Below are positions 1 to 64,000 of a stretch of DNA of 64,000 nucleotides, one piece after another. The stretch is from Tsuneonella litorea (GTDB lineage: Bacteria > Pseudomonadota > Alphaproteobacteria > Sphingomonadales > Sphingomonadaceae). The DNA lies in the NCBI RefSeq assembly GCF_025154015.1, contig NZ_JAOAMV010000006.1, positions 62,001-126,000 of the forward strand. Reading direction: 5' to 3'. A program made the position numbers and the translations under genes. The number at the start of each line of letters is the position of its first letter. Position 1 is the first letter of the stretch. The notes beneath the pieces are model-generated. The model saw only the letters and a list, made by a program, of their open reading frames with translations. It ran no database searches and was not told the origin of the DNA.

Positions 1-1395
1 CGGCACCCCGCGCTTGGCGAGGCTGAAGTGGTCCGCGCGATAGAACAGCCCGCGCTCTGGCAGGCTTTCCTCGCTCACCGTGCGTCCCTGCGCGTCGGCA
101 AAGCGCGCAAGGTCGTCCTCTAGCGTGGTCTGCCCCTTGCCGACGAGGATGACGTCCCGCGCGCGACCGGCGGTCTGCAGGATGTCGATCGCGAAGTTGG
201 CGACCGTCGTGTCGAGCGGGTAGACCGGGTTGGCCGCGTAGTACTCGGAACCCAGCAAGCCGCGTTCCTCGGCGGTCCAGAACGCAAAGACGACGCTCCG
301 CTCGGGCGCGGGCGCCGCCCGGAACGACCGCGCGATCTCGAGCAGCGCGGCCACGCCCAGCGCGTCGTCGTTCGCACCGGCACGGTAAATCCGCCCCTGC
401 GCGTCAGGTTCGCCAGCGCCGTAGGCGTCCCAGTGGGCGCCGTACATCACGACCTCGTCCGGACGCGCCGCGCCGGGGATCCGCGCCAGCACGTTCTGGC
501 TCCGGACCACTTCCTGCTTCACCGGGAACGAGGCGGAAAAGGTCGTCTTCAGGTCGACCGGCCTGAAGTCCTTGCGCCGTGCGGCCGCGCTCAACTTCGC
601 AAGATCGTACCCGGCATCGGAAAACAGCGCCCGGGCGGTTTCGCCGCTGATCCACCCCTGCAGGGCGAGGCTGGTCACTTTGCCGGGATCGCGCACGACA
701 TCGTAGTTTTCGCCGCCGGGACTCCTGATCACGTTCCATCCGTAACCGGCGGCGGCCGTCTCGTGCACGATCAGCGCGCCGACCGCGCCGCGCCGCGCGG
801 CCTCCTCGAACTTGTAGGTCCAGCGGCCGTAGTAGGTCATCGTGCGCCCGCCAAATGTCCCGGCGACAGGCTCGCCCTTGGCCGCGTGGAAATCGGGATC
901 GTTGACCAGGAATACGGCTACCTTGCCTTTGAGGTCGATGCCCTTGAAGTCATCCCAGCCGCGCTCGGGCGCGTTGACCCCGTAGCCGACGAAGACCAGC
1001 GGCGCCTCTGCGATCTCGACCGCGTCGGAGGGTTGCAGCGTCGAAAGATAGACGTCGTCCGGAAAGGCCAGCGGACGGATCTTTTCCCCGTGCCTGAACG
1101 CGAGGGCCCGCGGCGCGCCGAGCCGGGTGTGCAGAAGCGGCACGACCTGGGTCCAGGACCCGTCCCTGCCGCCAGGGTCCAGCCCCAGCGCCTGGAGGCG
1201 GCCGATCAGATAGCCGACCGTCCGTTCCTCGCCGGCCGTCCCCGGCGCGCGCCCCTCGAACTGGTCGGAGGCGAGCGTGCGCACCGATTCCGCCAACCTG
1301 CCTGCTTCGATGGGCGTGTCCGGCATCGCTGGCTCGTGCGCCAGGGCCGGCGCAGCAACAAGAAGGGGCACGGCGGCCAGCAAGCGGGCGATCAT
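1..1395 (-). CDS. M28 family zinc aminopeptidase with PA domain (3' end cut by window edge)
   Basis: Exported metallopeptidase that probably trims peptides in the periplasm. The 465 codons present begin with a signal peptide (MIARLLAAVPLLVAAPALA). A protease-associated insert lies in the middle (about residues 120-250), followed by the M28 catalytic core. Visible zinc-ligand motifs are HWDAYG, GANDDALG and AEERGLLGS, with the last ligand in ADHFSLAKRG at the window edge, so only the extreme C-terminus is missing. The ATG at 1395 is chosen because it gives the signal peptide. A second M28 enzyme of a different subgroup lies at 39027-40415. Family assignment is firm; substrate unknown. Confidence 0.9.
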   Translation of the reverse strand, partial: MIARLLAAVPLLVAAPALAHEPAMPDTPIEAGRLAESVRTLASDQFEGRAPGTAGEERTVGYLIGRLQALGLDPGGRDGSWTQVVPLLHTRLGAPRALAFRHGEKIRPLAFPDDVYLSTLQPSDAVEIAEAPLVFVGYGVNAPERGWDDFKGIDLKGKVAVFLVNDPDFHAAKGEPVAGTFGGRTMTYYGRWTYKFEEAARRGAVGALIVHETAAAGYGWNVIRSPGGENYDVVRDPGKVTSLALQGWISGETARALFSDAGYDLAKLSAAARRKDFRPVDLKTTFSASFPVKQEVVRSQNVLARIPGAARPDEVVMYGAHWDAYGAGEPDAQGRIYRAGANDDALGVAALLEIARSFRAAPAPERSVVFAFWTAEERGLLGSEYYAANPVYPLDTTVANFAIDILQTAGRARDVILVGKGQTTLEDDLARFADAQGRTVSEESLPERGLFYRADHFSLAKRGVP

Positions 1396-1508
1396 CGCAA
1401 TCTCCAGGGTCCGGGACGAGGCGCAAGCCTAGCCGGGTGAAAACCGCTTGCAACCCCTGCACCGCCGCCCGGCGCTCGTGCCGCTTCTGTGGCGATCCGC
1501 ATGTAAAA

Positions 1509-1539
1509 GGCCCCGCCTCACTCGATGGAAGGCGGGGCC
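1509..1539 (-). terminator. Rho-independent terminator for leftward transcription
   Basis: A perfect 10-bp stem (GGCCCCGCCT, 1509-1518, with AGGCGGGGCC, 1530-1539) encloses an 11-nt loop. On the minus strand it is followed directly by TTTTA, so it would stop transcripts coming from tRNA-Tyr. It lies about 360 nt beyond the tRNA 3' end, with no convincing gene between. Confidence 0.7.
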
Positions 1540-1900
1540 ACTGTTTGGGGTCGTCCCGTCCACGGAACGCGGCGCTTGTACGGCTCGGTACGCGGCGGCA
1601 CAATTTTCGAAAGTTAGCAAAATGCGCGGCGAAGCGGATTTCTGTGGTCGTGCGCGTGCGCTTCGCCTCCGTCCGGCTGCCGCCCGATAAATGGCTTTCC
1701 TGTCCTCCGGCAGGCGGGACGGGTGCGTTGCCGGGCGCAGACCCCGTGGTCAGCGGCGGGCGCTTCCAGTGACCAGTTCGCTACCGCGCCGCAGCCGCCG
1801 TAATAGCGGTAGATGATCTTCCCGTACGCTCGGTGCCAAGGGCCGCCCAGTTCGCAACTGCCCAGTTCGCAAAGGGAGGTGACCATTCTCGGGAGTTGGG
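1540..1900. other. Gene-free stretch between tRNA-Tyr and terminator
   Basis: With the flanking bases this is the only gap over 300 bases (1396-1900). I see no ORF with a Shine-Dalgarno and family-like sequence. It holds three copies of GCGAACTGG on the minus strand (plus-strand CCAGTTCGC near 1774, 1847 and 1862; the last two are inside a 13-bp direct repeat at 1845-1857 and 1860-1872). It also holds a CTACCGC...GCGGTAG inverted repeat near 1780-1812. It may be a long tRNA trailer or a small RNA; no known RNA family was recognised. Confidence 0.4.
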
Positions 1901-1986
1901 TGGTGGACAGGGCTGGATTCGAACCAGCGTACGCTTGCGCGGGCAGATTTACAGTCTGCTGCCTTTAACCACTCGGCCACCTGTCC
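1901..1986 (-). tRNA. tRNA-Tyr(GTA)
   Basis: The minus strand folds as a class II tRNA. The 7-bp acceptor GGACAGG/CCTGTCC is intact, the anticodon arm GCAGA-CTGTAAA-TCTGC carries GTA, and the variable arm is long (CCGCGCAAGCGTACGC). The T arm is TTCGAAT between CTGG and CCAG. The 3' CCA is encoded. It sits beside rlmB, divergent from it. Confidence 0.97.
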
Positions 1987-2104
1987 ACACAGGGCCTGCC
2001 GCTTCCGTTACAGATGAGCCCCGCGAGGGGCCGGCCGGCCGAGGAAGGCGCGCAATGGCGAAGTGGCGCTTGCCTGTCAATGGCCCTGCTGGCAGGGCCG
2101 CAGC

Positions 2105-2896
2105 ATGGCGAAAGGCGAACGAAAACGCGCGATGCGCGGACGCGCGGGACGGATGCAGGGCGGACGCGGCTCGGGCCGCGCAAGCAGCGGGCAGGTGCGC
2201 CTGTGGGGCCGCCACGCGGTCGAGGCGGCGCTCAAGAATCCCGACCGCAGCCACCGCAAGCTGTGGGCCACCCGCGAGGGCGTCGCCTCGCTCGACGGCG
2301 AACTGCCGCCTGATTTCCCGGTCGAATGGGCCGATGGTGCCGATCTCGCCCGCCTCGTCGCGCGCGACGCCCCGCACCAGGGTCTGGTGCTGGAGTGCGC
2401 ACCGCTCGACGACGTCTTCCTCGAGGACGTGATCGGAGACAGCGATGCGCCGGTCCTCGTTCTCGACCAGGTGACCGACCCGCACAACGTGGGCGCAATC
2501 CTGCGCTCAGCGGCGGCCTTCGGCGCGGCGGCGGTCGTCACTCAGGATCGCCATGCCCCCCCCGAATCGGGCACGCTCGCCAAGTCGGCGAGCGGCGCAC
2601 TCGAGATCGTCCCGTGGGTGCGCGTCGTGAACCTGGCGCGCGCGCTCGATGACCTCGCCGAGGCGGGATACTGGCGGATCGGCCTCGCCGGCGAAGCGGA
2701 GGCGACGCTGGCCGAAGCGATGCCCGCCGGCCGTGTCGCGCTGGTCCTGGGCGCCGAGGGCGAAGGAATGCGGCACAACATTGCCGCCCATTGCGACGCG
2801 CTGGCCAAGCTGCCGATCTCGAACGCGATCGAGAGCCTGAACGTATCGAACGCCGCAGCGATCGCACTGTATGCAATTGCCGCGCGATCCGGCTGA
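2105..2896 (+). CDS. rlmB: 23S rRNA (guanosine-2'-O)-methyltransferase RlmB (TrmH family)
   Basis: SPOUT-class methyltransferase expected to 2'-O-methylate G2251 in the 23S rRNA P loop using SAM. The N-terminal substrate-binding domain follows a basic leader (MAKGERKRAMRG). The SPOUT core carries LDQVTDPHNVGAILRSA, LVLGAEGEG and the knot motif ISNAIESLNVSNAAAIALY, all diagnostic. The ATG at 2105 is preferred over an in-frame ATG at 2063, which would add an unlike 14-residue tail. Length 263 aa is normal. Confidence 0.93.
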   Translation: MAKGERKRAMRGRAGRMQGGRGSGRASSGQVRLWGRHAVEAALKNPDRSHRKLWATREGVASLDGELPPDFPVEWADGADLARLVARDAPHQGLVLECAPLDDVFLEDVIGDSDAPVLVLDQVTDPHNVGAILRSAAAFGAAAVVTQDRHAPPESGTLAKSASGALEIVPWVRVVNLARALDDLAEAGYWRIGLAGEAEATLAEAMPAGRVALVLGAEGEGMRHNIAAHCDALAKLPISNAIESLNVSNAAAIALYAIAARSG

Positions 2897-2919
2897 AGCA
2901 GACAGAAATGGGGGGAAAG

Positions 2920-3792
2920 ATGAAACGGAAATCGCCGATGCGCCGACTGGCCGAGGGCGCACTCGTCGCCGCCGTGGCCGCATTGCTGAGCGGGTGCCTG
3001 CTGTGGCCCGGCCAGTTTTCCGCGACGCTCGATCTCCGCCGCGACGGCACCTTCACCTATACCTATGACGGCGAAATCTACCTGATGGCGCTGAGCAAGC
3101 TCGCGCAGATGGGGAGCGGGATGCAGGCGGACGAGACGTTCGAGCCTGAACCCTGCTTCGACGACGACTCTTTCGAAGAGCGCGACTGCACCGGAGACGA
3201 GCTCGCCGCGCAACGCCGGACGTGGGACGAATCGCAGGCCGAACGCGCGGAGAGGAAGAAGCGGGAAGCCGACGCGGCGCGCGCGATGCTGGGCGGCCTC
3301 GATCCGGCGGATCCCGCGGCAGCGGAGGAACTGGCCGCAAGGTTGCGGCGCCAGGCTGGCTGGAAGGAGGTGACCAGCAAGGGGGACGGCCGGTTCGACG
3401 TGCGTTTCGCGCTGACCGGCAAGATCGAGCACGACTTCCTGTTTCCGACGATCGAAGGCTTCCCGATGGTGAACAGCTTTGTGGCGGTCACCCGGCGGGT
3501 GGACGGGACAATCCGCGTGGATGCACCCGGCTTCGCCCCGCAAGCGAGTGGCAATCCCTTCCAGAGCCTGATCGCCGGAATGGGCGGAATGCCCCTGCCT
3601 GCGGGCGATGGCAACGAGACCGGCCCCGCGATCCCGCGGACCGAAGGAACCTTTACCATCACCACCGATGGCGAAATCCTCGCCAACAACACGGACGAAG
3701 GCGCCCGCCCGGTCGCAGCCGGAAGGGCGCTGTCGTGGCCGGTCAACGTGCGGACGAAAGCCGCACCGACCGCGCTGATCCGGATCGACTGA
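2920..3792 (+). CDS. Predicted outer-membrane/periplasmic lipoprotein, function unknown
   Basis: A 290-residue protein with a type II signal peptide: MKRKSPMRRLAEGALVAAVAALLSGC places the lipidated Cys at 26. The mature part begins with beta-like segments (FSATLDLRRDGTFTYTYDGE), then a highly charged helix (about residues 100-130), then a second beta-rich half. I do not recognise a named family. The ATG at 2920 is chosen because GGGGG lies 5 nt upstream and because it places the lipobox normally. It is 23 bp downstream of rlmB and could be cotranscribed. Confidence 0.85.
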   Translation: MKRKSPMRRLAEGALVAAVAALLSGCLLWPGQFSATLDLRRDGTFTYTYDGEIYLMALSKLAQMGSGMQADETFEPEPCFDDDSFEERDCTGDELAAQRRTWDESQAERAERKKREADAARAMLGGLDPADPAAAEELAARLRRQAGWKEVTSKGDGRFDVRFALTGKIEHDFLFPTIEGFPMVNSFVAVTRRVDGTIRVDAPGFAPQASGNPFQSLIAGMGGMPLPAGDGNETGPAIPRTEGTFTITTDGEILANNTDEGARPVAAGRALSWPVNVRTKAAPTALIRID

Positions 3793-3840
3793 CTGGCAGA
3801 GAAACGAGGGCGGCGATCCGGTAGCGGCGCCGCCTGGCGA

Positions 3841-4113
3841 TCAGTTCACCGAGTCCTTCAGAACCTTGCCGGCCTTGAACTTGGGCTGATTCGACGCCTT
3901 GATCTTCATCGGCTCGCCCGTACGCGGATTGCGGCCGGTCGAGGCCTTGCGGCGGGCAACGGTAAAGGTCCCGAAACCGACCAGCCGCACTTCGTCGCCC
4001 TTCTTGAGCGCTGCGGTGATCGCATCAAACACACCTTCGACAGCACTGGCCGCATCGCTCTTGGAGAGCCCCGCGGTTTCGGCGACCGATCCGATGAGAT
4101 CGTTCTTGTTCAT
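3841..4113 (-). CDS. hupB: HU-family nucleoid DNA-binding protein
   Basis: A 90-aa histone-like protein that bends DNA and compacts the nucleoid as a dimer. It starts MNKNDLIGSVAE and has the DNA-binding arm motif GRNPRTGEPMKI typical of HU. The start at 4113 is fixed by GGGGGAAGGA directly upstream; the frame stays open further but that part is not HU-like. It follows lon on the same strand, the common lon-hup order. Confidence 0.97.
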   Translation of the reverse strand: MNKNDLIGSVAETAGLSKSDAASAVEGVFDAITAALKKGDEVRLVGFGTFTVARRKASTGRNPRTGEPMKIKASNQPKFKAGKVLKDSVN

Positions 4114-4182
4114 TCCTTCCCCCTTGCTGTTGCGCGCGACCGCAGACGACTCCGCAGAATCGCCTCGATGATGAAAGGCCCG

Positions 4183-4211
4183 AATTGAATGGCTTTTGGG
4201 CTGCAAGTCAA
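4183..4211 (-). promoter_or_regulatory. Possible sigma-70-type promoter for hupB
   Basis: On the minus strand TTGACT (4211-4206) and TCAATT (4188-4183) are 17 bp apart, about 70 nt before the hupB start. The -35 is good and the -10 matches only three of six bases, so this is tentative. It implies hupB has its own promoter besides any read-through from lon. Confidence 0.4.
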
Positions 4212-4309
4212 AGACTAATCCGGTCGGTTCGCGCGCCACACCGCACGACTTGTCCCATCGTGGTCCAAAACGCGGGGATTCTGCCGCCGACGCCGCGGCG
4301 AAGGCACGC

Positions 4310-6712
<2,403 letters not shown>

Positions 6713-6784
6713 GCGCGGGATATGGGGTGCGTACGCCGGGCGTGCAATCCCGGCCGGGGTTGCCCTGTGGATGGCGCGGGCGGC

Positions 6785-7261
6785 CTAGAATTCGACGGTG
6801 ATGGCCACGATGTCGGCATACTCGCCATCGGCCCCCCGCGTTGCCGAAGGATCGACCCGGCCATAGGCAGCCATCTCGAGACGCCCGCCCCTAGCGGTCG
6901 CCGCGACGGGCTGACCGGGGAGCCAGGGCATACGGCGCCCCGCATCGCTGTAGAGCACGTAGGAAACGTAGCCGCCGCCCCCGCTCGCCAGCCGGCGCTC
7001 TCCACCTGCGGCGTGCGCACCGCCATCGAGCGTAATCGAGAGGGGAATGTCCCCGTTGCAATCGACCGCGATCCGCGATTCTGCATCGATCGTGGCGCCG
7101 CCCGTGCCGGCGAATGCCATCGGCGTGGCGCTGACCCGGCAGGCGGGCTGGACGGTGAGGGTCACGGGCATGGTGGCGGACACCTGGCCCGCCCACGCCG
7201 GGGCAGCCGCAGTCGTTCCCGCGGTCGCGACCGCAACGGCTATGATGGCGAGGCGCTGCAT
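6785..7261 (-). CDS. Solitary spore-coat-U (SCPU/CsuA-like) domain protein
   Basis: A 158-aa exported protein with signal peptide (MQRLAIIAVAVATAGTTAAAPAWA). It has the beta-sandwich pattern of SCPU proteins, with VQPACRVSATPMAF early, a second Cys in IAVDCNGDIPLSI, and a C-terminal YADIVAITVEF strand like pilin donor strands. Such proteins are normally subunits of Csu chaperone-usher pili, but no chaperone, usher or adhesin gene is nearby. Two GGTTAACC palindromes lie upstream. Fold assignment is good; role unknown. Confidence 0.8.
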   Translation of the reverse strand: MQRLAIIAVAVATAGTTAAAPAWAGQVSATMPVTLTVQPACRVSATPMAFAGTGGATIDAESRIAVDCNGDIPLSITLDGGAHAAGGERRLASGGGGYVSYVLYSDAGRRMPWLPGQPVAATARGGRLEMAAYGRVDPSATRGADGEYADIVAITVEF

Positions 7262-7299
7262 CGCATCGCCATGCCAGAGACGGGCGGACGGTTACATCC

Positions 7300-7337
7300 G
7301 GTTAACCACGGATGCCCCGCTTATGGACAGGTTAACC
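7300..7337 (-). promoter_or_regulatory. Pair of GGTTAACC palindromes upstream of the SCPU gene
   Basis: GGTTAACC occurs at 7300-7307 and again at 7330-7337, 30 bp apart, directly upstream of the SCPU-domain gene. TTAACC resembles the half-site of the alphaproteobacterial cell-cycle regulator CtrA, but the pair lacks the canonical TTAA-N7-TTAA spacing. Any regulator assignment is inference. Confidence 0.35.
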
Positions 7338-7340
7338 GGG

Positions 7341-7682
7341 TCAGCCGAAGCCGGGGATCTCGAGGCCGGGCGGCAGACCCATCCCCGACTGGATCTTCGC
7401 CATCTCCTCGCCCGCGACACGGTCGGCCTTGCCGCGCGCGTCGTTGAACGCCGCCGTTACGAGGTCCTCGAGCATCTGCTTGTCTTCCGGCACGATCAGG
7501 CTGTCGTCGATCGAGACCGACAGGATCCGGCCCTTGGCAGTGGCGCGAATCTTTACCAGCCCCCCGCCGGCGCTTCCCTCGACCTCGAGACTGTCGAGCT
7601 TGGCCTGGGCATCGCCCATCTGCTGCTGGATCTGTTCCGCGGCCTTCTGCGCGGCGGCGAGCATTTCTTCCATCGATTTCAT
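7341..7682 (-). CDS. YbaB/EbfC family nucleoid-associated protein
   Basis: A 113-aa DNA-binding protein of the YbaB family (MKSMEEMLAAAQKAAEQIQQQM, then VRATAKG-like and LEDLVTAAFNDA segments). The start at 7682 gives an ATGA overlap with the dnaX stop and has GGAG about 8 nt upstream. The alternative ATG at 7697 lies inside dnaX and is less likely. dnaX-ybaB coupling is conserved across bacteria. Confidence 0.94.
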   Translation of the reverse strand: MKSMEEMLAAAQKAAEQIQQQMGDAQAKLDSLEVEGSAGGGLVKIRATAKGRILSVSIDDSLIVPEDKQMLEDLVTAAFNDARGKADRVAGEEMAKIQSGMGLPPGLEIPGFG

Positions 7683-9472
7683 GCGTTGCGTCTCCATGGG
7701 ACGGCGCCGGCGTCGTCGTCGACGACGATCTCGGCATCAGGGAATGCGGCGAAGGTCGCCTCGACCAGCGGGTGCGCGCGCACCTTGGCCTCGGCTTCGG
7801 CCTTGGCGGCCTGTTCGCGCTCGACGAGCGTGGGTTCGCCCCCATCGGCCGCCTGTTCGACCTGCCAGCGCGTTCCGGTGAGGTCGAGCAGCGCCTGGCG
7901 CAGTTCGGGGGCGAGATCCTCGGAAAAACCGGGGGCCTGCGCAAAGACCAACTTTCCGTTGGCGAGATCGACCGGGCGCACCTGCATCCTGAGGCGCGAG
8001 GCAAGGTGGAGCGAGCCGCCTTCGCGCTCGATCCGCTCGACGAGTTCGGCCCACTCGATCCGCGCGGCCGGGGCCGGGGCCTCCGTCGCGCCAGAAGCGG
8101 CGGAGGAACTCGCAGGCGCACGCGCCGCGGCTTCCTCGAGGCGTTTTGCAAGCGTGCCCGGATCGGGCAGATCGGCGGCGTGGAGCGTGCGAAGGAGCGC
8201 CATCTGCGCCGCCACCAGCGGATCGGGCGCGCCCTTCACCTCGTCATAGCCCTTGAGCAGGAGCTGCCAGAGGCGGTGGAGCTGCCCGGGTGCCAGCCGC
8301 GCGGCCCAGTCCTCGATGACGGCACGCTCCTCGGCGGTGGGCGCATCGGCCCCGCTGCCGCCGACCTGCGTCACGGTGATCCGATTCGTCAGGTCCATCA
8401 GCGTGCGCATCAGCGCCAGCGGCTCGACCCCGAGCCCGTACTGCTCGCCCAGCGCGGCCAACAGCGCCTGTGCATCGCCTTCCAGAAGGCTCGCGAACAG
8501 CCGCCGCTGGGCGCCGCGATCGGCGAGGCCCAGCATGTCGCGCACGCGTTCGGCGGTGACCTTTCCATCGGTGTCGAGGTCCGCATGGGCGATCGCCTGG
8601 TCGAGAATCGACAGCCCGTCGCGGCTCGATCCCTCGGCGGCCCCCGCGATCAGCGCGAGCGCCTCCGGATCGGCTTCCACGCCCTCCTGGCGGCAGATCG
8701 ACGCGAACTGCTGTTCGAGCAGCTCGGCCGGAATGCGCCTCAGGTCGAAGCGCTGCGTGCGGCTGAGCACGGTCACCGGCAGCTTCTCGACCTCGGTGGT
8801 CGCGAAGAGGAACTTCACGTGCGCAGGCGGTTCCTCAAGTGTCTTGAGCAAGGCGTTGAAAGCATTGCGCGACAACATGTGGACTTCGTCGATGATGTAG
8901 ATCTTGTAGCGCGCCGAAACGGCGGCGTAGCGCACCGCCTCGATGATCTCGCGCACGTCGTCGACCCCGGTGTTGGAGGCCGCGTCCATCTCGATCACGT
9001 CGATGTGACGGCCTTCCGCGATCGCGCGGCACGGCTCGCAGACGCCGCACGGATCGATCGTCGGGCCGCCGTTTCCATCGGGGCCGATGCAATTCAGCGC
9101 CTTGGCGATGAGCCGCGCGGTGGAGGTCTTCCCCACCCCGCGCACGCCGGTCATCAGGAACGCATGCGCCAGCCGGTCGCGCTTGATCGCGTTGGCGAGC
9201 GTGCGGACCATCGGTTCCTGCCCGATCAGCTCGCTGAAGGTCTGCGGCCGGTACTTGCGGGCGAGCACGCGGTAGGGCTGCTGGGCGGAGGCCGGCGCGG
9301 GCGCGGGCCTGGGCGCCGGTGCGGCCTCGCTCGCCGGTTCGGGAGATGCTGCCGGCGCGGGATCGCCGAACATGGCGCTCTGCCCCGCGGCTTCGAGCTC
9401 GGCCGCGGTGGGCGCGTCGTCCTGCTCGTCCTCGGCGGAAGATTCGCCGAACATGTCCCCGGAATCGATCAT
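7679..9472 (-). CDS. dnaX: DNA polymerase III subunit gamma/tau
   Basis: Clamp-loader ATPase of the replicative polymerase (597 aa). After an acidic, Ala/Pro-rich N-terminal extension of about 60 residues come YRPQTFSELIGQ, Walker A GVRGVGKTS, a four-Cys zinc module (CIGPDG...CGVCEPC) and Walker B/sensor regions (IDEVHMLS, TTEVEKLPVTVLSR). The C-terminal part is the tau region that contacts the polymerase and DnaB. I saw no obvious A-rich slippery site for a gamma frameshift. It is translationally coupled to ybaB. Confidence 0.97.
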   Translation of the reverse strand: MIDSGDMFGESSAEDEQDDAPTAAELEAAGQSAMFGDPAPAASPEPASEAAPAPRPAPAPASAQQPYRVLARKYRPQTFSELIGQEPMVRTLANAIKRDRLAHAFLMTGVRGVGKTSTARLIAKALNCIGPDGNGGPTIDPCGVCEPCRAIAEGRHIDVIEMDAASNTGVDDVREIIEAVRYAAVSARYKIYIIDEVHMLSRNAFNALLKTLEEPPAHVKFLFATTEVEKLPVTVLSRTQRFDLRRIPAELLEQQFASICRQEGVEADPEALALIAGAAEGSSRDGLSILDQAIAHADLDTDGKVTAERVRDMLGLADRGAQRRLFASLLEGDAQALLAALGEQYGLGVEPLALMRTLMDLTNRITVTQVGGSGADAPTAEERAVIEDWAARLAPGQLHRLWQLLLKGYDEVKGAPDPLVAAQMALLRTLHAADLPDPGTLAKRLEEAAARAPASSSAASGATEAPAPAARIEWAELVERIEREGGSLHLASRLRMQVRPVDLANGKLVFAQAPGFSEDLAPELRQALLDLTGTRWQVEQAADGGEPTLVEREQAAKAEAEAKVRAHPLVEATFAAFPDAEIVVDDDAGAVPWRRNA

Positions 9473-9516
9473 GATCCGAAGCTAGGGATTGGCGCGCGGC
9501 TTGTCATGGAATGATT

Positions 9517-9607
9517 GAGGAGCCGGCCGACCCGCCGCAATCCACCTGGGCTGCTTCCTTCCGGACCTGACCCGGTGAGCGAACGCAAACGTCCGACCGA
9601 CTCCCGG
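9517..9607 (-). ncRNA. ffs: Signal recognition particle RNA, small bacterial (4.5S) type
   Basis: The minus strand carries the diagnostic SRP domain IV core GGTCAGGTCCGGAAGGAAG followed by CAGCCC. The flanks GGAGTCGGTCGG and GGTCGGCCGGCTCC pair to close the hairpin. Ends are approximate (within a few bases). It lies immediately upstream of dnaX, a common arrangement, and guides membrane proteins with Ffh. Confidence 0.95.
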
Positions 9608-9642
9608 CGGCGCATATGGCGGCGGTTGCGACGGAAATCAAC

Positions 9643-9921
9643 TCAGCGAAAGTTGTCGGCGTAGGCCTGGATCTTGAGGCCCTTGGGCGGGGTCGCGTGA
9701 ACCCGCGCAGGGATCCCGTACTTCGCGGCGTAGGCCTGCGCGTCCTCGCGCGTGGGAAAGCTCAGCACGACCTGCGCCTGGGTATCGCCGCTTCCGGTCC
9801 ACCCCATCAGCGGATCGGGCTTGCGCGCCTCGGACTGCTCGAACTCGAGGATCCACTGGTCGGTGAGCGCCCTGCCGGACTGCATGGAGTTCTTCGGGCG
9901 TTGATAGATGCGTGCGGCCAT
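9643..9921 (-). CDS. NADH dehydrogenase accessory subunit, NDUFS4-type (ETC complex I subunit)
   Basis: A 92-aa homologue of the mitochondrial complex I 18-kDa subunit. Features are the start MAARIYQRPKNSMQSGRA, the central W-L-EFE and GWTGSGDTQAQV segments, and the C-terminal FPTREDAQAYAAKYG helix. It is found in alphaproteobacteria and mitochondria and stabilises complex I. It ends near ffs and begins 14 bp after the hrpB stop, so it may be the first gene transcribed before hrpB fails to follow: hrpB lies upstream on the same strand. Confidence 0.93.
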   Translation of the reverse strand: MAARIYQRPKNSMQSGRALTDQWILEFEQSEARKPDPLMGWTGSGDTQAQVVLSFPTREDAQAYAAKYGIPARVHATPPKGLKIQAYADNFR

Positions 9922-9935
9922 GGGGGTCCCTTAAT

Positions 9936-12362
9936 TCACCCTTCCGACCGTTGGAAGGTATTCTTGGTCTTCAGGCTCGGCTTTTCGGTCCACGGCGCGT
10001 CGGGCCAGCGGTGCTTGGGATAGCGGCCCTTCATGTCCTTCTTCACCTCAGCCCAGCTGCCGCGCCAGAACCCGGGCAGGTCGCGGGTCGACTGGATCGG
10101 GCGACCGGCGGGGCTGGTAAGCTTGAGCAGCAGCGGCGTGCTTCCGATCATCGGCTGCGAATCGAGCCCGAACAGCGCCTGCACGCGGACCTCCACGCTC
10201 GGCGCGTCGTCGGCGGCGTAGTCGATAGGGTGCGCGGTCCCCGCGGGACTGACGAATTCGCGGGGGGCGAGCCGGTCGAGCGCCGATCGCGCGTTCCAGT
10301 CGAGCAACCCGAGCAGCGAATCGACGACCTTTCCGCGCGGCAGGTCGAGATCGCGGCGTCCGCCCAGCAGCGGGCGGAGCCACAGGTCGGCCGCCGCGCG
10401 CAGGGCCGCTTCGTCTAGCGCGCCGACGCCCGCGAACCGCGCGCGCGCCACGAGATCGCGGGGCACTATGTTCGACAGGTTATCCAGCGCCTTTTCCACA
10501 AGAAGATCCACAACTGCCCCGGCGTCCGGCGCGGGGTCGGGACCCGCGGCGAGCGTGATCGCGCCGATCCGCCGCTCGAGCCGCGCCTCGACCCGATCGC
10601 CCGTCCAGTTCAGGACGCTGCGCTTCTCGATCCGCTCGCCCAGCCAGCGCTCGACCTCCGCCGTTTCGAGCGCCAGCGCAGCCGTGATCCGCGCGCCCTT
10701 CGCCGCTCCTTGCGCGTCGCCGATCGCCAGCCATTCGGCGCGCGCGAGCGGGCTTGCCGGATCGAGCAGGTAACCGCGCCCGCCGGCCGAGAGCCAGTGT
10801 TCGCCCGAGCCATCCCGGCGCCGCGCGAGGTTGTCGGGCAATCCGGCGAGGAGGTGGACTGCGGCCGGGGCTTCCTCGCGACGGCCGGCGGAGACGAGGT
10901 CCTGCGCCTTGCGCGCCCAGCCGGCCGCGAGCCTGCGGCTCGCCTCGGCGCGCGGGCTTCGGTCGGCGCTCCAGCGCTGGAGACGGGCGCCAAGGTCCTC
11001 GCCCCGCCCGCCGAGACCGCGTTCCTGCAACAGCAGCGCGATCCGCGCCGCCTCGACCGCAGCGCCGCGCTCCGCCCCGGCGAGGATCATTGCCGCATGG
11101 GCCGGATCGAGCGGGAGCGCGGCGAGCTTTCGGCCGCGACCCGTGATCCGCCCATCCGCGTCGAGCGCGCCCAGCGCCGCGAGCCGGCCCCGCGCGGCAG
11201 CGAGCGCGGCCGGGGGCGGCGGGTCGAGCCACGGCAGCGCGGCGGGATCGCCAGCCCCCCACTGCGCCAGCGCGAGCACCAGCGGGGCGAGGTCTGCGGT
11301 CAGCATCTCGGGGGGGTCGAACGGCGGGCGACCGGGGTGCGCGGCCTCCTCCCACAGGCGATAGGCCACGCCCGGCCCCTGCCGCGCCGCGCGCCCCGCG
11401 CGCTGGGCCGCGGCGGCCTGGCTCGCCCGGCCGGTGACGAGGTGGGTGGTGCCCGCCGCCTTGTCGAATTCCGCCCGCCGCGCGAGGCCGCTGTCGACCA
11501 CCACCGACACACCGTCGAGCGTGAGCGAGGTCTCGGCGATGCTCGTCGCCAGCACCACCCGGCGCCGGCCGTGCGGATCGCGGCGGATCGCGGCGCGCTG
11601 CCCGGCGGGTTCGACCTGGCCGTGCAGCGGCAGGACTGCCGCGTCACGCAGCCGCTCGGCCAGCCGTTCGCGCGTCCGTTCGATCTCGCCCACGCCCGGC
11701 AGGAAGGCGAGCACGTCGCCGTCCGAACCGCGCCAGGCGGCCACGATCGCATCGGTCATCGCGTCTTCGATCCGCTTCTGAGGAGCCGATCCCAACCACC
11801 TGATTTCCAACGGGAACGCCTTGCCAGCGCTCTCGATCACGGGCGCATTCTCGCCCAGCAACCCGGCGAACCGCGCGCCGTCGATCGTCGCGGACATGAC
11901 CACCAGGCGCAGGTCCTCGCACAGCACGGCCTGGCTCTCGAGCGCCAGGGCAAGGCCGAGGTCCCCGTCGAGGTGCCGCTCGTGCGCTTCGTCGAACAGG
12001 ATCGCCGAAACGCCGGTCAGTTCGGGATCTTCGAGCAGCCGGTTGACGAGGATCGCCTCGGTCACGACGAGGACGCGGGTCAGTGCCGACTGGCGGGTGT
12101 CCATGCGGGTCGCGTAGCCGATCGTCTCGCCCGGCTGCTCGCCGAGCAGCTCGGCCATGCGCTCGGCTGCTGCCCGCGCCGCGACCCGGCGGGGAGAGGT
12201 GACGATCACCTGCCCCGTGCACCACGGCTCGCCAAGCAGTGCCGGCGCGACAGCAGTGGTCTTGCCCGCTCCCGGCGGTGCGATCAAGACCGCCCCGGGC
12301 GCATGACGCAGGGCCGCGAGCAGGTCCGGCAGGACCGCGTGGATCGGGAGACTGGCGCTCAC
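9936..12362 (-). CDS. hrpB: ATP-dependent helicase HrpB
   Basis: DEAH-box RNA/DNA helicase of unknown physiological role (808 aa). Walker A is APPGAGKTT (residues 28-36) and motif II is DEAHER (about 124). The helicase C domain contains TSIAETSLTLDGV and the QRAGRAARQGPG motif. The HrpB-specific C-terminal domain ends with a conserved tail (PVYPKHRWPDAPW-like, here RYPKHRWPDAPW). The start codon is GTG at 12362. Confidence 0.96.
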   Translation of the reverse strand: MSASLPIHAVLPDLLAALRHAPGAVLIAPPGAGKTTAVAPALLGEPWCTGQVIVTSPRRVAARAAAERMAELLGEQPGETIGYATRMDTRQSALTRVLVVTEAILVNRLLEDPELTGVSAILFDEAHERHLDGDLGLALALESQAVLCEDLRLVVMSATIDGARFAGLLGENAPVIESAGKAFPLEIRWLGSAPQKRIEDAMTDAIVAAWRGSDGDVLAFLPGVGEIERTRERLAERLRDAAVLPLHGQVEPAGQRAAIRRDPHGRRRVVLATSIAETSLTLDGVSVVVDSGLARRAEFDKAAGTTHLVTGRASQAAAAQRAGRAARQGPGVAYRLWEEAAHPGRPPFDPPEMLTADLAPLVLALAQWGAGDPAALPWLDPPPPAALAAARGRLAALGALDADGRITGRGRKLAALPLDPAHAAMILAGAERGAAVEAARIALLLQERGLGGRGEDLGARLQRWSADRSPRAEASRRLAAGWARKAQDLVSAGRREEAPAAVHLLAGLPDNLARRRDGSGEHWLSAGGRGYLLDPASPLARAEWLAIGDAQGAAKGARITAALALETAEVERWLGERIEKRSVLNWTGDRVEARLERRIGAITLAAGPDPAPDAGAVVDLLVEKALDNLSNIVPRDLVARARFAGVGALDEAALRAAADLWLRPLLGGRRDLDLPRGKVVDSLLGLLDWNARSALDRLAPREFVSPAGTAHPIDYAADDAPSVEVRVQALFGLDSQPMIGSTPLLLKLTSPAGRPIQSTRDLPGFWRGSWAEVKKDMKGRYPKHRWPDAPWTEKPSLKTKNTFQRSEG

Positions 12363-12392
12363 TACCGGCGCCCTAGCGCAAGCGAGCGCGGC

Positions 12393-13409
12393 TCAATACC
12401 CGCGCGCGACGGCGAACTCGGCCGCCTCGGCCATCGCCTGACGCGCCGCGCCGTCGGGAAAGATCGACAGGGCATCGATCGCACGCTGGGCGAAGTGGCG
12501 GGCGCGCTCGCGGGTCGCGAGCAGCGCGTCGTGCTTCGCGATGAGATGCGCGGCTTGCTCGAGCGCCTCGTCGTCGGTCTTGTGGCCGGCGATGGCGGAC
12601 TGCCAGAACCTGCGCTCGTCCTCGGTTCCGCGGGCATAGGCGAGGATGACCGGCAGGGTCATCTTGCCCTCGCGGAAGTCGTCGCCGCGGGCCTTGCCCA
12701 TCGTGCTCGCGTCGGAATCGTAGTCGATCGCGTCATCGACGAGCTGGAAGGCGATGCCGAGGTTGCGGCCATAGTCGTCCAATGCCTGCTCGCGCCGCTC
12801 GTCGCATTCCGCGACCACCGCGGCGATGCGGCTGGCGGCGGCGAACAGCGCGGCGGTCTTGGCGCCGATGATCGCAAGATAGCGTTCCTCGCTCGTCTCG
12901 ATCTGGCGCTGCGCGGTGAGCTGGTCGACCTCGCCTTCGGCAATCACCGCGCTGGCGTTCGAGAGGATCTTGAGCACTTTCAGGCTGCCGTCCTCGACCA
13001 TGAGCTCGAACGCGCGGGAAAACAGGAAATCGCCGACCAGCACGGTCGCCGGGTTGCCGAAGACGATGTTGGCCGCCGCCTTGCCGCGCCTGAGGTCGCT
13101 GCCGTCGACGACGTCGTCGTGCAGCAGTGTGGCGGTATGGATGAACTCGACCGCGGCCGAGAGCCGGTGGTGGCGCGTGCCGTTGTACCCCACCAGCTCG
13201 GCCCCCGCGAGCGTGAGCATCGGGCGCAGCCGCTTGCCGCCGCCCGAGATCAGGTGCCCGGCGAGCGCGGGAATCAGCGGGATCTTCGATTGCATGCGGT
13301 CGAGAATGACCGCGTTGACCGCGTTCATCCCCGGCGCGGTGAGCGCGAGCATGGGATCGAGCGAGGGCGCTGCCCCTGCGCGCTTCAGCGGAACGATGTC
13401 GGCGGTCAT
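12393..13409 (-). CDS. ispB: Polyprenyl (octa/decaprenyl) diphosphate synthase
   Basis: Makes the long isoprenoid tail of ubiquinone from farnesyl and isopentenyl diphosphates. The 338-aa protein has the first Asp-rich motif DDVVD (98-102), the second LVDDAIDYD, and the GGGKRLRP substrate motif (57-63). The hydrophobic floor sets chain length, which cannot be read reliably here; sphingomonads usually make Q10. Its likely partner UbiA is at 58753-59655. It is divergent from the chorismate mutase gene. Confidence 0.95.
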   Translation of the reverse strand: MTADIVPLKRAGAAPSLDPMLALTAPGMNAVNAVILDRMQSKIPLIPALAGHLISGGGKRLRPMLTLAGAELVGYNGTRHHRLSAAVEFIHTATLLHDDVVDGSDLRRGKAAANIVFGNPATVLVGDFLFSRAFELMVEDGSLKVLKILSNASAVIAEGEVDQLTAQRQIETSEERYLAIIGAKTAALFAAASRIAAVVAECDERREQALDDYGRNLGIAFQLVDDAIDYDSDASTMGKARGDDFREGKMTLPVILAYARGTEDERRFWQSAIAGHKTDDEALEQAAHLIAKHDALLATRERARHFAQRAIDALSIFPDGAARQAMAEAAEFAVARGY

Positions 13410-13474
13410 GCGGCGGCTTTGCGGATCGCCGGGTAGCTTGGCAAGCGTGGAATCGTCGCTATCGTGGGCGCCCG

Positions 13475-13777
13475 ATGGCTCAGATACCCGATCAGACGAC
13501 CCCCGATCAGACCCTCGCCGGCTTCCGCAAGAGCATCGACAACATCGACGCGGCGCTCATTCATATGCTCGCCGAGCGGTTTCGCATCACCCAGGCGGTC
13601 GGGGAGTACAAGGCGAAGGCCGCGCTGCCCCCAGCCGACCCTGCCCGCGAGGCAGCGCAGATCCAGCGCCTGCGCGCGCTGGCGGAGGAAGCCGAGCTCG
13701 ATCCCGAGTTCAGCGAGAAGTTCATCCGCTTCGTGATCGACGAAGTGATCCGCCACCACGAGCGCGCGCGGGGCTGA
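13475..13777 (+). CDS. Chorismate mutase, AroQ class
   Basis: A short, monofunctional mutase (100 aa) that converts chorismate to prephenate for Phe/Tyr synthesis. The all-helical AroQ fold is evident. R18 starts the FRKSIDNIDAALIHMLAERF helix, and the catalytic EYKAKAALPPADPAREAAQIQRL segment follows, ending in a helix with IRFVIDEVIRHH. It stands alone, with no prephenate dehydratase fused or adjacent. Confidence 0.92.
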   Translation: MAQIPDQTTPDQTLAGFRKSIDNIDAALIHMLAERFRITQAVGEYKAKAALPPADPAREAAQIQRLRALAEEAELDPEFSEKFIRFVIDEVIRHHERARG

Positions 13778-13812
13778 CCGCCTGGCCGGTAAGCGGACCG
13801 GGCTGAACCCGT

Positions 13813-14409
13813 TCAATCGTCACGTTTGTGGTGCTTGCCGCGGTGCCGCTCGCGCTTGCCGCGCCGGTCGCTGCGAGCATCGTTGCCGCGGGAATGGGAG
13901 GGCCGCTCGGCCCGCGTTTCGCGGTAGCGGCGCGGCGCCTCCGCATCGCCATGCCCGCCGCCGTGGTGCCGCGTCACCGCCGGTCGGCGGCCACCGTAAC
14001 GCCGTTCGCCATGCGCGTGCGAACGCTGGTCTCGGTAGCGATAGCGATCGGTGGCGGCGCGCCGGTCATGATGGCGAACCCCAGTCGCGGCGTGGTGATC
14101 GCCCCGCCGACGGTAATGGTAGCCGCTCCAGTTGTCGTGGACCCGGCGATCACCTCGGCGGGCCGTCCAGTAATGCCGATGCCGGTTCGACCAACGGTGG
14201 CGGTATCCCTGACGGTCCCAGACATAGTATCCGGACCCGGGGTAATAATATCCATCATACCATCCGTAATACGGATCTGAATAATATCCTGAACTGTATC
14301 CCACGGCGACCCGACTGTAACCGTAACCGTCCGGACCGTATGCTGAACATGCTCCCAGCGAAAGCCCGGCGATCGCAACGACGGCGGCGCGGACGGCAAG
14401 GGGGTGCAT
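13813..14409 (-). CDS. Tyr/Gly-rich then Arg/His-rich lipoprotein, unknown function
   Basis: A 198-aa predicted lipoprotein with lipobox LSLGAC (Cys 21). Residues 22-75 are unusually rich in Tyr and Gly (YSSGYYSDPYYGWYDGYYY). The remaining two thirds are extremely rich in Arg, His and Asp and look disordered and strongly basic. RcnB-type proteins of this order look partly similar, but I do not see a clear RcnB C-terminus. It follows the histidine kinase gene on the same strand, and a QseB-like box lies between them (14467-14481). Possible roles are binding of metal or an anionic polymer; both are guesses. Confidence 0.75.
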   Translation of the reverse strand: MHPLAVRAAVVAIAGLSLGACSAYGPDGYGYSRVAVGYSSGYYSDPYYGWYDGYYYPGSGYYVWDRQGYRHRWSNRHRHYWTARRGDRRVHDNWSGYHYRRRGDHHAATGVRHHDRRAATDRYRYRDQRSHAHGERRYGGRRPAVTRHHGGGHGDAEAPRRYRETRAERPSHSRGNDARSDRRGKRERHRGKHHKRDD

Positions 14410-14466
14410 AAATCTCTCCCGTTTGAACTGATCTTCAATCGGGAAATGCCAGTACTCAACGCGGCT

Positions 14467-14481
14467 TTAACTCAAACTGAA
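14467..14481 (-). promoter_or_regulatory. QseB/PmrA-like direct repeat upstream of the Tyr/Arg/His-rich lipoprotein
   Basis: On the minus strand TTCA-N7-TTAA forms a direct repeat with 11-bp period, 57 nt before the lipoprotein start. OmpR-family regulators of the PmrA/QseB group bind repeats of this spacing. A sister site is at 17022-17036. Confidence 0.4.
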
Positions 14482-14496
14482 CCCGCGCTTGATTGT

Positions 14497-15972
14497 TCAG
14501 GCAGTGACGCTTGCGGCCCGCGGCAGGATGAGCCGGACGAGCAATCCGCCAAGATCCTCGCTTTCTCCCAGCGTCACGCCGCCGCCATAGATCTCAGCCA
14601 CGTCGCGGACGATCGCCAGGCCCAGGCCGGTGCCCGGCTTGCCGGTGTCGAGCCGCGCACCGCGATCGAAGATGCGCGTGCGCTCGGCCTCGGGAATCCC
14701 CGTGCCGTCGTCCTCGACCCAGATGACGCAGGCGCTCTCCTCGGGTTCGGCATCGACGGTGACGAACACGCTGCCTCCGCCGTACTTGGCGGCGTTCTCG
14801 ATCAGGTTGCCGAGGATCTCGTCGAGGTCCTGCCGTTCGATGGCGACCCTGGCCACGCGATTGCCGGCAAGGTCGAAGCGCACCTCCGGATAGAGCCGCT
14901 CGACCGCGCGCCGGACGGCTTCGGCGCTTTCGCACACCGGTGTCGCCGCATGGCCGACCGCGCGGCGCCCGACCGCCCTTGCCCGCGCGAGGTGATGGTC
15001 GACATGACGGCGCATCGTCCCCGCCTCGCGGATCACCGTCGCCGGAAGGTCCGGCGCGTGCGCGGTCGCTGCGTTGTTGATGACCGTCAGCGGGGTCTTG
15101 AGCGCGTGAGCCAGGTTGCCCGCGTGCGTGCGCGCCTCTTCAGCCTGCCGTTCGGAATGCGCGAGCAACCCGTTCAGCTCCTCGACAAGCGGCTGGACTT
15201 CGAGCGGGAGCGGATCGGTCACCCGGTTGCGTCCGCTCGCGCGCATGTGCTGGATCGCCAGCCGCACCCCGCGCAAGGGACCGAGGCCGTACCACGTCTG
15301 CAGCATGGCCATCGTGAACAGGCCGAGGCCGAGCACCGCAAAGCTCCAGCCGAGAATCGAGCGGATGCGGCTGAGCTGCGAATCAAGCTCGCCCCGGCTG
15401 GCCGCCACCGTGAACCACCATCGCACGTCGCTGCCGGGCAGCTTGATCGAGCGTTCGGCGACCCGCAGCGGTTCCCCCGGAAACTGGTTCGAATCGTAGA
15501 TGTGCGTGGCCGAATCGGCGTGGTCGTGGCGCACTTGCAGCGTCCGGTCCCACAGGCTGCGGCTTGGATAATCCTCGTGCCCTTCGCCGCTGATCTGCCA
15601 GTAGAGGCCGCTGTTGGGCTCGAGGAAGCGCTGGTCCCCCAAGGGCCGGATGAAATAGACTTCGCCGTCCGAGGCGATCTCGGCCGAGGCGATCATGGCG
15701 GTGAGCATGTAGCCGAGCTGGTCGTCGAAGTTCTTCTCGACGAGGTTGGTCAGCGTCCGGTCGAGCGCGAAGCCGCCGGCGAGCAGCAGGATCGAAATCC
15801 AGCCGAACGCGATCAGCATCATCCGCCGCGACAGGCTTCCGGTGTGTGCCGGAACAGCCGGCGCGACCGTCACCGGGCCCTCGCCCGCACCCTCGAGGGG
15901 CGCGGCCGGAGACGCCGGCTCAGTTCGCGCGGGGCTGCTCGTCGGGGTCGTCGAGGCTGTAACCGAGTCCAC
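14497..15972 (-). CDS. Membrane sensor histidine kinase (partner of QseB-type regulator)
   Basis: Inner-membrane kinase of up to 491 aa. TM1 is MMLIAFGWISILLLAGG (about 43-60). A periplasmic sensor domain is followed by TM2 (about 205-228), a HAMP-like linker, a HisKA domain with the phospho-His in LAHALKTPLTVI (near 290), and an ATPase domain with NLIENAAKYGG, DDGTGIPE and GTGLGLAIV, all intact. The first 42 residues are low-complexity Pro/Thr/Ala and overlap the regulator gene by 53 bp; a later start is possible. It phosphorylates the regulator encoded just upstream. Confidence 0.93.
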   Translation of the reverse strand: MDSVTASTTPTSSPARTEPASPAAPLEGAGEGPVTVAPAVPAHTGSLSRRMMLIAFGWISILLLAGGFALDRTLTNLVEKNFDDQLGYMLTAMIASAEIASDGEVYFIRPLGDQRFLEPNSGLYWQISGEGHEDYPSRSLWDRTLQVRHDHADSATHIYDSNQFPGEPLRVAERSIKLPGSDVRWWFTVAASRGELDSQLSRIRSILGWSFAVLGLGLFTMAMLQTWYGLGPLRGVRLAIQHMRASGRNRVTDPLPLEVQPLVEELNGLLAHSERQAEEARTHAGNLAHALKTPLTVINNAATAHAPDLPATVIREAGTMRRHVDHHLARARAVGRRAVGHAATPVCESAEAVRRAVERLYPEVRFDLAGNRVARVAIERQDLDEILGNLIENAAKYGGGSVFVTVDAEPEESACVIWVEDDGTGIPEAERTRIFDRGARLDTGKPGTGLGLAIVRDVAEIYGGGVTLGESEDLGGLLVRLILPRAASVTA

Positions 15973-16600
15973 GGATCGTCGTTATCACATCGGCACCCAG
16001 TTTCTTGCGGATGCGGGTGACGAACACCTCGATCGTGTTCGAATCGCGGTCGAAGTCCTGATCGTAGATATGCTCGATCAGTTCGGTGCGGCTGACCACC
16101 TTGCCCTTGTGGTGCATCAGGTAGCTCAGCAGCTTGTATTCCTGCGCGGTCAGCTTGACCGGCTCGCCGTCGAGCGTGACGCGGCCCGAACGCGTGTCGA
16201 GCCGGACGGGACCGGCGGTGAGCTCGCTCGAGGTGTTGCCCGAGGCGCGGCGGATCAGCGCGCGCAGGCGGGCGATCAGTTCCTCGGTCTGGAACGGCTT
16301 GGCGAGGTAGTCGTCGGCCCCGGCGTCGAGCCCGGCGACCTTGTCCGACCACGAATCGCGCGCGGTGAGCACGAGGACAGGGAACTTTCGCCCTTCCTTG
16401 CGCCACATCCCGAGCACGGTGAGGCCGTCGATCTCGGGCAGGCCGAGGTCGAGGATCACGGCATCGTATTCCTCGGTACTGCCGAGGAAATGGCCGTCCT
16501 CGCCGTCGGTCGAAAGGTCGACCGCGTAACCGTTCTGTTCGAGAGTGGACTTGAGCTGCTTGCCGAGGGTCGGCTCGTCCTCGACGATCAGGATGCGCAT
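15920..16600 (-). CDS. OmpR-family response regulator, PmrA/QseB type
   Basis: A 226-aa two-domain regulator. The receiver has acidic pocket E7/D8, phospho-acceptor D51 (AVILDLGLPEIDG), and KPF near 101. The C-terminal winged helix is complete (LTAQEYKLLSYLMHHKGKVVSR, NTIEVFVTRIRKKLG, IRGLGYSL). The stretch LTARDSWSDKVAGLDAGADD is characteristic of the QseB/PmrA/TctD group. It is encoded between a PepSY gene and its kinase in one operon. Confidence 0.95.
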   Translation of the reverse strand: MRILIVEDEPTLGKQLKSTLEQNGYAVDLSTDGEDGHFLGSTEEYDAVILDLGLPEIDGLTVLGMWRKEGRKFPVLVLTARDSWSDKVAGLDAGADDYLAKPFQTEELIARLRALIRRASGNTSSELTAGPVRLDTRSGRVTLDGEPVKLTAQEYKLLSYLMHHKGKVVSRTELIEHIYDQDFDRDSNTIEVFVTRIRKKLGADVITTIRGLGYSLDDPDEQPRAN

Positions 16601-16687
16601 GGAGGGGTGGTCCCTGTTATCTTCTCCGCCCGGATGTGGGCGCTGAAGATGAACGCGTCAACCGACGCTGCGGTTTCCTTCGGGGGA

Positions 16688-16993
16688 TCAGCGCGATACG
16701 CCCAGCACCCGTCCGGTGCGCGCGTCGACGTCGACATAGGTGACCCGGCCGTCCTTGATGAACTTCAGGCGGTAGGCCATCGCCGTCGAATCATACGCCG
16801 GGCCGAGATATTCGGTGCCGCGCATTTGCGGCAGCACCCGGCCCTCGATTTCGCGCAGGCTCAGCACATTGCCGGCGCGCATTTCCTTGCGCGCCTCGCC
16901 CTGGTCGTTGCGCTGGGCCAGCGCGGGCGCGGCCGGCGCGAGTAGCGCGGCAGCGCCAAGGAGCGACAGGAAACGGGCGGCAGGCTTGGTCAT
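16688..16993 (-). CDS. Periplasmic PepSY-domain protein
   Basis: A 101-aa exported protein with signal peptide (MTKPAARFLSLLGAAALLAPAAPALA) and one PepSY module ending in YRLKFIKDGRVTYVDVDARTG. PepSY proteins are proposed to modulate peptidases or sensor proteins. It is the first gene before the regulator and kinase, 87 bp upstream of the regulator, so it may tune the kinase sensor domain; that is inference from context. A QseB-like box lies 29 bp before its start. Confidence 0.9.
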   Translation of the reverse strand: MTKPAARFLSLLGAAALLAPAAPALAQRNDQGEARKEMRAGNVLSLREIEGRVLPQMRGTEYLGPAYDSTAMAYRLKFIKDGRVTYVDVDARTGRVLGVSR

Positions 16994-17021
16994 GGTGCGA
17001 TGATGACTAGGCCGCGGGCAT

Positions 17022-17036
17022 TGAACAACCCGTGAA
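17022..17036 (-). promoter_or_regulatory. QseB/PmrA-like direct repeat upstream of the PepSY gene
   Basis: On the minus strand TTCA-N7-TTCA is a perfect direct repeat with 11-bp period. About 12 bases past it comes TAGTCA, a possible -10, so the repeat would cover the -35 region, as for PmrA/QseB activators. It suggests autoregulation of the operon. Confidence 0.45.
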
Positions 17037-17062
17037 TGCCCGCGCGGCGATCCGTTCAGGGA

Positions 17063-17782
17063 TCAGCGCGTCATCTCGTAGGTGACGTTCACCGTGACCG
17101 CGGTGCCGACGAGGCCGGGTTCGACAGGGGTGGCCTTCGCTTCCATCGCTTGCGCGCGGACCATGCCGTCCATCGGGATCGGACGACCCGGATTGACCGC
17201 CTCGCTCACCGACAGCAGCCGCACGCCGGTGTAGCCGTTCCACTGGGCATACTGCACGGCCTGGGCCCGCGCCTTGTCGAACGCCGCCTTGCGCGCCTGC
17301 AAACGCTGCGAAGTATCGTCATCGATGGAAAAGTTCGGGCCGGACAGGTCGGTGGCGCCCGCTGCGACCAGCGCGTCGAGCACCGGCCCCACCCGCTTGA
17401 TGTCGCGCAAGGTGACGCTGACCCGGTTCGCGGCACGATAGCCGCGGAACACCTGCCGCTGGCGCTGCTGGTCGTAGTCGTACTGCGCACCCAGGTTGAT
17501 GCCGGTGGTCTGGATGTCGTCGGGATCGACGCCGAGCGCCCTGATCTTCGCGATCACCGAATCCATCGCCTGCGCGTTGAGGCGCATCGCCTCGACCGCG
17601 GTCGGCGCATCGGTGGTCACGCCCGCGCCGACATCCGCCACGTCGGGCTTGCCCTTCACCGTTTCGGTAACCGACAGTTCGACCAGCGGACCCTGCGCGG
17701 CAACCTGGATGTCGGCCGCGGTAGCCGGGGCGGCGATGGCGATGGATGCGGCGAGCGTGAGGGGAATGGCGTTGCGGATCAT
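17063..17782 (-). CDS. SIMPL-domain (DUF541) periplasmic protein
   Basis: A 239-aa exported protein with signal peptide (MIRNAIPLTLAASIAIAAPATA). It has the SIMPL/BP26 pattern: an early VTETVKGKPDVADVGAGV strand pair, ATTGINLGAQYDY-like segment, YRAANRVSVTLRDI, and KARAQAVQYAQWNG. Members form oligomeric rings in the periplasm and some are induced by oxidative stress; the molecular role is not settled. The start has AGGAG upstream. It is divergent from the ABC-F gene. Confidence 0.9.
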   Translation of the reverse strand: MIRNAIPLTLAASIAIAAPATAADIQVAAQGPLVELSVTETVKGKPDVADVGAGVTTDAPTAVEAMRLNAQAMDSVIAKIRALGVDPDDIQTTGINLGAQYDYDQQRQRQVFRGYRAANRVSVTLRDIKRVGPVLDALVAAGATDLSGPNFSIDDDTSQRLQARKAAFDKARAQAVQYAQWNGYTGVRLLSVSEAVNPGRPIPMDGMVRAQAMEAKATPVEPGLVGTAVTVNVTYEMTR

Positions 17783-17895
17783 GGGCTGGGAGCTCCTTTT
17801 CGATAGTCACGCTGCGCTTGCGGCGATTACGCACCGGTGAACCGGCCAAGGAACATGGTTGTTCCAGCCTCGCTTGCCGACTAGGGCCGCGCGCC

Positions 17896-19707
17896 ATGGC
17901 ACAGCCTCCGATCCTCAGCTGGGAAGGTCTCGGCCTGCAACAGGGCGGGCGCTGGCTGTTCGGCGGTCCCGATACCGGGGGGCTCGACCTGCACATCGGC
18001 CCGCGCGACCGGATCGCGCTGATCGGCCGCAACGGCGCAGGCAAGACCACGCTGTTCAAGCTGATCGACGACAGGATCGAGGCCGACAGGGGCCTGCGCA
18101 AGGTCAAGCCGGGCACCCGCATCGTCCTGCTCGAGCAGGAGCCGGACTTCAGCGGCCACGCGACGCTGATGGACTGGGCGCTGGCCGGAGAGCACCCGCC
18201 CGCGGCGCACGAGGTCGAGGCGATCGCCGGTCAGCTCGGTATCGATATGGGCCGCGACGCGGTGAGCGCGAGCGGCGGCGAAAGACGCCGCGCGGCGATT
18301 TCGCGCGCGCTGGCGCAGGAGCCCGACCTGCTGCTGATGGACGAGCCGACGAACCACCTCGACCTCGCCGCGATCGACTGGCTCGAGGACTGGCTCGGCC
18401 GCTACAAGGGCGCGTTCGTCGTCATCAGTCACGACCGGACGTTTCTCAAGCGGTTGACCAGCTCGACCCTGTGGCTCGACCGCGGGTCGCTGCGGCGCAA
18501 GGAAGTCGGCTTCGGGGGATACGAGGCCTGGGAAGAGCAGGTCTACGCGGAAGAGGCGCGCAACGCCGAGCGGCTCGATGCCAAGCTCAAGATCGAGGCG
18601 CACTGGCTCGAACGCGGGGTCACCGCGCGCCGCAAGCGCAACCAGGGCCGGCTGGAGAAACTGTGGCAGATGCGCAGCGCACGCGCCGCGATGATCGGAC
18701 CGCGGGGCGCCGCCAAGCTGCAGCTGACGGTCGAGGAGGACTTCAAGTCCAAGTCCGTGATCGTTGCGGAGGACGTATCCAAGAGCTTCGGCGACCGGAA
18801 GATCATCCGCAACCTGTCGCTGCGCATCCAGCGCGGTGACCGGATCGGCGTGGTCGGCGCGAACGGCACGGGCAAGACGACGCTGCTCAAGCTGCTGACC
18901 GGCGAGATGGCGCCCGACAGCGGCGGCGTGACGATCGCCAGGACGTTGACCGGCGTGATGATCGACCAGCAGCGCAGCCTGATGAGCCCCGACAAGACCG
19001 TGCGCCAGGTCCTCGCCGAAGGCGGCGACTGGATCGAGGTCGGCGATGGCAAGAAGCACGTCCAGGGCTATCTCAAGGAATTCCTGTTCGATCCCGGAAT
19101 CGTCGATGCGAAAGTCGGCACGCTCTCGGGCGGCGAACGCAGCCGGTTGCTGCTGGCGCGCGAATTCGCCCGCAAGTCGAACCTGCTCGTGCTCGACGAG
19201 CCGACCAACGACCTCGACCTGGAAACACTCGACCTGCTGCAGGAGGTCATCGCCGACTACGACGGCACCGTCCTCATCGTCAGCCACGACCGCGACTTTC
19301 TCGACCGCACGGTAACGATGACGCTGGGCCTCGACGGCAGCGGCAAGGTCGATGTCGTCGCCGGCGGGTACGAGGACTGGGCGGCGAAGCGGCGCGCGGC
19401 CACCGCGCCGGCAGCGAAGGCCCCGGTCCGGGCCGATCCCGCCGCCTCGCCACCTCCGCCCTCCGCGCCGCCGCGCGCGACCAAGCTGTCCTACAAGGAC
19501 CAGCGCGACTACGACCTGCTTCCGGCGCGGATCGAGGAACTCGAAAGGGCCATCGCCCGGGGCGAGGACATCCTGTCCGATCCCGACCTCTACGCCCGCG
19601 ACCCGCAGCGCTTCGCCACCATCACGCAAGGCGTGGCGAACGCGCGTGCGGAAAAGGAAGCGGCGGAAGAGCGGTGGCTGGAGCTGGCGGAACTGGTCGA
19701 GGGCTAG
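17896..19707 (+). CDS. ABC-F family ATPase, Uup-like
   Basis: A cytosolic protein of 603 aa with two ABC domains and no membrane segments, as in translation-associated ABC-F proteins. Site 1 has Walker A GRNGAGKTT (44-52), signature SGGERRRA and LLMDEPTNHLD. Site 2 has GANGTGKTT, LSGGERSR and LVLDEPTNDLD. An interdomain linker and a C-terminal charged coiled coil are present, the latter typical of Uup. The ATG at 17896 is chosen because it aligns with the family N-terminus. EttA (41633-43306) is a second ABC-F member here. Confidence 0.94.
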   Translation: MAQPPILSWEGLGLQQGGRWLFGGPDTGGLDLHIGPRDRIALIGRNGAGKTTLFKLIDDRIEADRGLRKVKPGTRIVLLEQEPDFSGHATLMDWALAGEHPPAAHEVEAIAGQLGIDMGRDAVSASGGERRRAAISRALAQEPDLLLMDEPTNHLDLAAIDWLEDWLGRYKGAFVVISHDRTFLKRLTSSTLWLDRGSLRRKEVGFGGYEAWEEQVYAEEARNAERLDAKLKIEAHWLERGVTARRKRNQGRLEKLWQMRSARAAMIGPRGAAKLQLTVEEDFKSKSVIVAEDVSKSFGDRKIIRNLSLRIQRGDRIGVVGANGTGKTTLLKLLTGEMAPDSGGVTIARTLTGVMIDQQRSLMSPDKTVRQVLAEGGDWIEVGDGKKHVQGYLKEFLFDPGIVDAKVGTLSGGERSRLLLAREFARKSNLLVLDEPTNDLDLETLDLLQEVIADYDGTVLIVSHDRDFLDRTVTMTLGLDGSGKVDVVAGGYEDWAAKRRAATAPAAKAPVRADPAASPPPPSAPPRATKLSYKDQRDYDLLPARIEELERAIARGEDILSDPDLYARDPQRFATITQGVANARAEKEAAEERWLELAELVEG

Positions 19708-19731
19708 GATCGCCGCGTCCGATGGGCGCGC

Positions 19732-20232
19732 TCAGTTCCTGAGATACAGAAGGGAGCCAGCCTCCCCTCCGTAATCGCGTGCCGCCAGGCGAAATCCGCG
19801 CCGCTCGAGAATGGCAATCGAACCGGCGTTGGCTTCGTCCACCGTGGCGCGGAGCGGGGCAATGCCGCGCTCGAGGGCGAAGCCGACAAGGGCATCGACG
19901 ATTTCCCCGCCGTAACCCTTACCCCATCGGCTCGCAGCGAGCCCGTAGACGATCTCCTCGCTCCCGTCGCCCGGCCGCGCGAAACCCGCCCAGCCCACCG
20001 CGTCTCCGCTCGCCCGTTCGATCACAGCGCCTGTTCCATAGCCATGATGCGCGAGGTTTTCGGCCGACCGCCGCACCCACAGCCGCGCGTCCTCCGGCGC
20101 GAGGGGGCTGCCATCGCCGACGAAGCGCGCGACCCGCGGATCGGCGAAGAGGCGCACGAGGAACTGGACGTCCGCCTGGACGAAGGGGCGGATCGACAGT
20201 CTCTCGGTTTCCAGGGAGCCGCGCCGGATCAT
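19732..20232 (-). CDS. GNAT-family N-acetyltransferase (RimJ/RimL-like)
   Basis: A 166-aa acetyl-CoA-dependent transferase. It has the RimJ-type start LETERLSIRPFVQAD, a central VGWAGFARPGDGSEEIVYGLAASRWGKGYGGEIVDAL block (the Q/R-x-x-G-x-G/A acetyl-CoA site is WGKGYGGE), and a C-terminal ANAGSIAILERRGFRL helix. Substrate unknown. It converges with the ABC-F gene 24 bp away. Confidence 0.9.
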   Translation of the reverse strand: MIRRGSLETERLSIRPFVQADVQFLVRLFADPRVARFVGDGSPLAPEDARLWVRRSAENLAHHGYGTGAVIERASGDAVGWAGFARPGDGSEEIVYGLAASRWGKGYGGEIVDALVGFALERGIAPLRATVDEANAGSIAILERRGFRLAARDYGGEAGSLLYLRN

Positions 20233-20284
20233 TCGCGCGGGGTCTGGCCGAACGCCTCTCAGTTGACCAGCCCCGGGCGCCCGT

Positions 20285-20755
20285 TCACGCGATGCGATAG
20301 AAATCAGCTACCCGGTCGAGCGCCAGCCGCAACACCAGCTTGCCGCTGCGCGCCGGCCAGGCAAGCGCGCGCTCGGCGTCGGCCAGCGCCTCACCCGCGC
20401 AGACCACGCGCCAGAGCACGTCTTCAAGACCCCTGCCTGCAGCGGCGAGCGCGCCGTCGAAGCGCGCCTTGGCGGCGATCTGCCTCTCTCCGGGGGTGAG
20501 ACCCGTGTCCCCGGTCGATTTCCCACGCACAGGGTCCCACCGCATGGTCACGCGCGGCGCAAGCTGGGCACGCTCGTAATCGGCGCGCAGGCGTTCGCCG
20601 GCGTCGAACAGCCGCGCGTCGAGATGACCCCGGGCATGGAGCCAGGCAAGCGGCGATTCGGCGAGATTGACGGTGACCGAGCGAGCCTTCGCTCTTACCC
20701 CGGCCGCCCGGCGGGGCCCTTCGCTGGTGAGTTCGCGTTCGGCGAGTTGGCGCAT
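20285..20755 (-). CDS. DUF6456 domain protein
   Basis: A 156-aa alphaproteobacterial protein. The conserved block runs from ESPLAWLHARG through FDAGERLRADYERAQLAPRVTMRWD to LEDVLWRVVCAGEAL and ends WPARSGKLVLRLALDRVADFY. This tail looks like a DNA-binding helix pair, but function is not established. The start at 20755 is set by AGAAGGAGA 8 nt upstream; the longer frame begins with TTG and lacks a ribosome site. It is divergent from the XRE regulator. Confidence 0.85.
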   Translation of the reverse strand: MRQLAERELTSEGPRRAAGVRAKARSVTVNLAESPLAWLHARGHLDARLFDAGERLRADYERAQLAPRVTMRWDPVRGKSTGDTGLTPGERQIAAKARFDGALAAAGRGLEDVLWRVVCAGEALADAERALAWPARSGKLVLRLALDRVADFYRIA

Positions 20756-20841
20756 TCGACGTTCTCCTTCTGTCGAATCGTCGCTTGCCAAATGGGGTTA
20801 CCTGTAGGAAAGTGAAAAACCAATCTGGTTAGGAATCACCC

Positions 20842-21414
20842 ATGATCAACCGCATCCGCGACATCCGGCGCGAGAAGGGCATGACGCTGGCCGACCTTGC
20901 CGAAGCCTGCGTCCCGCCCACCACGCCGCAGACCATCGGGCGGCTCGAAACCGGGATGCGGAACCTGTCGATCAAGTGGATGGACCGCATCGCGGCGGCG
21001 CTCGGGGTCGACCCCGAAACACTGGTCCGGTCCGAGGCGACCGCCCGCGCGCAGGTCGTCGCGGCGCTCGGCGATGCGGGTCCCGAGGCACTGGCGAATG
21101 CGCGCGATGCGCTGCTCCCGACGGAGCTGGGTGGCGGCGATATCCGCGTCGTCCTTGCGATCGAGGCGAGCGCGGGAGAATACCGCGCGGGCGACCACCT
21201 CTGGCTGCGCCAGATCGACCCTGCCGAGGCCGGGCAGGCGATCAACCGCGACGTTCTCGTGCCCAGGAAAGGGGGACGGTTCGCCTTCGGCCGGCTGATC
21301 GACCGCCAGGGCAACCGGGTCGGCGTGCTGCCGGTCGGCGCTGGCCAGAAACAGCAGGTTGTCGAAGACCCGGCGTGGATCGCGGTTGCCGAGATGCTCG
21401 TCCGGCCGCTTTGA
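20842..21414 (+). CDS. XRE-family helix-turn-helix regulator
   Basis: A 190-aa DNA-binding protein. Residues 1-60 form a Cro/CI-type HTH (IRDIRREKGMTLADLAEAC ... TIGRLETGMRNLSIKWMDRIAAALGV). The C-terminal half is beta-rich (IRVVLAIEASAGEYRAGD ... GRFAFGRLIDRQGNRVGVLPVG) and resembles an S24/LexA-like fold, but I see no catalytic Ser-Lys pair or cleavage site. AGGAA precedes the start. The glycosyltransferase gene begins 1 bp after its stop. Confidence 0.88.
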   Translation: MINRIRDIRREKGMTLADLAEACVPPTTPQTIGRLETGMRNLSIKWMDRIAAALGVDPETLVRSEATARAQVVAALGDAGPEALANARDALLPTELGGGDIRVVLAIEASAGEYRAGDHLWLRQIDPAEAGQAINRDVLVPRKGGRFAFGRLIDRQGNRVGVLPVGAGQKQQVVEDPAWIAVAEMLVRPL

Positions 21415-21415
21415 C

Positions 21416-22600
21416 ATGACGCGCCGCGTTCTTTCCATCGCGACGCTCTACCCGAATGCCGCTGCGCCCCGTTTCGGCACGTTCGTCGCGCGCAGCCTGG
21501 AGGCGCTCGCCGGCCGCGATGGCTGGGAAGTGACGGTGATCAATCCGATCGCGCTGCCCCCGCTGGCGCTGGGCCGCTACGCCGCGCTCAAGGCGGCGGC
21601 GACGAGCGGCCTCGAGCGCGGGGTCGAGGTGCACCGGCAAACCTTCCGGACGATCCCGCGCTGGGGCGCGCGCTTCAATCCGCAGCTCATCGCGCGCAAG
21701 GTCCTGCCGCTCGCCCGCCAGCTCCACGCCAGGTCACCGTTCGACCTCGTCGATGCACAGTTCTTCTACCCCGACGGTCCCGCCGCCGCGCGCATCGCCG
21801 CGGAACTTGGCTTGCCGCTGTCGATCAAGGCGCGTGGCGCGGACGTCCACTACTGGGGCGCGCGGGCGGACGCGCGGCGACAGATCCTGGCCGCGGGGGC
21901 ACAGGCGGCGGGGTTGCTCGCGGTCTGCGGCGCCCTGGCCGACGACATGGCCGCGATCGGCCTTCCGCGGGACAAGATCACCCTGCACTACACCGGGCTG
22001 GATCGCGACCGGTTCCGCCCTCTCCAGCACGCCCAGTTGCGCCGCCGGCTGGGGCGCGAGCTGGCCATCGACCTGCCCGGCGGCGTGCCGGTGCTGGCGA
22101 CGGTGGGCGCGCTGATCGAACGCAAGGGACAGGCGCTGGTGATCGAGGCGCTGGGCGACCTGCCGCCCGATACAGTCCTGCTCCTGGTCGGCCGCGGCGA
22201 GGATGAGGCCGGGCTGCGCCGCCTCGCGGAAACCCGCGGGGTGGCCGGCCGGGTGCACTTTCTCGGCAGCCTCGACCACGACCTGCTCCCGCTCGTGCTG
22301 TCCGCCGCCGATGCGATGGTCCTGCCGTCGGCCAGCGAGGGCCTCGCCAACGCCTGGGTCGAATCGCTCGCCTGCGGCACGCCGCTGGTGATCACCGACG
22401 CGGGCGGTGCGCGCGAGGTCGTAACCGCGCCCGAGGCCGGCGTCATTGTCGCGCGCGACCCGCAGGCGATCGCGGCCGGCGTGCGGCTGATTCTGGATGA
22501 GCCGCCCGCACGCGCAGACACTGCTGCCCTCGCCCAGCGGTTCAGCTGGCAGGCGAACGGCGCCGCGCTGGCAAGCTACTACGCAGGGCTGCTGGCCTAG
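21416..22600 (+). CDS. Glycosyltransferase family 4 (group 1)
   Basis: A 394-aa GT-B retaining glycosyltransferase, probably acting on an envelope or exopolysaccharide precursor. It opens RVLSIATLYPNAAAPRFGTFV, with an acceptor half to about residue 190. The donor half has VGALIERKGQALVIEAL, LLVGRGEDEAGLRR and the E-x7-E motif in EGLANAWVESLACGTPLVI. The ATG at 21416 is 1 bp after the XRE stop, so the two are probably translated together. No other polysaccharide genes are adjacent. Confidence 0.92.
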   Translation: MTRRVLSIATLYPNAAAPRFGTFVARSLEALAGRDGWEVTVINPIALPPLALGRYAALKAAATSGLERGVEVHRQTFRTIPRWGARFNPQLIARKVLPLARQLHARSPFDLVDAQFFYPDGPAAARIAAELGLPLSIKARGADVHYWGARADARRQILAAGAQAAGLLAVCGALADDMAAIGLPRDKITLHYTGLDRDRFRPLQHAQLRRRLGRELAIDLPGGVPVLATVGALIERKGQALVIEALGDLPPDTVLLLVGRGEDEAGLRRLAETRGVAGRVHFLGSLDHDLLPLVLSAADAMVLPSASEGLANAWVESLACGTPLVITDAGGAREVVTAPEAGVIVARDPQAIAAGVRLILDEPPARADTAALAQRFSWQANGAALASYYAGLLA

Positions 22601-23574
22601 GCCTCGCCGCGCGCGATCCGTTCCGCCTTGTCCGGGACATCCGCCGCGGGCACGAAGCTGTCGCTCTTCACCCCGAACCAGATCAGCAGCGGTGCCGCCA
22701 TGTAGATCGAGCTGTAGGTGCCGATGAAGATGCCCAGCGTGATCGCGGCGGCCATGCCGAACAGGCTGGCGGGGCCGAAGAACAGCAGCGGGATCAGCGC
22801 GATCAGCAGCGTCAGCGAGGTCATCACCGTGCGCGCCAGCGTCTCGTTGACCGACAGGTCGAGCAGCTCGGGAAGCGGCATCTTGCGATACTTCTTCAGG
22901 TTTTCGCGGATGCGGTCATAGACCACGATCGTGTCGTTGAGCGAATAACCGATGATGGTCAGGATCGCCGCGACGATGTTGAGGTCGAACTCGAGCCCCG
23001 TGATCGCGAACATCCCCAGAGTCAGCGACACGTCGTGGAATAGCGCGAACAGCGCGCCGACCCCGAACTGCCATTCGAACCGGACCCAGATGTAGATCGA
23101 GATCGCGATCATCGCGAACAGCAGCGACATCAGGCCCGTCTGGAACAACTCGCCCGAAACCTTGCCCGACACCGAATCGACGCCGTCGATGCGGATGCCG
23201 GGATGCGCCGCCTTGAGCGCACCGGTGATCCGCTCGGCCATCGTGTTGGCGAGGTCCGGCTGGCGGTCCGACCCTTCGGGCAGCTTCATCCGGATCGAAG
23301 CCTCGTTCGGCTGACCGAACCGCTGGATGATCGGATCGCCATAGCCGAGGCCGGCGATCTCCCGGCGCATCTCGCTGACCGGGGCGTCGTTCTGGCCGAC
23401 GAAGGTCACCCGGATCATCTGCCCGCCGACGAAATCGACGCCGAGATTGAGGCCGTTGACGATGACCAGCGCCCAGCTCGCTGCGATCAGCAGTCCCGAC
23501 ACGACAAAGAACGGCATCCGCCATTTCAGGAAATGGATGTTGGTGTTGTCGGGAACGAGCTTGAGGAGTTTCAT
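22597..23574 (-). CDS. secF: Protein translocase subunit SecF
   Basis: Inner-membrane partner of SecD (325 aa) that uses the proton gradient to aid late protein export. It has the usual six TM segments, a first periplasmic domain, and the motif GVDFVGGQMIRV near residue 47. The central TM region includes YSLNDTIVVYDRIRENL, a hallmark of SecF. It is 16 bp downstream of secD in the yajC-secD-secF operon. Confidence 0.98.
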   Translation of the reverse strand: MKLLKLVPDNTNIHFLKWRMPFFVVSGLLIAASWALVIVNGLNLGVDFVGGQMIRVTFVGQNDAPVSEMRREIAGLGYGDPIIQRFGQPNEASIRMKLPEGSDRQPDLANTMAERITGALKAAHPGIRIDGVDSVSGKVSGELFQTGLMSLLFAMIAISIYIWVRFEWQFGVGALFALFHDVSLTLGMFAITGLEFDLNIVAAILTIIGYSLNDTIVVYDRIRENLKKYRKMPLPELLDLSVNETLARTVMTSLTLLIALIPLLFFGPASLFGMAAAITLGIFIGTYSSIYMAAPLLIWFGVKSDSFVPAADVPDKAERIARGEA

Positions 23575-23590
23575 GTGCCTTGCTCCCGGA

Positions 23591-25189
23591 TCAGATGTGC
23601 AGGTCGGCGGGCCGCGTGCGGCGGAGCCAGCCGGCGAACCACATGCGGGTGATGGTGACAGCGGTGAACATCGAGGTCGCGACGCCGATGACGAGGACGA
23701 CCGCGAAGCCCTTCACCGGTCCCTGGCCGAAGAGGAACAGCAGCGTTGCGGCGATGACGTTGGTGATGTTCGCGTCGTAGATCGCGCGGCTCGCTTCCTT
23801 GTAGCCGGTCTCGACCGCGGCGAGCACCTTTCGCCCGCGTCGTCGTTCCTCGCGGATTCGCTCGTTGATCAGCACGTTGGCATCGACCGCGGCGCCGATG
23901 GTCAGCACGAAACCGGCTAGGCCCGGCAGGGTCAGCGTGGCGTTCATCACCGCCATGATGCCCAGGATCATCAGGACGTTAAGGATCAGCGCCGCGTTGG
24001 CGTAGAGTCCGAACCGGCCGTAGGTGACGATCATCAGCAGCAGGATCAGCACCGTGCCCACGCCCAGCGCGACGAGGCCGCGGCGGATCGAATCGGCGCC
24101 CAGATCGGGCCCGACGGTCCGCTCCTCGATCACCTTGAGGTCGACCGGCAAGGCGCCCGAGCGCAGCGCGATCGCGAGCTGGTTGGCGCTTTCGACGGTG
24201 AACCCGCCCGAGATCTGCGCGGTGCCGCCGCGAATCGGCTCGTTGATATTGGGCGCGGAAAGCACCTTGTCGTCGAGGATGATGGCGAACGGCTTGTTGA
24301 CGTTCTGCGTCGTCAGCCGGGCGAACTTGGCGGCCCCTTGCTGGTCGAACTGGATATTGACGACCGGCGAGTTGTCGCGCGGATCGAACCCCTGCTGCGC
24401 GCCCACGAGGTTGTCGCCCTTGATGCCGCCGAGCCGGCGGACCGCGACCGCCTGGCCGGCGTTGGCCGAGCCGTCGGCATAGGGGTAGATCTGGCTCCCC
24501 GGCGGGGCAATTCCGGCCTGGATGTCGCTCGGCAGGGCGTTGAGGTCGACGAGCTTGAATTCGAGCTTCGCGGTCTGCCCGATCAGCGCCTTGAGCGCCT
24601 CGGGATCCTGCTGGCCCGGCGCCTGGACCACGATCCGCGTATCACCCTGGCGGATGATGGTCGGCTCGAGCGTGCCGATCGCGTTGATGCGGCGGTCGAT
24701 GACGTCCTTGGCACTGTCCATCGCCTGGTCGAGCGCGTCGGCGAGGCCCTGCTGGGTCGGGGTCAGCACGAACCGCGTCTCGTCCACTACCGACAGCGAC
24801 CATTCGCGGGTCAGCCCGGTCCCGTTGACGAGCGGGAGAACCGCTTCCCGCGCGCGGTCCACGTCGGCAGCGCTCTCGACCATGAAGCTCAGACGGTTGT
24901 TCTGGGTCGAGACGTCGCCGATGCGGATCGCCGGCTCCGCCTGACGCAGAACGGTGCGGACCGATTCCTCCATGGTCTCGAGCCGCTGGGCCGCAATCTG
25001 GCTGGCATCGGCTTCGAGCAGGATGTGGCTGCCGCCCGCCAGGTCGAGGCCGAGATTGACCGCCGGATCGGGCAGGCTGTCGGGCCAGTGCTGCCCCGAC
25101 AGCGAGGCGAGCGAAGGCAGCGAAGCGAGCGATACGACAACGATCAGGCTCCACAGCCAGATCTTCTTCCACCGCGGGAAATCGAGCAT
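23591..25189 (-). CDS. secD: Protein translocase subunit SecD
   Basis: Six-TM RND-family membrane protein (532 aa) with a large periplasmic P1 domain between TM1 and TM2 (about residues 30-355). Signature segments are LGLDLAGGSHILLE near the start, IISGGF-like AQISGGFTVESANQLAIALRSGALP, and the C-terminal GAAVDANVLINERIREERRRG. It works with SecF to drive export. The gene is 19 bp after yajC. Confidence 0.98.
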   Translation of the reverse strand: MLDFPRWKKIWLWSLIVVVSLASLPSLASLSGQHWPDSLPDPAVNLGLDLAGGSHILLEADASQIAAQRLETMEESVRTVLRQAEPAIRIGDVSTQNNRLSFMVESAADVDRAREAVLPLVNGTGLTREWSLSVVDETRFVLTPTQQGLADALDQAMDSAKDVIDRRINAIGTLEPTIIRQGDTRIVVQAPGQQDPEALKALIGQTAKLEFKLVDLNALPSDIQAGIAPPGSQIYPYADGSANAGQAVAVRRLGGIKGDNLVGAQQGFDPRDNSPVVNIQFDQQGAAKFARLTTQNVNKPFAIILDDKVLSAPNINEPIRGGTAQISGGFTVESANQLAIALRSGALPVDLKVIEERTVGPDLGADSIRRGLVALGVGTVLILLLMIVTYGRFGLYANAALILNVLMILGIMAVMNATLTLPGLAGFVLTIGAAVDANVLINERIREERRRGRKVLAAVETGYKEASRAIYDANITNVIAATLLFLFGQGPVKGFAVVLVIGVATSMFTAVTITRMWFAGWLRRTRPADLHI

Positions 25190-25208
25190 GGGTTTCGCGA
25201 GCCCCGGT

Positions 25209-25532
25209 CTAGTCGTTGGCGGCGGCGGTGCCGCCCGGCGGGATCACGTCACCGATGGTCGCCTTGACCGCCTTGACCCGGACGCCCTGGCCCAGTTCGA
25301 GGTCGACGTAATGCTCATCGACCTTGACCACCTTGCCGACGAGGCCACCGGCAGTGACCACCTGGTCCCCCTTCTTGAGGCCGGCGACCTTTTCGCGGTG
25401 CGCCTTCTGCTGGCGCATCTGGGGCCGGATGAGCAGGAACCAGAAGATCGCGATCATGCCCACGATGGGCAGCCAGCTGATCCAGACGGGGGGCGCGGCC
25501 GCGGGAGTGGCGGCAGCGAGGATATCGAGCAT
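25209..25532 (-). CDS. yajC: Preprotein translocase subunit YajC
   Basis: Small single-TM accessory of SecDF (107 aa). The TM segment is WISWLPIVGMIAIFWFLLI followed by RPQMRQQKAHREKVAGLKKGDQVVTAGG, both typical. The ATG at 25532 is chosen because the longer open frame upstream is not YajC-like. It is the first gene of yajC-secD-secF. A CGTTCGAACG palindrome lies about 10 bp upstream, significance unknown. Confidence 0.97.
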   Translation of the reverse strand: MLDILAAATPAAAPPVWISWLPIVGMIAIFWFLLIRPQMRQQKAHREKVAGLKKGDQVVTAGGLVGKVVKVDEHYVDLELGQGVRVKAVKATIGDVIPPGGTAAAND

Positions 25533-25742
25533 CGTCTTGTCGGTCCGTTCGAACGAATATGGTGCGCCGGAAGATGGGCCAAGTCCAGATAGGATAAGGC
25601 CCGCCGGCGGCAATGGCCGGGCGCCTAGCAGCATCGCCTCACAAGGGCAATCGACCCGGCGCCGTGGCGCGCGCGCAACAGTGCCGACAGGCCGCTTGCC
25701 ATGCCCGAGACGCCGACCTATAGGCGCGCGCTCCACTGGTCA

Positions 25743-25819
25743 CGGGACGTAGCGCAGCCTGGTAGCGCACCACACTGGGGGTGTGGGGGTCGGAGGTTCG
25801 AATCCTCTCGTCCCGACCA
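25743..25819 (+). tRNA. tRNA-Pro(GGG)
   Basis: A 77-nt cloverleaf with acceptor CGGGACG/CGTCCCG, anticodon arm CCACA-CTGGGGG-TGTGG reading GGG, T arm GAGG-TTCGAAT-CCTC and encoded CCA. A second proline isoacceptor (TGG) is at 36201-36277. Confidence 0.97.
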
Positions 25820-25843
25820 GTGGCAACCCCCACCCGCGAACAA

Positions 25844-25884
25844 CCTCGGCGAAACATCGGCAAACCATCGGCCCACCATCATGG
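25844..25884 (+). repeat. 11-bp phased CATCGG array upstream of a secreted protein gene
   Basis: Units start at 25844 (CCTCGG), 25855 (CATCGG), 25866 (CATCGG) and 25877 (CATCATGG), all exactly 11 bp apart. The array lies between tRNA-Pro and the secreted protein gene, about 77 nt before its start. A near copy with the same phasing is at 31548-31588; the two share GGCAAACCATCGG and CCATCATGG. Direct repeats at one helical turn are typical of OmpR-family binding sites, but the regulator is unknown. Confidence 0.6.
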
Positions 25885-25961
25885 GCATGGCCGGCCGTCT
25901 CGATACCGTGTCGAACAGCGGCCGCGCCGGGTCGCCCTTGTCATCGATACGGAGGTTTGTG

Positions 25962-26276
25962 ATGCGATACCTGACACCCGCGCTCGCCCTGGGCGCGCTT
26001 TTCGTGGGCGCGCCGGCAATGGCGAACCACCTCAACAATCTGGAAACGCCCTATGCCAGCCGCGGGGCCTGCGAATCCGCCATCGCGCAGTTCGCGGCGG
26101 AAGACGCGCCCTCGCTGCTCGAGCGGTTTCCGAATTTCTTTTCGCGCCGGGGAGACGTCTCCAGTTTCCTGACCAGGGCGTTCAGCTGCGACTACGATCC
26201 GGTGGAACAGGCATGGTTCATCACCGATCGCAGGCTGGAGATTCTCACCAGCGACTGGTTCCTGCGCAAGCCCTAG
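25962..26276 (+). CDS. Small exported protein, unknown function
   Basis: A 104-aa protein with signal peptide ([21 protein letters not shown]) and two Cys (37 and 76) that could form a disulfide after export. The mature part is mostly helical with [23 protein letters not shown] and ends in [19 protein letters not shown] do not recognise a family. GGAGG 6 nt upstream fixes the start at 25962. A CATCGG 11-bp array precedes it. Confidence 0.82.
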
Positions 26277-26324
26277 GAGCCGGTCCTGCCGGGGAGGTGA
26301 ACCCGATCTCGTCCTCCTCCCCGG

Positions 26325-26567
26325 TCAGATCACGAAATCGCGAACCCCCGGCAGCGGTTTCGCGCGGCCCGTCACCATCGCCCCGTGCAGCCGGGAAATC
26401 TGCCGGCTTCCCGTCCGCACGAACAGGAACGGCAGCAGGCCGTGTAGGACGCAGGCGAGTCCGCCCAGCATCATCCTGACCCCGAAACCCGTCGCATGAA
26501 CCAGGTGCTCGCCATATGTTTCGCCCACCGAGGCGGGGTGTCGGGTGAACAGGTCGCGCACGGGCAT
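26325..26567 (-). CDS. DUF6356 family small membrane protein
   Basis: An 80-aa protein with the family pattern HPASVGETYGEHLVHATGFGVRMMLGGLACVLHGLLPFLFVRTGS, which contains one hydrophobic segment suited to membrane insertion. The start at 26567 is chosen because GGAG sits 7 nt upstream; a longer frame to 26597 lacks a site. Function unknown; common in Sphingomonadales. It is divergent from the AsnC gene. Confidence 0.85.
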   Translation of the reverse strand: MPVRDLFTRHPASVGETYGEHLVHATGFGVRMMLGGLACVLHGLLPFLFVRTGSRQISRLHGAMVTGRAKPLPGVRDFVI

Positions 26568-26684
26568 CTGCGTTCTCCAGCCTTGTAACGCGATCATCCT
26601 ATCGCAACGTGTTGCGAATTGGTTCCCAAATTGCGCCGCTTGATGTATGATTCATGCAATTGCATTCTGCAAAGGACGCACTTC

Positions 26685-27149
26685 GTGAAACTGGATTCTA
26701 TCGATTGGGCGATACTCGCGCAGCTCCAACGCGATGCCGCGCTGCCAATCCAGGCCATCGGAGAACGCGTGGGGCTGTCGACCAACCCGTGCTGGAGGCG
26801 GATCAAGCGGATGGAGGAGGCCGGCGTCATCGCGCGCCGGGTGGCGTTGCTCGACCCCGTCATGGCCGGACTGCCGACGACGGTGTTCGTCGCCATCCGC
26901 ACGACCCGCCACGATCCCGAGTGGCTCAAGGCGTTTGCCGACGGGATCGCGTCGATCCCCGAGATTCTCGAGTGCCACCGCATGGCCGGCGAAGTCGACT
27001 ACCTGATGAAGATCGCGGTGCGCGACATTGCTCACTACGACCGCATCTACCAGCGCCTGATCGCCGCGGTGCCGGGACTGAGCGACGTCAGTTCGACGTT
27101 CTCGATGGAGGCGATGAAGGCGACGACCGCGTTGCCCCGCCCCGCCTGA
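26685..27149 (+). CDS. Lrp/AsnC-family transcriptional regulator
   Basis: A 154-aa leucine-responsive-type regulator. The N-terminal HTH is LDSIDWAILAQLQRDAALPIQAIGERVGLSTNPCWRRIKRM, and the C-terminal RAM ligand domain runs from TTVFVAIRTTRHDPEWL to IYQRLIAAVPGLSDVSSTF. The start is read as GTG at 26685, with AAAGGA upstream, which gives the normal family length. The ligand, probably an amino acid, is unknown. Neighbours give no target. Confidence 0.92.
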   Translation: MKLDSIDWAILAQLQRDAALPIQAIGERVGLSTNPCWRRIKRMEEAGVIARRVALLDPVMAGLPTTVFVAIRTTRHDPEWLKAFADGIASIPEILECHRMAGEVDYLMKIAVRDIAHYDRIYQRLIAAVPGLSDVSSTFSMEAMKATTALPRPA

Positions 27150-27152
27150 AAA

Positions 27153-28196
27153 TCAGCGCGCGGGACGAACGCTGCCCCGCTCGATGAGCTGGACCGGCAC
27201 GCGGCGGGTCGGCTCGCCTTCGGGGTCGAAGATGCGCGAGACGAGCGCCCGGCCCGCCTCGGCGAAGTCAGGCTCGATCGTGGTCAGCGGCGGATGCGCG
27301 TGGACGCCGGCGGCAAGCCCGTCGAAGCCGACAACCCCGAAATCGTTCGGCACGCGCACGCCCGCGCGGTCAAGCGCCTCGAGCGCGCCGAGGGCGATCG
27401 CGTCGTTGGCGGCGAAGACGGCATCGGGAGGCTCCGGCAAAGCCAGCAGCCGCTCGATCGCCTCGCGCCCCCCGGCCACCCGGTCGGCCCCGGAAACGTC
27501 GAATGGCTCGATCGCAGGGAGCCCGCTGTGCATCAGCGTCTCGCGATAGCCTTGATACCGCTCGGCGAACTGGGGATGCTCGGAATCGACGGTGCCGAGA
27601 AAGCCGATCCGGCGGTAGCCGGCGTTAACCAGCCGTTCGACCGCGAGCTGCGCGCCGCGGGCATTGTCGGCCCGGACCCAGCGCCCGTCGTCGTGCGGGG
27701 CGCCCCAGACCGCCACCGGGCCTTCCGGGTCGGTTTTCAGCAAGTCCGCCCAGGCCGCCCGGTTGACGCTCGTGCCCATGACGACGAGCCCGTCTGCCTG
27801 GCCTTGCGCGAAGTAGTTCCAGCCGAACTCGCCCGGGTCCGACTGGAACGACACGAGCGACTGGTATCCGCATTCCGCGGCGGCCGCGCAGGTGCTGCCG
27901 AGCAGCGCGTAGTGAAACCCGCTCACCCGCGTCGGGTCGAAGCCAGTCCGTCCGACGACGACGATCGCCAGCGTCCCGGTGCGCCCGCTGCGGAGCCGGG
28001 CGGCGCGGGCATCGACGTGGTAGCCCAGCCTTGCCGCCGCCGCTTCGACGCGGGCACGGGTCTCGTCGGTGATCGAAGGCGACCCGGCGAGCGCGCGGCT
28101 GACCGTCGACTGGCTGACGCCCGCGGCCTCGGCCACGTCGAACGATGTCACCCGGCTGCGCCGCACCCGTCCCTCCGCACTGTTAGGGCGTTTCAC
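27153..28196 (-). CDS. LacI-family transcriptional regulator
   Basis: A 347-aa sugar-type repressor. The HTH is SFDVAEAAGVSQSTVSRALAGSPSITDETRARVEAAAARLGY (about residues 18-60). The periplasmic-binding-protein-like effector domain follows, with GVVGFDGLAAGVHAHPPLTTIEPD near the end. No sugar-utilisation operon is adjacent; the sugar MFS at 36475 is 8 kb away, so the target is not clear. It converges with the AsnC gene 3 bp away. Confidence 0.94.
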   Translation of the reverse strand: MKRPNSAEGRVRRSRVTSFDVAEAAGVSQSTVSRALAGSPSITDETRARVEAAAARLGYHVDARAARLRSGRTGTLAIVVVGRTGFDPTRVSGFHYALLGSTCAAAAECGYQSLVSFQSDPGEFGWNYFAQGQADGLVVMGTSVNRAAWADLLKTDPEGPVAVWGAPHDDGRWVRADNARGAQLAVERLVNAGYRRIGFLGTVDSEHPQFAERYQGYRETLMHSGLPAIEPFDVSGADRVAGGREAIERLLALPEPPDAVFAANDAIALGALEALDRAGVRVPNDFGVVGFDGLAAGVHAHPPLTTIEPDFAEAGRALVSRIFDPEGEPTRRVPVQLIERGSVRPAR

Positions 28197-28267
28197 GCAC
28201 GCCCTTGTCGCCCGCGGTTCTTGGAAAGACCCGCGCCCGGTGTCAACGCAAATGCGGGAGCGCGATT

Positions 28268-28283
28268 GGCAAAAGCATTTTCC
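28268..28283. promoter_or_regulatory. Possible LacI-type operator
   Basis: The imperfect palindrome GGCAAAAGCATTTTCC has a central GC like many LacI-family operators and lies between the divergent LacI regulator and holin genes. It could be an autoregulatory site; no experimental basis. Confidence 0.35.
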
Positions 28284-28333
28284 TACACGAACCGATATGG
28301 TTAGTTTCGGGTCGAATCAGGAGATTGTGTCCC

Positions 28334-28747
28334 ATGCCCGTCCTTGAAACCCTTGTCGGCCCCATCGCCTCGATCATCGACAAGATCATTCCGGATAAGG
28401 AGGCTCGCGCGAAGGCCAAGCTGGCCTTGATCGAATTGCAGGGCACGCAAGATCTGAGACAGATCGAGGCGCGCCTCTCGGCGATCGTCACCGAGGCGCA
28501 GTCGCCAGACCCGTGGACCAGCCGCGCGCGCCCGAGCTTTCTCTATGTGATGTACGCGATGCTGCTGTTCGCCCTGCCGGTGGGGCTGCTGTCGCTGTTC
28601 CTCCCCGACGCCGCCGGGCGCATCGCGGGCGCGATGACCGCCTACCTGCGCGGCCTGCCGGATGAACTCTACGCGCTCTTCGGGACCGGTTACCTCGGCT
28701 ACACCGCCGCGCGGCAGTGGGGGAAGATCAAAGGCGTGGACAACTGA
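28334..28747 (+). CDS. GTA-type holin (3-TM holin, gene-transfer-agent release family)
   Basis: A 137-aa membrane protein matching the holin family linked with release of gene transfer agents. An amphipathic N-terminal half (LVGPIASIIDKIIPDKEARAKAKLALIELQ) is followed by RARPSFLYVMYAMLLFALPVGLLSLF and a second hydrophobic stretch near DELYALFGTGYLGYTAARQW. A holin lets an endolysin reach peptidoglycan. No endolysin or GTA capsid genes are in this window. Confidence 0.85.
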   Translation: MPVLETLVGPIASIIDKIIPDKEARAKAKLALIELQGTQDLRQIEARLSAIVTEAQSPDPWTSRARPSFLYVMYAMLLFALPVGLLSLFLPDAAGRIAGAMTAYLRGLPDELYALFGTGYLGYTAARQWGKIKGVDN

Positions 28748-28819
28748 CGGCCCTTGGGCAGCCACGCTGCCAGCTAAATCGGGGCTGGAACCAACGCTCG
28801 CCAGACCTATTATATTGCA

Positions 28820-29140
28820 ATGCACAATCCAGCCGACGACACGGTCACCAGGATCGCGCTCTGCACCCTCGCAATCGAGCGCAGGGCGGCGATCAAGGCG
28901 CGCTACAACGGCGCCGAGGTCGAACTGCACCCCCACCAGCTCGTCGATCGCAACGGCACGCCCTACTTGCGCGCGGCCAATCCGGCGAAGGCCCGCAGGA
29001 TCGACGAGGCTCCCGCGCTTGGCTTCTTCCACCTTGGCGGCCTGTCCGACCTGACGCTGTGCGGCCATTCGTTCGAGCCGTTGTCGGCTGAATCGACTGC
29101 ACCGGCCCGCGAGACCGACACGGTACTCGCGACGCTCTAG
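28820..29140 (+). CDS. Hypothetical protein with weak WYL-like pattern
   Basis: A 106-aa protein. IERRAAIKARYNGAEVELHPHQLVDRNGTPYLRAANPAKARRIDEAPALGFFHL, shown here only by its ends, resembles the beta-rich WYL ligand-sensing module (Y-N-G, P-H-Q, Y-L, R-R-I). The similarity is weak and there is no DNA-binding part. No Shine-Dalgarno precedes the ATG; TATTAT at 28808-28813 is 7 nt upstream, so the transcript may be leaderless. It is not recognised as a named family. Confidence 0.6.
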   Translation: MHNPADDTVTRIALCTLAIERRAAIKARYNGAEVELHPHQLVDRNGTPYLRAANPAKARRIDEAPALGFFHLGGLSDLTLCGHSFEPLSAESTAPARETDTVLATL

Positions 29141-29172
29141 CGGCCCGGCCGGGTCCCCGCTAAGCGAGGCAG

Positions 29173-29610
29173 ATGGCTTCGAACCTCGTCTACGTCCTCA
29201 ACGGCCCTAACCTCAACCTACTCGGCACGCGCGAGCCGGAGATCTACGGCTCGGAAACGCTCGACGACATCGCGGCGATGCTCGATGACCGTGCGCGCGA
29301 ACTGGGGCTGGAGGTCGACGTGCGCCAGTCCAACCACGAGGGCCACCTCGTCGACTGGCTGCACGAGGCGCGCGCCGACGGGGCGAAGGCGGTCCTGCTC
29401 AACGCGGGCGCCTATACCCACACCTCGATCGCGTTGCTCGATGCGATTCGCGCGATCGGCGTGCCGGTCATAGAGGTTCACCTGTCCGACCCGTCCTCCC
29501 GTGAGGCGTTCCGCCATGTGTCCTATGTCGGCATGGCGGCGGTGGACGAGGTGAAGGGGCTGGGCGCCCACGGCTATGTCGTGGCACTGGAAAAGGCGGC
29601 CGCGCTCTAG
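29173..29610 (+). CDS. aroQ: 3-dehydroquinate dehydratase, type II
   Basis: Dodecameric enzyme of the shikimate pathway (145 aa) that dehydrates 3-dehydroquinate. The signature NGPNLNLLGTREPEIYG gives Arg 20 and catalytic Tyr 25; NAGAYTHTS gives Asn 77, and EVHLSDPSSREAFR gives catalytic His 103. GAGG precedes the start. It leads the aroQ-accB-accC cluster, a conserved order. Confidence 0.97.
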   Translation: MASNLVYVLNGPNLNLLGTREPEIYGSETLDDIAAMLDDRARELGLEVDVRQSNHEGHLVDWLHEARADGAKAVLLNAGAYTHTSIALLDAIRAIGVPVIEVHLSDPSSREAFRHVSYVGMAAVDEVKGLGAHGYVVALEKAAAL

Positions 29611-29677
29611 CGTCCTCCCCTTGCCAGCGCGGCTCGCCCCGCGCATAGGCACCCGCCTGACATAGCAAGAGGCAAAG

Positions 29678-30166
29678 ATGGCCGAAACAAAGGGCGCCGC
29701 CGGGCGTAGCTCGGGCATGAACGTCGACACCAAGCTGGTTCGCGAGCTCGCCGAGCTGCTCGCCGAGACCGGCCTTACCGAAATCGAGGTCGAGGACGGC
29801 GACCGCAAGGTCCGCGTCGCGCGCGGCGGCGGCGTTCCGATGGCCGCGCCTGTCGCGATGGCTCCGCCGCCTCCGCAGGCGGCGCCCGCCGCCCCGGCGA
29901 CGCCTCCCGCGGCGGACGCACCGGCCGATGTCGCCGGTGCGCTGAAGTCACCGATGGTCGGCACCGTCTACCTGTCGGCCGAACCGGGCGCCGCGCCGTT
30001 CGTGAAGGTGGGCGACAGCGTGAAGAAGGGCGACACGCTGGTCATCGTCGAGGCGATGAAGGTGATGAACCCGATCACCGCCGACAAGGCCGGCACGATC
30101 AAGGCGATCCTTGTCGAGAACGCCCAGCCGGTCGAATACGACCAGCCGCTGGTCGTGATCGGCTGA
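29678..30166 (+). CDS. accB: Acetyl-CoA carboxylase biotin carboxyl carrier protein
   Basis: Carries biotin between the two half-reactions that make malonyl-CoA for fatty acid synthesis. The 162-aa protein has an N-terminal helix ([22 protein letters not shown]), an Ala/Pro linker (about 55-87) and a biotinyl domain with EAMKVMN, where Lys 128 is biotinylated. AGAGG upstream supports the ATG at 29678. accC follows 7 bp later. Confidence 0.97.
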
Positions 30167-30173
30167 GCACGCC

Positions 30174-31523
30174 ATGGGAATCTCTCGGATACTGATCGCC
30201 AACCGCGGCGAGATCGCGCTGCGCATCCACCGCGCCGCGCATGAGATGGGGATCGAGACGGTCGCGGTGCATTCGACCGCCGATGCGGACGCGATGCACG
30301 TCCGCCTCGCCGACCACGCGGTGTGCATCGGCCCGCCCAGCGCGACCGACAGCTACCTCAACGTCGCGGCCATCATCTCGGCCGCCGAGATATCGCAGGC
30401 CGACGCGATCCACCCGGGCTACGGGTTCCTGTCCGAGAACGCCAAGTTCGCCGAGATCGTCGAGGCGCACGGGATCACCTGGATCGGCCCCAAGCCCGAA
30501 CACATCGTGACGATGGGCGACAAGGTCGAGGCCAAGCGCACGGCAGGCAGGCTCGGCCTGCCGCTGGTGCCGGGCAGCGACGGCGCGGTCAGCGACTTCG
30601 AGGAAGCGAAGAAGATCGCCGACGACATCGGCTATCCGGTGATCATCAAGGCGGCCTCGGGCGGCGGCGGCCGCGGCATGAAGGTGTGCGAGAGCGAGGA
30701 CACGCTCGAGACGCTGATGAAGCAGGCCGGCAGCGAGGCCAAGGCCGCGTTCGGCGACGCCACCGTCTACATCGAGAAGTACCTCGGCAATCCGCGGCAC
30801 ATCGAGTTCCAGGTGTTCGGCGACGGCAACGGCAACGCGATTCACCTCGGCGAGCGCGACTGCTCGCTCCAGCGCCGCCACCAGAAGGTGCTCGAGGAAG
30901 CGCCCTCGCCCGTCATCACGCCCGAGGACCGGGCGCGCATGGGCGACGTCTGCGCCAAGGCGATGGCCGACATGGGCTATCGCGGCGCGGGCACGATCGA
31001 GTTCCTGTGGGAAAACGGCGCGTTCTATTTCATCGAGATGAACACCCGCCTGCAGGTCGAACACCCGGTGACCGAGGCGATCACCGGGCTTGACCTCGTC
31101 CGCGAGCAGATCCGCGTCGCCGACGGCAAGCCGCTGTCGGTCACGCAGGACGAGATCGCGTTCAAGGGCCACGCGATCGAGTGCCGCATCAACGCCGAGG
31201 ACCCGTGGACCTTCGCCCCCTCGCCGGGGCTGGTTTCGGCGTACCACGCGGCGGGCGGGATGCACGTGCGGGTCGATAGCGGGCTCTACGCCGGCTACCG
31301 GATCCCCCCGTACTATGACAGCATGATCGCCAAGCTGATCGTCTACGGGCGCACGCGCGAAGGGTGCATCATGCGCCTGCGCCGCGCGCTGGAGGAAATG
31401 GTGGTGGAAGGGGTGAAGACCTCTATCCCGCTCCACCAGGAACTGATCCGCCAGCCCGACGTGCTGAGCGGCGATTACTCGATCAAGTGGCTCGAGGAAT
31501 GGCTCAAGGAGCGCGCGTCCTGA
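30174..31523 (+). CDS. accC: Acetyl-CoA carboxylase biotin carboxylase subunit
   Basis: ATP-grasp enzyme (449 aa) that carboxylates the biotin on AccB. It starts with [13 protein letters not shown]. The ATP site includes [13 protein letters not shown] (about residues 159-171), and catalytic segments are [19 protein letters not shown] and [14 protein letters not shown]. Length is the family standard. It is cotranscribed with accB. Confidence 0.98.
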
Positions 31524-31547
31524 CCGGTTGCGAACGCCGCGGCCCGG

Positions 31548-31588
31548 TGTTGGCAAACCATCGGTAATTCATCGGCGCTCCATCATGG
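31548..31588 (+). repeat. 11-bp phased CATCGG array upstream of a lipoprotein gene
   Basis: Units start at 31548 (TGTTGG, weak), 31559 (CATCGG), 31570 (CATCGG) and 31581 (CATCATGG), exactly 11 bp apart, about 53 nt before the lipoprotein start. Layout matches the array at 25844-25884, including the closing CCATCATGG. Confidence 0.6.
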
Positions 31589-31641
31589 ACTGATGGCGCG
31601 CTGCGGCAGAACCTGCCCCCACCTTGGATGAGGAGGGGTGC

Positions 31642-32544
31642 ATGAACACGCAATTCCGGCGCGCTGCAGCGGCAGCCCTGGTGATGACCTTGACTGGCGG
31701 TTGCGGCGAGGGCTCCGGCGGTCCGACGCAAGGCGCCGCCGTTTCGAGCGGGCAGACGGGTGGTTCGGGAACCACCTCGAACGCGCCGTCGAACACCTAT
31801 CCGCCGGCGCCCGCCAACGCGAACGGGCCGGTCAGCTACGACGCGGTCGGCTGGTCGAAGGACCACAAGGCCGGGACGATTTCCGAGATCGCGCCGGCAG
31901 ACTTCACCTTCGCGTGGGACGGGCAATCGTACTACAACGTCGCGATCGCCAGAGTCGGCGCGGGGCGACTGCGCTACTTCTTCGGCAGAAACGGCAACGC
32001 CAGCGTGTTCTCGCTCGAACAGGCGGACGGGACCGTCATTCCAGTCGCCGTTTCATGGGTCGCCACCGAGCCGCTGCTCGCGCGCGCCGAAAGCGTGTTC
32101 TATCATTATCCGGCATCGGGCACTTCCACGCCCGCCAGAGAATTCTCGGGCGCCCTGATCCTTGGCCGACTGACCGGTGCAGCGGCCATGCCAACCGCCG
32201 GCACCCGCACCTATCGCTTCCAGAGCCAAGGGACCGGGACGGCCGAATTCACGGCGGATTTCGCATCCGGCACTCTCGCGGGCAATCTCGCCATCAGTTA
32301 TCAGGACGCCTGGGGACCGTATCCCCCCACGCCCGCCACGCTGTCGAACCTGGTCTGGTCGCCCGACAGGACATCGTTCTCGGCAACCTACACGCTCGCA
32401 GGGACCCCTGGCGAGGGGACGCTGAAGGGGTGGTTTTTCGGCCCCGGAGCGGAAACCCTCGGCCTCGCCTGGAAAGGTCCGGTGGGCGATCCGTACGACA
32501 GCACCACCACTTACGAGGTGTTCGGAGCATGGCGTCTCGACTAG
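31642..32544 (+). CDS. Surface-type lipoprotein, TbpB-like beta-barrel
   Basis: A 300-aa lipoprotein with lipobox LTGGC (Cys 21), then a Gly/Ser/Thr/Pro-rich linker (about 22-65). The C-terminal half has repeated beta segments ending YRFQSQGTGTAEFTADFASGTLAGNLAIS and LKGWFFGPGAETLGLAWKG. FYGPxAxExGGxF-type endings are typical of transferrin-binding-protein-like barrels. Ligand unknown. Start is set by GAGGAGGGG upstream. A CATCGG array precedes it. Confidence 0.78.
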   Translation: MNTQFRRAAAAALVMTLTGGCGEGSGGPTQGAAVSSGQTGGSGTTSNAPSNTYPPAPANANGPVSYDAVGWSKDHKAGTISEIAPADFTFAWDGQSYYNVAIARVGAGRLRYFFGRNGNASVFSLEQADGTVIPVAVSWVATEPLLARAESVFYHYPASGTSTPAREFSGALILGRLTGAAAMPTAGTRTYRFQSQGTGTAEFTADFASGTLAGNLAISYQDAWGPYPPTPATLSNLVWSPDRTSFSATYTLAGTPGEGTLKGWFFGPGAETLGLAWKGPVGDPYDSTTTYEVFGAWRLD

Positions 32545-32568
32545 CCGGGCCGCGAAGGGGCATCGCGG

Positions 32569-33033
32569 CTAGTCCAGCGGAACGCCGGGCTCGTGCTTGG
32601 CGGTACGGATCGTCAGCGAGGTCTTCACGCTGTCGACGTTGGGCGCAGGGGTCAGCTTGCTGGTCAGGAATTCCTGGAAGCTCTGGAGGTCCTGGCTGAC
32701 GATCTTGAGGATGAAGTCGATCTCGCCGTTGAGCATGTGGCACTCGCGCACCTCGGGCAGCGACTTCATGTGCTCCTCGAACTCGCGCAGGGCGCTCTCG
32801 GCCTGGCTCTTGAGGCTCACCATGGCGAAGACCGTGATCGCGAAGCCGAGCTTGGAGGGATCGAGTTCGGCGTGGTATCCGCGGATCACGCCCTCTTCCT
32901 CGAGGCTGCGGACCCGGCGCAGGCACGGCGGCGCGGTCAGGCCCACGCGGCTGGCGAGCTCGACGTTGGTCACCCGTCCCTCGGCCTGCAGTTCCGCGAG
33001 CAATTTCCGGTCGATATCGTCGAGATTGGCCAT
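32569..33033 (-). CDS. Lrp/AsnC-family regulator, Lrp-like
   Basis: A 154-aa regulator with HTH LDDIDRKLLAELQAEGRVTNVELASRVGLTAPPCLRRVRSL and a RAM domain (FAITVFAMVSLKSQ to TPAPNVDSVKTSLTIRT). The closing TPAPNVxxVKTSLTIR is typical of the Lrp branch. The start at 33033 gives family length; upstream extension is not family-like. A promoter candidate lies at 33110-33138. Confidence 0.94.
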   Translation of the reverse strand: MANLDDIDRKLLAELQAEGRVTNVELASRVGLTAPPCLRRVRSLEEEGVIRGYHAELDPSKLGFAITVFAMVSLKSQAESALREFEEHMKSLPEVRECHMLNGEIDFILKIVSQDLQSFQEFLTSKLTPAPNVDSVKTSLTIRTAKHEPGVPLD

Positions 33034-33109
33034 TAGGGCGCCCCTGATATGCCCGCCCGGACCCTGTTTTCCGGGCAACGAAGGCAGCGCTGAGTCGCGC
33101 TGCCGGATA

Positions 33110-33138
33110 ATTTTATTGTTTCTGCCAGCAATTGTCCC
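33110..33138 (-). promoter_or_regulatory. Possible promoter of the Lrp-like gene
   Basis: On the minus strand GGGACA (33138-33133) and TAAAAT (33115-33110) are 17 bp apart in a locally AT-rich patch, about 75 nt before the start codon. Lrp-type genes are often autoregulated in such regions. Tentative. Confidence 0.4.
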
Positions 33139-33248
33139 GCTTTGCAACGCGCGGGCCGTCACCCGTGCGGCGCGCACCGCTGCGTGGTAGTCGACAAGTG
33201 GACGGCGCGCCTTCCGGTAGCGGTCGGCGGTGCCATATCAGGAGCAGC

Positions 33249-34976
33249 ATGCATTTCGACGATCGCCTTGCCACGGTCCTGCGCCACCGCGCGGCGGGCG
33301 AGCGCGCGGCGCGTACGCAGTTCCGCCAGCTGCTCGACCTGCTCGGCAGCCGGCGGCACGGCCGCGACGAGAGCCTGCTTGCAGCGGCCTGGCTGAGGCT
33401 GGCCGCGCTCGGGGAATCGCTCCCCGCGGTCGAGCGCGCGCAGATGATTCGCGAACCGGGGTTGCGGTTCCGCAATCCCGAGCTGGCGCTCCACCTGGCC
33501 GAGGACGAGCCCGAGGTGGCCGCAGCCGCGCTCGGCGTTGCCCACCTCGGCGTCGACGATTGGGACGCGCTGATCCCCCGCCTGCCGATCCGCGCGCGGG
33601 GCTTCCTGCGGCTGCGCCGCGACCTCCCGGTCCCGACGCAGGAACTGCTCGAACGACTCGGCGTGCGCGATCGCGGCCTGCCGCGTCCCCAGCACATGGG
33701 GGACGCCGCGCACGAACCGCTCGACCTCGTGGTCGAAGCCGAACCCGCAGCGCCCTTCGGCCGTATTCCGGCCAACGACGTCGCCGACGACGCGGCCACT
33801 GCGCAACCCGCCCCGGCGCCCGGCGATGCCCCCGCGGTCGCCGCCGACGACAGCGAGATCGGCGCGCTGGTCAAGCGGATCGAGGCATTTCGCAGGCACC
33901 GCGCCGCGCATCCTTCGCCCGAGCACGACGATCCCCGCCTCCCGCTTGGCGAGCGCAGGGATGCAGCGCCCCGGCCGCTCGCGGGCTTTGCCTTTACGAC
34001 CGACGCGGAAGGCCGGATCGACTGGGCCGACGCACCCGTCGCGCCGATGGTGGTCGGCGCGCTGCTGGCCGCCGCCAGCAGTCGGTCCGGCCGCCACCAG
34101 CCGATCGTCGCCGCGCCGGTCCCCTGGCAGGGTGCGCCGGCCGTCTCGGGCGATTGGGTCGTCGACGCGGCGCCGCGGTTCAGCGATCCGGGCGGCCGGT
34201 TCCTCGGCTACGCCGGCCGGTTCCGCCGCCCCGCGCCGCCCGAGGCCGCCGCACCGGCGCGCGATCCGGCGGCCGACCGGATGCGTCAGCTGCTCCACGA
34301 GCTGAAAACGCCGGTCAACGCCATCCAGGGCTTCGCCGAGGTCATCCAGCAACAGCTGTTCGGGCCCACGCCGCACGAATACCGCGCGCTCGCCGCCGCG
34401 ATTGCCGGCGACGCGGCGCGAATCCTTGCCGGGTTCGACGAGCTTGACCGGCTGGCCAAGCTCGAGAGCGGCGCACTGCAGCTCGAACCCGGCCAGGCCG
34501 ATTGGGCGCAGATCGTGACCGCCCTCGCCCGGCAGCTCGACGACGTGCTCAGCCCCCGCGGCGCGCGGTTCGACGTGGCGACCGCGCCCGGCCCGCTGCG
34601 CGTACCGCTCGACGCGCACGACGCCGAGGCGCTCGGCTGGAGGCTGCTGGCGACGCTGACCGGTGCCGCGGGCCCCGGCGAAGTCCTGTCGCTCGACCTC
34701 GCGCCCGAGGACGACTCGGTGCGCCTCGCGGCCACCGTTCCGGCCTCGCTCGCGCAGGCCGATGACCTCTTCGCAGCCGATGGGCGCGCCGGCGGCGGCG
34801 CGGTGAGCGCGGGAATGTTCGGCGCCGGCTTCGCGCTCCGCCTCGCCCGCGCCGAAGTTGCCGCCACCGGCGGGACGCTGGTTCGCGACGGCGACCTACT
34901 GGTCGTCACCCTCCCCCGCTTGACCGAGGCCAGGCGCGACCCTAGCCCGGTCGAGGCCGACGCCGCCCACGGGTAG
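33249..34976 (+). CDS. Soluble histidine-kinase-like protein with degraded ATPase domain
   Basis: A 575-aa protein without clear TM segments. The N-terminal half is unassigned. HisKA follows with H-box LLHELKTPVNAIQGFAEVI (His 350). The ATPase region is poor: the N-box segment reads LGWRLLATLTGAAG (about 460-475) with the usual Asn residues missing, and only a weak G2-like GAGFALRLARAEV is seen. It may dimerise or accept phosphate rather than act as a kinase. AGGAG precedes the start at 33249. A deacetylase-like gene follows 56 bp later. Confidence 0.85.
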   Translation: MHFDDRLATVLRHRAAGERAARTQFRQLLDLLGSRRHGRDESLLAAAWLRLAALGESLPAVERAQMIREPGLRFRNPELALHLAEDEPEVAAAALGVAHLGVDDWDALIPRLPIRARGFLRLRRDLPVPTQELLERLGVRDRGLPRPQHMGDAAHEPLDLVVEAEPAAPFGRIPANDVADDAATAQPAPAPGDAPAVAADDSEIGALVKRIEAFRRHRAAHPSPEHDDPRLPLGERRDAAPRPLAGFAFTTDAEGRIDWADAPVAPMVVGALLAAASSRSGRHQPIVAAPVPWQGAPAVSGDWVVDAAPRFSDPGGRFLGYAGRFRRPAPPEAAAPARDPAADRMRQLLHELKTPVNAIQGFAEVIQQQLFGPTPHEYRALAAAIAGDAARILAGFDELDRLAKLESGALQLEPGQADWAQIVTALARQLDDVLSPRGARFDVATAPGPLRVPLDAHDAEALGWRLLATLTGAAGPGEVLSLDLAPEDDSVRLAATVPASLAQADDLFAADGRAGGGAVSAGMFGAGFALRLARAEVAATGGTLVRDGDLLVVTLPRLTEARRDPSPVEADAAHG

Positions 34977-35032
34977 GCGTCGGGGCGCATCGGCGAGCCG
35001 CCCGGATCGGGTCGCCGGGACCAGGGGGCACG

Positions 35033-36031
35033 ATGGACCGGCCGATCACCGAACCGCCGCCGCAGGGCCGCGCCGCGCAATTCGGACCGGAGTTCGGCCA
35101 GCGCGTACTGCTGACAGTCGATACCGAGGAGGAGTTCGACTGGAGCGGTCCGTTCACCCGCGACGCGCACGGCCTTTCTCACGTAGAGGCGATCCCCCGC
35201 TTCCAGGCCTTCTGCGAGGACCTGGGCGTCGTCCCGGTCTACCTCGTCGACTGGCCCATCGCGACAGACGCGCGCGCGGTCGAAGTCATCGGCAGCGCGC
35301 TGCGCGGAGGCCGCGCCGAGGTCGGCATCCAGCTCCACCCGTGGGTCAACCCGCCGTTCGAGGAGGACGTCAGCCTCCGCAACAGCTTCGCCGGCAACCT
35401 GCCCCCGGCGCTCGAGCGCGAGAAGTTCCTCCGCCTGCGCGACGCGATCGCCGATGCGTTCGGTACCGACCCGCTGATCTATCGCGCGGGGCGCTACGGC
35501 TTGGGCCCGCAGACCGCGACCTTGCTTCGCGAGGCCGGGGTTCCGATCGACAGCTCGGTGCGCGCAAACTACGACTACAGCGCAGGCCACGGCCCCGACT
35601 ACAGCCGCCACCCGCTCGCGCCGTACTGGGTCGACGCGGAACGAAACCTGCTCGAACTCCCGCTCACCACCGTGCATTTCGGGATGCTCCGCAAGCAGGG
35701 CCGCGCGCTGCAGCCGCTGCTGGCGCGGGCCCCTCGCGCCGCGGGGGTGCTGTCCCGGCTGGGCCTGCTCGAACGGATCGCCCTGACGCCCGAAGGCGTG
35801 ACCGCCGAGGAAGCACTGCGCGGGATCGACATCGCGCTCGACGACGGCCTGCCGCTTCTCGTGCTGAGCTTCCACAGCCCCTCGCTCGCGACCGGGCATA
35901 CGCCCTACGTGCGCAGCGAGGCGGACCTCGAACGGCTCTACGACTGGTTCGACCGGATCTATGCCTATCTCGAGATGCGGGGCGTGGCTCCGACCACCGT
36001 GGCCGAGATCATCGACAGCGTAAGGCGCTGA
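35033..36031 (+). CDS. Polysaccharide-deacetylase-like (WalW-type) protein
   Basis: A 332-aa protein of the glycoside hydrolase/deacetylase fold. It has LLTVDTEEEFDWSG (about 26-39) with the metal-region Asp, IQLHPWVNPPF (about 99-109), a RAGRYGLGPQT segment, and the late VLSFHSPSLATGHTPYV. No signal peptide is seen, so a cytoplasmic site is likely. Only one His of the usual H-x3-H pair is visible, so activity is uncertain. It is probably coexpressed with the kinase-like gene upstream. Confidence 0.85.
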   Translation: MDRPITEPPPQGRAAQFGPEFGQRVLLTVDTEEEFDWSGPFTRDAHGLSHVEAIPRFQAFCEDLGVVPVYLVDWPIATDARAVEVIGSALRGGRAEVGIQLHPWVNPPFEEDVSLRNSFAGNLPPALEREKFLRLRDAIADAFGTDPLIYRAGRYGLGPQTATLLREAGVPIDSSVRANYDYSAGHGPDYSRHPLAPYWVDAERNLLELPLTTVHFGMLRKQGRALQPLLARAPRAAGVLSRLGLLERIALTPEGVTAEEALRGIDIALDDGLPLLVLSFHSPSLATGHTPYVRSEADLERLYDWFDRIYAYLEMRGVAPTTVAEIIDSVRR

Positions 36032-36106
36032 TCCGCTTGCCAGCGCGCGTGGCCAAGTCTACCGAGCGCCGCACCGGCCGGGACCCACATGGGGTTTCGG
36101 AAAAAG

Positions 36107-36182
36107 GGGCCTGTAGCTCAGCGGTTAGAGCTGGCCGCTCATAACGGCTAGGTCGCGGGTTCGAATCCTGCCGGGCCCACCA
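36107..36182 (+). tRNA. tRNA-Ile2(CAT), lysidine type
   Basis: A 76-nt cloverleaf with acceptor GGGCCTG/CGGGCCC, anticodon loop CTCATAA, T arm GGTTCGAATCC and encoded CCA. The anticodon reads CAT, but the acceptor stem and the GGTCGCGGG region match the tRNA-Ile2 type modified by TilS rather than elongator Met. It would decode AUA. Confidence 0.85.
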
Positions 36183-36200
36183 CCGGCCGGCCGATCAGGT

Positions 36201-36277
<77 letters not shown>

Positions 36278-36474
36278 ATCGCTTCACCCTGGTCGCGCAG
36301 CAGCGCGCGCGTGGCGTGACCCCGTTGATGCCGGTTGTAGTCCCCTGTCTCGTCCCCGCCGCGAAATCGTATGCACGCGAATCCGCGAGTGACATCCTTG
36401 CCGGCTGCTGGCATCGGTTTGAAAACAATGCATAGCCGGGCGACAGTTCCGGCGGATCGGGGAGAGTGACGACA

Positions 36475-37773
36475 ATGGCATCTCAGGCACCTGCGGAATC
36501 CGGCGCTCCGCCATCGACTGTCGGCGCGTTCGCCAGCGTCACCACGCTGTTCTTCGCGTGGGGCTTCATCACATCGATGATCGACCCGCTGGTCGCCGCG
36601 GTGAAGGGCATCTTCTCGCTCTCTAACCTCGAGGCGCAGCTGACCGCGTTCGCCTTCTTCATTGCCTACGGCGTCGTTTCCATCCCTGCGGCGATCCTCG
36701 TTTCGCGGCTGCGGGCGGTGCCCTCGATCGTGCTCGCCATCGGCCTGATGATCGGCGCGTGCCTGATCATCCTGGGCGCGAGCAATCTTGCCACCTACGA
36801 AGGCGTGCTGCTTGGCCTGTTCGTACTGGCAAGCGGCATCACGATCCTGCAGGTGGCCGCCAACCCGCTCGCCGCCGCGCTCGGCAGGCCCGAGCGCAGC
36901 CATTTCCGGCTGACCTTCAGCCAGGCGTTCAACTCGCTCGGGACCGTACTCGGCCCGCTGCTCGGCGCAAAATTGCTGCTCGAGCGGGTCGAGGTGGCTC
37001 CCGGAACGCAGATCGCTGCCGAGGACCGCGCCGCCGCGCTCGCCTCGATCGACGTCAGCTTCCTGCTCATCGCCGGCATGCTGGCCCTGCTTGCGGCGTT
37101 CATCTGGCTGTCGCGCCATCGCATCACCCGCGCTGCCCCGCATACCGCGGAGCCGCACGGTTTTTCTGCCACGCTGTCCGAAGTCGCTGGTTCGCGCTGG
37201 GCTCTGCTGGGCGGACTGGCGATCTTTCTCTACGTCGGGGCAGAAGTCTCGATCGGGACGCAGATGGCGCTCTACCTTCATTCGGACCAGAGCTGGGGCA
37301 TCCCGCTGCAGCGGGCCGGCTATTACGTCAGCCTCTACTGGCTCGGCGCGATGATCGGCAGGTTCGCCGGGTCCGCCATTCTGACCCGCGTCCCCGCGGC
37401 GCGGCTGCTGGCGGCGTTCGCCGCGCTCAATACCCTGCTGTGCCTGTTCGTGCTCGTCGTGGGCGGCGCGGCGGGAGGCTACGCGGCGCTCTCGATCGGG
37501 CTGTTCAACTCGATCATGTTCCCGGTCATCTTCACCCTCACGCTCGAGCGGTCGACAGCCTCGACCGAGGCGACCTCGGGCTTCCTGTGCACCGCGATCA
37601 TCGGCGGCGCGCTGCTGCCGGTGCTGACCGGCGCGGTGGCCGACGCGACGAGCTACGCCACTGCCTTCATCGTGCCCGGCGTGTGCTACCTGCTGCTGGC
37701 GCTCATCGCGCTGGCCGCGGGGCGCGCGGTGCTGCGGAGCGACATGGAGGCCGCGCCGTCGATCGGGCACTAA
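36475..37773 (+). CDS. Sugar MFS transporter, FucP/GluP family
   Basis: A 12-TM proton-coupled sugar importer (432 aa). Early TM1 has FFAWGFITSMIDPLVAAVKGIFSLS; a later block is TILQVAANPLAAALGRPERSHFRLTFSQAFNSLGTVLGP, diagnostic of FucP-family fucose/glucose/galactose transporters. Both an ATG at 36475 and a GTG at 36466 are possible; GGGGAGAG at about 36458 favours the ATG. Sugar specificity is not readable. Confidence 0.92.
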   Translation: MASQAPAESGAPPSTVGAFASVTTLFFAWGFITSMIDPLVAAVKGIFSLSNLEAQLTAFAFFIAYGVVSIPAAILVSRLRAVPSIVLAIGLMIGACLIILGASNLATYEGVLLGLFVLASGITILQVAANPLAAALGRPERSHFRLTFSQAFNSLGTVLGPLLGAKLLLERVEVAPGTQIAAEDRAAALASIDVSFLLIAGMLALLAAFIWLSRHRITRAAPHTAEPHGFSATLSEVAGSRWALLGGLAIFLYVGAEVSIGTQMALYLHSDQSWGIPLQRAGYYVSLYWLGAMIGRFAGSAILTRVPAARLLAAFAALNTLLCLFVLVVGGAAGGYAALSIGLFNSIMFPVIFTLTLERSTASTEATSGFLCTAIIGGALLPVLTGAVADATSYATAFIVPGVCYLLLALIALAAGRAVLRSDMEAAPSIGH

Positions 37774-37786
37774 GGGCCAGGCGGTT

Positions 37787-38953
37787 TCAGAACGAGCGCG
37801 GCATCCCCAGCACGTGCTCGCCGACATAGCTGAGGATCAGGTTCGAGCTGATCGGCGCGACCTGGTAGAGCCGCGTTTCGCGGAACTTGCGCTCGACGTC
37901 GTATTCGGCCGCGAAGCCGAAGCCGCCGAAGGTCTGCATGCAGGCGTTGGCGGCCTTCCATGAACTTTCCGCGGCGAGGTGCTTGGCCATGTTCGCCTCC
38001 GCCCCGCACGGCTGGTGGGCATCGAACAGGCGGCACGCCTCGTAGCGCATGAGGTCGGCGGCGCGCACTTCCATGTAGGCTTGGGCGATGGGAAACTGGA
38101 TTCCCTGGTTCTTCCCGATCGGCCGGTCGAACACGACGCGCTCGCTGCCGTACTTCGCCGCCTTCTCGACGAACCAGTAGCCGTCGCCGATGCATTCGGC
38201 CGCGATCAGCGCGCGTTCGGCGTTGAGCCCGTCGAGAATGTAGCGAAAGCCCTTGCCCTCCTCGCCGATGAGGCTGTCGGCGGGCAATTCGAGCCCGTCG
38301 AAGAACACTTCGTTCGTCTCGTGGTTGACCATGTTGCGGATCGGGCGGATTTCCATCCCGTGGCCGATCGCTTTTGCGAGATCGACGAGGAAGATCGACA
38401 GCCCGTCGGCCTTCTTCTTCACCTCGGCCAGCGGGGTCGTGCGGGCGAGCAGGATCATCAGGTCGGAATGCTGGATGCGGCTGATCCAGACCTTTTGCCC
38501 GTCGACGACGTAGCGGTCGCCCTTGCGCACCGCGCGGGTCTTGAGCTCGGTCGTGTTGGTGCCGGTGGTCGGCTCGGTCACCGCCATCGACTGCAGCCGC
38601 AGCGCGCCACTGGCGATCGCGGGCAGGAAGCGGCGCTTCTGGTCCTCGCTGCCGTGCCGCAGCAGCGTGTTCATGTTGTACATCTGCCCGTGGCAGGCGC
38701 CCGAGTTGCCGCCGGCCCGGTTGATCTCCTCCATGATGATCGAGGCCTCGGTCAGCCCCAGCCCGGCGCCGCCGTATTCCTCCGGGATCAGCGCCGCCAT
38801 CCAGCCGGCCGCGGTCAGCGCGGCGACGAATTCCTCCGGGTAGGCGCGGGCCTCGTCCGCCTCGCGGAAATAGGCGTCACCGAACTCGCGCACGAGCGCG
38901 CGCACGGCGTCGCGGATTTCGGGATGGTCGTTTCGCGCCGCGGGGATCGTCAT
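37787..38953 (-). CDS. Acyl-CoA dehydrogenase family protein
   Basis: A 388-aa FAD flavoenzyme of beta-oxidation type. MAVTEPTTGTNTTELKT (about 123-139) and DGQKVWISR mark the flavin region, and FGGFGFAAEYDVERKFRETRLYQ (342-364) the C-terminal helix. At the medium-chain enzyme's catalytic Glu position this protein has Pro 367 (YQVAPIS). Glu 246 in NAERALIAAE aligns with the isovaleryl-CoA-type base, so it may use that residue. Substrate unknown. The frame runs on past the chosen ATG into the next gene, which is rejected. Confidence 0.92.
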   Translation of the reverse strand: MTIPAARNDHPEIRDAVRALVREFGDAYFREADEARAYPEEFVAALTAAGWMAALIPEEYGGAGLGLTEASIIMEEINRAGGNSGACHGQMYNMNTLLRHGSEDQKRRFLPAIASGALRLQSMAVTEPTTGTNTTELKTRAVRKGDRYVVDGQKVWISRIQHSDLMILLARTTPLAEVKKKADGLSIFLVDLAKAIGHGMEIRPIRNMVNHETNEVFFDGLELPADSLIGEEGKGFRYILDGLNAERALIAAECIGDGYWFVEKAAKYGSERVVFDRPIGKNQGIQFPIAQAYMEVRAADLMRYEACRLFDAHQPCGAEANMAKHLAAESSWKAANACMQTFGGFGFAAEYDVERKFRETRLYQVAPISSNLILSYVGEHVLGMPRSF

Positions 38954-39026
38954 GCCAGGTTCGCCTCGTTTCGGCCCGCTATCGCCGATTACGCGCGCGA
39001 CCGTAAGCCCCTGCCGGCCGGGCGCC

Positions 39027-40415
39027 TCACTCGCCCCGGGCGATCGGCTCCGCCCGGTTCGCGAGGATGCCGACCACCTGCGTCCACACCGCCACGTTCT
39101 GCCGCAGCGCGGCGGGGTCGATCTTGTCGAGCGTGTCGTCGGGCGTGTGGTGCAGGTCGAAATACCGCGTGCCGTCCTGCTGCAGGTCGATGATCGCGGC
39201 GTTCGATTCGCGGGCAAGGTTGAGGTCGGCACCGCCGGTCGCGACATCGTTCGACGGCGCGACGCCGAAGCGGGCGACCGCCAGCGCCAGCTCGCGGTAA
39301 AGCGCCGGGTCGGTCTTGGAGAAGTTGCTGTCGATCCGCCAGACGCGGTCGGCGCCGAAGTCGCTTTCGAGGCCTGCGTATATCGCCTCGCCCTTGTGCG
39401 CGGCGGCGTAGGCCTTGCTGCCCCACAGGCCGGTTTCCTCGGCCCCGGCAAAGAGCACGCGGATCGTGCGGAGGGGCTGGCCCGCCTTGGCAACGCGGCT
39501 GGCCGCGGCGGCGATGATCCCGCAGCCCGCACCGTCGTCGATCGCGCCGGTGCCGAGGTCCCAGCTGTCGAGGTGGCACGCGAGCAGGAGCGGCGGAAGG
39601 GCCGGGTCACGCCCTGTCACCTCGGCGACCACGTTGCCGCTCGTCGTTTGGCCCAGGTCGCGCGGGGTCAGCACCAGCTTCATTACGATCGGCGCGCCAC
39701 CGGCACGTTCGAACATCCGATCGAGGTTGTCGGCGTCGGGATTGCTCAGCGCACCGGCGGGGATCGGCGCAATACCGGTTGCGAAGCTGGTTCCCCCGGT
39801 GTGCGGGGTGCGATGGCTTTCGGTCCCGATCGAGCGGATGACGACCGCGGCAGCGCCCTTGCTCGCGGCAAGACTGGGACCTGCGCGGCGCACGTTGCCG
39901 AACACGCCGTAGTGCGATCCGTCCTGCGTGCGCTGCATGGCGTGATCGATGAAGGCGATCTTCCCGGCAAGGCTGCCCGCGGGCGCGGCTTCGAGTGCGG
40001 CATAACTCTCGAACCGGACGACCTCGCCAGTCAGGCCGGCGTCACCGGTCGAGGCGGAGTTGCCGAGCGCGGTGATCCGCATCGGCTGGGCAAAGGGCGT
40101 GACGATCTCGGCGCGCTCATCCCCCCGGACCCAGGTCGACATGAGGTAGGGCTCGACGGCGACCCTGGCAAAGCCGTGGGCCTTCAGCCATTTGACCGCC
40201 CAGGCGCGCCCGCGCGCCTCGGCCTCGGTGCCCGCCTGGCGCGGCCCGACCTCGGTGGTGATTCCCTCGACGAAATCCCACGCCAGCGCGTCGTCCGCGC
40301 GCGCCGCGTCGGCAGCCGCGACGATCCGCGCCTCCGGCGAGGAATCGGCGGCAGCCAGCGGAACGGAAACGGCAAGAAGCGATGCGGCGCCAAGCGCCCG
40401 GGGAAGCGACCTCAT
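39027..40415 (-). CDS. M28 family metallopeptidase (carboxypeptidase Q-like)
   Basis: A 462-aa exported dizinc peptidase with signal peptide (MRSLPRALGAASLLAVSVPLAAA). Zinc-ligand and catalytic segments are LACHLDSWDLGTGAIDDGAG, FAGAEETGLWGSKAY, ESDFGADR and LHHTPDDTLDKID, a complete set. An inserted PA-like domain lies about 130-240. It resembles plasma glutamate carboxypeptidase. It follows acyl-CoA dehydrogenase on the same strand 73 bp away. Confidence 0.92.
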   Translation of the reverse strand: MRSLPRALGAASLLAVSVPLAAADSSPEARIVAAADAARADDALAWDFVEGITTEVGPRQAGTEAEARGRAWAVKWLKAHGFARVAVEPYLMSTWVRGDERAEIVTPFAQPMRITALGNSASTGDAGLTGEVVRFESYAALEAAPAGSLAGKIAFIDHAMQRTQDGSHYGVFGNVRRAGPSLAASKGAAAVVIRSIGTESHRTPHTGGTSFATGIAPIPAGALSNPDADNLDRMFERAGGAPIVMKLVLTPRDLGQTTSGNVVAEVTGRDPALPPLLLACHLDSWDLGTGAIDDGAGCGIIAAAASRVAKAGQPLRTIRVLFAGAEETGLWGSKAYAAAHKGEAIYAGLESDFGADRVWRIDSNFSKTDPALYRELALAVARFGVAPSNDVATGGADLNLARESNAAIIDLQQDGTRYFDLHHTPDDTLDKIDPAALRQNVAVWTQVVGILANRAEPIARGE

Positions 40416-40492
40416 CCGCGCCCGTTAGCCGCGCGCATCGGCTAAGCCAAGCCGGCATCCGTCCTCCCCCCGCGGGATCGCGCAGCCGGACC

Positions 40493-41506
40493 TTAGCGGA
40501 AGACCACGCGCACCCCTTTCTCGACGGCACCGGCCACCTCGTGCGCGTCCCAGTTGGTCAACCGTACGCAGCCGTGGCTGGTGCGCTTGCCGACCATCTG
40601 CGGGTCGGGCGATCCGTGGATACCGTACCCTTCCTTGGTCAAGTCGACCCAGATGCCGCCGACCGGGTTGTTCGGCCCGGGGGGGATCTTGAGCCGCTTG
40701 TCCGGGCCCCATTCGCGGCCTTCGGGCGAAAAGTAATAGGTCGCCTCGGGTGCGACCGCCCTCACTTCCATGTCGCCGCTGGGACTGGGAAACTCGTCAC
40801 TGCCGATGGTCGAGGGATAGCTTGCCACGAGCGCGCCCTCGCCGTCGAACAGCGCCACCGTGTTGTCCGCCTTGCGCACCTCGATCCTGTCGAGGTCGGC
40901 GGACAGCGTTTCGTCCCCGTGCGACACGATGACGATCCTGGTCCCGGCCTGGGTGAAGTCGGCTTCAGGGTTCAGCGCTGCCAGGAAGTCGCGGTCCATG
41001 TGGAAACGTTCGGCGAACATCTCGAGCGGGGTTTCGTATCCGATGCGGTCCCGCTTCGCCATTTCCTCGAACCCCTGCGGATTGTCGTCGAACGACCGGG
41101 CGAGGTCCTCCTCGGTTATCGCGTACTGCCTGAAAATGTCGCCGCTCTGGGTTTCGACCAGCGAGCGCAGCAGCGGCTTGTCGACCCGGTCGCCCGAAGG
41201 CAGCCCGTTCGCCTGGCGATAGTAGCGTATGGCGCGGCGCGTGTTGCCGCCCATGTACCCGTCGATCACTCCGGGCGAATGACGGCTGCGGTCGAGCATG
41301 ACCTGCAGCGCCACCGTCTCGAGGCTGCGCTGGCCGAGCATTTCCATCGTCACGCCGTCGGGCAGGGATATCTCGAGGCCGTGGGCGGTCGCGTGGCCGT
41401 CGGCCCCGGACGGTCCATCCTGGCCCTGCTCGTCCAGCGCCAGCCCCGGCGCGGGGAAAGTTGCGAGCGCCACAGCGCCCAGCGATGCCAACATTTTCCT
41501 GATCAT
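40493..41506 (-). CDS. L,D-transpeptidase with peptidoglycan-binding domain
   Basis: A 337-aa exported enzyme that forms 3-3 peptidoglycan cross-links or attaches protein to it. After a signal peptide comes a peptidoglycan-binding helix bundle (VIDGYMGGNTRRAIRYYRQANGL, about 78-100), then a LysM-like stretch, then the YkuD domain with catalytic HGSPDPQMVGKRTSHGCVR, Cys near 311. The domain order is common in Sphingomonadales. It is divergent from ettA. Confidence 0.94.
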   Translation of the reverse strand: MIRKMLASLGAVALATFPAPGLALDEQGQDGPSGADGHATAHGLEISLPDGVTMEMLGQRSLETVALQVMLDRSRHSPGVIDGYMGGNTRRAIRYYRQANGLPSGDRVDKPLLRSLVETQSGDIFRQYAITEEDLARSFDDNPQGFEEMAKRDRIGYETPLEMFAERFHMDRDFLAALNPEADFTQAGTRIVIVSHGDETLSADLDRIEVRKADNTVALFDGEGALVASYPSTIGSDEFPSPSGDMEVRAVAPEATYYFSPEGREWGPDKRLKIPPGPNNPVGGIWVDLTKEGYGIHGSPDPQMVGKRTSHGCVRLTNWDAHEVAGAVEKGVRVVFR

Positions 41507-41632
41507 ACCCGACCTACGGACGAATGCGGCGCAATGTTCCGCCGTGCTGGAGCCGCCGCTTGCCCGGACCGCGGCGAGCGCCTATCTGGCCGCCAACTCC
41601 AGACACCGACCGAATTACCCGAAGGACCCCCG

Positions 41633-43306
<1,674 letters not shown>

Positions 43307-43365
43307 CTTGATCCCGGCGCACCGTATTTCGTAACCTTCCGCCGGGTTCTGGACGGAGGGTGGCC

Positions 43366-44358
43366 ATGCGCATGGCATCTGCAGTGTCTGCCTTGGGGGT
43401 CGTCATCGCGGCGTGGGTCGCGGCATGGGCGATCCCTGCGCACGCGGGCGGCAACGCCGGGGACGCCGGGCGCGCGCTGCCTGCCCGCGTTATCGACGTG
43501 CACCTGCACGGCTACGAAGCCGATGCCGTGAACGAAGCGGGACCCTACTACGGGATCGATGCCGCTACTCGCGACGCGCCGACCCCGGCAAATGGCGCGG
43601 CCCATCGCCAGGCGACCCTGGCGGCGATGGAGCGGAACCACATTGTCCTGGGGATCGTCTCGGCGAGTGACGGCAGCGATGACCTGATCGTGGCGCGGCA
43701 ATGGGCCGGAAAACCGGGTCCGCGAATCCTCACCGGCGTGACGGAGAGGCCGATGGCGCACGGTGTCGCACCCGAAAGGCTCGCCGCCTTGTTCGACGAC
43801 GGCACGTATTTCCTGCTCGGCGAGGTGGGGCTCCAGTATCGCGGCGCCACGCTCGACGAGGAACGGTTCGAACCCTACCTCGCCATGGCAGAGAAAAAGG
43901 GCATTCCGGTTGCTGTCCACACCGGGCTCGGTCCGCCGGAAATGGCCCGAACGGTCGCACCCGAGTTTCGGATCGAGGCGGGCAACCCGATTCCACTCGA
44001 AAAAGTGCTCATTCGCCACCCGGACCTGAAGATCTGGGCGATGCATTCGGGATTTCCCTGGGATGCGGAAATGTTCGCCATCATGCAGCAGTTCACCAAA
44101 ATCTACGTCGACATCAGTCCGCTGCCGTGGATGATGTCGCAGGAAATCGTCGACCGGCGACTGAAATGGCTGCTCGACTGGGGCATGGGCAAGCGGATCA
44201 TGTTCGGCACCGACCAGATGTACTGGCCGCAAGCGATCGACGCCGCTGTCTCGGCGATAGAAAACAGCACGGTGCTTACGCGCGAGCAGAAGGACGACAT
44301 CTTCTACAACAACGCCGTGCGGTTTTTCGGCGCTGACAGACTGAACCTGCCGGACTGA
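43366..44358 (+). CDS. Secreted amidohydrolase (amidohydrolase_2 type)
   Basis: A 330-aa metal-dependent hydrolase with signal peptide (MRMASAVSALGVVIAAWVAAWAIPAHA). Metal-site motifs are VIDVHLHGYE (HxH), AVHTGLGPPEMART, IWAMHSGFPWDAEM and IMFGTDQMYWP (late Asp), consistent with a decarboxylase or lactonase-like TIM barrel. Substrate unknown. GGACGGAGGG about 6 nt upstream sets the ATG at 43366. Confidence 0.9.
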   Translation: MRMASAVSALGVVIAAWVAAWAIPAHAGGNAGDAGRALPARVIDVHLHGYEADAVNEAGPYYGIDAATRDAPTPANGAAHRQATLAAMERNHIVLGIVSASDGSDDLIVARQWAGKPGPRILTGVTERPMAHGVAPERLAALFDDGTYFLLGEVGLQYRGATLDEERFEPYLAMAEKKGIPVAVHTGLGPPEMARTVAPEFRIEAGNPIPLEKVLIRHPDLKIWAMHSGFPWDAEMFAIMQQFTKIYVDISPLPWMMSQEIVDRRLKWLLDWGMGKRIMFGTDQMYWPQAIDAAVSAIENSTVLTREQKDDIFYNNAVRFFGADRLNLPD

Positions 44359-44420
44359 CCCTTGGTCCCTTCGCGACTTCGTTCGCTTCTCCCGTGCGGC
44401 GTCACCCGCTGACACGCAAA

Positions 44421-44454
44421 CGGCGGGTGGAAGGCCGCTGCCTTCCACCCGCCG
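44421..44454. terminator. Strong hairpin, probable bidirectional terminator
   Basis: A perfect 14-bp stem (44421-44434 with 44441-44454) around CCGCTG lies between the convergent amidohydrolase and entericidin genes. Flanking T-runs are short on both strands, so efficiency is uncertain. Confidence 0.6.
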
Positions 44455-44468
44455 CGTTGGCTGGCCAT

Positions 44469-44490
44469 CCGGACCGAATACGCGGTCCGG
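44469..44490 (-). terminator. Second hairpin just past the entericidin stop
   Basis: CCGGACCG (44469-44476) and CGGTCCGG (44483-44490) form a perfect 8-bp stem around AATACG, 7 nt after the entericidin stop on the minus strand. It may stabilise the short mRNA or help termination with the next hairpin. Confidence 0.45.
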
Positions 44491-44497
44491 CAAGCGA

Positions 44498-44629
44498 TCA
44501 GCAGTTGCCGGGCTTGCCGTCGACGCAGTCACCGACCGATTCAACGTCGTTGGCGGCACCGCGGACGGTGTTGCACGCCGAGAGGATCAGTCCGCTCGAG
44601 AGCGCCAGTGCAATGAGTGCCTTTTTCAT
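44498..44629 (-). CDS. Entericidin-like small lipoprotein
   Basis: A 43-aa prelipoprotein. MKKALIALALSSGLILSAC carries the lipobox (Cys 19), followed by NTVRGAANDVESVGDCVDGKPGNC, a typical entericidin A/B tail. Entericidins are small envelope lipoproteins, induced in some species by stress; no antidote partner is obvious beside it. GGAAG precedes the ATG. It is isolated and shorter than the usual gene-length cut-off. Confidence 0.88.
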   Translation of the reverse strand: MKKALIALALSSGLILSACNTVRGAANDVESVGDCVDGKPGNC

Positions 44630-44780
44630 CTTCCAGATTCCCTTGTTCGGCCTCTTCAAACACCATGTTCGCGGGCCTGCAGGGAGAGGACACCTCAAGC
44701 GGCCGTCCGGTTCCCGGCTTTCTGAGGGCAGACCGCGTTCGGCCTTGCCGGTTTACCCAATCGGGCCAGCCGTTTGCCCT

Positions 44781-45161
44781 TCAGGCCGCCTGCGATTCGG
44801 CCGCGTCATAGGCCGCGCGGTGGGCATGGATCTGCGGCAGATGCGCGAAGGTCCAGTCGGCCAGCGCCAGGACCGGCACCGCCAGCGAGCGCCCCAGATC
44901 GGTCAGCGCGTATTCGACCGCTGGGGGCACTGTCGGGTGCACGGTTCGCGCCACCATTCCGTCCCGCTCCAGCGTTCGCAGGGTGCGGGTCAGCATCTGT
45001 TGGGAGATTCCGCCAACTTCGCGCTTCAGTTCGTTGAAACGACGGGCCTTCTCGACCAGCGCCTTGACGATCAGGACCGTCCACTTGTCGCCCACGCGGC
45101 CGAGCAGTTCGCTCACCGCGCGGCAATCGGGATCGGCGTGGGGGTGCGGGTTCGCGGTCAT
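44781..45161 (-). CDS. HxlR-family redox-type repressor
   Basis: A 126-aa winged-helix regulator (HVGDKWTVLIVKAL-type, here LLGRVGDKWTVLIVKALVEKARRFNEL and REVGGISQQMLTRTLRTLERDGMV). Cys 13 (HADPDCRAV) is at the position of redox-sensing Cys residues of YodB-like relatives. The start at 45161 fits the family. It is divergent from an azoreductase gene, and TGGTCA repeats lie between, so it probably represses that gene and itself. Confidence 0.93.
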   Translation of the reverse strand: MTANPHPHADPDCRAVSELLGRVGDKWTVLIVKALVEKARRFNELKREVGGISQQMLTRTLRTLERDGMVARTVHPTVPPAVEYALTDLGRSLAVPVLALADWTFAHLPQIHAHRAAYDAAESQAA

Positions 45162-45202
45162 GCTCTCTCTCGTCCATCGGCCCCGGTCACACGGCGCTGA
45201 CC

Positions 45203-45274
45203 TGGTCACGAAAATTTGCGTTCTTGCGGGACCTATGTGGTCACTTATCTGGTTCTGGTCAATATTTGTGACCA
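45203..45274. promoter_or_regulatory. HxlR-type operator cluster with TGGTCA repeats
   Basis: TGGTCAC occurs at 45203-45209 and 45238-45244. TGGTCA at 45256-45261 pairs with TGACCA at 45269-45274 as a perfect 6-bp inverted repeat with a 7-bp spacer. The cluster lies between the divergent HxlR and azoR genes and would serve both promoters. Confidence 0.6.
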
Positions 45275-45294
45275 CCTTCACGGAGCCAGACTGC

Positions 45295-45873
45295 ATGAAC
45301 ATCCTTCATCTCGATTCGAGCATCACCGGCGACAACTCGGCCAGCCGCGCACTGTCCGCGGCGATCGTGCGCGAGCTGACCGACGCCGATCCGACGGCGA
45401 CGGTTGCCTACCGCGACCTCGTCGCGCAGCCGCTCGACCACCTGACCCTGCCCGGCTTCGGCAGCGCGGCTTCGACCGAGGCGCTGGCCGAGTTCAAGGC
45501 CGCCGACATCGTGGTGATCGGGGCGCCGATGTACAATTTCACGATCCCCACCCAGCTCAAGGCGTGGATCGACCGGGTGCTGATCGCGGGCGAGACCTTT
45601 CGCTATACCGAAAGCGGTCCGCAGGGCCTTGCCGGGGACAAGACGGTGATCGTCGCGCTCGCCCGCGGCGGCCTCTATGGCGAAGGCACCCCCCAGCGCA
45701 GCATCGAGCACGCCGAACGCTATCTCTGCGATGCGCTCGCGTTCATCGGGATCACCGAGCCGCAGTTCGTGATCGCCGAAGGCCTCGCGCTCGGCGACGA
45801 GGCGCGCGCCGAGGCGCTGGCGGCCGCCCACGCGGCGGTCCGGCGGATCGGCGCGGCCTGCCCGGTCGGGTAA
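45295..45873 (+). CDS. azoR: FMN-dependent NADH-azoreductase
   Basis: A 192-aa flavodoxin-fold quinone/azo reductase. The FMN loop is LDSSITGDNSASRALS (about 6-21), and the active-site segment is IGAPMYNFTIPTQLKAWIDRVLIAGETFRY, both diagnostic. GGAG about 9 nt upstream supports the start. Likely controlled by the adjacent HxlR repressor in response to quinones. Confidence 0.95.
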   Translation: MNILHLDSSITGDNSASRALSAAIVRELTDADPTATVAYRDLVAQPLDHLTLPGFGSAASTEALAEFKAADIVVIGAPMYNFTIPTQLKAWIDRVLIAGETFRYTESGPQGLAGDKTVIVALARGGLYGEGTPQRSIEHAERYLCDALAFIGITEPQFVIAEGLALGDEARAEALAAAHAAVRRIGAACPVG

Positions 45874-45909
45874 CCCGCCCGATCCGGCACGCCCCCTCCT
45901 GCCGGCCGC

Positions 45910-47241
45910 CTATGATCCCGCGGTACGCGGGAACGCGACCGGCGGCGGGGGCGGCGCGAACCCCTGCGCGAGCCGGTGGTAAAGCCGGTCGCGGCAGACC
46001 ATCGCCCCGACCCAGTCGCCGATCAGCGCGGTGGCGAACAGCGGCAGGATGGCATGGCTGGTGCCGGTGGCTTCGGACAGGATGATGACCGCCGTCAGCG
46101 GCGCCCGGACGACACCGGTAAAGTATCCAGCCATGCCCATCAGCACGATCAGCCCGGCCTCGTCCGGCGCGAACAGCGGTGTCAGCAGGTCGCCGAATCC
46201 CGCCCCGACCGCCAGCGATGGCGCGAAGATGCCGCCCGGAATCCCGCTGACGCTGGTGGCAAGCGCGCTGGCGAACTTGGCCGGACCGAACCAATAGGCG
46301 CCGCCGCCACCGCCGAGCAGCGTTTCGGTGGGACCGTAGCCGGTGCCCGCGGTCGCGCCGCCGGTCGCCCAGCCGATCGCCCCCACCGCCACTCCGCAGC
46401 CGAGCGCGGTCAGTACCGGGCGCTTGGCAAGCAGCGCGGACCATCTCCCCCCGGGCCCGCGCAGCGCGATGAGCGCGCGCGAAAACAGCCCGCCCAGCAC
46501 GCCCCCGACGATCCCGGCGAGCGGCGCGGCGACCAGCACGGTGGGAATGCGGACCGCGCTGCTCAGCTCTCCGAAATAGACGTACTGACCAGCAATCCCC
46601 TGCGCCGTGAGGCCGGCGATCATGACCGCGCCCATCACCAGCACCGCCACGCGCTGCTCGTAAGCGACCGCGAGCTCCTCAATCGCGAAGGCGATCCCCG
46701 CGAGCGGGGTGTTGAACGCTGCCGCCACGCCAGCGGCGCCGCCGGCTATCAGCACCCCCGCGCTCAGCGGTACCCGCAGCCAATTGTGAACCTGGACCAT
46801 CAGTGCCGCAGCAAGCTGGACAGTCGGTCCTTCGCGCCCAACCGCCGCACCGCCGAAGAGCGCGGCGATCGTCAGGCCGACCTTGGCGAACGCCGCTTTC
46901 AACGAGACGAGCACGCCACTCCCCGCATCGTCCGGATGCCGCGCTGCGGCGATGACCTGGGGAATGCCCGAACCGCGGATTTCCGGCGCGAACCGTAGCG
47001 TAAGCGCGGCGATGGCCACGAACATCGCGGGGGTCACGACCAAGTGGGTCCACGGCCGCGCCGCCTGCATGGCGAGGAAAAGGTGCTGGGCGCGGTCGCC
47101 CGCCCACGCGAAGCCGAGGGCGGCAAGGCCGATCAGCACCGCGCCCACCAGCGTCGCCGCACGGCGCTGCCAGTCAGCCGCCGTGACGAGCGCGTCGGGC
47201 AGCGATCGGCGCACATGGGTCCAGCTGACGGGAAAGCGCAT
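45910..47241 (-). CDS. ClC-family chloride/proton transporter
   Basis: A 443-aa ClC protein with about 11-12 membrane helices. Anion-path motifs are GSGIPQVIA (filter), GREGPTVQL (gating Glu retained) and GGIFAPSLAVGA. A Glu pair follows in FNTPLAGIAFAIEEL, at the site where proton-coupled members hold an internal Glu, so exchange of Cl- for H+ is more likely than a plain channel. No CBS domains. Start is only weakly supported by a ribosome site. Confidence 0.93.
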   Translation of the reverse strand: MRFPVSWTHVRRSLPDALVTAADWQRRAATLVGAVLIGLAALGFAWAGDRAQHLFLAMQAARPWTHLVVTPAMFVAIAALTLRFAPEIRGSGIPQVIAAARHPDDAGSGVLVSLKAAFAKVGLTIAALFGGAAVGREGPTVQLAAALMVQVHNWLRVPLSAGVLIAGGAAGVAAAFNTPLAGIAFAIEELAVAYEQRVAVLVMGAVMIAGLTAQGIAGQYVYFGELSSAVRIPTVLVAAPLAGIVGGVLGGLFSRALIALRGPGGRWSALLAKRPVLTALGCGVAVGAIGWATGGATAGTGYGPTETLLGGGGGAYWFGPAKFASALATSVSGIPGGIFAPSLAVGAGFGDLLTPLFAPDEAGLIVLMGMAGYFTGVVRAPLTAVIILSEATGTSHAILPLFATALIGDWVGAMVCRDRLYHRLAQGFAPPPPPVAFPRTAGS

Positions 47242-47418
47242 CTTGGACCAAGCGCATATGGCCCGCGCCGGGTCCCGTCCACCCCGCCGGCCGCGATGTG
47301 CGGCCGGTCGCGGCTGCGCGTCGCGGTTCAGATTTCGGACAGCCTGGATGAACTAGCTTGCGAATCGTTAACAGGTAACCGCAGGTGGTGGGGCGGTTCT
47401 TGGACGAAAGGACGCCCA

Positions 47419-48378
47419 ATGAACGTGAAGACCTTCCTGCGCACCTGCGGGGCATCGGCGCTGGTCGCCGCCGTCTCGCTCGGTGCTTTCGCCGCGCCCG
47501 CCGCTGCCGACGAGCGCCCCGACAGGCCCGGCCGCGCCGAGCGCGCGAACCCGGACGAAGTGCGCCAGCAGTGGCAAAGCCGCCGCGCCGAACGCCGGCA
47601 GGCCGTACAGGAAAGCCAGCAGCCGCGCGCCGAACGGACCTGGTCGGCACCCCAACGCGCCGAACGCGCCCAGGAGCGCAGCGGACGCGACTGGAACCGA
47701 CGCGAAAACAACAGCTGGGGCCAGGCCCGTGCCGCCCAGGCGCAGCAGGCCCAGGCTCGGCAGGCCCAGGCTCAGGCCGACGCGCAGCGCCGGGCTGAGG
47801 CACAGGCCACGAGCCGCCGGGATTCGCGCGACTGGAGCCGCAGCGGCGGCGACTGGAGCCGGGGCCGTGATCGCAATCCTACTTATGCCGACGGCACGCG
47901 CAATCGCACCTACCGCGACGGGTATCGCGACGGCCGCGCGTCCGACGACCGGCACGATCGGGACGGCTATCGCAGCGGCTACCGTGACGGCGATCGCACC
48001 AGCCACTATCGTGACGGGCGCCGCTGGGACGGGCAGCGCGACGGTCGCCGGTACGACCGCGATCATCGCCGGTGGAGCCACGACTGGCGCCGCGACAACC
48101 GCTACAACTGGTACGGCTATCGCAGCGCGCACCGCAACGTCTATCGTCTCGGCGCCTACTACGCGCCGTACCGCAACTATCGCTACAGCCGGCTGAGCAT
48201 CGGGGTCTATCTCGACAGCCTGTTCTTCGGCAGCCGCTACTGGATCAACGATCCGTGGCAGTATCGCCTGCCGCCGGCCTACGGCCCCTATCGCTGGGTC
48301 CGTTACTACGACGACGCGCTGCTGGTCGACATCTACAGCGGCGAGGTCGTCGACGTGATCTACGACTTCTTCTGGTGA
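47419..48378 (+). CDS. RcnB-like envelope protein with repetitive central region
   Basis: A 319-aa exported protein with signal peptide (MNVKTFLRTCGASALVAAVSLGAFAAPAAA). A Gln/Ala/Arg coiled-coil-like part (about 40-150) is followed by YRDG-type Arg/Asp repeats (about 150-220). The RcnB-type C-terminus reads YRLPPAYGPYRWVRYYDDALLVDIYSGEVVDVIYDFFW, shown by its ends. RcnB proteins affect metal homeostasis in E. coli, but this long repeat form is of unknown role. A terminator follows. Confidence 0.88.
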   Translation: MNVKTFLRTCGASALVAAVSLGAFAAPAAADERPDRPGRAERANPDEVRQQWQSRRAERRQAVQESQQPRAERTWSAPQRAERAQERSGRDWNRRENNSWGQARAAQAQQAQARQAQAQADAQRRAEAQATSRRDSRDWSRSGGDWSRGRDRNPTYADGTRNRTYRDGYRDGRASDDRHDRDGYRSGYRDGDRTSHYRDGRRWDGQRDGRRYDRDHRRWSHDWRRDNRYNWYGYRSAHRNVYRLGAYYAPYRNYRYSRLSIGVYLDSLFFGSRYWINDPWQYRLPPAYGPYRWVRYYDDALLVDIYSGEVVDVIYDFFW

Positions 48379-48446
48379 GCTTTCCGGTTCCGGTCGCCCA
48401 CCGGGATTGAGTGGCCCGGTCCGGACGATCGAACTGGAGAACTGAA

Positions 48447-48480
48447 CCCCCGCCGGTCACCGCCGGCGGGGGTTCTTTTT
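48447..48480 (+). terminator. Rho-independent terminator after the RcnB-like gene
   Basis: CCCCCGCCGG (48447-48456), loop TCACCG, and CCGGCGGGGG (48463-48472) form a perfect 10-bp stem followed by TTCTTTTT. It is the clearest terminator in the window and lies between convergent genes. Confidence 0.92.
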
Positions 48481-48488
48481 GCCCGCTG

Positions 48489-49043
48489 TCAGGCCCTTGG
48501 CGTCCCGAACGGGAGCATCCGCCACAAGTTGCCGTCCTTGTCCCAGAACGTGTGCTTCAGCGCGCCGATCACGTGCAGCGCGATCAGGTAGATCATGATC
48601 GATCCGCCGGTGTGGTGCGCCTCGAAGATCGTCTTGCCGAGGTCCTTGTCCAGCCCGGTCGGCAGCACAGGTATGGCGAACAGACCGAAGAAGTCGACTG
48701 GCCGCCCGTTGAGCGAACTGGCGATCCACCCGCCCAGCGGCAGCGCGATCAAAAGCACGTAGAAGGTCACGTGGGTGACGCGCGCAAGCATCCGCTCCCA
48801 GCCCTTCAGACGCGCCGAGAGCGGCGGGGTCTTGTGGACCAGCCGCCAGGCGAGGCGCAGCAGCGTGAGCGCAAGGATGGTCATGCCCAGCGCCTTGTGC
48901 GTCGCCATCAGGCTGGCGCCGGCTTCGCGGGGGCCCTCGTGCGCCGCTTCGGCCAGCCGCCAGTTCACGATGACCGCGATCGCGATCGCCCAGTGAAGGA
49001 GCATCGCCACCCCCGAATACCGCACGCCCGGCTGTCCATTCAT
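48489..49043 (-). CDS. Cytochrome b561 family protein
   Basis: A 184-aa four-TM diheme inner-membrane cytochrome that passes electrons, probably from quinol to a periplasmic or peroxide acceptor. Heme His candidates are in AMLLHWAIAIAVIVNW, LMATHKALGMTILAL, VTHVTFYVLLIALPLGGW and YLIALHVIGALKHTFWDKD. The start at 49043 is preferred because GGGAGG is 6 nt upstream; the ATG at 49049 abuts the ribosome site. Confidence 0.92.
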   Translation of the reverse strand: MNGQPGVRYSGVAMLLHWAIAIAVIVNWRLAEAAHEGPREAGASLMATHKALGMTILALTLLRLAWRLVHKTPPLSARLKGWERMLARVTHVTFYVLLIALPLGGWIASSLNGRPVDFFGLFAIPVLPTGLDKDLGKTIFEAHHTGGSIMIYLIALHVIGALKHTFWDKDGNLWRMLPFGTPRA

Positions 49044-49123
49044 CGTCATCCTCCCGCACCTGTCAGGGGTGCGCTTGTAGCCACGGGTTTGCGCGCCGCA
49101 AGCCGCTTGCTAGGACCGGCGCC

Positions 49124-49792
49124 ATGGCGACCACCGAGATGATTCCCGACAAGGATGCGCTGCGCCGCGTGGGCGAAGCCGTGCGCAAGCGCCTGCAAAG
49201 CGACCCGCGGGTCTACCAGGTGCCCACCGACAAGGCGGAGATCTTCGCCGTCGGCGATTTCCTCAGCCCGTCGGAGTGCCAGCGGCTGATCCTCATGACC
49301 GACGTCGTCGCCCGGCCAAGTTCCCTGTACGACCAGGACTATTCGACGGGTTTTCGCACGTCGTATTCCGGCGACCTCGACCCGCACGAGCCGCTGGTCA
49401 AGGCGGTCAGCCGGCGGATCGACGACCTGCTCGGCATCAACCCCGTCTGCGGCGAGGCGATCCAGGCGCAGCGGTATTTCCCCGGCCAGCAGTTCAAGCC
49501 GCACAATGACTGGTTCTACACCGACCAGGACTATTGGAAGGGCGAGCGCAAGCGCGGCGGGCAGCGCGCGTGGACGGCGATGGCGTTCCTCAACACCGTC
49601 GACAAGGGCGGGGAAACGCATTTCGTCGAGGTCGGCGCCAAGATCGAGCCCAAGCCCGGCGTGCTGCTGGTGTGGAACAACGCCTTGCCTGACGGATCGC
49701 CGAACGAGAACACGCTGCACGCCGGCACGCCGGTCGAGGAAGGCGTGAAGTACGTCCTCACCAAGTGGTACCGCACCCGCCGCTGGAAATAA
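49124..49792 (+). CDS. 2OG-Fe(II) dioxygenase, prolyl 4-hydroxylase-like
   Basis: A 222-aa nonheme iron dioxygenase. The double-stranded beta helix has iron ligands His 127 and Asp 129 (FKPHNDWF) and His 199 (NENTLHAG), with Lys 209 as the 2-oxoglutarate anchor. P4H-type sequence includes the GGETHFVEVG loop. Protein target unknown; some bacterial members act on EF-Tu or pilin-like proteins, which cannot be inferred here. Confidence 0.93.
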   Translation: MATTEMIPDKDALRRVGEAVRKRLQSDPRVYQVPTDKAEIFAVGDFLSPSECQRLILMTDVVARPSSLYDQDYSTGFRTSYSGDLDPHEPLVKAVSRRIDDLLGINPVCGEAIQAQRYFPGQQFKPHNDWFYTDQDYWKGERKRGGQRAWTAMAFLNTVDKGGETHFVEVGAKIEPKPGVLLVWNNALPDGSPNENTLHAGTPVEEGVKYVLTKWYRTRRWK

Positions 49793-49799
49793 CCCGCGC

Positions 49800-50348
49800 C
49801 TACTTGTCGGCGAGGACTTCCCCGACGACGCCCTCGAGGTTTTCCTCCGCCCGCTTGGCGCCCTTTATGGCGATGTGCATCATCCGGTCGAGCTTGCGTG
49901 ACAGGCGGACGAGTTCGAGCTGCGCGCGCAGGTTGACCTCGTAGTCGTGCCGCGCGGCGATGCGGTCCTTTTTCGCCTGGCGGTTCTGGCTCATCAGGAT
50001 GATCGGGGCCTGGAGCGCGGCAAGGGTCGACAGCGAAAGGTTCAGCAGGATGAACGGATAGGGATCGAAGTCGATGCCCCAGGCCTGCGCGACATTCAGG
50101 CCCATCCAGAGAGCCATCAGCGCGACGAATACGCAGATGAACCCCCAGCTGCCGCCAATCGCGGCCACGCGATCGGCCATACGGTCGCCGAACGTTGCGG
50201 ACAGCTGTGCCGCCTCGGCGGCATCGACCCCGATATACGTCCCCGCCGCCACGCGGTGGATGACGTCCTGTTCCTCTTCGTCGAGTTCGTGCAGCTCACG
50301 GCCGAGCAGGTCCCGGGCCAGTTTCTCGGGGTCGGCCGGCCGGGTCAC
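49800..50348 (-). CDS. DUF1003 family membrane protein
   Basis: A 182-aa protein with two TM segments (GSWGFICVFVALMALWMGL and YPFILLNLSLSTLAALQAPIILM) followed by SQNRQAKKDRIAARHDYEVNLRAELE-like signature (here NLRAQLELV). Function unknown. Its GTG start overlaps the lysS stop by 3 bases (GTGA), so translation is probably coupled to lysS. Confidence 0.93.
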   Translation of the reverse strand: MTRPADPEKLARDLLGRELHELDEEEQDVIHRVAAGTYIGVDAAEAAQLSATFGDRMADRVAAIGGSWGFICVFVALMALWMGLNVAQAWGIDFDPYPFILLNLSLSTLAALQAPIILMSQNRQAKKDRIAARHDYEVNLRAQLELVRLSRKLDRMMHIAIKGAKRAEENLEGVVGEVLADK

Positions 50349-51952
50349 CGCGACAGCGCCTCGGCGATCAGCTTGCGGGTGTTGGCTATGCCATAGAGCG
50401 CGATGAAACTGCCCATGCGCGGTCCCTGGTCGCTGCCCAGCAGCGTACGGTAGAGCGCCTGGAACCAGTCGCGCAGCGACGCGAACCCGAACTCCTCGCG
50501 CTTGCCGATCTCGTACACCATCGTCTGCAAATCTTCCGACGGCGTGTCGGGTTCCATCTTTGCCAAATGTTGGTCGAGTTCGCGCAAGGCCGCCGCCTCG
50601 TTCGCGGCGGGCTTCGCACGCACGAGTCCCGGCGCGACGAATTCGCGGTTGTAGGCGAGCGCGGTGTCGACCAGCCGGTCGAGCGCGGGGTGCGCGGCCG
50701 GATCGGCTTCGTCGACGTAATTGCCGAGGTAAGACCAGACCTGTTCGCGCGTCGCGTGCGGACCGAGAACGCCGACGAGGTTGAGCAGCAGGGCATAGGT
50801 GACTGGCAGGTTGTCGCCCGCGCCAGCGCGCGAGGGATCGGTGGCGCCCAGCAGGTGCCAGACCGGATTGCCCAGTTGCTTGTCGAGCGGCTGGTCGGCC
50901 AGCGCCGCGCGAAACTGCCAGTAATCATCGACCGCGCGCGGGATCACGCCCGCGTGCAGGCTCTTGGCGCTCTTGGGATTGGGAAAGATGTAGAAGCCCA
51001 GGCTCTCTTCGCTGCCATAGGTCAGCCATTCCTCGATCGTGAGGCCGTTACCCTTGGACTTGGAAATCTTCTCGCCGTTGGCATCGAGGAACAACTCGTA
51101 GACCAGACCCTCGGGCTTACGCCCGCCGAGCACAGCAGCGATCTTGCCGGACTGCACCCCGCTGTCGGTCAGGTCCTTGCCGTACATCTCGTAATCGACG
51201 CCCAGTTCGACCCAGCGCATCGCCCAGTCGACCTTCCATTGCAGCTTGGCCATGCCGCCCAGCGCCGATTGCTCGACAATCGCCCCGTCCTCGTCGGTGA
51301 AGCGGATCGTGCCCGCCTCGGCATCGACGACCTCGACCGGCACTTGCACCACCCGCCCGCTCGTTGGGCTGACCGGCAGCACCGGGGAATAGGTGGCGGC
51401 ACGCTCGGCCCTGAGCGTCGGCAGCATGATGTCGAGGATCGCCTGGTAATTGCGCAACACGCCTCGCAGTCCGTCGTCGAACGCGCCCGAATTGTACATC
51501 TCGCTCGACGAGACGAACTCGTACTCGAAACCGAACCGGTCGAGGAAGCGGCGCAGCATCGCATTGTTGTGGGCCGCGAAACTATCGTATCCGGCCCCGA
51601 AGGGATCGGGGATGCGGCTGAGCGGCTTGCCGAGGTTGTCGGCCAGAAGCTGCGCATTGGGCACGTTGTCGGGCACCTTGCGCAAGCCGTCCATGTCGTC
51701 GCTGAAGGCGACCAGCCGCGTCGGCGCCCCGCCGGTGAGCGCCTCGAACGCGCGGCGCACGAAGGTGGTGCGCAGCACTTCCTGGAAAGTGCCGATGTGC
51801 GGCAGCCCGCTGGGGCCGTAGCCGGTTTCGAACAGCACGGGGCGTCCGTCCGGCCGGCGGCCGTCGGGGTAGCGCCTGAGGAGCTTGCGCGCCTCCTCGA
51901 ACGGCCAGGCCTTGGACGTGCGGGCGGCGGCGGCGAGGTCGATGTCAGTCAT
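50345..51952 (-). CDS. lysS: Lysyl-tRNA synthetase, class I
   Basis: Charges tRNA-Lys. The 535-aa protein belongs to the class I fold typical of archaea and alphaproteobacteria, not the class II LysRS of most bacteria. HIGH-type motif is SGLPHIGTF (about 49-57) and KMSKS-type motif is KISKSKGN (near 297). The C-terminal helical domain is present. The start at 51952 fits the family N-terminus. DUF1003 is encoded downstream with overlap. Confidence 0.97.
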   Translation of the reverse strand: MTDIDLAAAARTSKAWPFEEARKLLRRYPDGRRPDGRPVLFETGYGPSGLPHIGTFQEVLRTTFVRRAFEALTGGAPTRLVAFSDDMDGLRKVPDNVPNAQLLADNLGKPLSRIPDPFGAGYDSFAAHNNAMLRRFLDRFGFEYEFVSSSEMYNSGAFDDGLRGVLRNYQAILDIMLPTLRAERAATYSPVLPVSPTSGRVVQVPVEVVDAEAGTIRFTDEDGAIVEQSALGGMAKLQWKVDWAMRWVELGVDYEMYGKDLTDSGVQSGKIAAVLGGRKPEGLVYELFLDANGEKISKSKGNGLTIEEWLTYGSEESLGFYIFPNPKSAKSLHAGVIPRAVDDYWQFRAALADQPLDKQLGNPVWHLLGATDPSRAGAGDNLPVTYALLLNLVGVLGPHATREQVWSYLGNYVDEADPAAHPALDRLVDTALAYNREFVAPGLVRAKPAANEAAALRELDQHLAKMEPDTPSEDLQTMVYEIGKREEFGFASLRDWFQALYRTLLGSDQGPRMGSFIALYGIANTRKLIAEALSR

Positions 51953-52068
51953 CGACCGCGCCTTGCAATGTCCGGGGGTGCGAAGGCAAGCGCCTTGCAC
52001 AGGGAAAATGGCAGCGCGATGCACCGGGCGAAGCGGCCGGCCCGTCGCGCTACCGGATTACGGACGGC

Positions 52069-52524
52069 TCAGTTGCGCCACTGCCCCGTGCCGCTGCCCT
52101 TTCCCATCTTGCCCGCATAGGTGATACCGCCACCCTTCTTCGCGTACATCCCGGTCTTGCCGTACAATCCGCCGACACAGCCGATCATCGTGCGCTCCTT
52201 GTCCTGGAAATTGCATCCCCAGACCGAGGAGTAGTTGCCCGCCGCGCTTTCGGCGTCGCAGATCGCATGCATGTGGAAAATCGCGTTGTTGGGCGGCTGC
52301 GTGGTGCTGATGCAGGTATAGGTCTCGCTGGTCTTCTTGCCGTCCGCCCACGTCGTCTGCGTGGTGCCGGTCCAGTAGGAACCGGCGACCGGCACGCCAT
52401 CGGGCCCGACGGTGCCGACGTTGACCGGCGCGTTTGACATGGCGTCGAACGTGAATGTCTGCGCGGCGGCCGGTGAAGCAATGAGCGCGGTCGCGCCAAG
52501 GAGTGTTATGACAATTGAACGCAT
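52069..52524 (-). CDS. Exported Cys-containing protein, unknown function
   Basis: A 151-aa protein with signal peptide (MRSIVITLLGATALIASPAAA). Mature part has four Cys (YTCIST, AICDAES, WGCNF, IGCVGG) and a Gly-rich tail (GLYGKTGMYAKKGGGITYAGK), suggesting a disulfide-bonded beta barrel. No named family recognised. GGGGGAAA about 7 nt upstream supports the start at 52524. Isolated between lysS and the helicase. Confidence 0.82.
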   Translation of the reverse strand: MRSIVITLLGATALIASPAAAQTFTFDAMSNAPVNVGTVGPDGVPVAGSYWTGTTQTTWADGKKTSETYTCISTTQPPNNAIFHMHAICDAESAAGNYSSVWGCNFQDKERTMIGCVGGLYGKTGMYAKKGGGITYAGKMGKGSGTGQWRN

Positions 52525-52738
52525 GGACGTTTCCCCCAAATGAGGGTCCACCCGACGTCCGATCAGCGATCCAAGATCCGGTGACGTATCTTGCAACCCG
52601 CAAGATGCCAATTCCACGACGACGGCAAGACCCGTCGATTCGCGGCCCGTGCAAAGACTACTCCTATGCCGCGCGCTGTCCAGCGGAACCGGTTTTCATG
52701 CTTTCCCGCTGTTGCCGTTTCGTTCTAAGCCGCGCGGG

Positions 52739-55459
52739 ATGACCCCGCTCGCCTTGCCCGCCCTTCACGCCAGCCACGCCGGAACCTGGCTTCGCGACGC
52801 CGCCGGCACGCGGGGGTGCAGCAAGGGCGACGCGGTGACCGCCGCCGCGGATACACCGCTGCTCCTGCTGAACGCGCCGCTGGTAGCGACCCGGCTCGGC
52901 TACCCCGACCTGTCGGGGCTCGACCTGCTCGAACTGTTCGCCTTCGTCCACCCCGCCCGGTTTGCGGTGCCCACGCCGAAGGGACTGGCGCACGCCCTGG
53001 GCCTCGACGAACCGAGAGGCGACGACGCGGTCCCTGCGTTTCTCCAGCTCGCCGCCGGCCGGTTGATCGCGACGTGCGAGGCGGATGACTGGCCCGAGCG
53101 CGAGGGCGCCTGGTCGACGCTGCAGTCGCTGGTGCGGTTGCGCTGGCCGTGGGCGCAGGTCCTCGTGCCGCACGTCCGCAAGCCCGAGCGCGCCGAACGC
53201 TGGCTGTTCGCGCGGTTGCCCGAGTGGGAGGAAACGCCCGAGCGCCCGCAGCCCGCGCACGTTCTGATCGAGGAGGAAGAGGTCGAGGCCCGGCTTGCCC
53301 GGCTTACCGGCGAAGGGTCAGAACGCCGCGAAGGCCAGCGCCGCTACGCGCGCGAGGCGGGCAGCGTGTTCGCCCCTCGGTCGAAGCGCGGCGTCCCGCA
53401 CGTGCTGCTGGCGCAGGCGGGCACCGGCATCGGCAAGACGCTGGGCTACCTGGCACCGGCGTCGCTGTGGGCGGAGAAGTCGGGCGGCACGGTCTGGGTG
53501 TCGACCTTCACCAAGAACCTCCAGCGCCAGCTGCGCGGCGAAAGCGGCCGCGCCTGGCCCGCCGCGCGCGCCGACGGATCGCGGCCCGTCGTGGTGCGCA
53601 AGGGGCGCGAGAACTACCTGTGCCTCCTCAACTTGGAGGACGCGCTGCAGGGCGGCTTCGGCGGGAGAGCAGCGATCCTCGCGCAGCTCGTCGCGCGCTG
53701 GGCGGCATTTTCGCAGGACGGCGACATGATCGGCGGCGACCTGCCCGGCTGGCTCGGCACGCTGTTCAGGAAGCGCGGGATCGCGGCGCTGACCGACCAG
53801 CGCGGCGAATGCGTCTATGCCGGGTGCCCGCATTACCGGAAGTGCTTCATCGAACACGCCGCCCGTGCCTCCGCGCAGGCCGATCTCGTGATAGCGAACC
53901 ACGCGCTGGTCATGGTCAACGCAGCGCGCGGGCGCGACAGCGGCCAGCGCCCGACGCGCATCGTCTTCGACGAAGGGCACCACGTGTTCGAGGCGGCCGA
54001 CAGCACCTTCGCCGCCGCGCTGACCGGCGCCGAGGCGATCGAACTCAGGCGCTGGATCGTCGGCCCGGAGAAGCAGTCGCGTGGGCGGCGGCGCGGGCTC
54101 GCCGCGCGGCTGGCCGACGTCGCGAGCTATGACGAAGCGGGCGGCAAGGCGATCGAGGCAGCGCTTGAGGCGGCACAGGCGCTGCCCGCCGACGGCTGGC
54201 TCCAGCGGCTGGTCGAAGGCGTGCCCCACGGCCCGGTCGAGGCGCTGCTCGGCGCGGTGCGGGCGACAACCTATGCGCGCGACGAAAGCGGCGGGCAGGA
54301 AGCGGGCTACGGGATCGAGACCGAGGCGGCGGGCCTCGACGGACCGGTGGTCGAACTTGCCGCGCAGGCAGCCGGCGCGCTCGCAGCGATCCGTTCGCCG
54401 CTGCTGCGGCTCGGCGGACGGCTCGAGGCGATCCTTGCCGATCCGCCCGACTGGCTCGATGCGCAGGGCCGCGCGCGGATCGAGGGAGCCCGCCACTCGC
54501 TCGGCTGGCGCTGCGACCTGCTGGCGGCGTGGGAGGCGTTGCTCGACCGACTCGGGGGTCCCGGCGACCCGGAGTTCGTCGACTGGCTCGCGGTCGAGCG
54601 CAGCGACACGCGCGAGTTCGACGTCGGCCTCCACCGCCACTGGCTCGACCCGATGAAGCCGTTCGCGCACGTCGTGCTCGAACCCGCGCACGGCGTCATG
54701 CTGACGAGCGCGACGCTCAAGGACGGGCCGGACTGGGACGCGGCGGTCGCCCGCAGCGGGGCGCACCACATCGAGGTCCTGCCCCGGTTAGGCGAGGCGG
54801 AAAGCCCGTTCGACTACGCTAACAACGCCGAGGTCCTCATCGTCACCGACATCCAGCGCGGCGACATTCCCGCGCTGGCCGGGGCTTACGGGCGGATCAT
54901 CGAGGCGAGCGGCGGCGGCGTGTTGGGGCTGTTCACCGCGATTCGGCGGCTGCGGGCGGTCCACGGGCGGATCGCCGACCGGCTCGCGCGATCGGGCCTG
55001 CCGCTCTATTCGCAGCACGTCGACCCGATCGACACGGGCACGCTGGTGGATATCTTCCGCGACGATCCGGCCTCGAGCCTGCTCGGCACTGACGCCTTGC
55101 GCGATGGGGTCGACGTGCCCGGACGCTCCCTGCGTTGTGTGGTCCTCGAACAGGTTCCATGGCCGCGCCCGACGATCCTTCACCGCGCCCGCCGCGCGGC
55201 CGGCGGTGGCGCAGCCTACGACGACCGGATCATCCGCGCACGGCTGGCGCAGGCGTTCGGCCGGCTGATCCGCAGCAAGGACGACCGCGGGCATTTCGTC
55301 GTGCTCTCGCCCGCCTTTCCCAGCCGGCTGTTGACCGCCTTTCCGGCGGGCACCCCGGTCCGGCGCGTGACTCTCGAGGAGGCTTTACAACGGCTCGCCG
55401 AGGGGCGATGCGGCGCCGAGGACGTTCGCGCCGACGCCGCGGCGCCGCAGGAAGGATGA
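52739..55459 (+). CDS. ATP-dependent DNA helicase, DinG/XPD-like
   Basis: A 906-aa superfamily 2 helicase. An unusual N-terminal 230-residue extension precedes Walker A LLAQAGTGIGKTLGYL. Iron-sulfur-type Cys residues appear in CLLNL, CVYAGCPHYRKCFIEHA, and DEGHHVFEAAD is the DEAH motif. Late motifs are MLTSATL, QAFGRLIRSKDDRGHFV. It probably unwinds DNA in repair; the N-terminal part may be family-specific to alphaproteobacteria. Start at 52739 is a judgement; upstream frame is not conserved-looking. Confidence 0.92.
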   Translation: MTPLALPALHASHAGTWLRDAAGTRGCSKGDAVTAAADTPLLLLNAPLVATRLGYPDLSGLDLLELFAFVHPARFAVPTPKGLAHALGLDEPRGDDAVPAFLQLAAGRLIATCEADDWPEREGAWSTLQSLVRLRWPWAQVLVPHVRKPERAERWLFARLPEWEETPERPQPAHVLIEEEEVEARLARLTGEGSERREGQRRYAREAGSVFAPRSKRGVPHVLLAQAGTGIGKTLGYLAPASLWAEKSGGTVWVSTFTKNLQRQLRGESGRAWPAARADGSRPVVVRKGRENYLCLLNLEDALQGGFGGRAAILAQLVARWAAFSQDGDMIGGDLPGWLGTLFRKRGIAALTDQRGECVYAGCPHYRKCFIEHAARASAQADLVIANHALVMVNAARGRDSGQRPTRIVFDEGHHVFEAADSTFAAALTGAEAIELRRWIVGPEKQSRGRRRGLAARLADVASYDEAGGKAIEAALEAAQALPADGWLQRLVEGVPHGPVEALLGAVRATTYARDESGGQEAGYGIETEAAGLDGPVVELAAQAAGALAAIRSPLLRLGGRLEAILADPPDWLDAQGRARIEGARHSLGWRCDLLAAWEALLDRLGGPGDPEFVDWLAVERSDTREFDVGLHRHWLDPMKPFAHVVLEPAHGVMLTSATLKDGPDWDAAVARSGAHHIEVLPRLGEAESPFDYANNAEVLIVTDIQRGDIPALAGAYGRIIEASGGGVLGLFTAIRRLRAVHGRIADRLARSGLPLYSQHVDPIDTGTLVDIFRDDPASSLLGTDALRDGVDVPGRSLRCVVLEQVPWPRPTILHRARRAAGGGAAYDDRIIRARLAQAFGRLIRSKDDRGHFVVLSPAFPSRLLTAFPAGTPVRRVTLEEALQRLAEGRCGAEDVRADAAAPQEG

Positions 55460-55469
55460 TCGAAGAAAA

Positions 55470-55994
55470 GTGAAGCGTCTCGGCCTGCTGCGACACGCCA
55501 AGTCCGACTGGGACGATATCGGCCAGCGCGATTTCGATCGCGGGCTGAACGACCGCGGACGGCGCGGTGCGCGGCTGATCGGCGAACACATCGCCGCGCA
55601 AGGCGTGGATTTCGACCTCGTGGTCGCCAGCCCCGCCGAACGCGTCAAGGCCACCCTCGCCGAGGCGATGCCGGGTGCCGAGGTGCGGTGGGACCAGCGG
55701 ATCTACCTCGCCGACGTCGAGACACTGATGGAGGTGCTGCAGGGCTGCGGCGATGCCGACGCGGTGCTGATGGCGGGCCACAACCCGGGGATGCAGGACG
55801 TGCTGCTCAAGCTGATCCCGCCCGCCAACGAGAACGCGCTGTTCGACGAGGCGGCGGTCAAGTTCCCCACTGCGTCGTTCGCGCTGCTCGAACTCGACCT
55901 CTCCGACTGGTCACAGCTCGGCCAGCCATGCGCGAAGCTCGTCCACTTCGCCCGTCCGCGCGATCTCGACCCCGAACTCGGCCCCGAGCACTAG
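55470..55994 (+). CDS. SixA-like histidine phosphatase
   Basis: A 174-aa histidine phosphatase superfamily member. The RH motif is LGLLRHAKSDWDD (His 10) and the second His is in LMAGHNPGMQD. It could dephosphorylate phosphohistidine on phosphorelay proteins, as SixA does, but target is unknown. The start is GTG, 10 bp after the helicase stop. Converges with soxR at no spacing. Confidence 0.9.
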   Translation: MKRLGLLRHAKSDWDDIGQRDFDRGLNDRGRRGARLIGEHIAAQGVDFDLVVASPAERVKATLAEAMPGAEVRWDQRIYLADVETLMEVLQGCGDADAVLMAGHNPGMQDVLLKLIPPANENALFDEAAVKFPTASFALLELDLSDWSQLGQPCAKLVHFARPRDLDPELGPEH

Positions 55995-56438
55995 CTACCG
56001 CAGGACCCTGGGGCCCGCGCCGCCCTCGCCCCAGCGATCTTCCAGGTTGTAGAGCCGGCATTTCTTCAGGCTCAGGCAGCCGCAGCCGATGCACCCGTCG
56101 AGGTCCGCGCGGGTCTTCTCGAGCGTGGCGATCCTGGCGTCTATCGCGCTGCGCACGCGGCCGCTGATGCGCTTCCAGTCCGCAGCTGTGGGGTTGCGTC
56201 CCTGTGGCAGGCGGTCGAGCTCGCCCTCGATCTCGGCGAGCGAAAGACCGAGGTTCTGCGCGATCAGCACGAAGCTCAGCCGGCGGATATCGCCGCGCAG
56301 GAAGCGCCGCTGGTTGCCCCCGGTGCGGATCGGCTCGACCAGCCCGCGCGCTTCGTAATAGCGGATCGCCGACACGCTCAGCCCCGTGCGCCGCGCGAGT
56401 TCGCCGATGGACAGCAGGTCGGTGGATCGCAGGACCAT
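55995..56438 (-). CDS. soxR: Redox-sensitive transcriptional activator SoxR
   Basis: A 147-aa MerR-family [2Fe-2S] regulator. HTH is LLSIGELARRTGLSVSAIRYYEARGLV; cluster ligands are Cys 116, 119, 121 and 127 (C-x2-C-x-C-x5-C), complete. Oxidation by redox-cycling compounds activates it. Its operator at 56453-56472 lies between it and the VOC gene. No soxS is present, as is usual outside enterobacteria. Confidence 0.97.
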   Translation of the reverse strand: MVLRSTDLLSIGELARRTGLSVSAIRYYEARGLVEPIRTGGNQRRFLRGDIRRLSFVLIAQNLGLSLAEIEGELDRLPQGRNPTAADWKRISGRVRSAIDARIATLEKTRADLDGCIGCGCLSLKKCRLYNLEDRWGEGGAGPRVLR

Positions 56439-56452
56439 CACGAATCTCCTTG

Positions 56453-56472
56453 ACCTCAAGTTAGCTTGAGGT
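56453..56472 (+). promoter_or_regulatory. SoxR operator
   Basis: ACCTCAAGTTAGCTTGAGGT is nearly identical to the SoxR box of the E. coli soxS promoter. TTGACC (56450-56455) and CATCAA (56475-56480) are 19 bp apart, the long spacer typical of MerR-type promoters, and point toward the VOC gene. Confidence 0.93.
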
Positions 56473-56526
56473 TGCATCAACGACAAGCGGACGATTCGAT
56501 CCGCATCGACCAGAAGGAGGCGACCA

Positions 56527-56898
56527 ATGCCCACGGGCACGCTCGAACACGTCAATATCTCGGTTTCGGACCCCGACCGCATGGCCGACCTGCTCGGCAG
56601 GCTGGCGGGATGGTGGCGACGGTGGGAGGGTCCTTCGCTGATGGGCGGGCGCACGATCCACTGCGGCGACGACAACGCCTACGTCGCACTCTACCACCAC
56701 CCCGACATCTCCGGACCATTCGAGAAGGGCCTGCCCCTTCAGCACGTCGCGCTGGTGGTCGACGACCTCGACGCGGCCGAGCAAGTCGTCAGCGAGGCGG
56801 GCCTCGAGGCGATCAACCACGGCAACTACGATCCGGGCCGCCGGTTCTACTTCTTCGACTGGGACGGCATCGAATGGGAGATCGTCAGCTATGCCTGA
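56527..56898 (+). CDS. VOC/glyoxalase-family protein, SoxR-controlled
   Basis: A 123-aa vicinal-oxygen-chelate fold protein (LEHVNISVSDPDRMADLLGRL, LQHVALVVDDLDAAEQVV, FYFFDWDGIEWEIVSY). Metal-ligand candidates are the His in EHVNIS and HVALV and a late Glu. It could be a glyoxalase, dioxygenase or antibiotic-binding protein. The SoxR box in front suggests defence against redox-cycling compounds. AGGAGG precedes the start. It overlaps the MFS gene end by 10 bp. Confidence 0.9.
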   Translation: MPTGTLEHVNISVSDPDRMADLLGRLAGWWRRWEGPSLMGGRTIHCGDDNAYVALYHHPDISGPFEKGLPLQHVALVVDDLDAAEQVVSEAGLEAINHGNYDPGRRFYFFDWDGIEWEIVSYA

Positions 56899-58100
56899 AC
56901 CGCATTCGCCTGCTCGTCCCGCCCGTAGAGCCGATAGCCCAGCACGCTAAGTGCGGTGAGCACGAGGCACGAGGCGAGCACGTAGAGCGCGGTCCCTGCC
57001 CAGCCGAACGCATCGAACACCGCGGTGCCCGCCAGGCTGCCGAGGCTCCCGCCGACGAACATCATCACGATGTAGATCGTCGTCAAACGCGTCCGCACGC
57101 CAGGTTCGAGCGAGAGGAATGTCATGCGGCTGGTGACGTCAATCGCCGGGCCCACGATATTGCCGAGCAGCAGCGGGATCATCAGCAGCCAGAGGTTCCC
57201 GCCGAACGGCAGCAGTAACGCGCAGCCCGCCGTCTGGACGATCGCGAAGGTCACCCGCGCGCGCCGCGGGCCGATCCGGTCGGCGAGCCGCCCCCACCGC
57301 GGGGTCGTTATCACGCTGACCGCGGCGAACCCGGCGAGGTAGCCGACCACGTCGGTGCCGTAGCCCATCTGAGGCCCGGTCAGGTGCAGCGCGAGGCCCA
57401 GCCACAGCGCGATGAACTGGCCGAAACCGATCCCCTGGATCGCGCCCGACACCAGGATCTCGCGGTGCGTGCGGACGAGCGTCGCGAGCGAAAGCAGCAG
57501 CCGGCCGTAGGGCAGCGGACTTGCCTCGCGCTCGGCCGCCCCCTTCGACATGATCCGCGGCAACGCGAAAGTGATCGCGATCATCGCCCCGCTCGCCAGC
57601 CAGTAAACCGTGCGCCAGCCGAAATAGTGCGCGATCACGCCCGCCCCCACCCGCGCGATGAGGATGCCGAAGATGACCCCGGCAGTCAGCGTCGCGGTCA
57701 CGTGGCCCAGCCGCTCGGGCGCGACGCGCTTGGACGCGTAGGCCGGCAGCAGGTAGGGCGCGATGGTGAAGAACCCCAGCAGCGTCGAGCCGGCGGTGAA
57801 CAGCGCGAAACTCTGCGCCAGCGTCATCCCCACCAGACCGGCGCACTGACCGATCGTGAAGACGATGGTCAGCGTCCGGTTCGAATAGCGGTCGCCCAGC
57901 GGCAGGAGCAGCAGGATGCCTACCGCGACCGCCAACTGGTTCAGCGCGGGCACCAGTCCGATCCGCGCGGCGCTGACGCCGAAATGCGCCGCGACCTCGC
58001 CGATGATCGGGTGAATGTAATAGGCATTCGCGGTGACCACCGCGGCGGCCAGCGCGAGCAGGTATTCCTGCCCCGTCGTGAGGAGGCGTGGCTGGGTCAC
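56889..58100 (-). CDS. MFS transporter, 12-TM efflux type
   Basis: A 403-aa major facilitator superfamily protein with 12 predicted TM segments, related to drug-efflux transporters (GDRYSNRTLTIVFTIGQCAGL near the TM2-TM3 loop; GRLADRIGPRRARV in the second half). Start is GTG at 58100. Substrate unknown. It is convergent with the SoxR-controlled VOC gene; joint function is possible but not shown. Confidence 0.9.
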   Translation of the reverse strand: MTQPRLLTTGQEYLLALAAAVVTANAYYIHPIIGEVAAHFGVSAARIGLVPALNQLAVAVGILLLLPLGDRYSNRTLTIVFTIGQCAGLVGMTLAQSFALFTAGSTLLGFFTIAPYLLPAYASKRVAPERLGHVTATLTAGVIFGILIARVGAGVIAHYFGWRTVYWLASGAMIAITFALPRIMSKGAAEREASPLPYGRLLLSLATLVRTHREILVSGAIQGIGFGQFIALWLGLALHLTGPQMGYGTDVVGYLAGFAAVSVITTPRWGRLADRIGPRRARVTFAIVQTAGCALLLPFGGNLWLLMIPLLLGNIVGPAIDVTSRMTFLSLEPGVRTRLTTIYIVMMFVGGSLGSLAGTAVFDAFGWAGTALYVLASCLVLTALSVLGYRLYGRDEQANAVQA

Positions 58101-58110
58101 GATGGCGCCC

Positions 58111-58740
58111 CTAGAGCAGCGGCTTCTGCGCCGGACGCTCGCCGGTCACCCACAGCGCGTCGGTGCGGTCCACTGCCAGCGCGAGGTCGCAGGTCCGCGC
58201 CAACGCGAGCGCCTCGCTCTCGTCGCCGCCGAGCCAGCCGGGCCATTGTGCGGGGGTGAGAATCACCGGCATCCGGTCGTGCACGTCGACCATCTGCGAA
58301 CAGGCGTCGGCCATGACCATCGCGTAGGAATGCCCCCATTCCGCCGTCGGCCGCCATAGCCCGGCGACCGCGAACAGTTCGTGCCCCGCAAGCGAATACC
58401 AGGTGCGCGTCATCTGGCCCGGCTTGCCCTCGGCCTCGGCCCACTGGGTCACCGGGATCAGGCAGCGGCGCCTGGCGAAGCTGTCGCGCCAGAACGCGGT
58501 CGTCAGCTTGTCGTCGCGCGCGTTGGTCACCGGCTTGGGCTTCAGCGGCTGGCCCCTCTTGCCCTTGAGCACGACGGGGAAGCCCCAGTGCATCTGGCGC
58601 ACCCGTCCCTCCGCGACGACGAGCCCGGGGTAACCGGGGTAGAGTTCCTCGGCGAAGTTGGCGCCCGCCGCGTCGTTGATCGCGTCGAACCACTTGGCCA
58701 CCTCGTCGGCGTTCTTCGTCATGCGGTAGAGGTTGCACAT
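58111..58740 (-). CDS. SOS-response-associated peptidase family (SRAP/YedK)
   Basis: A 209-aa protein that forms thiazolidine crosslinks to abasic sites in single-stranded DNA. The start MCNLYRMT places catalytic Cys 2 after Met removal. Other conserved residues are in RCLIPVTQWAE (Asn/Glu-type active site) and DVHDRMPVIL (His). The ATG at 58740 is chosen over an upstream in-frame TTG because Cys 2 must be N-terminal. Confidence 0.95.
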   Translation of the reverse strand: MCNLYRMTKNADEVAKWFDAINDAAGANFAEELYPGYPGLVVAEGRVRQMHWGFPVVLKGKRGQPLKPKPVTNARDDKLTTAFWRDSFARRRCLIPVTQWAEAEGKPGQMTRTWYSLAGHELFAVAGLWRPTAEWGHSYAMVMADACSQMVDVHDRMPVILTPAQWPGWLGGDESEALALARTCDLALAVDRTDALWVTGERPAQKPLL

Positions 58741-58752
58741 CAACCGCGGACC

Positions 58753-59655
58753 TCAGGCATTGCCGGCGACGAAGCAGGCAGCGGCCATCAGCAGGCCCGC
58801 GGTCCGGTTCGACCGGAAGCGCGCGAGCGGATTGGCGGGATCGTCCGGATCAAGCGTCAGGCCCTGCCACAGCAGGTGCGCACCGACCGGTGCCAGCGCG
58901 AGCAGTGCGATCCAGTCCGCGCGCAGCAGCCAGAACGACAGCCCCCACAGCGTGAGGGCAAGGCAATAGAACGCGAGGACCGCCGCCTGGACCCCGTCGC
59001 CGAGCCGCAGCGCGCTCGAGCGGATGCCGACCAGCGCGTCATCCTCGCGGTCCTGCAGCGCGTAGATCGTGTCGTACCCCATGCACCAGAAGAATGCCCC
59101 CGCGTAGAGCGCGGCCACGACCTCGAGGTGATCGAGCCGGATCTGCGTCCAGCCGACCAGCGTACCCCAGGTGAAGACGAGGCCGAGCCATGCCTGAGGC
59201 CACCAGGTGATCCGCTTCATGAAGGGGTACGCGGCGACGAGCGCGAGGCTTCCCAGCGCGACGAGCTGCGCCTGCCAGCGCAGTTGCAGCAGCACGACGA
59301 GCCCTACCGCGCACAGCGCCAGCAGCCACATCCATGCGGTCCGCACCGGGACCCGCCCGCTCGCCACCGGGCGCGAGGCGGTGCGGGCGACCTGCCGGTC
59401 GAGGTCGGCATCGACGATATCGTTGTAGGCGCATCCCGCCCCGCGCATCGCGATGCTGCCGAGAAGCAGCCAGCCGAGCAGGGCGAACTGCCACCCCGCC
59501 CCCGCCAGCCAGACGCCCCAGGCGCAGGGCCAGAACAGCAGCCACCAGCCTATCGGCCGGTCGAACCGCGCGAGAAGGGCGAGGTCGCGCGGGCGTTCCG
59601 GCAGGGCGGACACGAGGCCGCGGTGCTGGCTGTCAGGGGTAATCGCATCGCTCAC
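58753..59655 (-). CDS. ubiA: 4-hydroxybenzoate polyprenyltransferase
   Basis: Inner-membrane prenyltransferase (300 aa) that joins 4-hydroxybenzoate to the polyprenyl tail in ubiquinone synthesis. Asp-rich motifs are NDIVDADLDRQ (78-88) and YALQDREDDALVG; about 8-9 TM helices. Start is read as GTG at 59655, since the longer upstream frame is not family-like. Works with IspB (12393-13409). Divergent from rsmE, 40 bp apart. Confidence 0.96.
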   Translation of the reverse strand: MSDAITPDSQHRGLVSALPERPRDLALLARFDRPIGWWLLFWPCAWGVWLAGAGWQFALLGWLLLGSIAMRGAGCAYNDIVDADLDRQVARTASRPVASGRVPVRTAWMWLLALCAVGLVVLLQLRWQAQLVALGSLALVAAYPFMKRITWWPQAWLGLVFTWGTLVGWTQIRLDHLEVVAALYAGAFFWCMGYDTIYALQDREDDALVGIRSSALRLGDGVQAAVLAFYCLALTLWGLSFWLLRADWIALLALAPVGAHLLWQGLTLDPDDPANPLARFRSNRTAGLLMAAACFVAGNA

Positions 59656-59695
59656 GGCTTGTCCCCTACCCTCCCCCGTGCCACCTGCAAAGCAT

Positions 59696-60454
59696 ATGCC
59701 CGCAACACCCGCCTGGCCGCCGCGCTCCGCTCCACGCCTGTTCGTGCCGCCGACGCTTGCACTGGGCGCGCAGGTCACGGTCGAAGGCAACCAGGCGCAC
59801 TACCTGTCGCGGGTGATGCGGGCTTCGCCCGGCGATGCGGTGATCCTGTGTGACGACCAGACCGGGGAATGGGCGGCACAGGTCGTCGCGGCGGACCGGC
59901 GCACGGTCGTGCTCGACCCCGTCGAACGATTGCGCCCGCGTGAGGAGGTACCGGACTTCTGGCTCTGCGCCGCGCTGCTCAAGAAGGACCGGTTCGACAT
60001 GGTGATCGAAAAGGCGACCGAGCTCGGGGTCGCCCGGATCCAGCCGGTCGTGACCCGCCGGTGCGTGGCCGACAAGCTCAACCTCGATCGCGCCCGGACG
60101 GTGATGATCGAGGCCGCCGAGCAATGCGCCCGGACTGCCCTGCCCGAGATCGCGCAGCCCGTGACCCTGGCGGCGCTCCTGCGCGACTGGCCGCAGGCCC
60201 GTGCGCTGTTCTTCGCCGACGAGTCTGGCGGCGAACCCGTTGCGACCGCGTTCGGCCGCGGCGGTTCGCCCGCCGCCGTGCTCACCGGCCCCGAGGGCGG
60301 TTTCGACGACGGCGAGCGCGCCGCCATTCGCGCGTGCGCGCAAGCGGTCCCGATCTCGCTCGGCCCGCGCATCCTGCGCGGCGAGACCGCGGCGATCGCC
60401 GCAACCTCGCTGTGGATGGGGACGGTGGGCGACTGGCCAGCCAGAGAAGATTAA
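59696..60454 (+). CDS. rsmE: 16S rRNA (uracil1498-N3)-methyltransferase
   Basis: A 252-aa SPOUT enzyme that methylates U1498. N-terminal PUA-like domain (PRLFVPPTLALGAQVTVEGNQAHYLSRVMR), core AALLKKDRFDMVIEKATELGV, and knot motifs LTGPEGGFDDGE and SLGPRILRGETA are diagnostic. It precedes gshA by 41 bp on the same strand, so they may share a transcript. Confidence 0.97.
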   Translation: MPATPAWPPRSAPRLFVPPTLALGAQVTVEGNQAHYLSRVMRASPGDAVILCDDQTGEWAAQVVAADRRTVVLDPVERLRPREEVPDFWLCAALLKKDRFDMVIEKATELGVARIQPVVTRRCVADKLNLDRARTVMIEAAEQCARTALPEIAQPVTLAALLRDWPQARALFFADESGGEPVATAFGRGGSPAAVLTGPEGGFDDGERAAIRACAQAVPISLGPRILRGETAAIAATSLWMGTVGDWPARED

Positions 60455-60495
60455 ATCGCTGGCGCACAGCTTTTACGTTTTCTAGTGCCACCCGC

Positions 60496-61866
60496 ATGAG
60501 CACGCGGCAGGCCTCCGAGGCGGACGACCCCATCATCGAGAGCCGCGACCAGCTCGTGGTCCCCATGGCCGCCGGCGAAAAGCCGCGCGAGGCCTGGCGC
60601 ATCGGCACCGAGCACGAGAAGCTCGTCTACAAGCTGCCAGACTATCACGCCCCTTCTTACGACGAGGCCTGCGGCATACGCGATCTCCTGATGTCGCTCA
60701 CTCGGTTCGGCTGGAACCCGGTCGAGGAAGACGGCAAGGTCATCGCGATGAGCGGGCCGGACGGCACCGTCAGCCTCGAACCCGCGGGACAGCTCGAACT
60801 CTCGGGCGCGCCTGTGGTGAACCTGCACCAGACCTGCGCCGAGACCGGCCGCCATCTGACCCAGGTCAAGGCGATCGGCGAGAAGTGCGGGGTCGGCTTT
60901 CTCGGCCTCGGGATGTGGCCGGACAAGAACCGCGAAGAGCTGCCGATCATGCCCAAGGGTCGCTACGCGATCATGATGCGGCACATGCCGCGGGTCGGCT
61001 CGCTGGGCCTCGACATGATGCTGCGGACCTGCACGATCCAGACAAACCTCGACTATTCGAGCGAGGCGGACATGGCGCAGAAGTTCCGCGTTTCGCTCGC
61101 ACTCCAGCCGCTCGCCACCGCGCTGTTCGCGAACTCGCCGTTCACCGAAGGCAGGCCCAACGGCTACCTCAGCTACCGCAGCCACATCTGGTCGGATACC
61201 GATCCGCAGCGCACCGGCATGATCCCTTTCGTGTTCGAGGACGGGTTCGGCTACGAACGCTACGCCGACTACATGCTCGACGTGCCGATGTACTTCGTCT
61301 TCCGCGACGGCAAGTACATCGACGCGGCGGGCCTCAGCTTTCGCGACTTCCTCAAGGGCGAGCTGTCGGTCCTTCCGGGCGAAAAGCCGCGCATGAGCGA
61401 CTGGTGGGACCACCTGTCGACCGCGTTTCCCGAGGTGCGGCTGAAGTCTTTTCTCGAGATGCGCGGCGCCGACGGGGGCCCATGGAGCCGGATCTGCGCG
61501 CTGCCCGCGCTGTGGGTCGGCCTGCTCTACGATTCCGGCGCGCTCGACGCGGCGTGGGATCTCGTGAAGGACTGGTCGATGGAGGAACGCGAGGCGTTGC
61601 GCGCGGCGGTTCCCAGGCACGCGCTCGACGCGCCGGTGCCGGGCGGCCGCACCTTGCGCGACATCGCGCCCGAGGTGCTGAAGATCGCGCGGGCCGGCCT
61701 TGCCGCACGCGGCGAGCTCAACTCGAGCGGTGACAACGAGACCGGCTTCCTCGAGGCGCTCGACGAGATCGTCGCCAGCGGCAAGGTCCCCGCCCAGCGC
61801 CTTCTCGACAAGTTCCACGGCGAGTGGAACGGCGACATCACGCGGGTCTACAAGTACAGCTTCTGA
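60496..61866 (+). CDS. gshA: Glutamate-cysteine ligase, alphaproteobacterial/plant type
   Basis: First enzyme of glutathione synthesis (456 aa), joining Glu and Cys with ATP. IGTEHEKLVYKL near the start, SLEPAGQLELSG, and FLGLGMWPDKNREELPIMPKGRY are characteristic of this class, distinct from E. coli GshA. The ATG at 60496 fits. Its stop is directly against the stop of the convergent membrane gene. Confidence 0.96.
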   Translation: MSTRQASEADDPIIESRDQLVVPMAAGEKPREAWRIGTEHEKLVYKLPDYHAPSYDEACGIRDLLMSLTRFGWNPVEEDGKVIAMSGPDGTVSLEPAGQLELSGAPVVNLHQTCAETGRHLTQVKAIGEKCGVGFLGLGMWPDKNREELPIMPKGRYAIMMRHMPRVGSLGLDMMLRTCTIQTNLDYSSEADMAQKFRVSLALQPLATALFANSPFTEGRPNGYLSYRSHIWSDTDPQRTGMIPFVFEDGFGYERYADYMLDVPMYFVFRDGKYIDAAGLSFRDFLKGELSVLPGEKPRMSDWWDHLSTAFPEVRLKSFLEMRGADGGPWSRICALPALWVGLLYDSGALDAAWDLVKDWSMEEREALRAAVPRHALDAPVPGGRTLRDIAPEVLKIARAGLAARGELNSSGDNETGFLEALDEIVASGKVPAQRLLDKFHGEWNGDITRVYKYSF

Positions 61867-63249
61867 CTATTCGGCCGGCTGCGCTACCGGATCGAACCCG
61901 CGCACCCGCACGCCGAGGCGCCGCTTGAGCCGCGTGAGCGGCGCGGTGACGAGGCCGTGCTCGCTCATCCACGCATGGTAGGCGCGGTACTTTGCATCCT
62001 CATGCCAGAGGTGGTCCTCCTCGGTCCGCGCGCGCCAGTAGTAGATCAGGTTGACCAGCAACAGGCTCGCCACGTTGCGCACCGCATCGGTCGCCGAGGC
62101 GTTGGTGACGAGGAACGGCAGCGTCGAGAGCCACCAGAACAGGTTCTTGCTGAGGTACGCGGGGTGCCGCGTGAAACGGTAGGGCCCATTCGTCAGCACC
62201 CCGCGATAGGTGAGGTTGGAGAACCGTAGCCCGAAGGCAACCGTCGCCCAGGCGTAGATGCCGGTGAGCGCCACCAGCAGCATGGCCCATATCCACATCA
62301 GCAGCGGCTGGCCGGCGAGCCAGACTGTCCAGTTCGCGTCGCCCTGCCCGGGCGTCCCGAACTCGTAGCCGAGCAGGCCCGAGCCCATAATCGCAAAGAC
62401 GAAGGGCGGATAGCACATCAGCGCGGCCAGCCAGCCGGCGAGATAGGGATTGCCGCTGCGGATGTGCGCGTCGAGCGGGCGGAATGTCATAAGGTAGCCG
62501 ACCGTTCCGATCTGCACGTCGACCAGGAACAGCAACGTGATCAGCGCCATGCCGATCGCCGCGGGATCGCGGGAGATGCTGGCAAAATCCGCGTTCACCG
62601 CGGCGGCGAACCCCGGCGGCAGGATCGAGATCATGAACGCGCCGAAGAACCCCTTGATGATCCACGCCCGCCAGTGCTTCTTAACCGCCTCGAAGTCGTG
62701 CGCCTCGCGCCCGAACAGCATGGCGCCGAAATGCCAGGACTGGTCGCGCGGGTTTTCCAGGTAGCGGTCGAGCCACATTACGTAGGGCACCGACAGCACG
62801 AACAGCGGGACCGCCGCAGCTTCGAGAACCCGCATCGCGAACAGGTATTGTCCGTCCCAGTACCAGCGCCCGAGCGCATAGGTACAGGCGAGGATGATCC
62901 ACGTCACCCACAGGCCCGCCAGCTTCACCAGCGACGTGCGTGCCGTCTGCGAAAGCGGCCGGCACCGCGACCAGTCGATGCCCGTCGAGGCGCGGCGGTG
63001 GACCTTGTCGACCATCAGCGAGACCGCCACCATCGGCGCGGTGGAGAACAGCATCGCGGCGACCGCGGCGTTCGGGCCGTCGAGCCGGGCGCGCGGTCCG
63101 GGGATGGCGACGGTTTCGGCGATCAGCGGCCAGTGGCGGCAGACCGCGATCCACGCGAAGAGGCCCGCAAGCCCCGCGAGCCCCACCCACGGCGAAACGT
63201 CGCTCTTAGGCGGAGCGTCAGGTAATGCGTGGGCACTCGCGTTCGTCAC
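61867..63249 (-). CDS. Multi-TM protein with C-terminal ICMT-like methyltransferase domain
   Basis: A 460-aa integral membrane protein. About eight to ten hydrophobic segments fill residues 20-320. The C-terminal part (about 325-445) has the isoprenylcysteine/phospholipid methyltransferase pattern: GVLTNGPYRFTRHPAYLSKNLFWW and a late EEDHLWHEDAKYRAYHAWM. SAM-dependent methylation of a lipid-like substrate is likely; identity unknown. The long N-terminal membrane region is unusual for ICMT. bamB is upstream on the same strand. Confidence 0.88.
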   Translation of the reverse strand: MTNASAHALPDAPPKSDVSPWVGLAGLAGLFAWIAVCRHWPLIAETVAIPGPRARLDGPNAAVAAMLFSTAPMVAVSLMVDKVHRRASTGIDWSRCRPLSQTARTSLVKLAGLWVTWIILACTYALGRWYWDGQYLFAMRVLEAAAVPLFVLSVPYVMWLDRYLENPRDQSWHFGAMLFGREAHDFEAVKKHWRAWIIKGFFGAFMISILPPGFAAAVNADFASISRDPAAIGMALITLLFLVDVQIGTVGYLMTFRPLDAHIRSGNPYLAGWLAALMCYPPFVFAIMGSGLLGYEFGTPGQGDANWTVWLAGQPLLMWIWAMLLVALTGIYAWATVAFGLRFSNLTYRGVLTNGPYRFTRHPAYLSKNLFWWLSTLPFLVTNASATDAVRNVASLLLVNLIYYWRARTEEDHLWHEDAKYRAYHAWMSEHGLVTAPLTRLKRRLGVRVRGFDPVAQPAE

Positions 63250-63306
63250 ACGCCCGCGTTAACCGCAAAGGGTTAAACAGCCGGTAAGCGCCCCTCGGAC
63301 CGGGTT

Positions 63307-64000
63307 TCAGCGAAAGGCGTGGATCGTCCCGCCCTCGTCGAGGATGTAGAGGGTTCCGTTCGCCACCACAGGTGCCTGGGCGATCGGATCCTTGACCGTC
63401 TGGAACAGGCTGGCCGAACCTTCCTCGACGCTCACCCGGTAGATCTGCCCTTCGGAGTTGGCCACCCACAGGCTGTTTCCGGCGAGCACCGGCCCGGTCC
63501 AGAACAGCGGGTTCTTCTTCTTTTCCGCGTTCTTCCACCGGCCAAGGTCGGAGACCCAGCGCACCCGGCCGCTGCCGCGCGCGATCGCGAGCAGGCGGGC
63601 GTCGTCGGTCAGGGTGAAGATCCATTCTCCCGCGACCGCCGGGGTGGAGATGCCGGCGAGGTTGAGTTCCCAGATGCGCTGGCCGGTGACGAGCTCGTAG
63701 GCGGCCATGCGCCCGCCCTGACCGAGTGCGTAGACCCGGCCCTGGTCGATGATCGGATCAGCGTCGATATCGGACAGCGCGCCCACCTCGGTCGAGATCG
63801 AGGTGCGGGCCAGCGCGTCGGCCCACAGCGTGCGGCCGTTCTCGTAGCGGTAGGCGACCAGCTCGCCGCTCGAATAGCCGGCGATCACCGTGCCCTGCGC
63901 CGCCGCGGGCGAACCCACCCCGAACAAACCGGTCTGCGTGGTCGAACCGGATTCGTTCCACTGCAGCTTGCCGTCACTCGCCGAAAGCGCGATCAGCTGG
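63307..64000 (-). CDS. bamB: Outer-membrane assembly factor BamB (5' end cut by window edge)
   Basis: C-terminal 230 codons of a PQQ-type beta-propeller lipoprotein of the BAM complex, which folds outer-membrane proteins. Repeated blade motifs are visible: LIALSASDGKLQWN, LVAYRYENGRTLWAD, MAAYELVTGQRIWELNLAG and LLAIARGSGRVRWVSDL, ending TLYILDEGGTIHAFR. The N-terminus with the lipobox lies beyond the window. Confidence 0.93.
   Translation of the reverse strand, partial: QLIALSASDGKLQWNESGSTTQTGLFGVGSPAAAQGTVIAGYSSGELVAYRYENGRTLWADALARTSISTEVGALSDIDADPIIDQGRVYALGQGGRMAAYELVTGQRIWELNLAGISTPAVAGEWIFTLTDDARLLAIARGSGRVRWVSDLGRWKNAEKKKNPLFWTGPVLAGNSLWVANSEGQIYRVSVEEGSASLFQTVKDPIAQAPVVANGTLYILDEGGTIHAFR

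Follow-up and report, generated by a model that had tools for sequence, protein, structure and literature searches.

The locus studied here raises the question of which regulator reads the two direct repeats found within it, and which genes that regulator is likely to control. On the minus strand of the window (the whole 64-kb stretch of DNA that was analysed), to which all coordinates below refer, four genes follow one another: one for a small, probably secreted PepSY-like protein of 101 aa (16688..16993), one for an OmpR-family response regulator (15920..16600), one for a sensor histidine kinase with 2CSK_N and HATPase_c domains (14497..15972), and one for a Tyr/Arg/His-rich lipoprotein of 198 aa with the lipobox LGAC, recognized by eye (13813..14409). 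The lipoprotein gene lies directly 3' of the kinase gene on the same strand. As the preliminary description had reported, both repeats are on the minus strand with an 11-base period: TTCA-N7-TTCA (TTCACGGGTTGTTCA, 17022..17036) precedes the PepSY-regulator-kinase operon, and a weaker copy, TTCA-N7-TTAA (TTCAGTTTGAGTTAA, 14467..14481), lies 5' of the lipoprotein gene. There are 28 bases between the former and the PepSY start codon, and 57 between the latter and the lipoprotein start codon. Twelve bases past the second half-site of each repeat is a −10-like element, TAGTCA at the PepSY box (17004..17009), 10 bases from the start codon, and TACTGG at the lipoprotein box (14449..14454). Promoters that an OmpR-family dimer activates at the polymerase would be expected to look like this, with a repeat covering the −35 region and the −10 element a fixed 12 bases on. 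Predicted transcription starts fall near 16997 and 14442. The two repeats are the only matches to TTCA-N7-TTMA on either strand of the 64 kb, where 0.39 were expected, and 3 of 100 shuffles contained two or more. This is modest evidence because the pattern was picked post hoc, and it is conservation, not the count within the window, that decides whether the boxes are to be believed.

We collected 110 loci of the operon, comprising the best-ranked 30 of 199 with a kinase match and the best 80 of 567 species-named ones, and merged identical upstream regions to obtain 100 distinct PepSY upstream regions. The box was present in 98 of these 100, which are not independent of each other because related species remain among them; one of the two exceptions (L040) reads TTCAGGCGCTATCAA, and the other (L077) ends at a contig edge. 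Loss of the repeats from relatives with the same gene order, which the preliminary description had named as grounds for abandoning its proposal, thus did not occur at the PepSY site. The consensus from 97 distinct segments (one of the 98, L080, was dropped, as its segment duplicated another) is [CT]ATTCA-N6-GTTCAA-N11-TAGGCA, followed by ATG. Of the 97 segments, 88 have a TA exactly 12 bases beyond the second half-site and 67 have an ATG at offset 43, counted from the start of the box, and these two regularities therefore predict a leaderless or near-leaderless mRNA. At spacing 7, the repeat preceded the PepSY gene in 76 of 77 species-named loci, and, counted over 200 bases upstream in the same loci, five control genes had it in 0/72, 0/73, 0/71, 0/79, and, for SIMPL, 2/39 cases; the control gene for chorismate mutase carried a repeat at spacing 5 in 12 of 71. 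The operon is probably autoregulated, judging from the conserved promoter.

The preliminary description had placed the regulator in the PmrA/QseB group, and an alternative that must be weighed is that the locus encodes a system of the PmrA/QseB (BasR) type. Among the NCBIfam models, those for PmrA and QseB score highest on the regulator, and BasR is its nearest solved structure by sequence. However, both equivalog scores are far below the cut-offs (225.2 of 330 bits for PmrA and 222 of 345 bits for QseB), and the regulator is 66% identical over 219 residues to FeuP of S. meliloti. PmrA has TTAA half-sites in a direct repeat with an 11-base period. The regulator of the window therefore shares with PmrA/BasR and QseB the OmpR family and a direct repeat of that period, but differs from them in the half-site, which is TTCA here, in the family scores, and in the recognition helix; the corresponding stretch, DRDSNTIEVFVTRIRKKL in the window and DRDSNTIEVFIGRLRKKI in FeuP, reads DRDSNTIEVF in both, and differs from that of BasR/PmrA (EPATNTLEVHIHNLREKI, EPATNTLEVH). 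We regard the PmrA/QseB assignment as scarcely credible, and the label was given up.

The regulator is instead best described as a FeuP orthologue. Among the eight regulator genes of this genome that match FeuP, the window's included, the window regulator is the best match (66%), and the next reaches 42%; conversely, one S. meliloti record (CP090106.1, which is not the whole genome) was matched within E 1e-50 at its annotated feuP and nowhere else. The kinase, whose gene adjoins that of the regulator, aligns with FeuQ over 430 columns at 32% identity (E 4e-55). The same record carries feuN-feuP-feuQ, and its feuN promoter, TTCATTTGCCATTCA-N12-TAATGA, has the arrangement TTCA-N7-TTCA-N12-TA, that is, the geometry found at PepSY. 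According to PMC3616915, Motif 3 (TTCA-N7-TTCA) precedes 12 S. meliloti genes, five of them FeuP-dependent, plus feuN, and was proposed as the FeuP site on the basis of FeuP-dependent genes; a second paper with this string was not found in our literature search. Gene order, regulator, kinase, box, and the −10-like TA at +12 are thus shared with the S. meliloti FeuNPQ system, whereas the first gene here encodes a PepSY-like protein in which no similarity to FeuN was detected. From these comparisons, we put the probability at about 0.8 that this is FeuN-FeuP-FeuQ in its Sphingomonadales form, putatively autoregulated and tied to outer-membrane biogenesis.

Another OmpR-family regulator might read the repeat, above all CtrA, whose S. 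meliloti site is given as TAA-N7-TTAAC in PMC3616915. CtrA would share the spacing of 7 and the single TTAA half at 14467-14481, and eight regulator genes of this genome, the window's included, match FeuP, which offers further potential readers. However, TTAA-type halves are not the rule at the PepSY boxes, where all 98 first halves were TTCA, even though the search pattern permitted TTAA, as were 95 of the 98 second halves; both halves are TTCA at 19 of 30 lipoprotein homologues as well, and the most conserved box precedes the regulator's own operon, as at S. meliloti feuN. CtrA is thus disfavoured as the reader of the box, and this alternative appears very unlikely. CenKR of Rhodobacter sphaeroides is another OmpR-type system of the Alphaproteobacteria whose regulon concerns the envelope; the CenR site, TGA-N8-TGA, differs from TTCA-N7-TTCA (PMC9275681), and on that ground CenR was set aside.

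The FeuP assignment was also followed across the class. A regulator match at E 1e-60 was present in 67 of 289 class genomes, and from these 67 we hand-picked 20 neighbourhoods, with regulators of 63–71% identity. TTCA-N7-TTCA occurred in 15 of the 20 (14 within 800 bases, one at −824) and was not found in the other five; the window PepSY protein was matched by tblastn at E 2e-6 or better in five of the 20. Among neighbourhoods of less similar regulators (49–64% identity), just 6 of 18 contained TTCA-N7-TTCA. As to FeuP targets, those reported for S. meliloti include ndvA (PMC3616915), and feuNPQ has been grouped with cyclic glucan production (PMC3616915, PMC5929573). With the very strict threshold of E 1e-200, TIGR01192 (NdvA family) found nothing in this genome and matched one of the 289 class genomes, from an order with only two genomes in the set; the fetched stretch around that gene contained no box.

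At FeuN's place, the PepSY-like protein scores 22.2 bits against PF03413, below the cut-off of 24. Its AlphaFold model (mean pLDDT 85) gave 4exr (Z 9.1), YpmB (7.5), and YpeB (7.4) as the best structural matches, where Z values under 8 may, as the tool warns, reflect a common arrangement; YpmB and YpeB are PepSY proteins, and these matches support a PepSY fold. A Foldseek search with the model, however, found nothing that reached E 0.001. The Sphingomonas parapaucimobilis protein at the same place is annotated as PepSY domain-containing. The idea that FeuN is itself a PepSY protein found no support, as neither BLASTP nor hhalign detected similarity between FeuN and the window protein, the comparison being one of short, divergent proteins with a single FeuN sequence. 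With a PepSY-type protein (PF03413 just below cut-off, fold from the model) encoded within four genes of a kinase or regulator, the locus fits the DbfQRS-like modules, and the arrangement resembles DbfQ-DbfR-DbfS of Vibrio cholerae, where a small secreted PepSY protein is encoded beside the kinase and regulator (PMC12714742, in which the terms FeuN and Alphaproteobacteria had no match). Two known cases, FeuN (as cited in PMC12486126) and DbfQ (PMC12714742), make it likely by analogy that the PepSY protein is a periplasmic feedback modulator of the kinase.

The lipoprotein has no Pfam or NCBIfam match, and its fold model is too poor to use (mean pLDDT 52.6). Homologues were found in 48 of 199 family genomes; the three congeners among those 199 had none. 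We fetched the best 30 of the 48, our own copy included, and sought the box within 130 bases of the start codon. TTCA-N7-TTMA preceded 20 of the 30 (shuffle mean 0.10) and TTMA-N7-TTMA 21 of the 30 (shuffle mean 0.19), other spacings gave 0 to 2, and 11 of the 21 boxes were followed by TA at +12. Copies differed with the position of the gene: for 16 of the 30, the sequence retrieved around the gene held no match to the kinase (the kinase is elsewhere for 10, and its place is unlisted for six), and 15 of these 16 had an exact box, versus 6 of the 14 copies that lie no more than roughly 2 kb from the kinase (Fisher p 0.004, uncorrected for kinship). Six of the nine homologues lacking an exact box, all of them near the kinase, have a box with one mismatch in the second half, 62–69 bases from the start, a near-match that shuffling produced in 7% of regions; these six look like drift from a real site. 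The contrast between the two sets would fit a weaker need for the box where the operon promoter is near. The suggestion in the preliminary description that the lipoprotein is a target of the system thus held for the family, in which the sequence data support it as a frequent target of the regulator, and fared less well in the window itself. The loss of conservation that would have spoken against it occurred in part at the lipoprotein site, with an exact box at 21 of the 30 homologues and at 6 of the 14 near the kinase.

The window site, with its TTAA half, belongs to the weaker near-kinase set. A scoring matrix built from 97 PepSY promoters gave it −5.0 bits, versus 43.4 for the PepSY box, and ranked it seventh in the window. 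It is possible, though we do not favour it, that only the PepSY box is true, the window lipoprotein site being a relic or a chance match and its gene being served by transcripts that start at the operon promoter and run on past the kinase gene. The low score, the position of the gene directly downstream on the same strand, and the scarcity of exact boxes in near-kinase copies all point in this direction; the TACTGG at +12 of the window site and the one-mismatch boxes kept by six of the nine box-less homologues argue for a functional site. Judging from their conservation, the boxes are very probably sites of the regulator.

In its own genome, the box had 40 sites, versus 16 for a reversed control pattern, and TA stood at +12 in 10 of the 38 unique sites, where about 0.9 were expected. 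Gene calls were made for 19 of the 40 sites. Genes that follow sites of this genome include those for LolA, BamD, BamE, a trypsin-type protease, and M48, M16, and S8 peptidases, as well as CvpA, a CAP protein, SIMPL, DUF4136, a TPR_21 protein, and DUF2141. For some of the remaining genes, no link to the envelope is apparent (ornithine decarboxylase, a penicillinase repressor, and an exonuclease), others belong to no family, and one site falls in 23S rRNA.

Two of these genes, lolA and bamD, were followed in a family draw of 59 genomes from 58 genera, of which the best-ranked 30 and the next 20 were examined and nine were left out. A box preceded lolA in 27 of the best-ranked 30 and 19 of the next 20 (46 of 50), with TA at +12 in 15 of the 30 best-ranked regions. 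It is also present at lolA in Qipengyuania citrea, Sphingopyxis indica, and Sphingomonas parapaucimobilis, and was not found at lolA in Azospirillum lipoferum or in the S. meliloti record, a further difference between the Sphingomonadales system and FeuNPQ. At bamD, 23 of the best-ranked 30 had a box. Only 3 of the 20 that followed had one, and not one of those sites resembled the usual one. A TTGGCG-type −35 element lies between the box halves of bamD, and four of the best-ranked 30 have no box yet retain the −35-like CTTGGCG, with TA at +13 rather than +12; the conservation at bamD therefore partly reflects the core promoter.

If the locus is a FeuNPQ system, a head-to-tail dimer of the phosphorylated regulator would sit on the repeat, across the −35 region, and recruit RNA polymerase, thereby activating the regulator's own operon. 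The activated set may also include an envelope group, namely lolA, bamD, genes for secreted M48 and M16 peptidases, and the DUF4136 lipoprotein gene, along with the Tyr/Arg/His-rich lipoprotein where it is present. The PepSY protein may bind the periplasmic part of the kinase and hold it down; since the kinase would be restrained in this way, induction of the PepSY gene would close a negative feedback loop. The signal could be some outer-membrane or periplasmic disturbance. A bolder version, which we consider unlikely, makes the system the principal means by which Sphingomonadales respond to stress in outer-membrane biogenesis, in the role of sigma-E/Cpx in enterobacteria, and the lipoprotein an NlpE-like sensor that reports failing lipoprotein transport (LolA) to it. 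Systems of the FeuNPQ type and DbfQRS-like modules are known; what appears new is the PepSY-like protein together with the outer-membrane biogenesis target set. The sequence pattern suggests a little-known circuit of cell-surface control in this bacterial group, and our search, which most subscription papers fell outside, found no earlier description of FeuP with lolA or, judging by titles, of a FeuP-type envelope stress system in Sphingomonadales. Sphingomonads thereby gain predictions on outer-membrane assembly, namely a regulator, its binding site, and a list of targets, and the S. meliloti motif, proposed from expression data, gains evolutionary support from another order. The comparison suggests a regulator whose DNA site was retained through changes in part of its target set.

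Counted with TA at +12, the box pattern had 77 matches in total in 13 family genomes, versus 17 for the reversed pattern; eight genomes from other families of the order were less clear, with, for example, 20 versus 17 in one of them. Ten congeners, with TA allowed at +12 or +13, had 98 matches in sum, versus 30 for the control, their downstream genes being confirmed only at fetched loci. The 15-mers of bamD, M16, and M48 were identical in all 10 congeners, and those of ornithine decarboxylase and DUF4136 were within two mismatches in all 10. With the strict pattern and at most two mismatches, the site was found in six of the 10 congeners for PepSY, five for the penicillinase repressor, three for lolA, two for CAP, and one for CvpA.

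On the minus strand of the window, the start codon of the PepSY gene lies 10 bases past a −10-like element (element and start codon within 16993–17009), and an ATG stands at the matching offset in 67 of the 97 orthologues whose PepSY promoter segments were compared. By these two features, the mRNA of the PepSY-regulator-kinase operon is probably leaderless or nearly so.

Within the T. litorea genome, an ornithine decarboxylase gene (locus L156) has upstream of it a box that contains a TTG-type −35 element, and the 15-mer of this box was found again, with two mismatches at most, in all 10 congeners (loci including L231, L239, L256, and L267). Ornithine decarboxylase would be an unexpected target for a regulator with a predicted envelope role. 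A further site of this genome, a TTCA-N7-TTCA box that has TA at +12, stands ahead of a short ORF (L167) that resembles a Phd/YefM antitoxin by eye. The box-pattern search of the congeners also revealed TTCAAAGNGCNTTCA-like sites common to several of them (e.g., G487:C1:1136940 and G490:C5:96760, given as genome, contig, and position); no such sites are among the 40 box matches of the T. litorea genome.

In genomes of the class, some of the small proteins encoded ahead of the regulator have long tails rich in Arg/Gly or Gly/Ser (L183, L202, L204, and L206), which are reminiscent of the low-complexity body of the Tyr/Arg/His-rich lipoprotein (13813–14409, minus strand).
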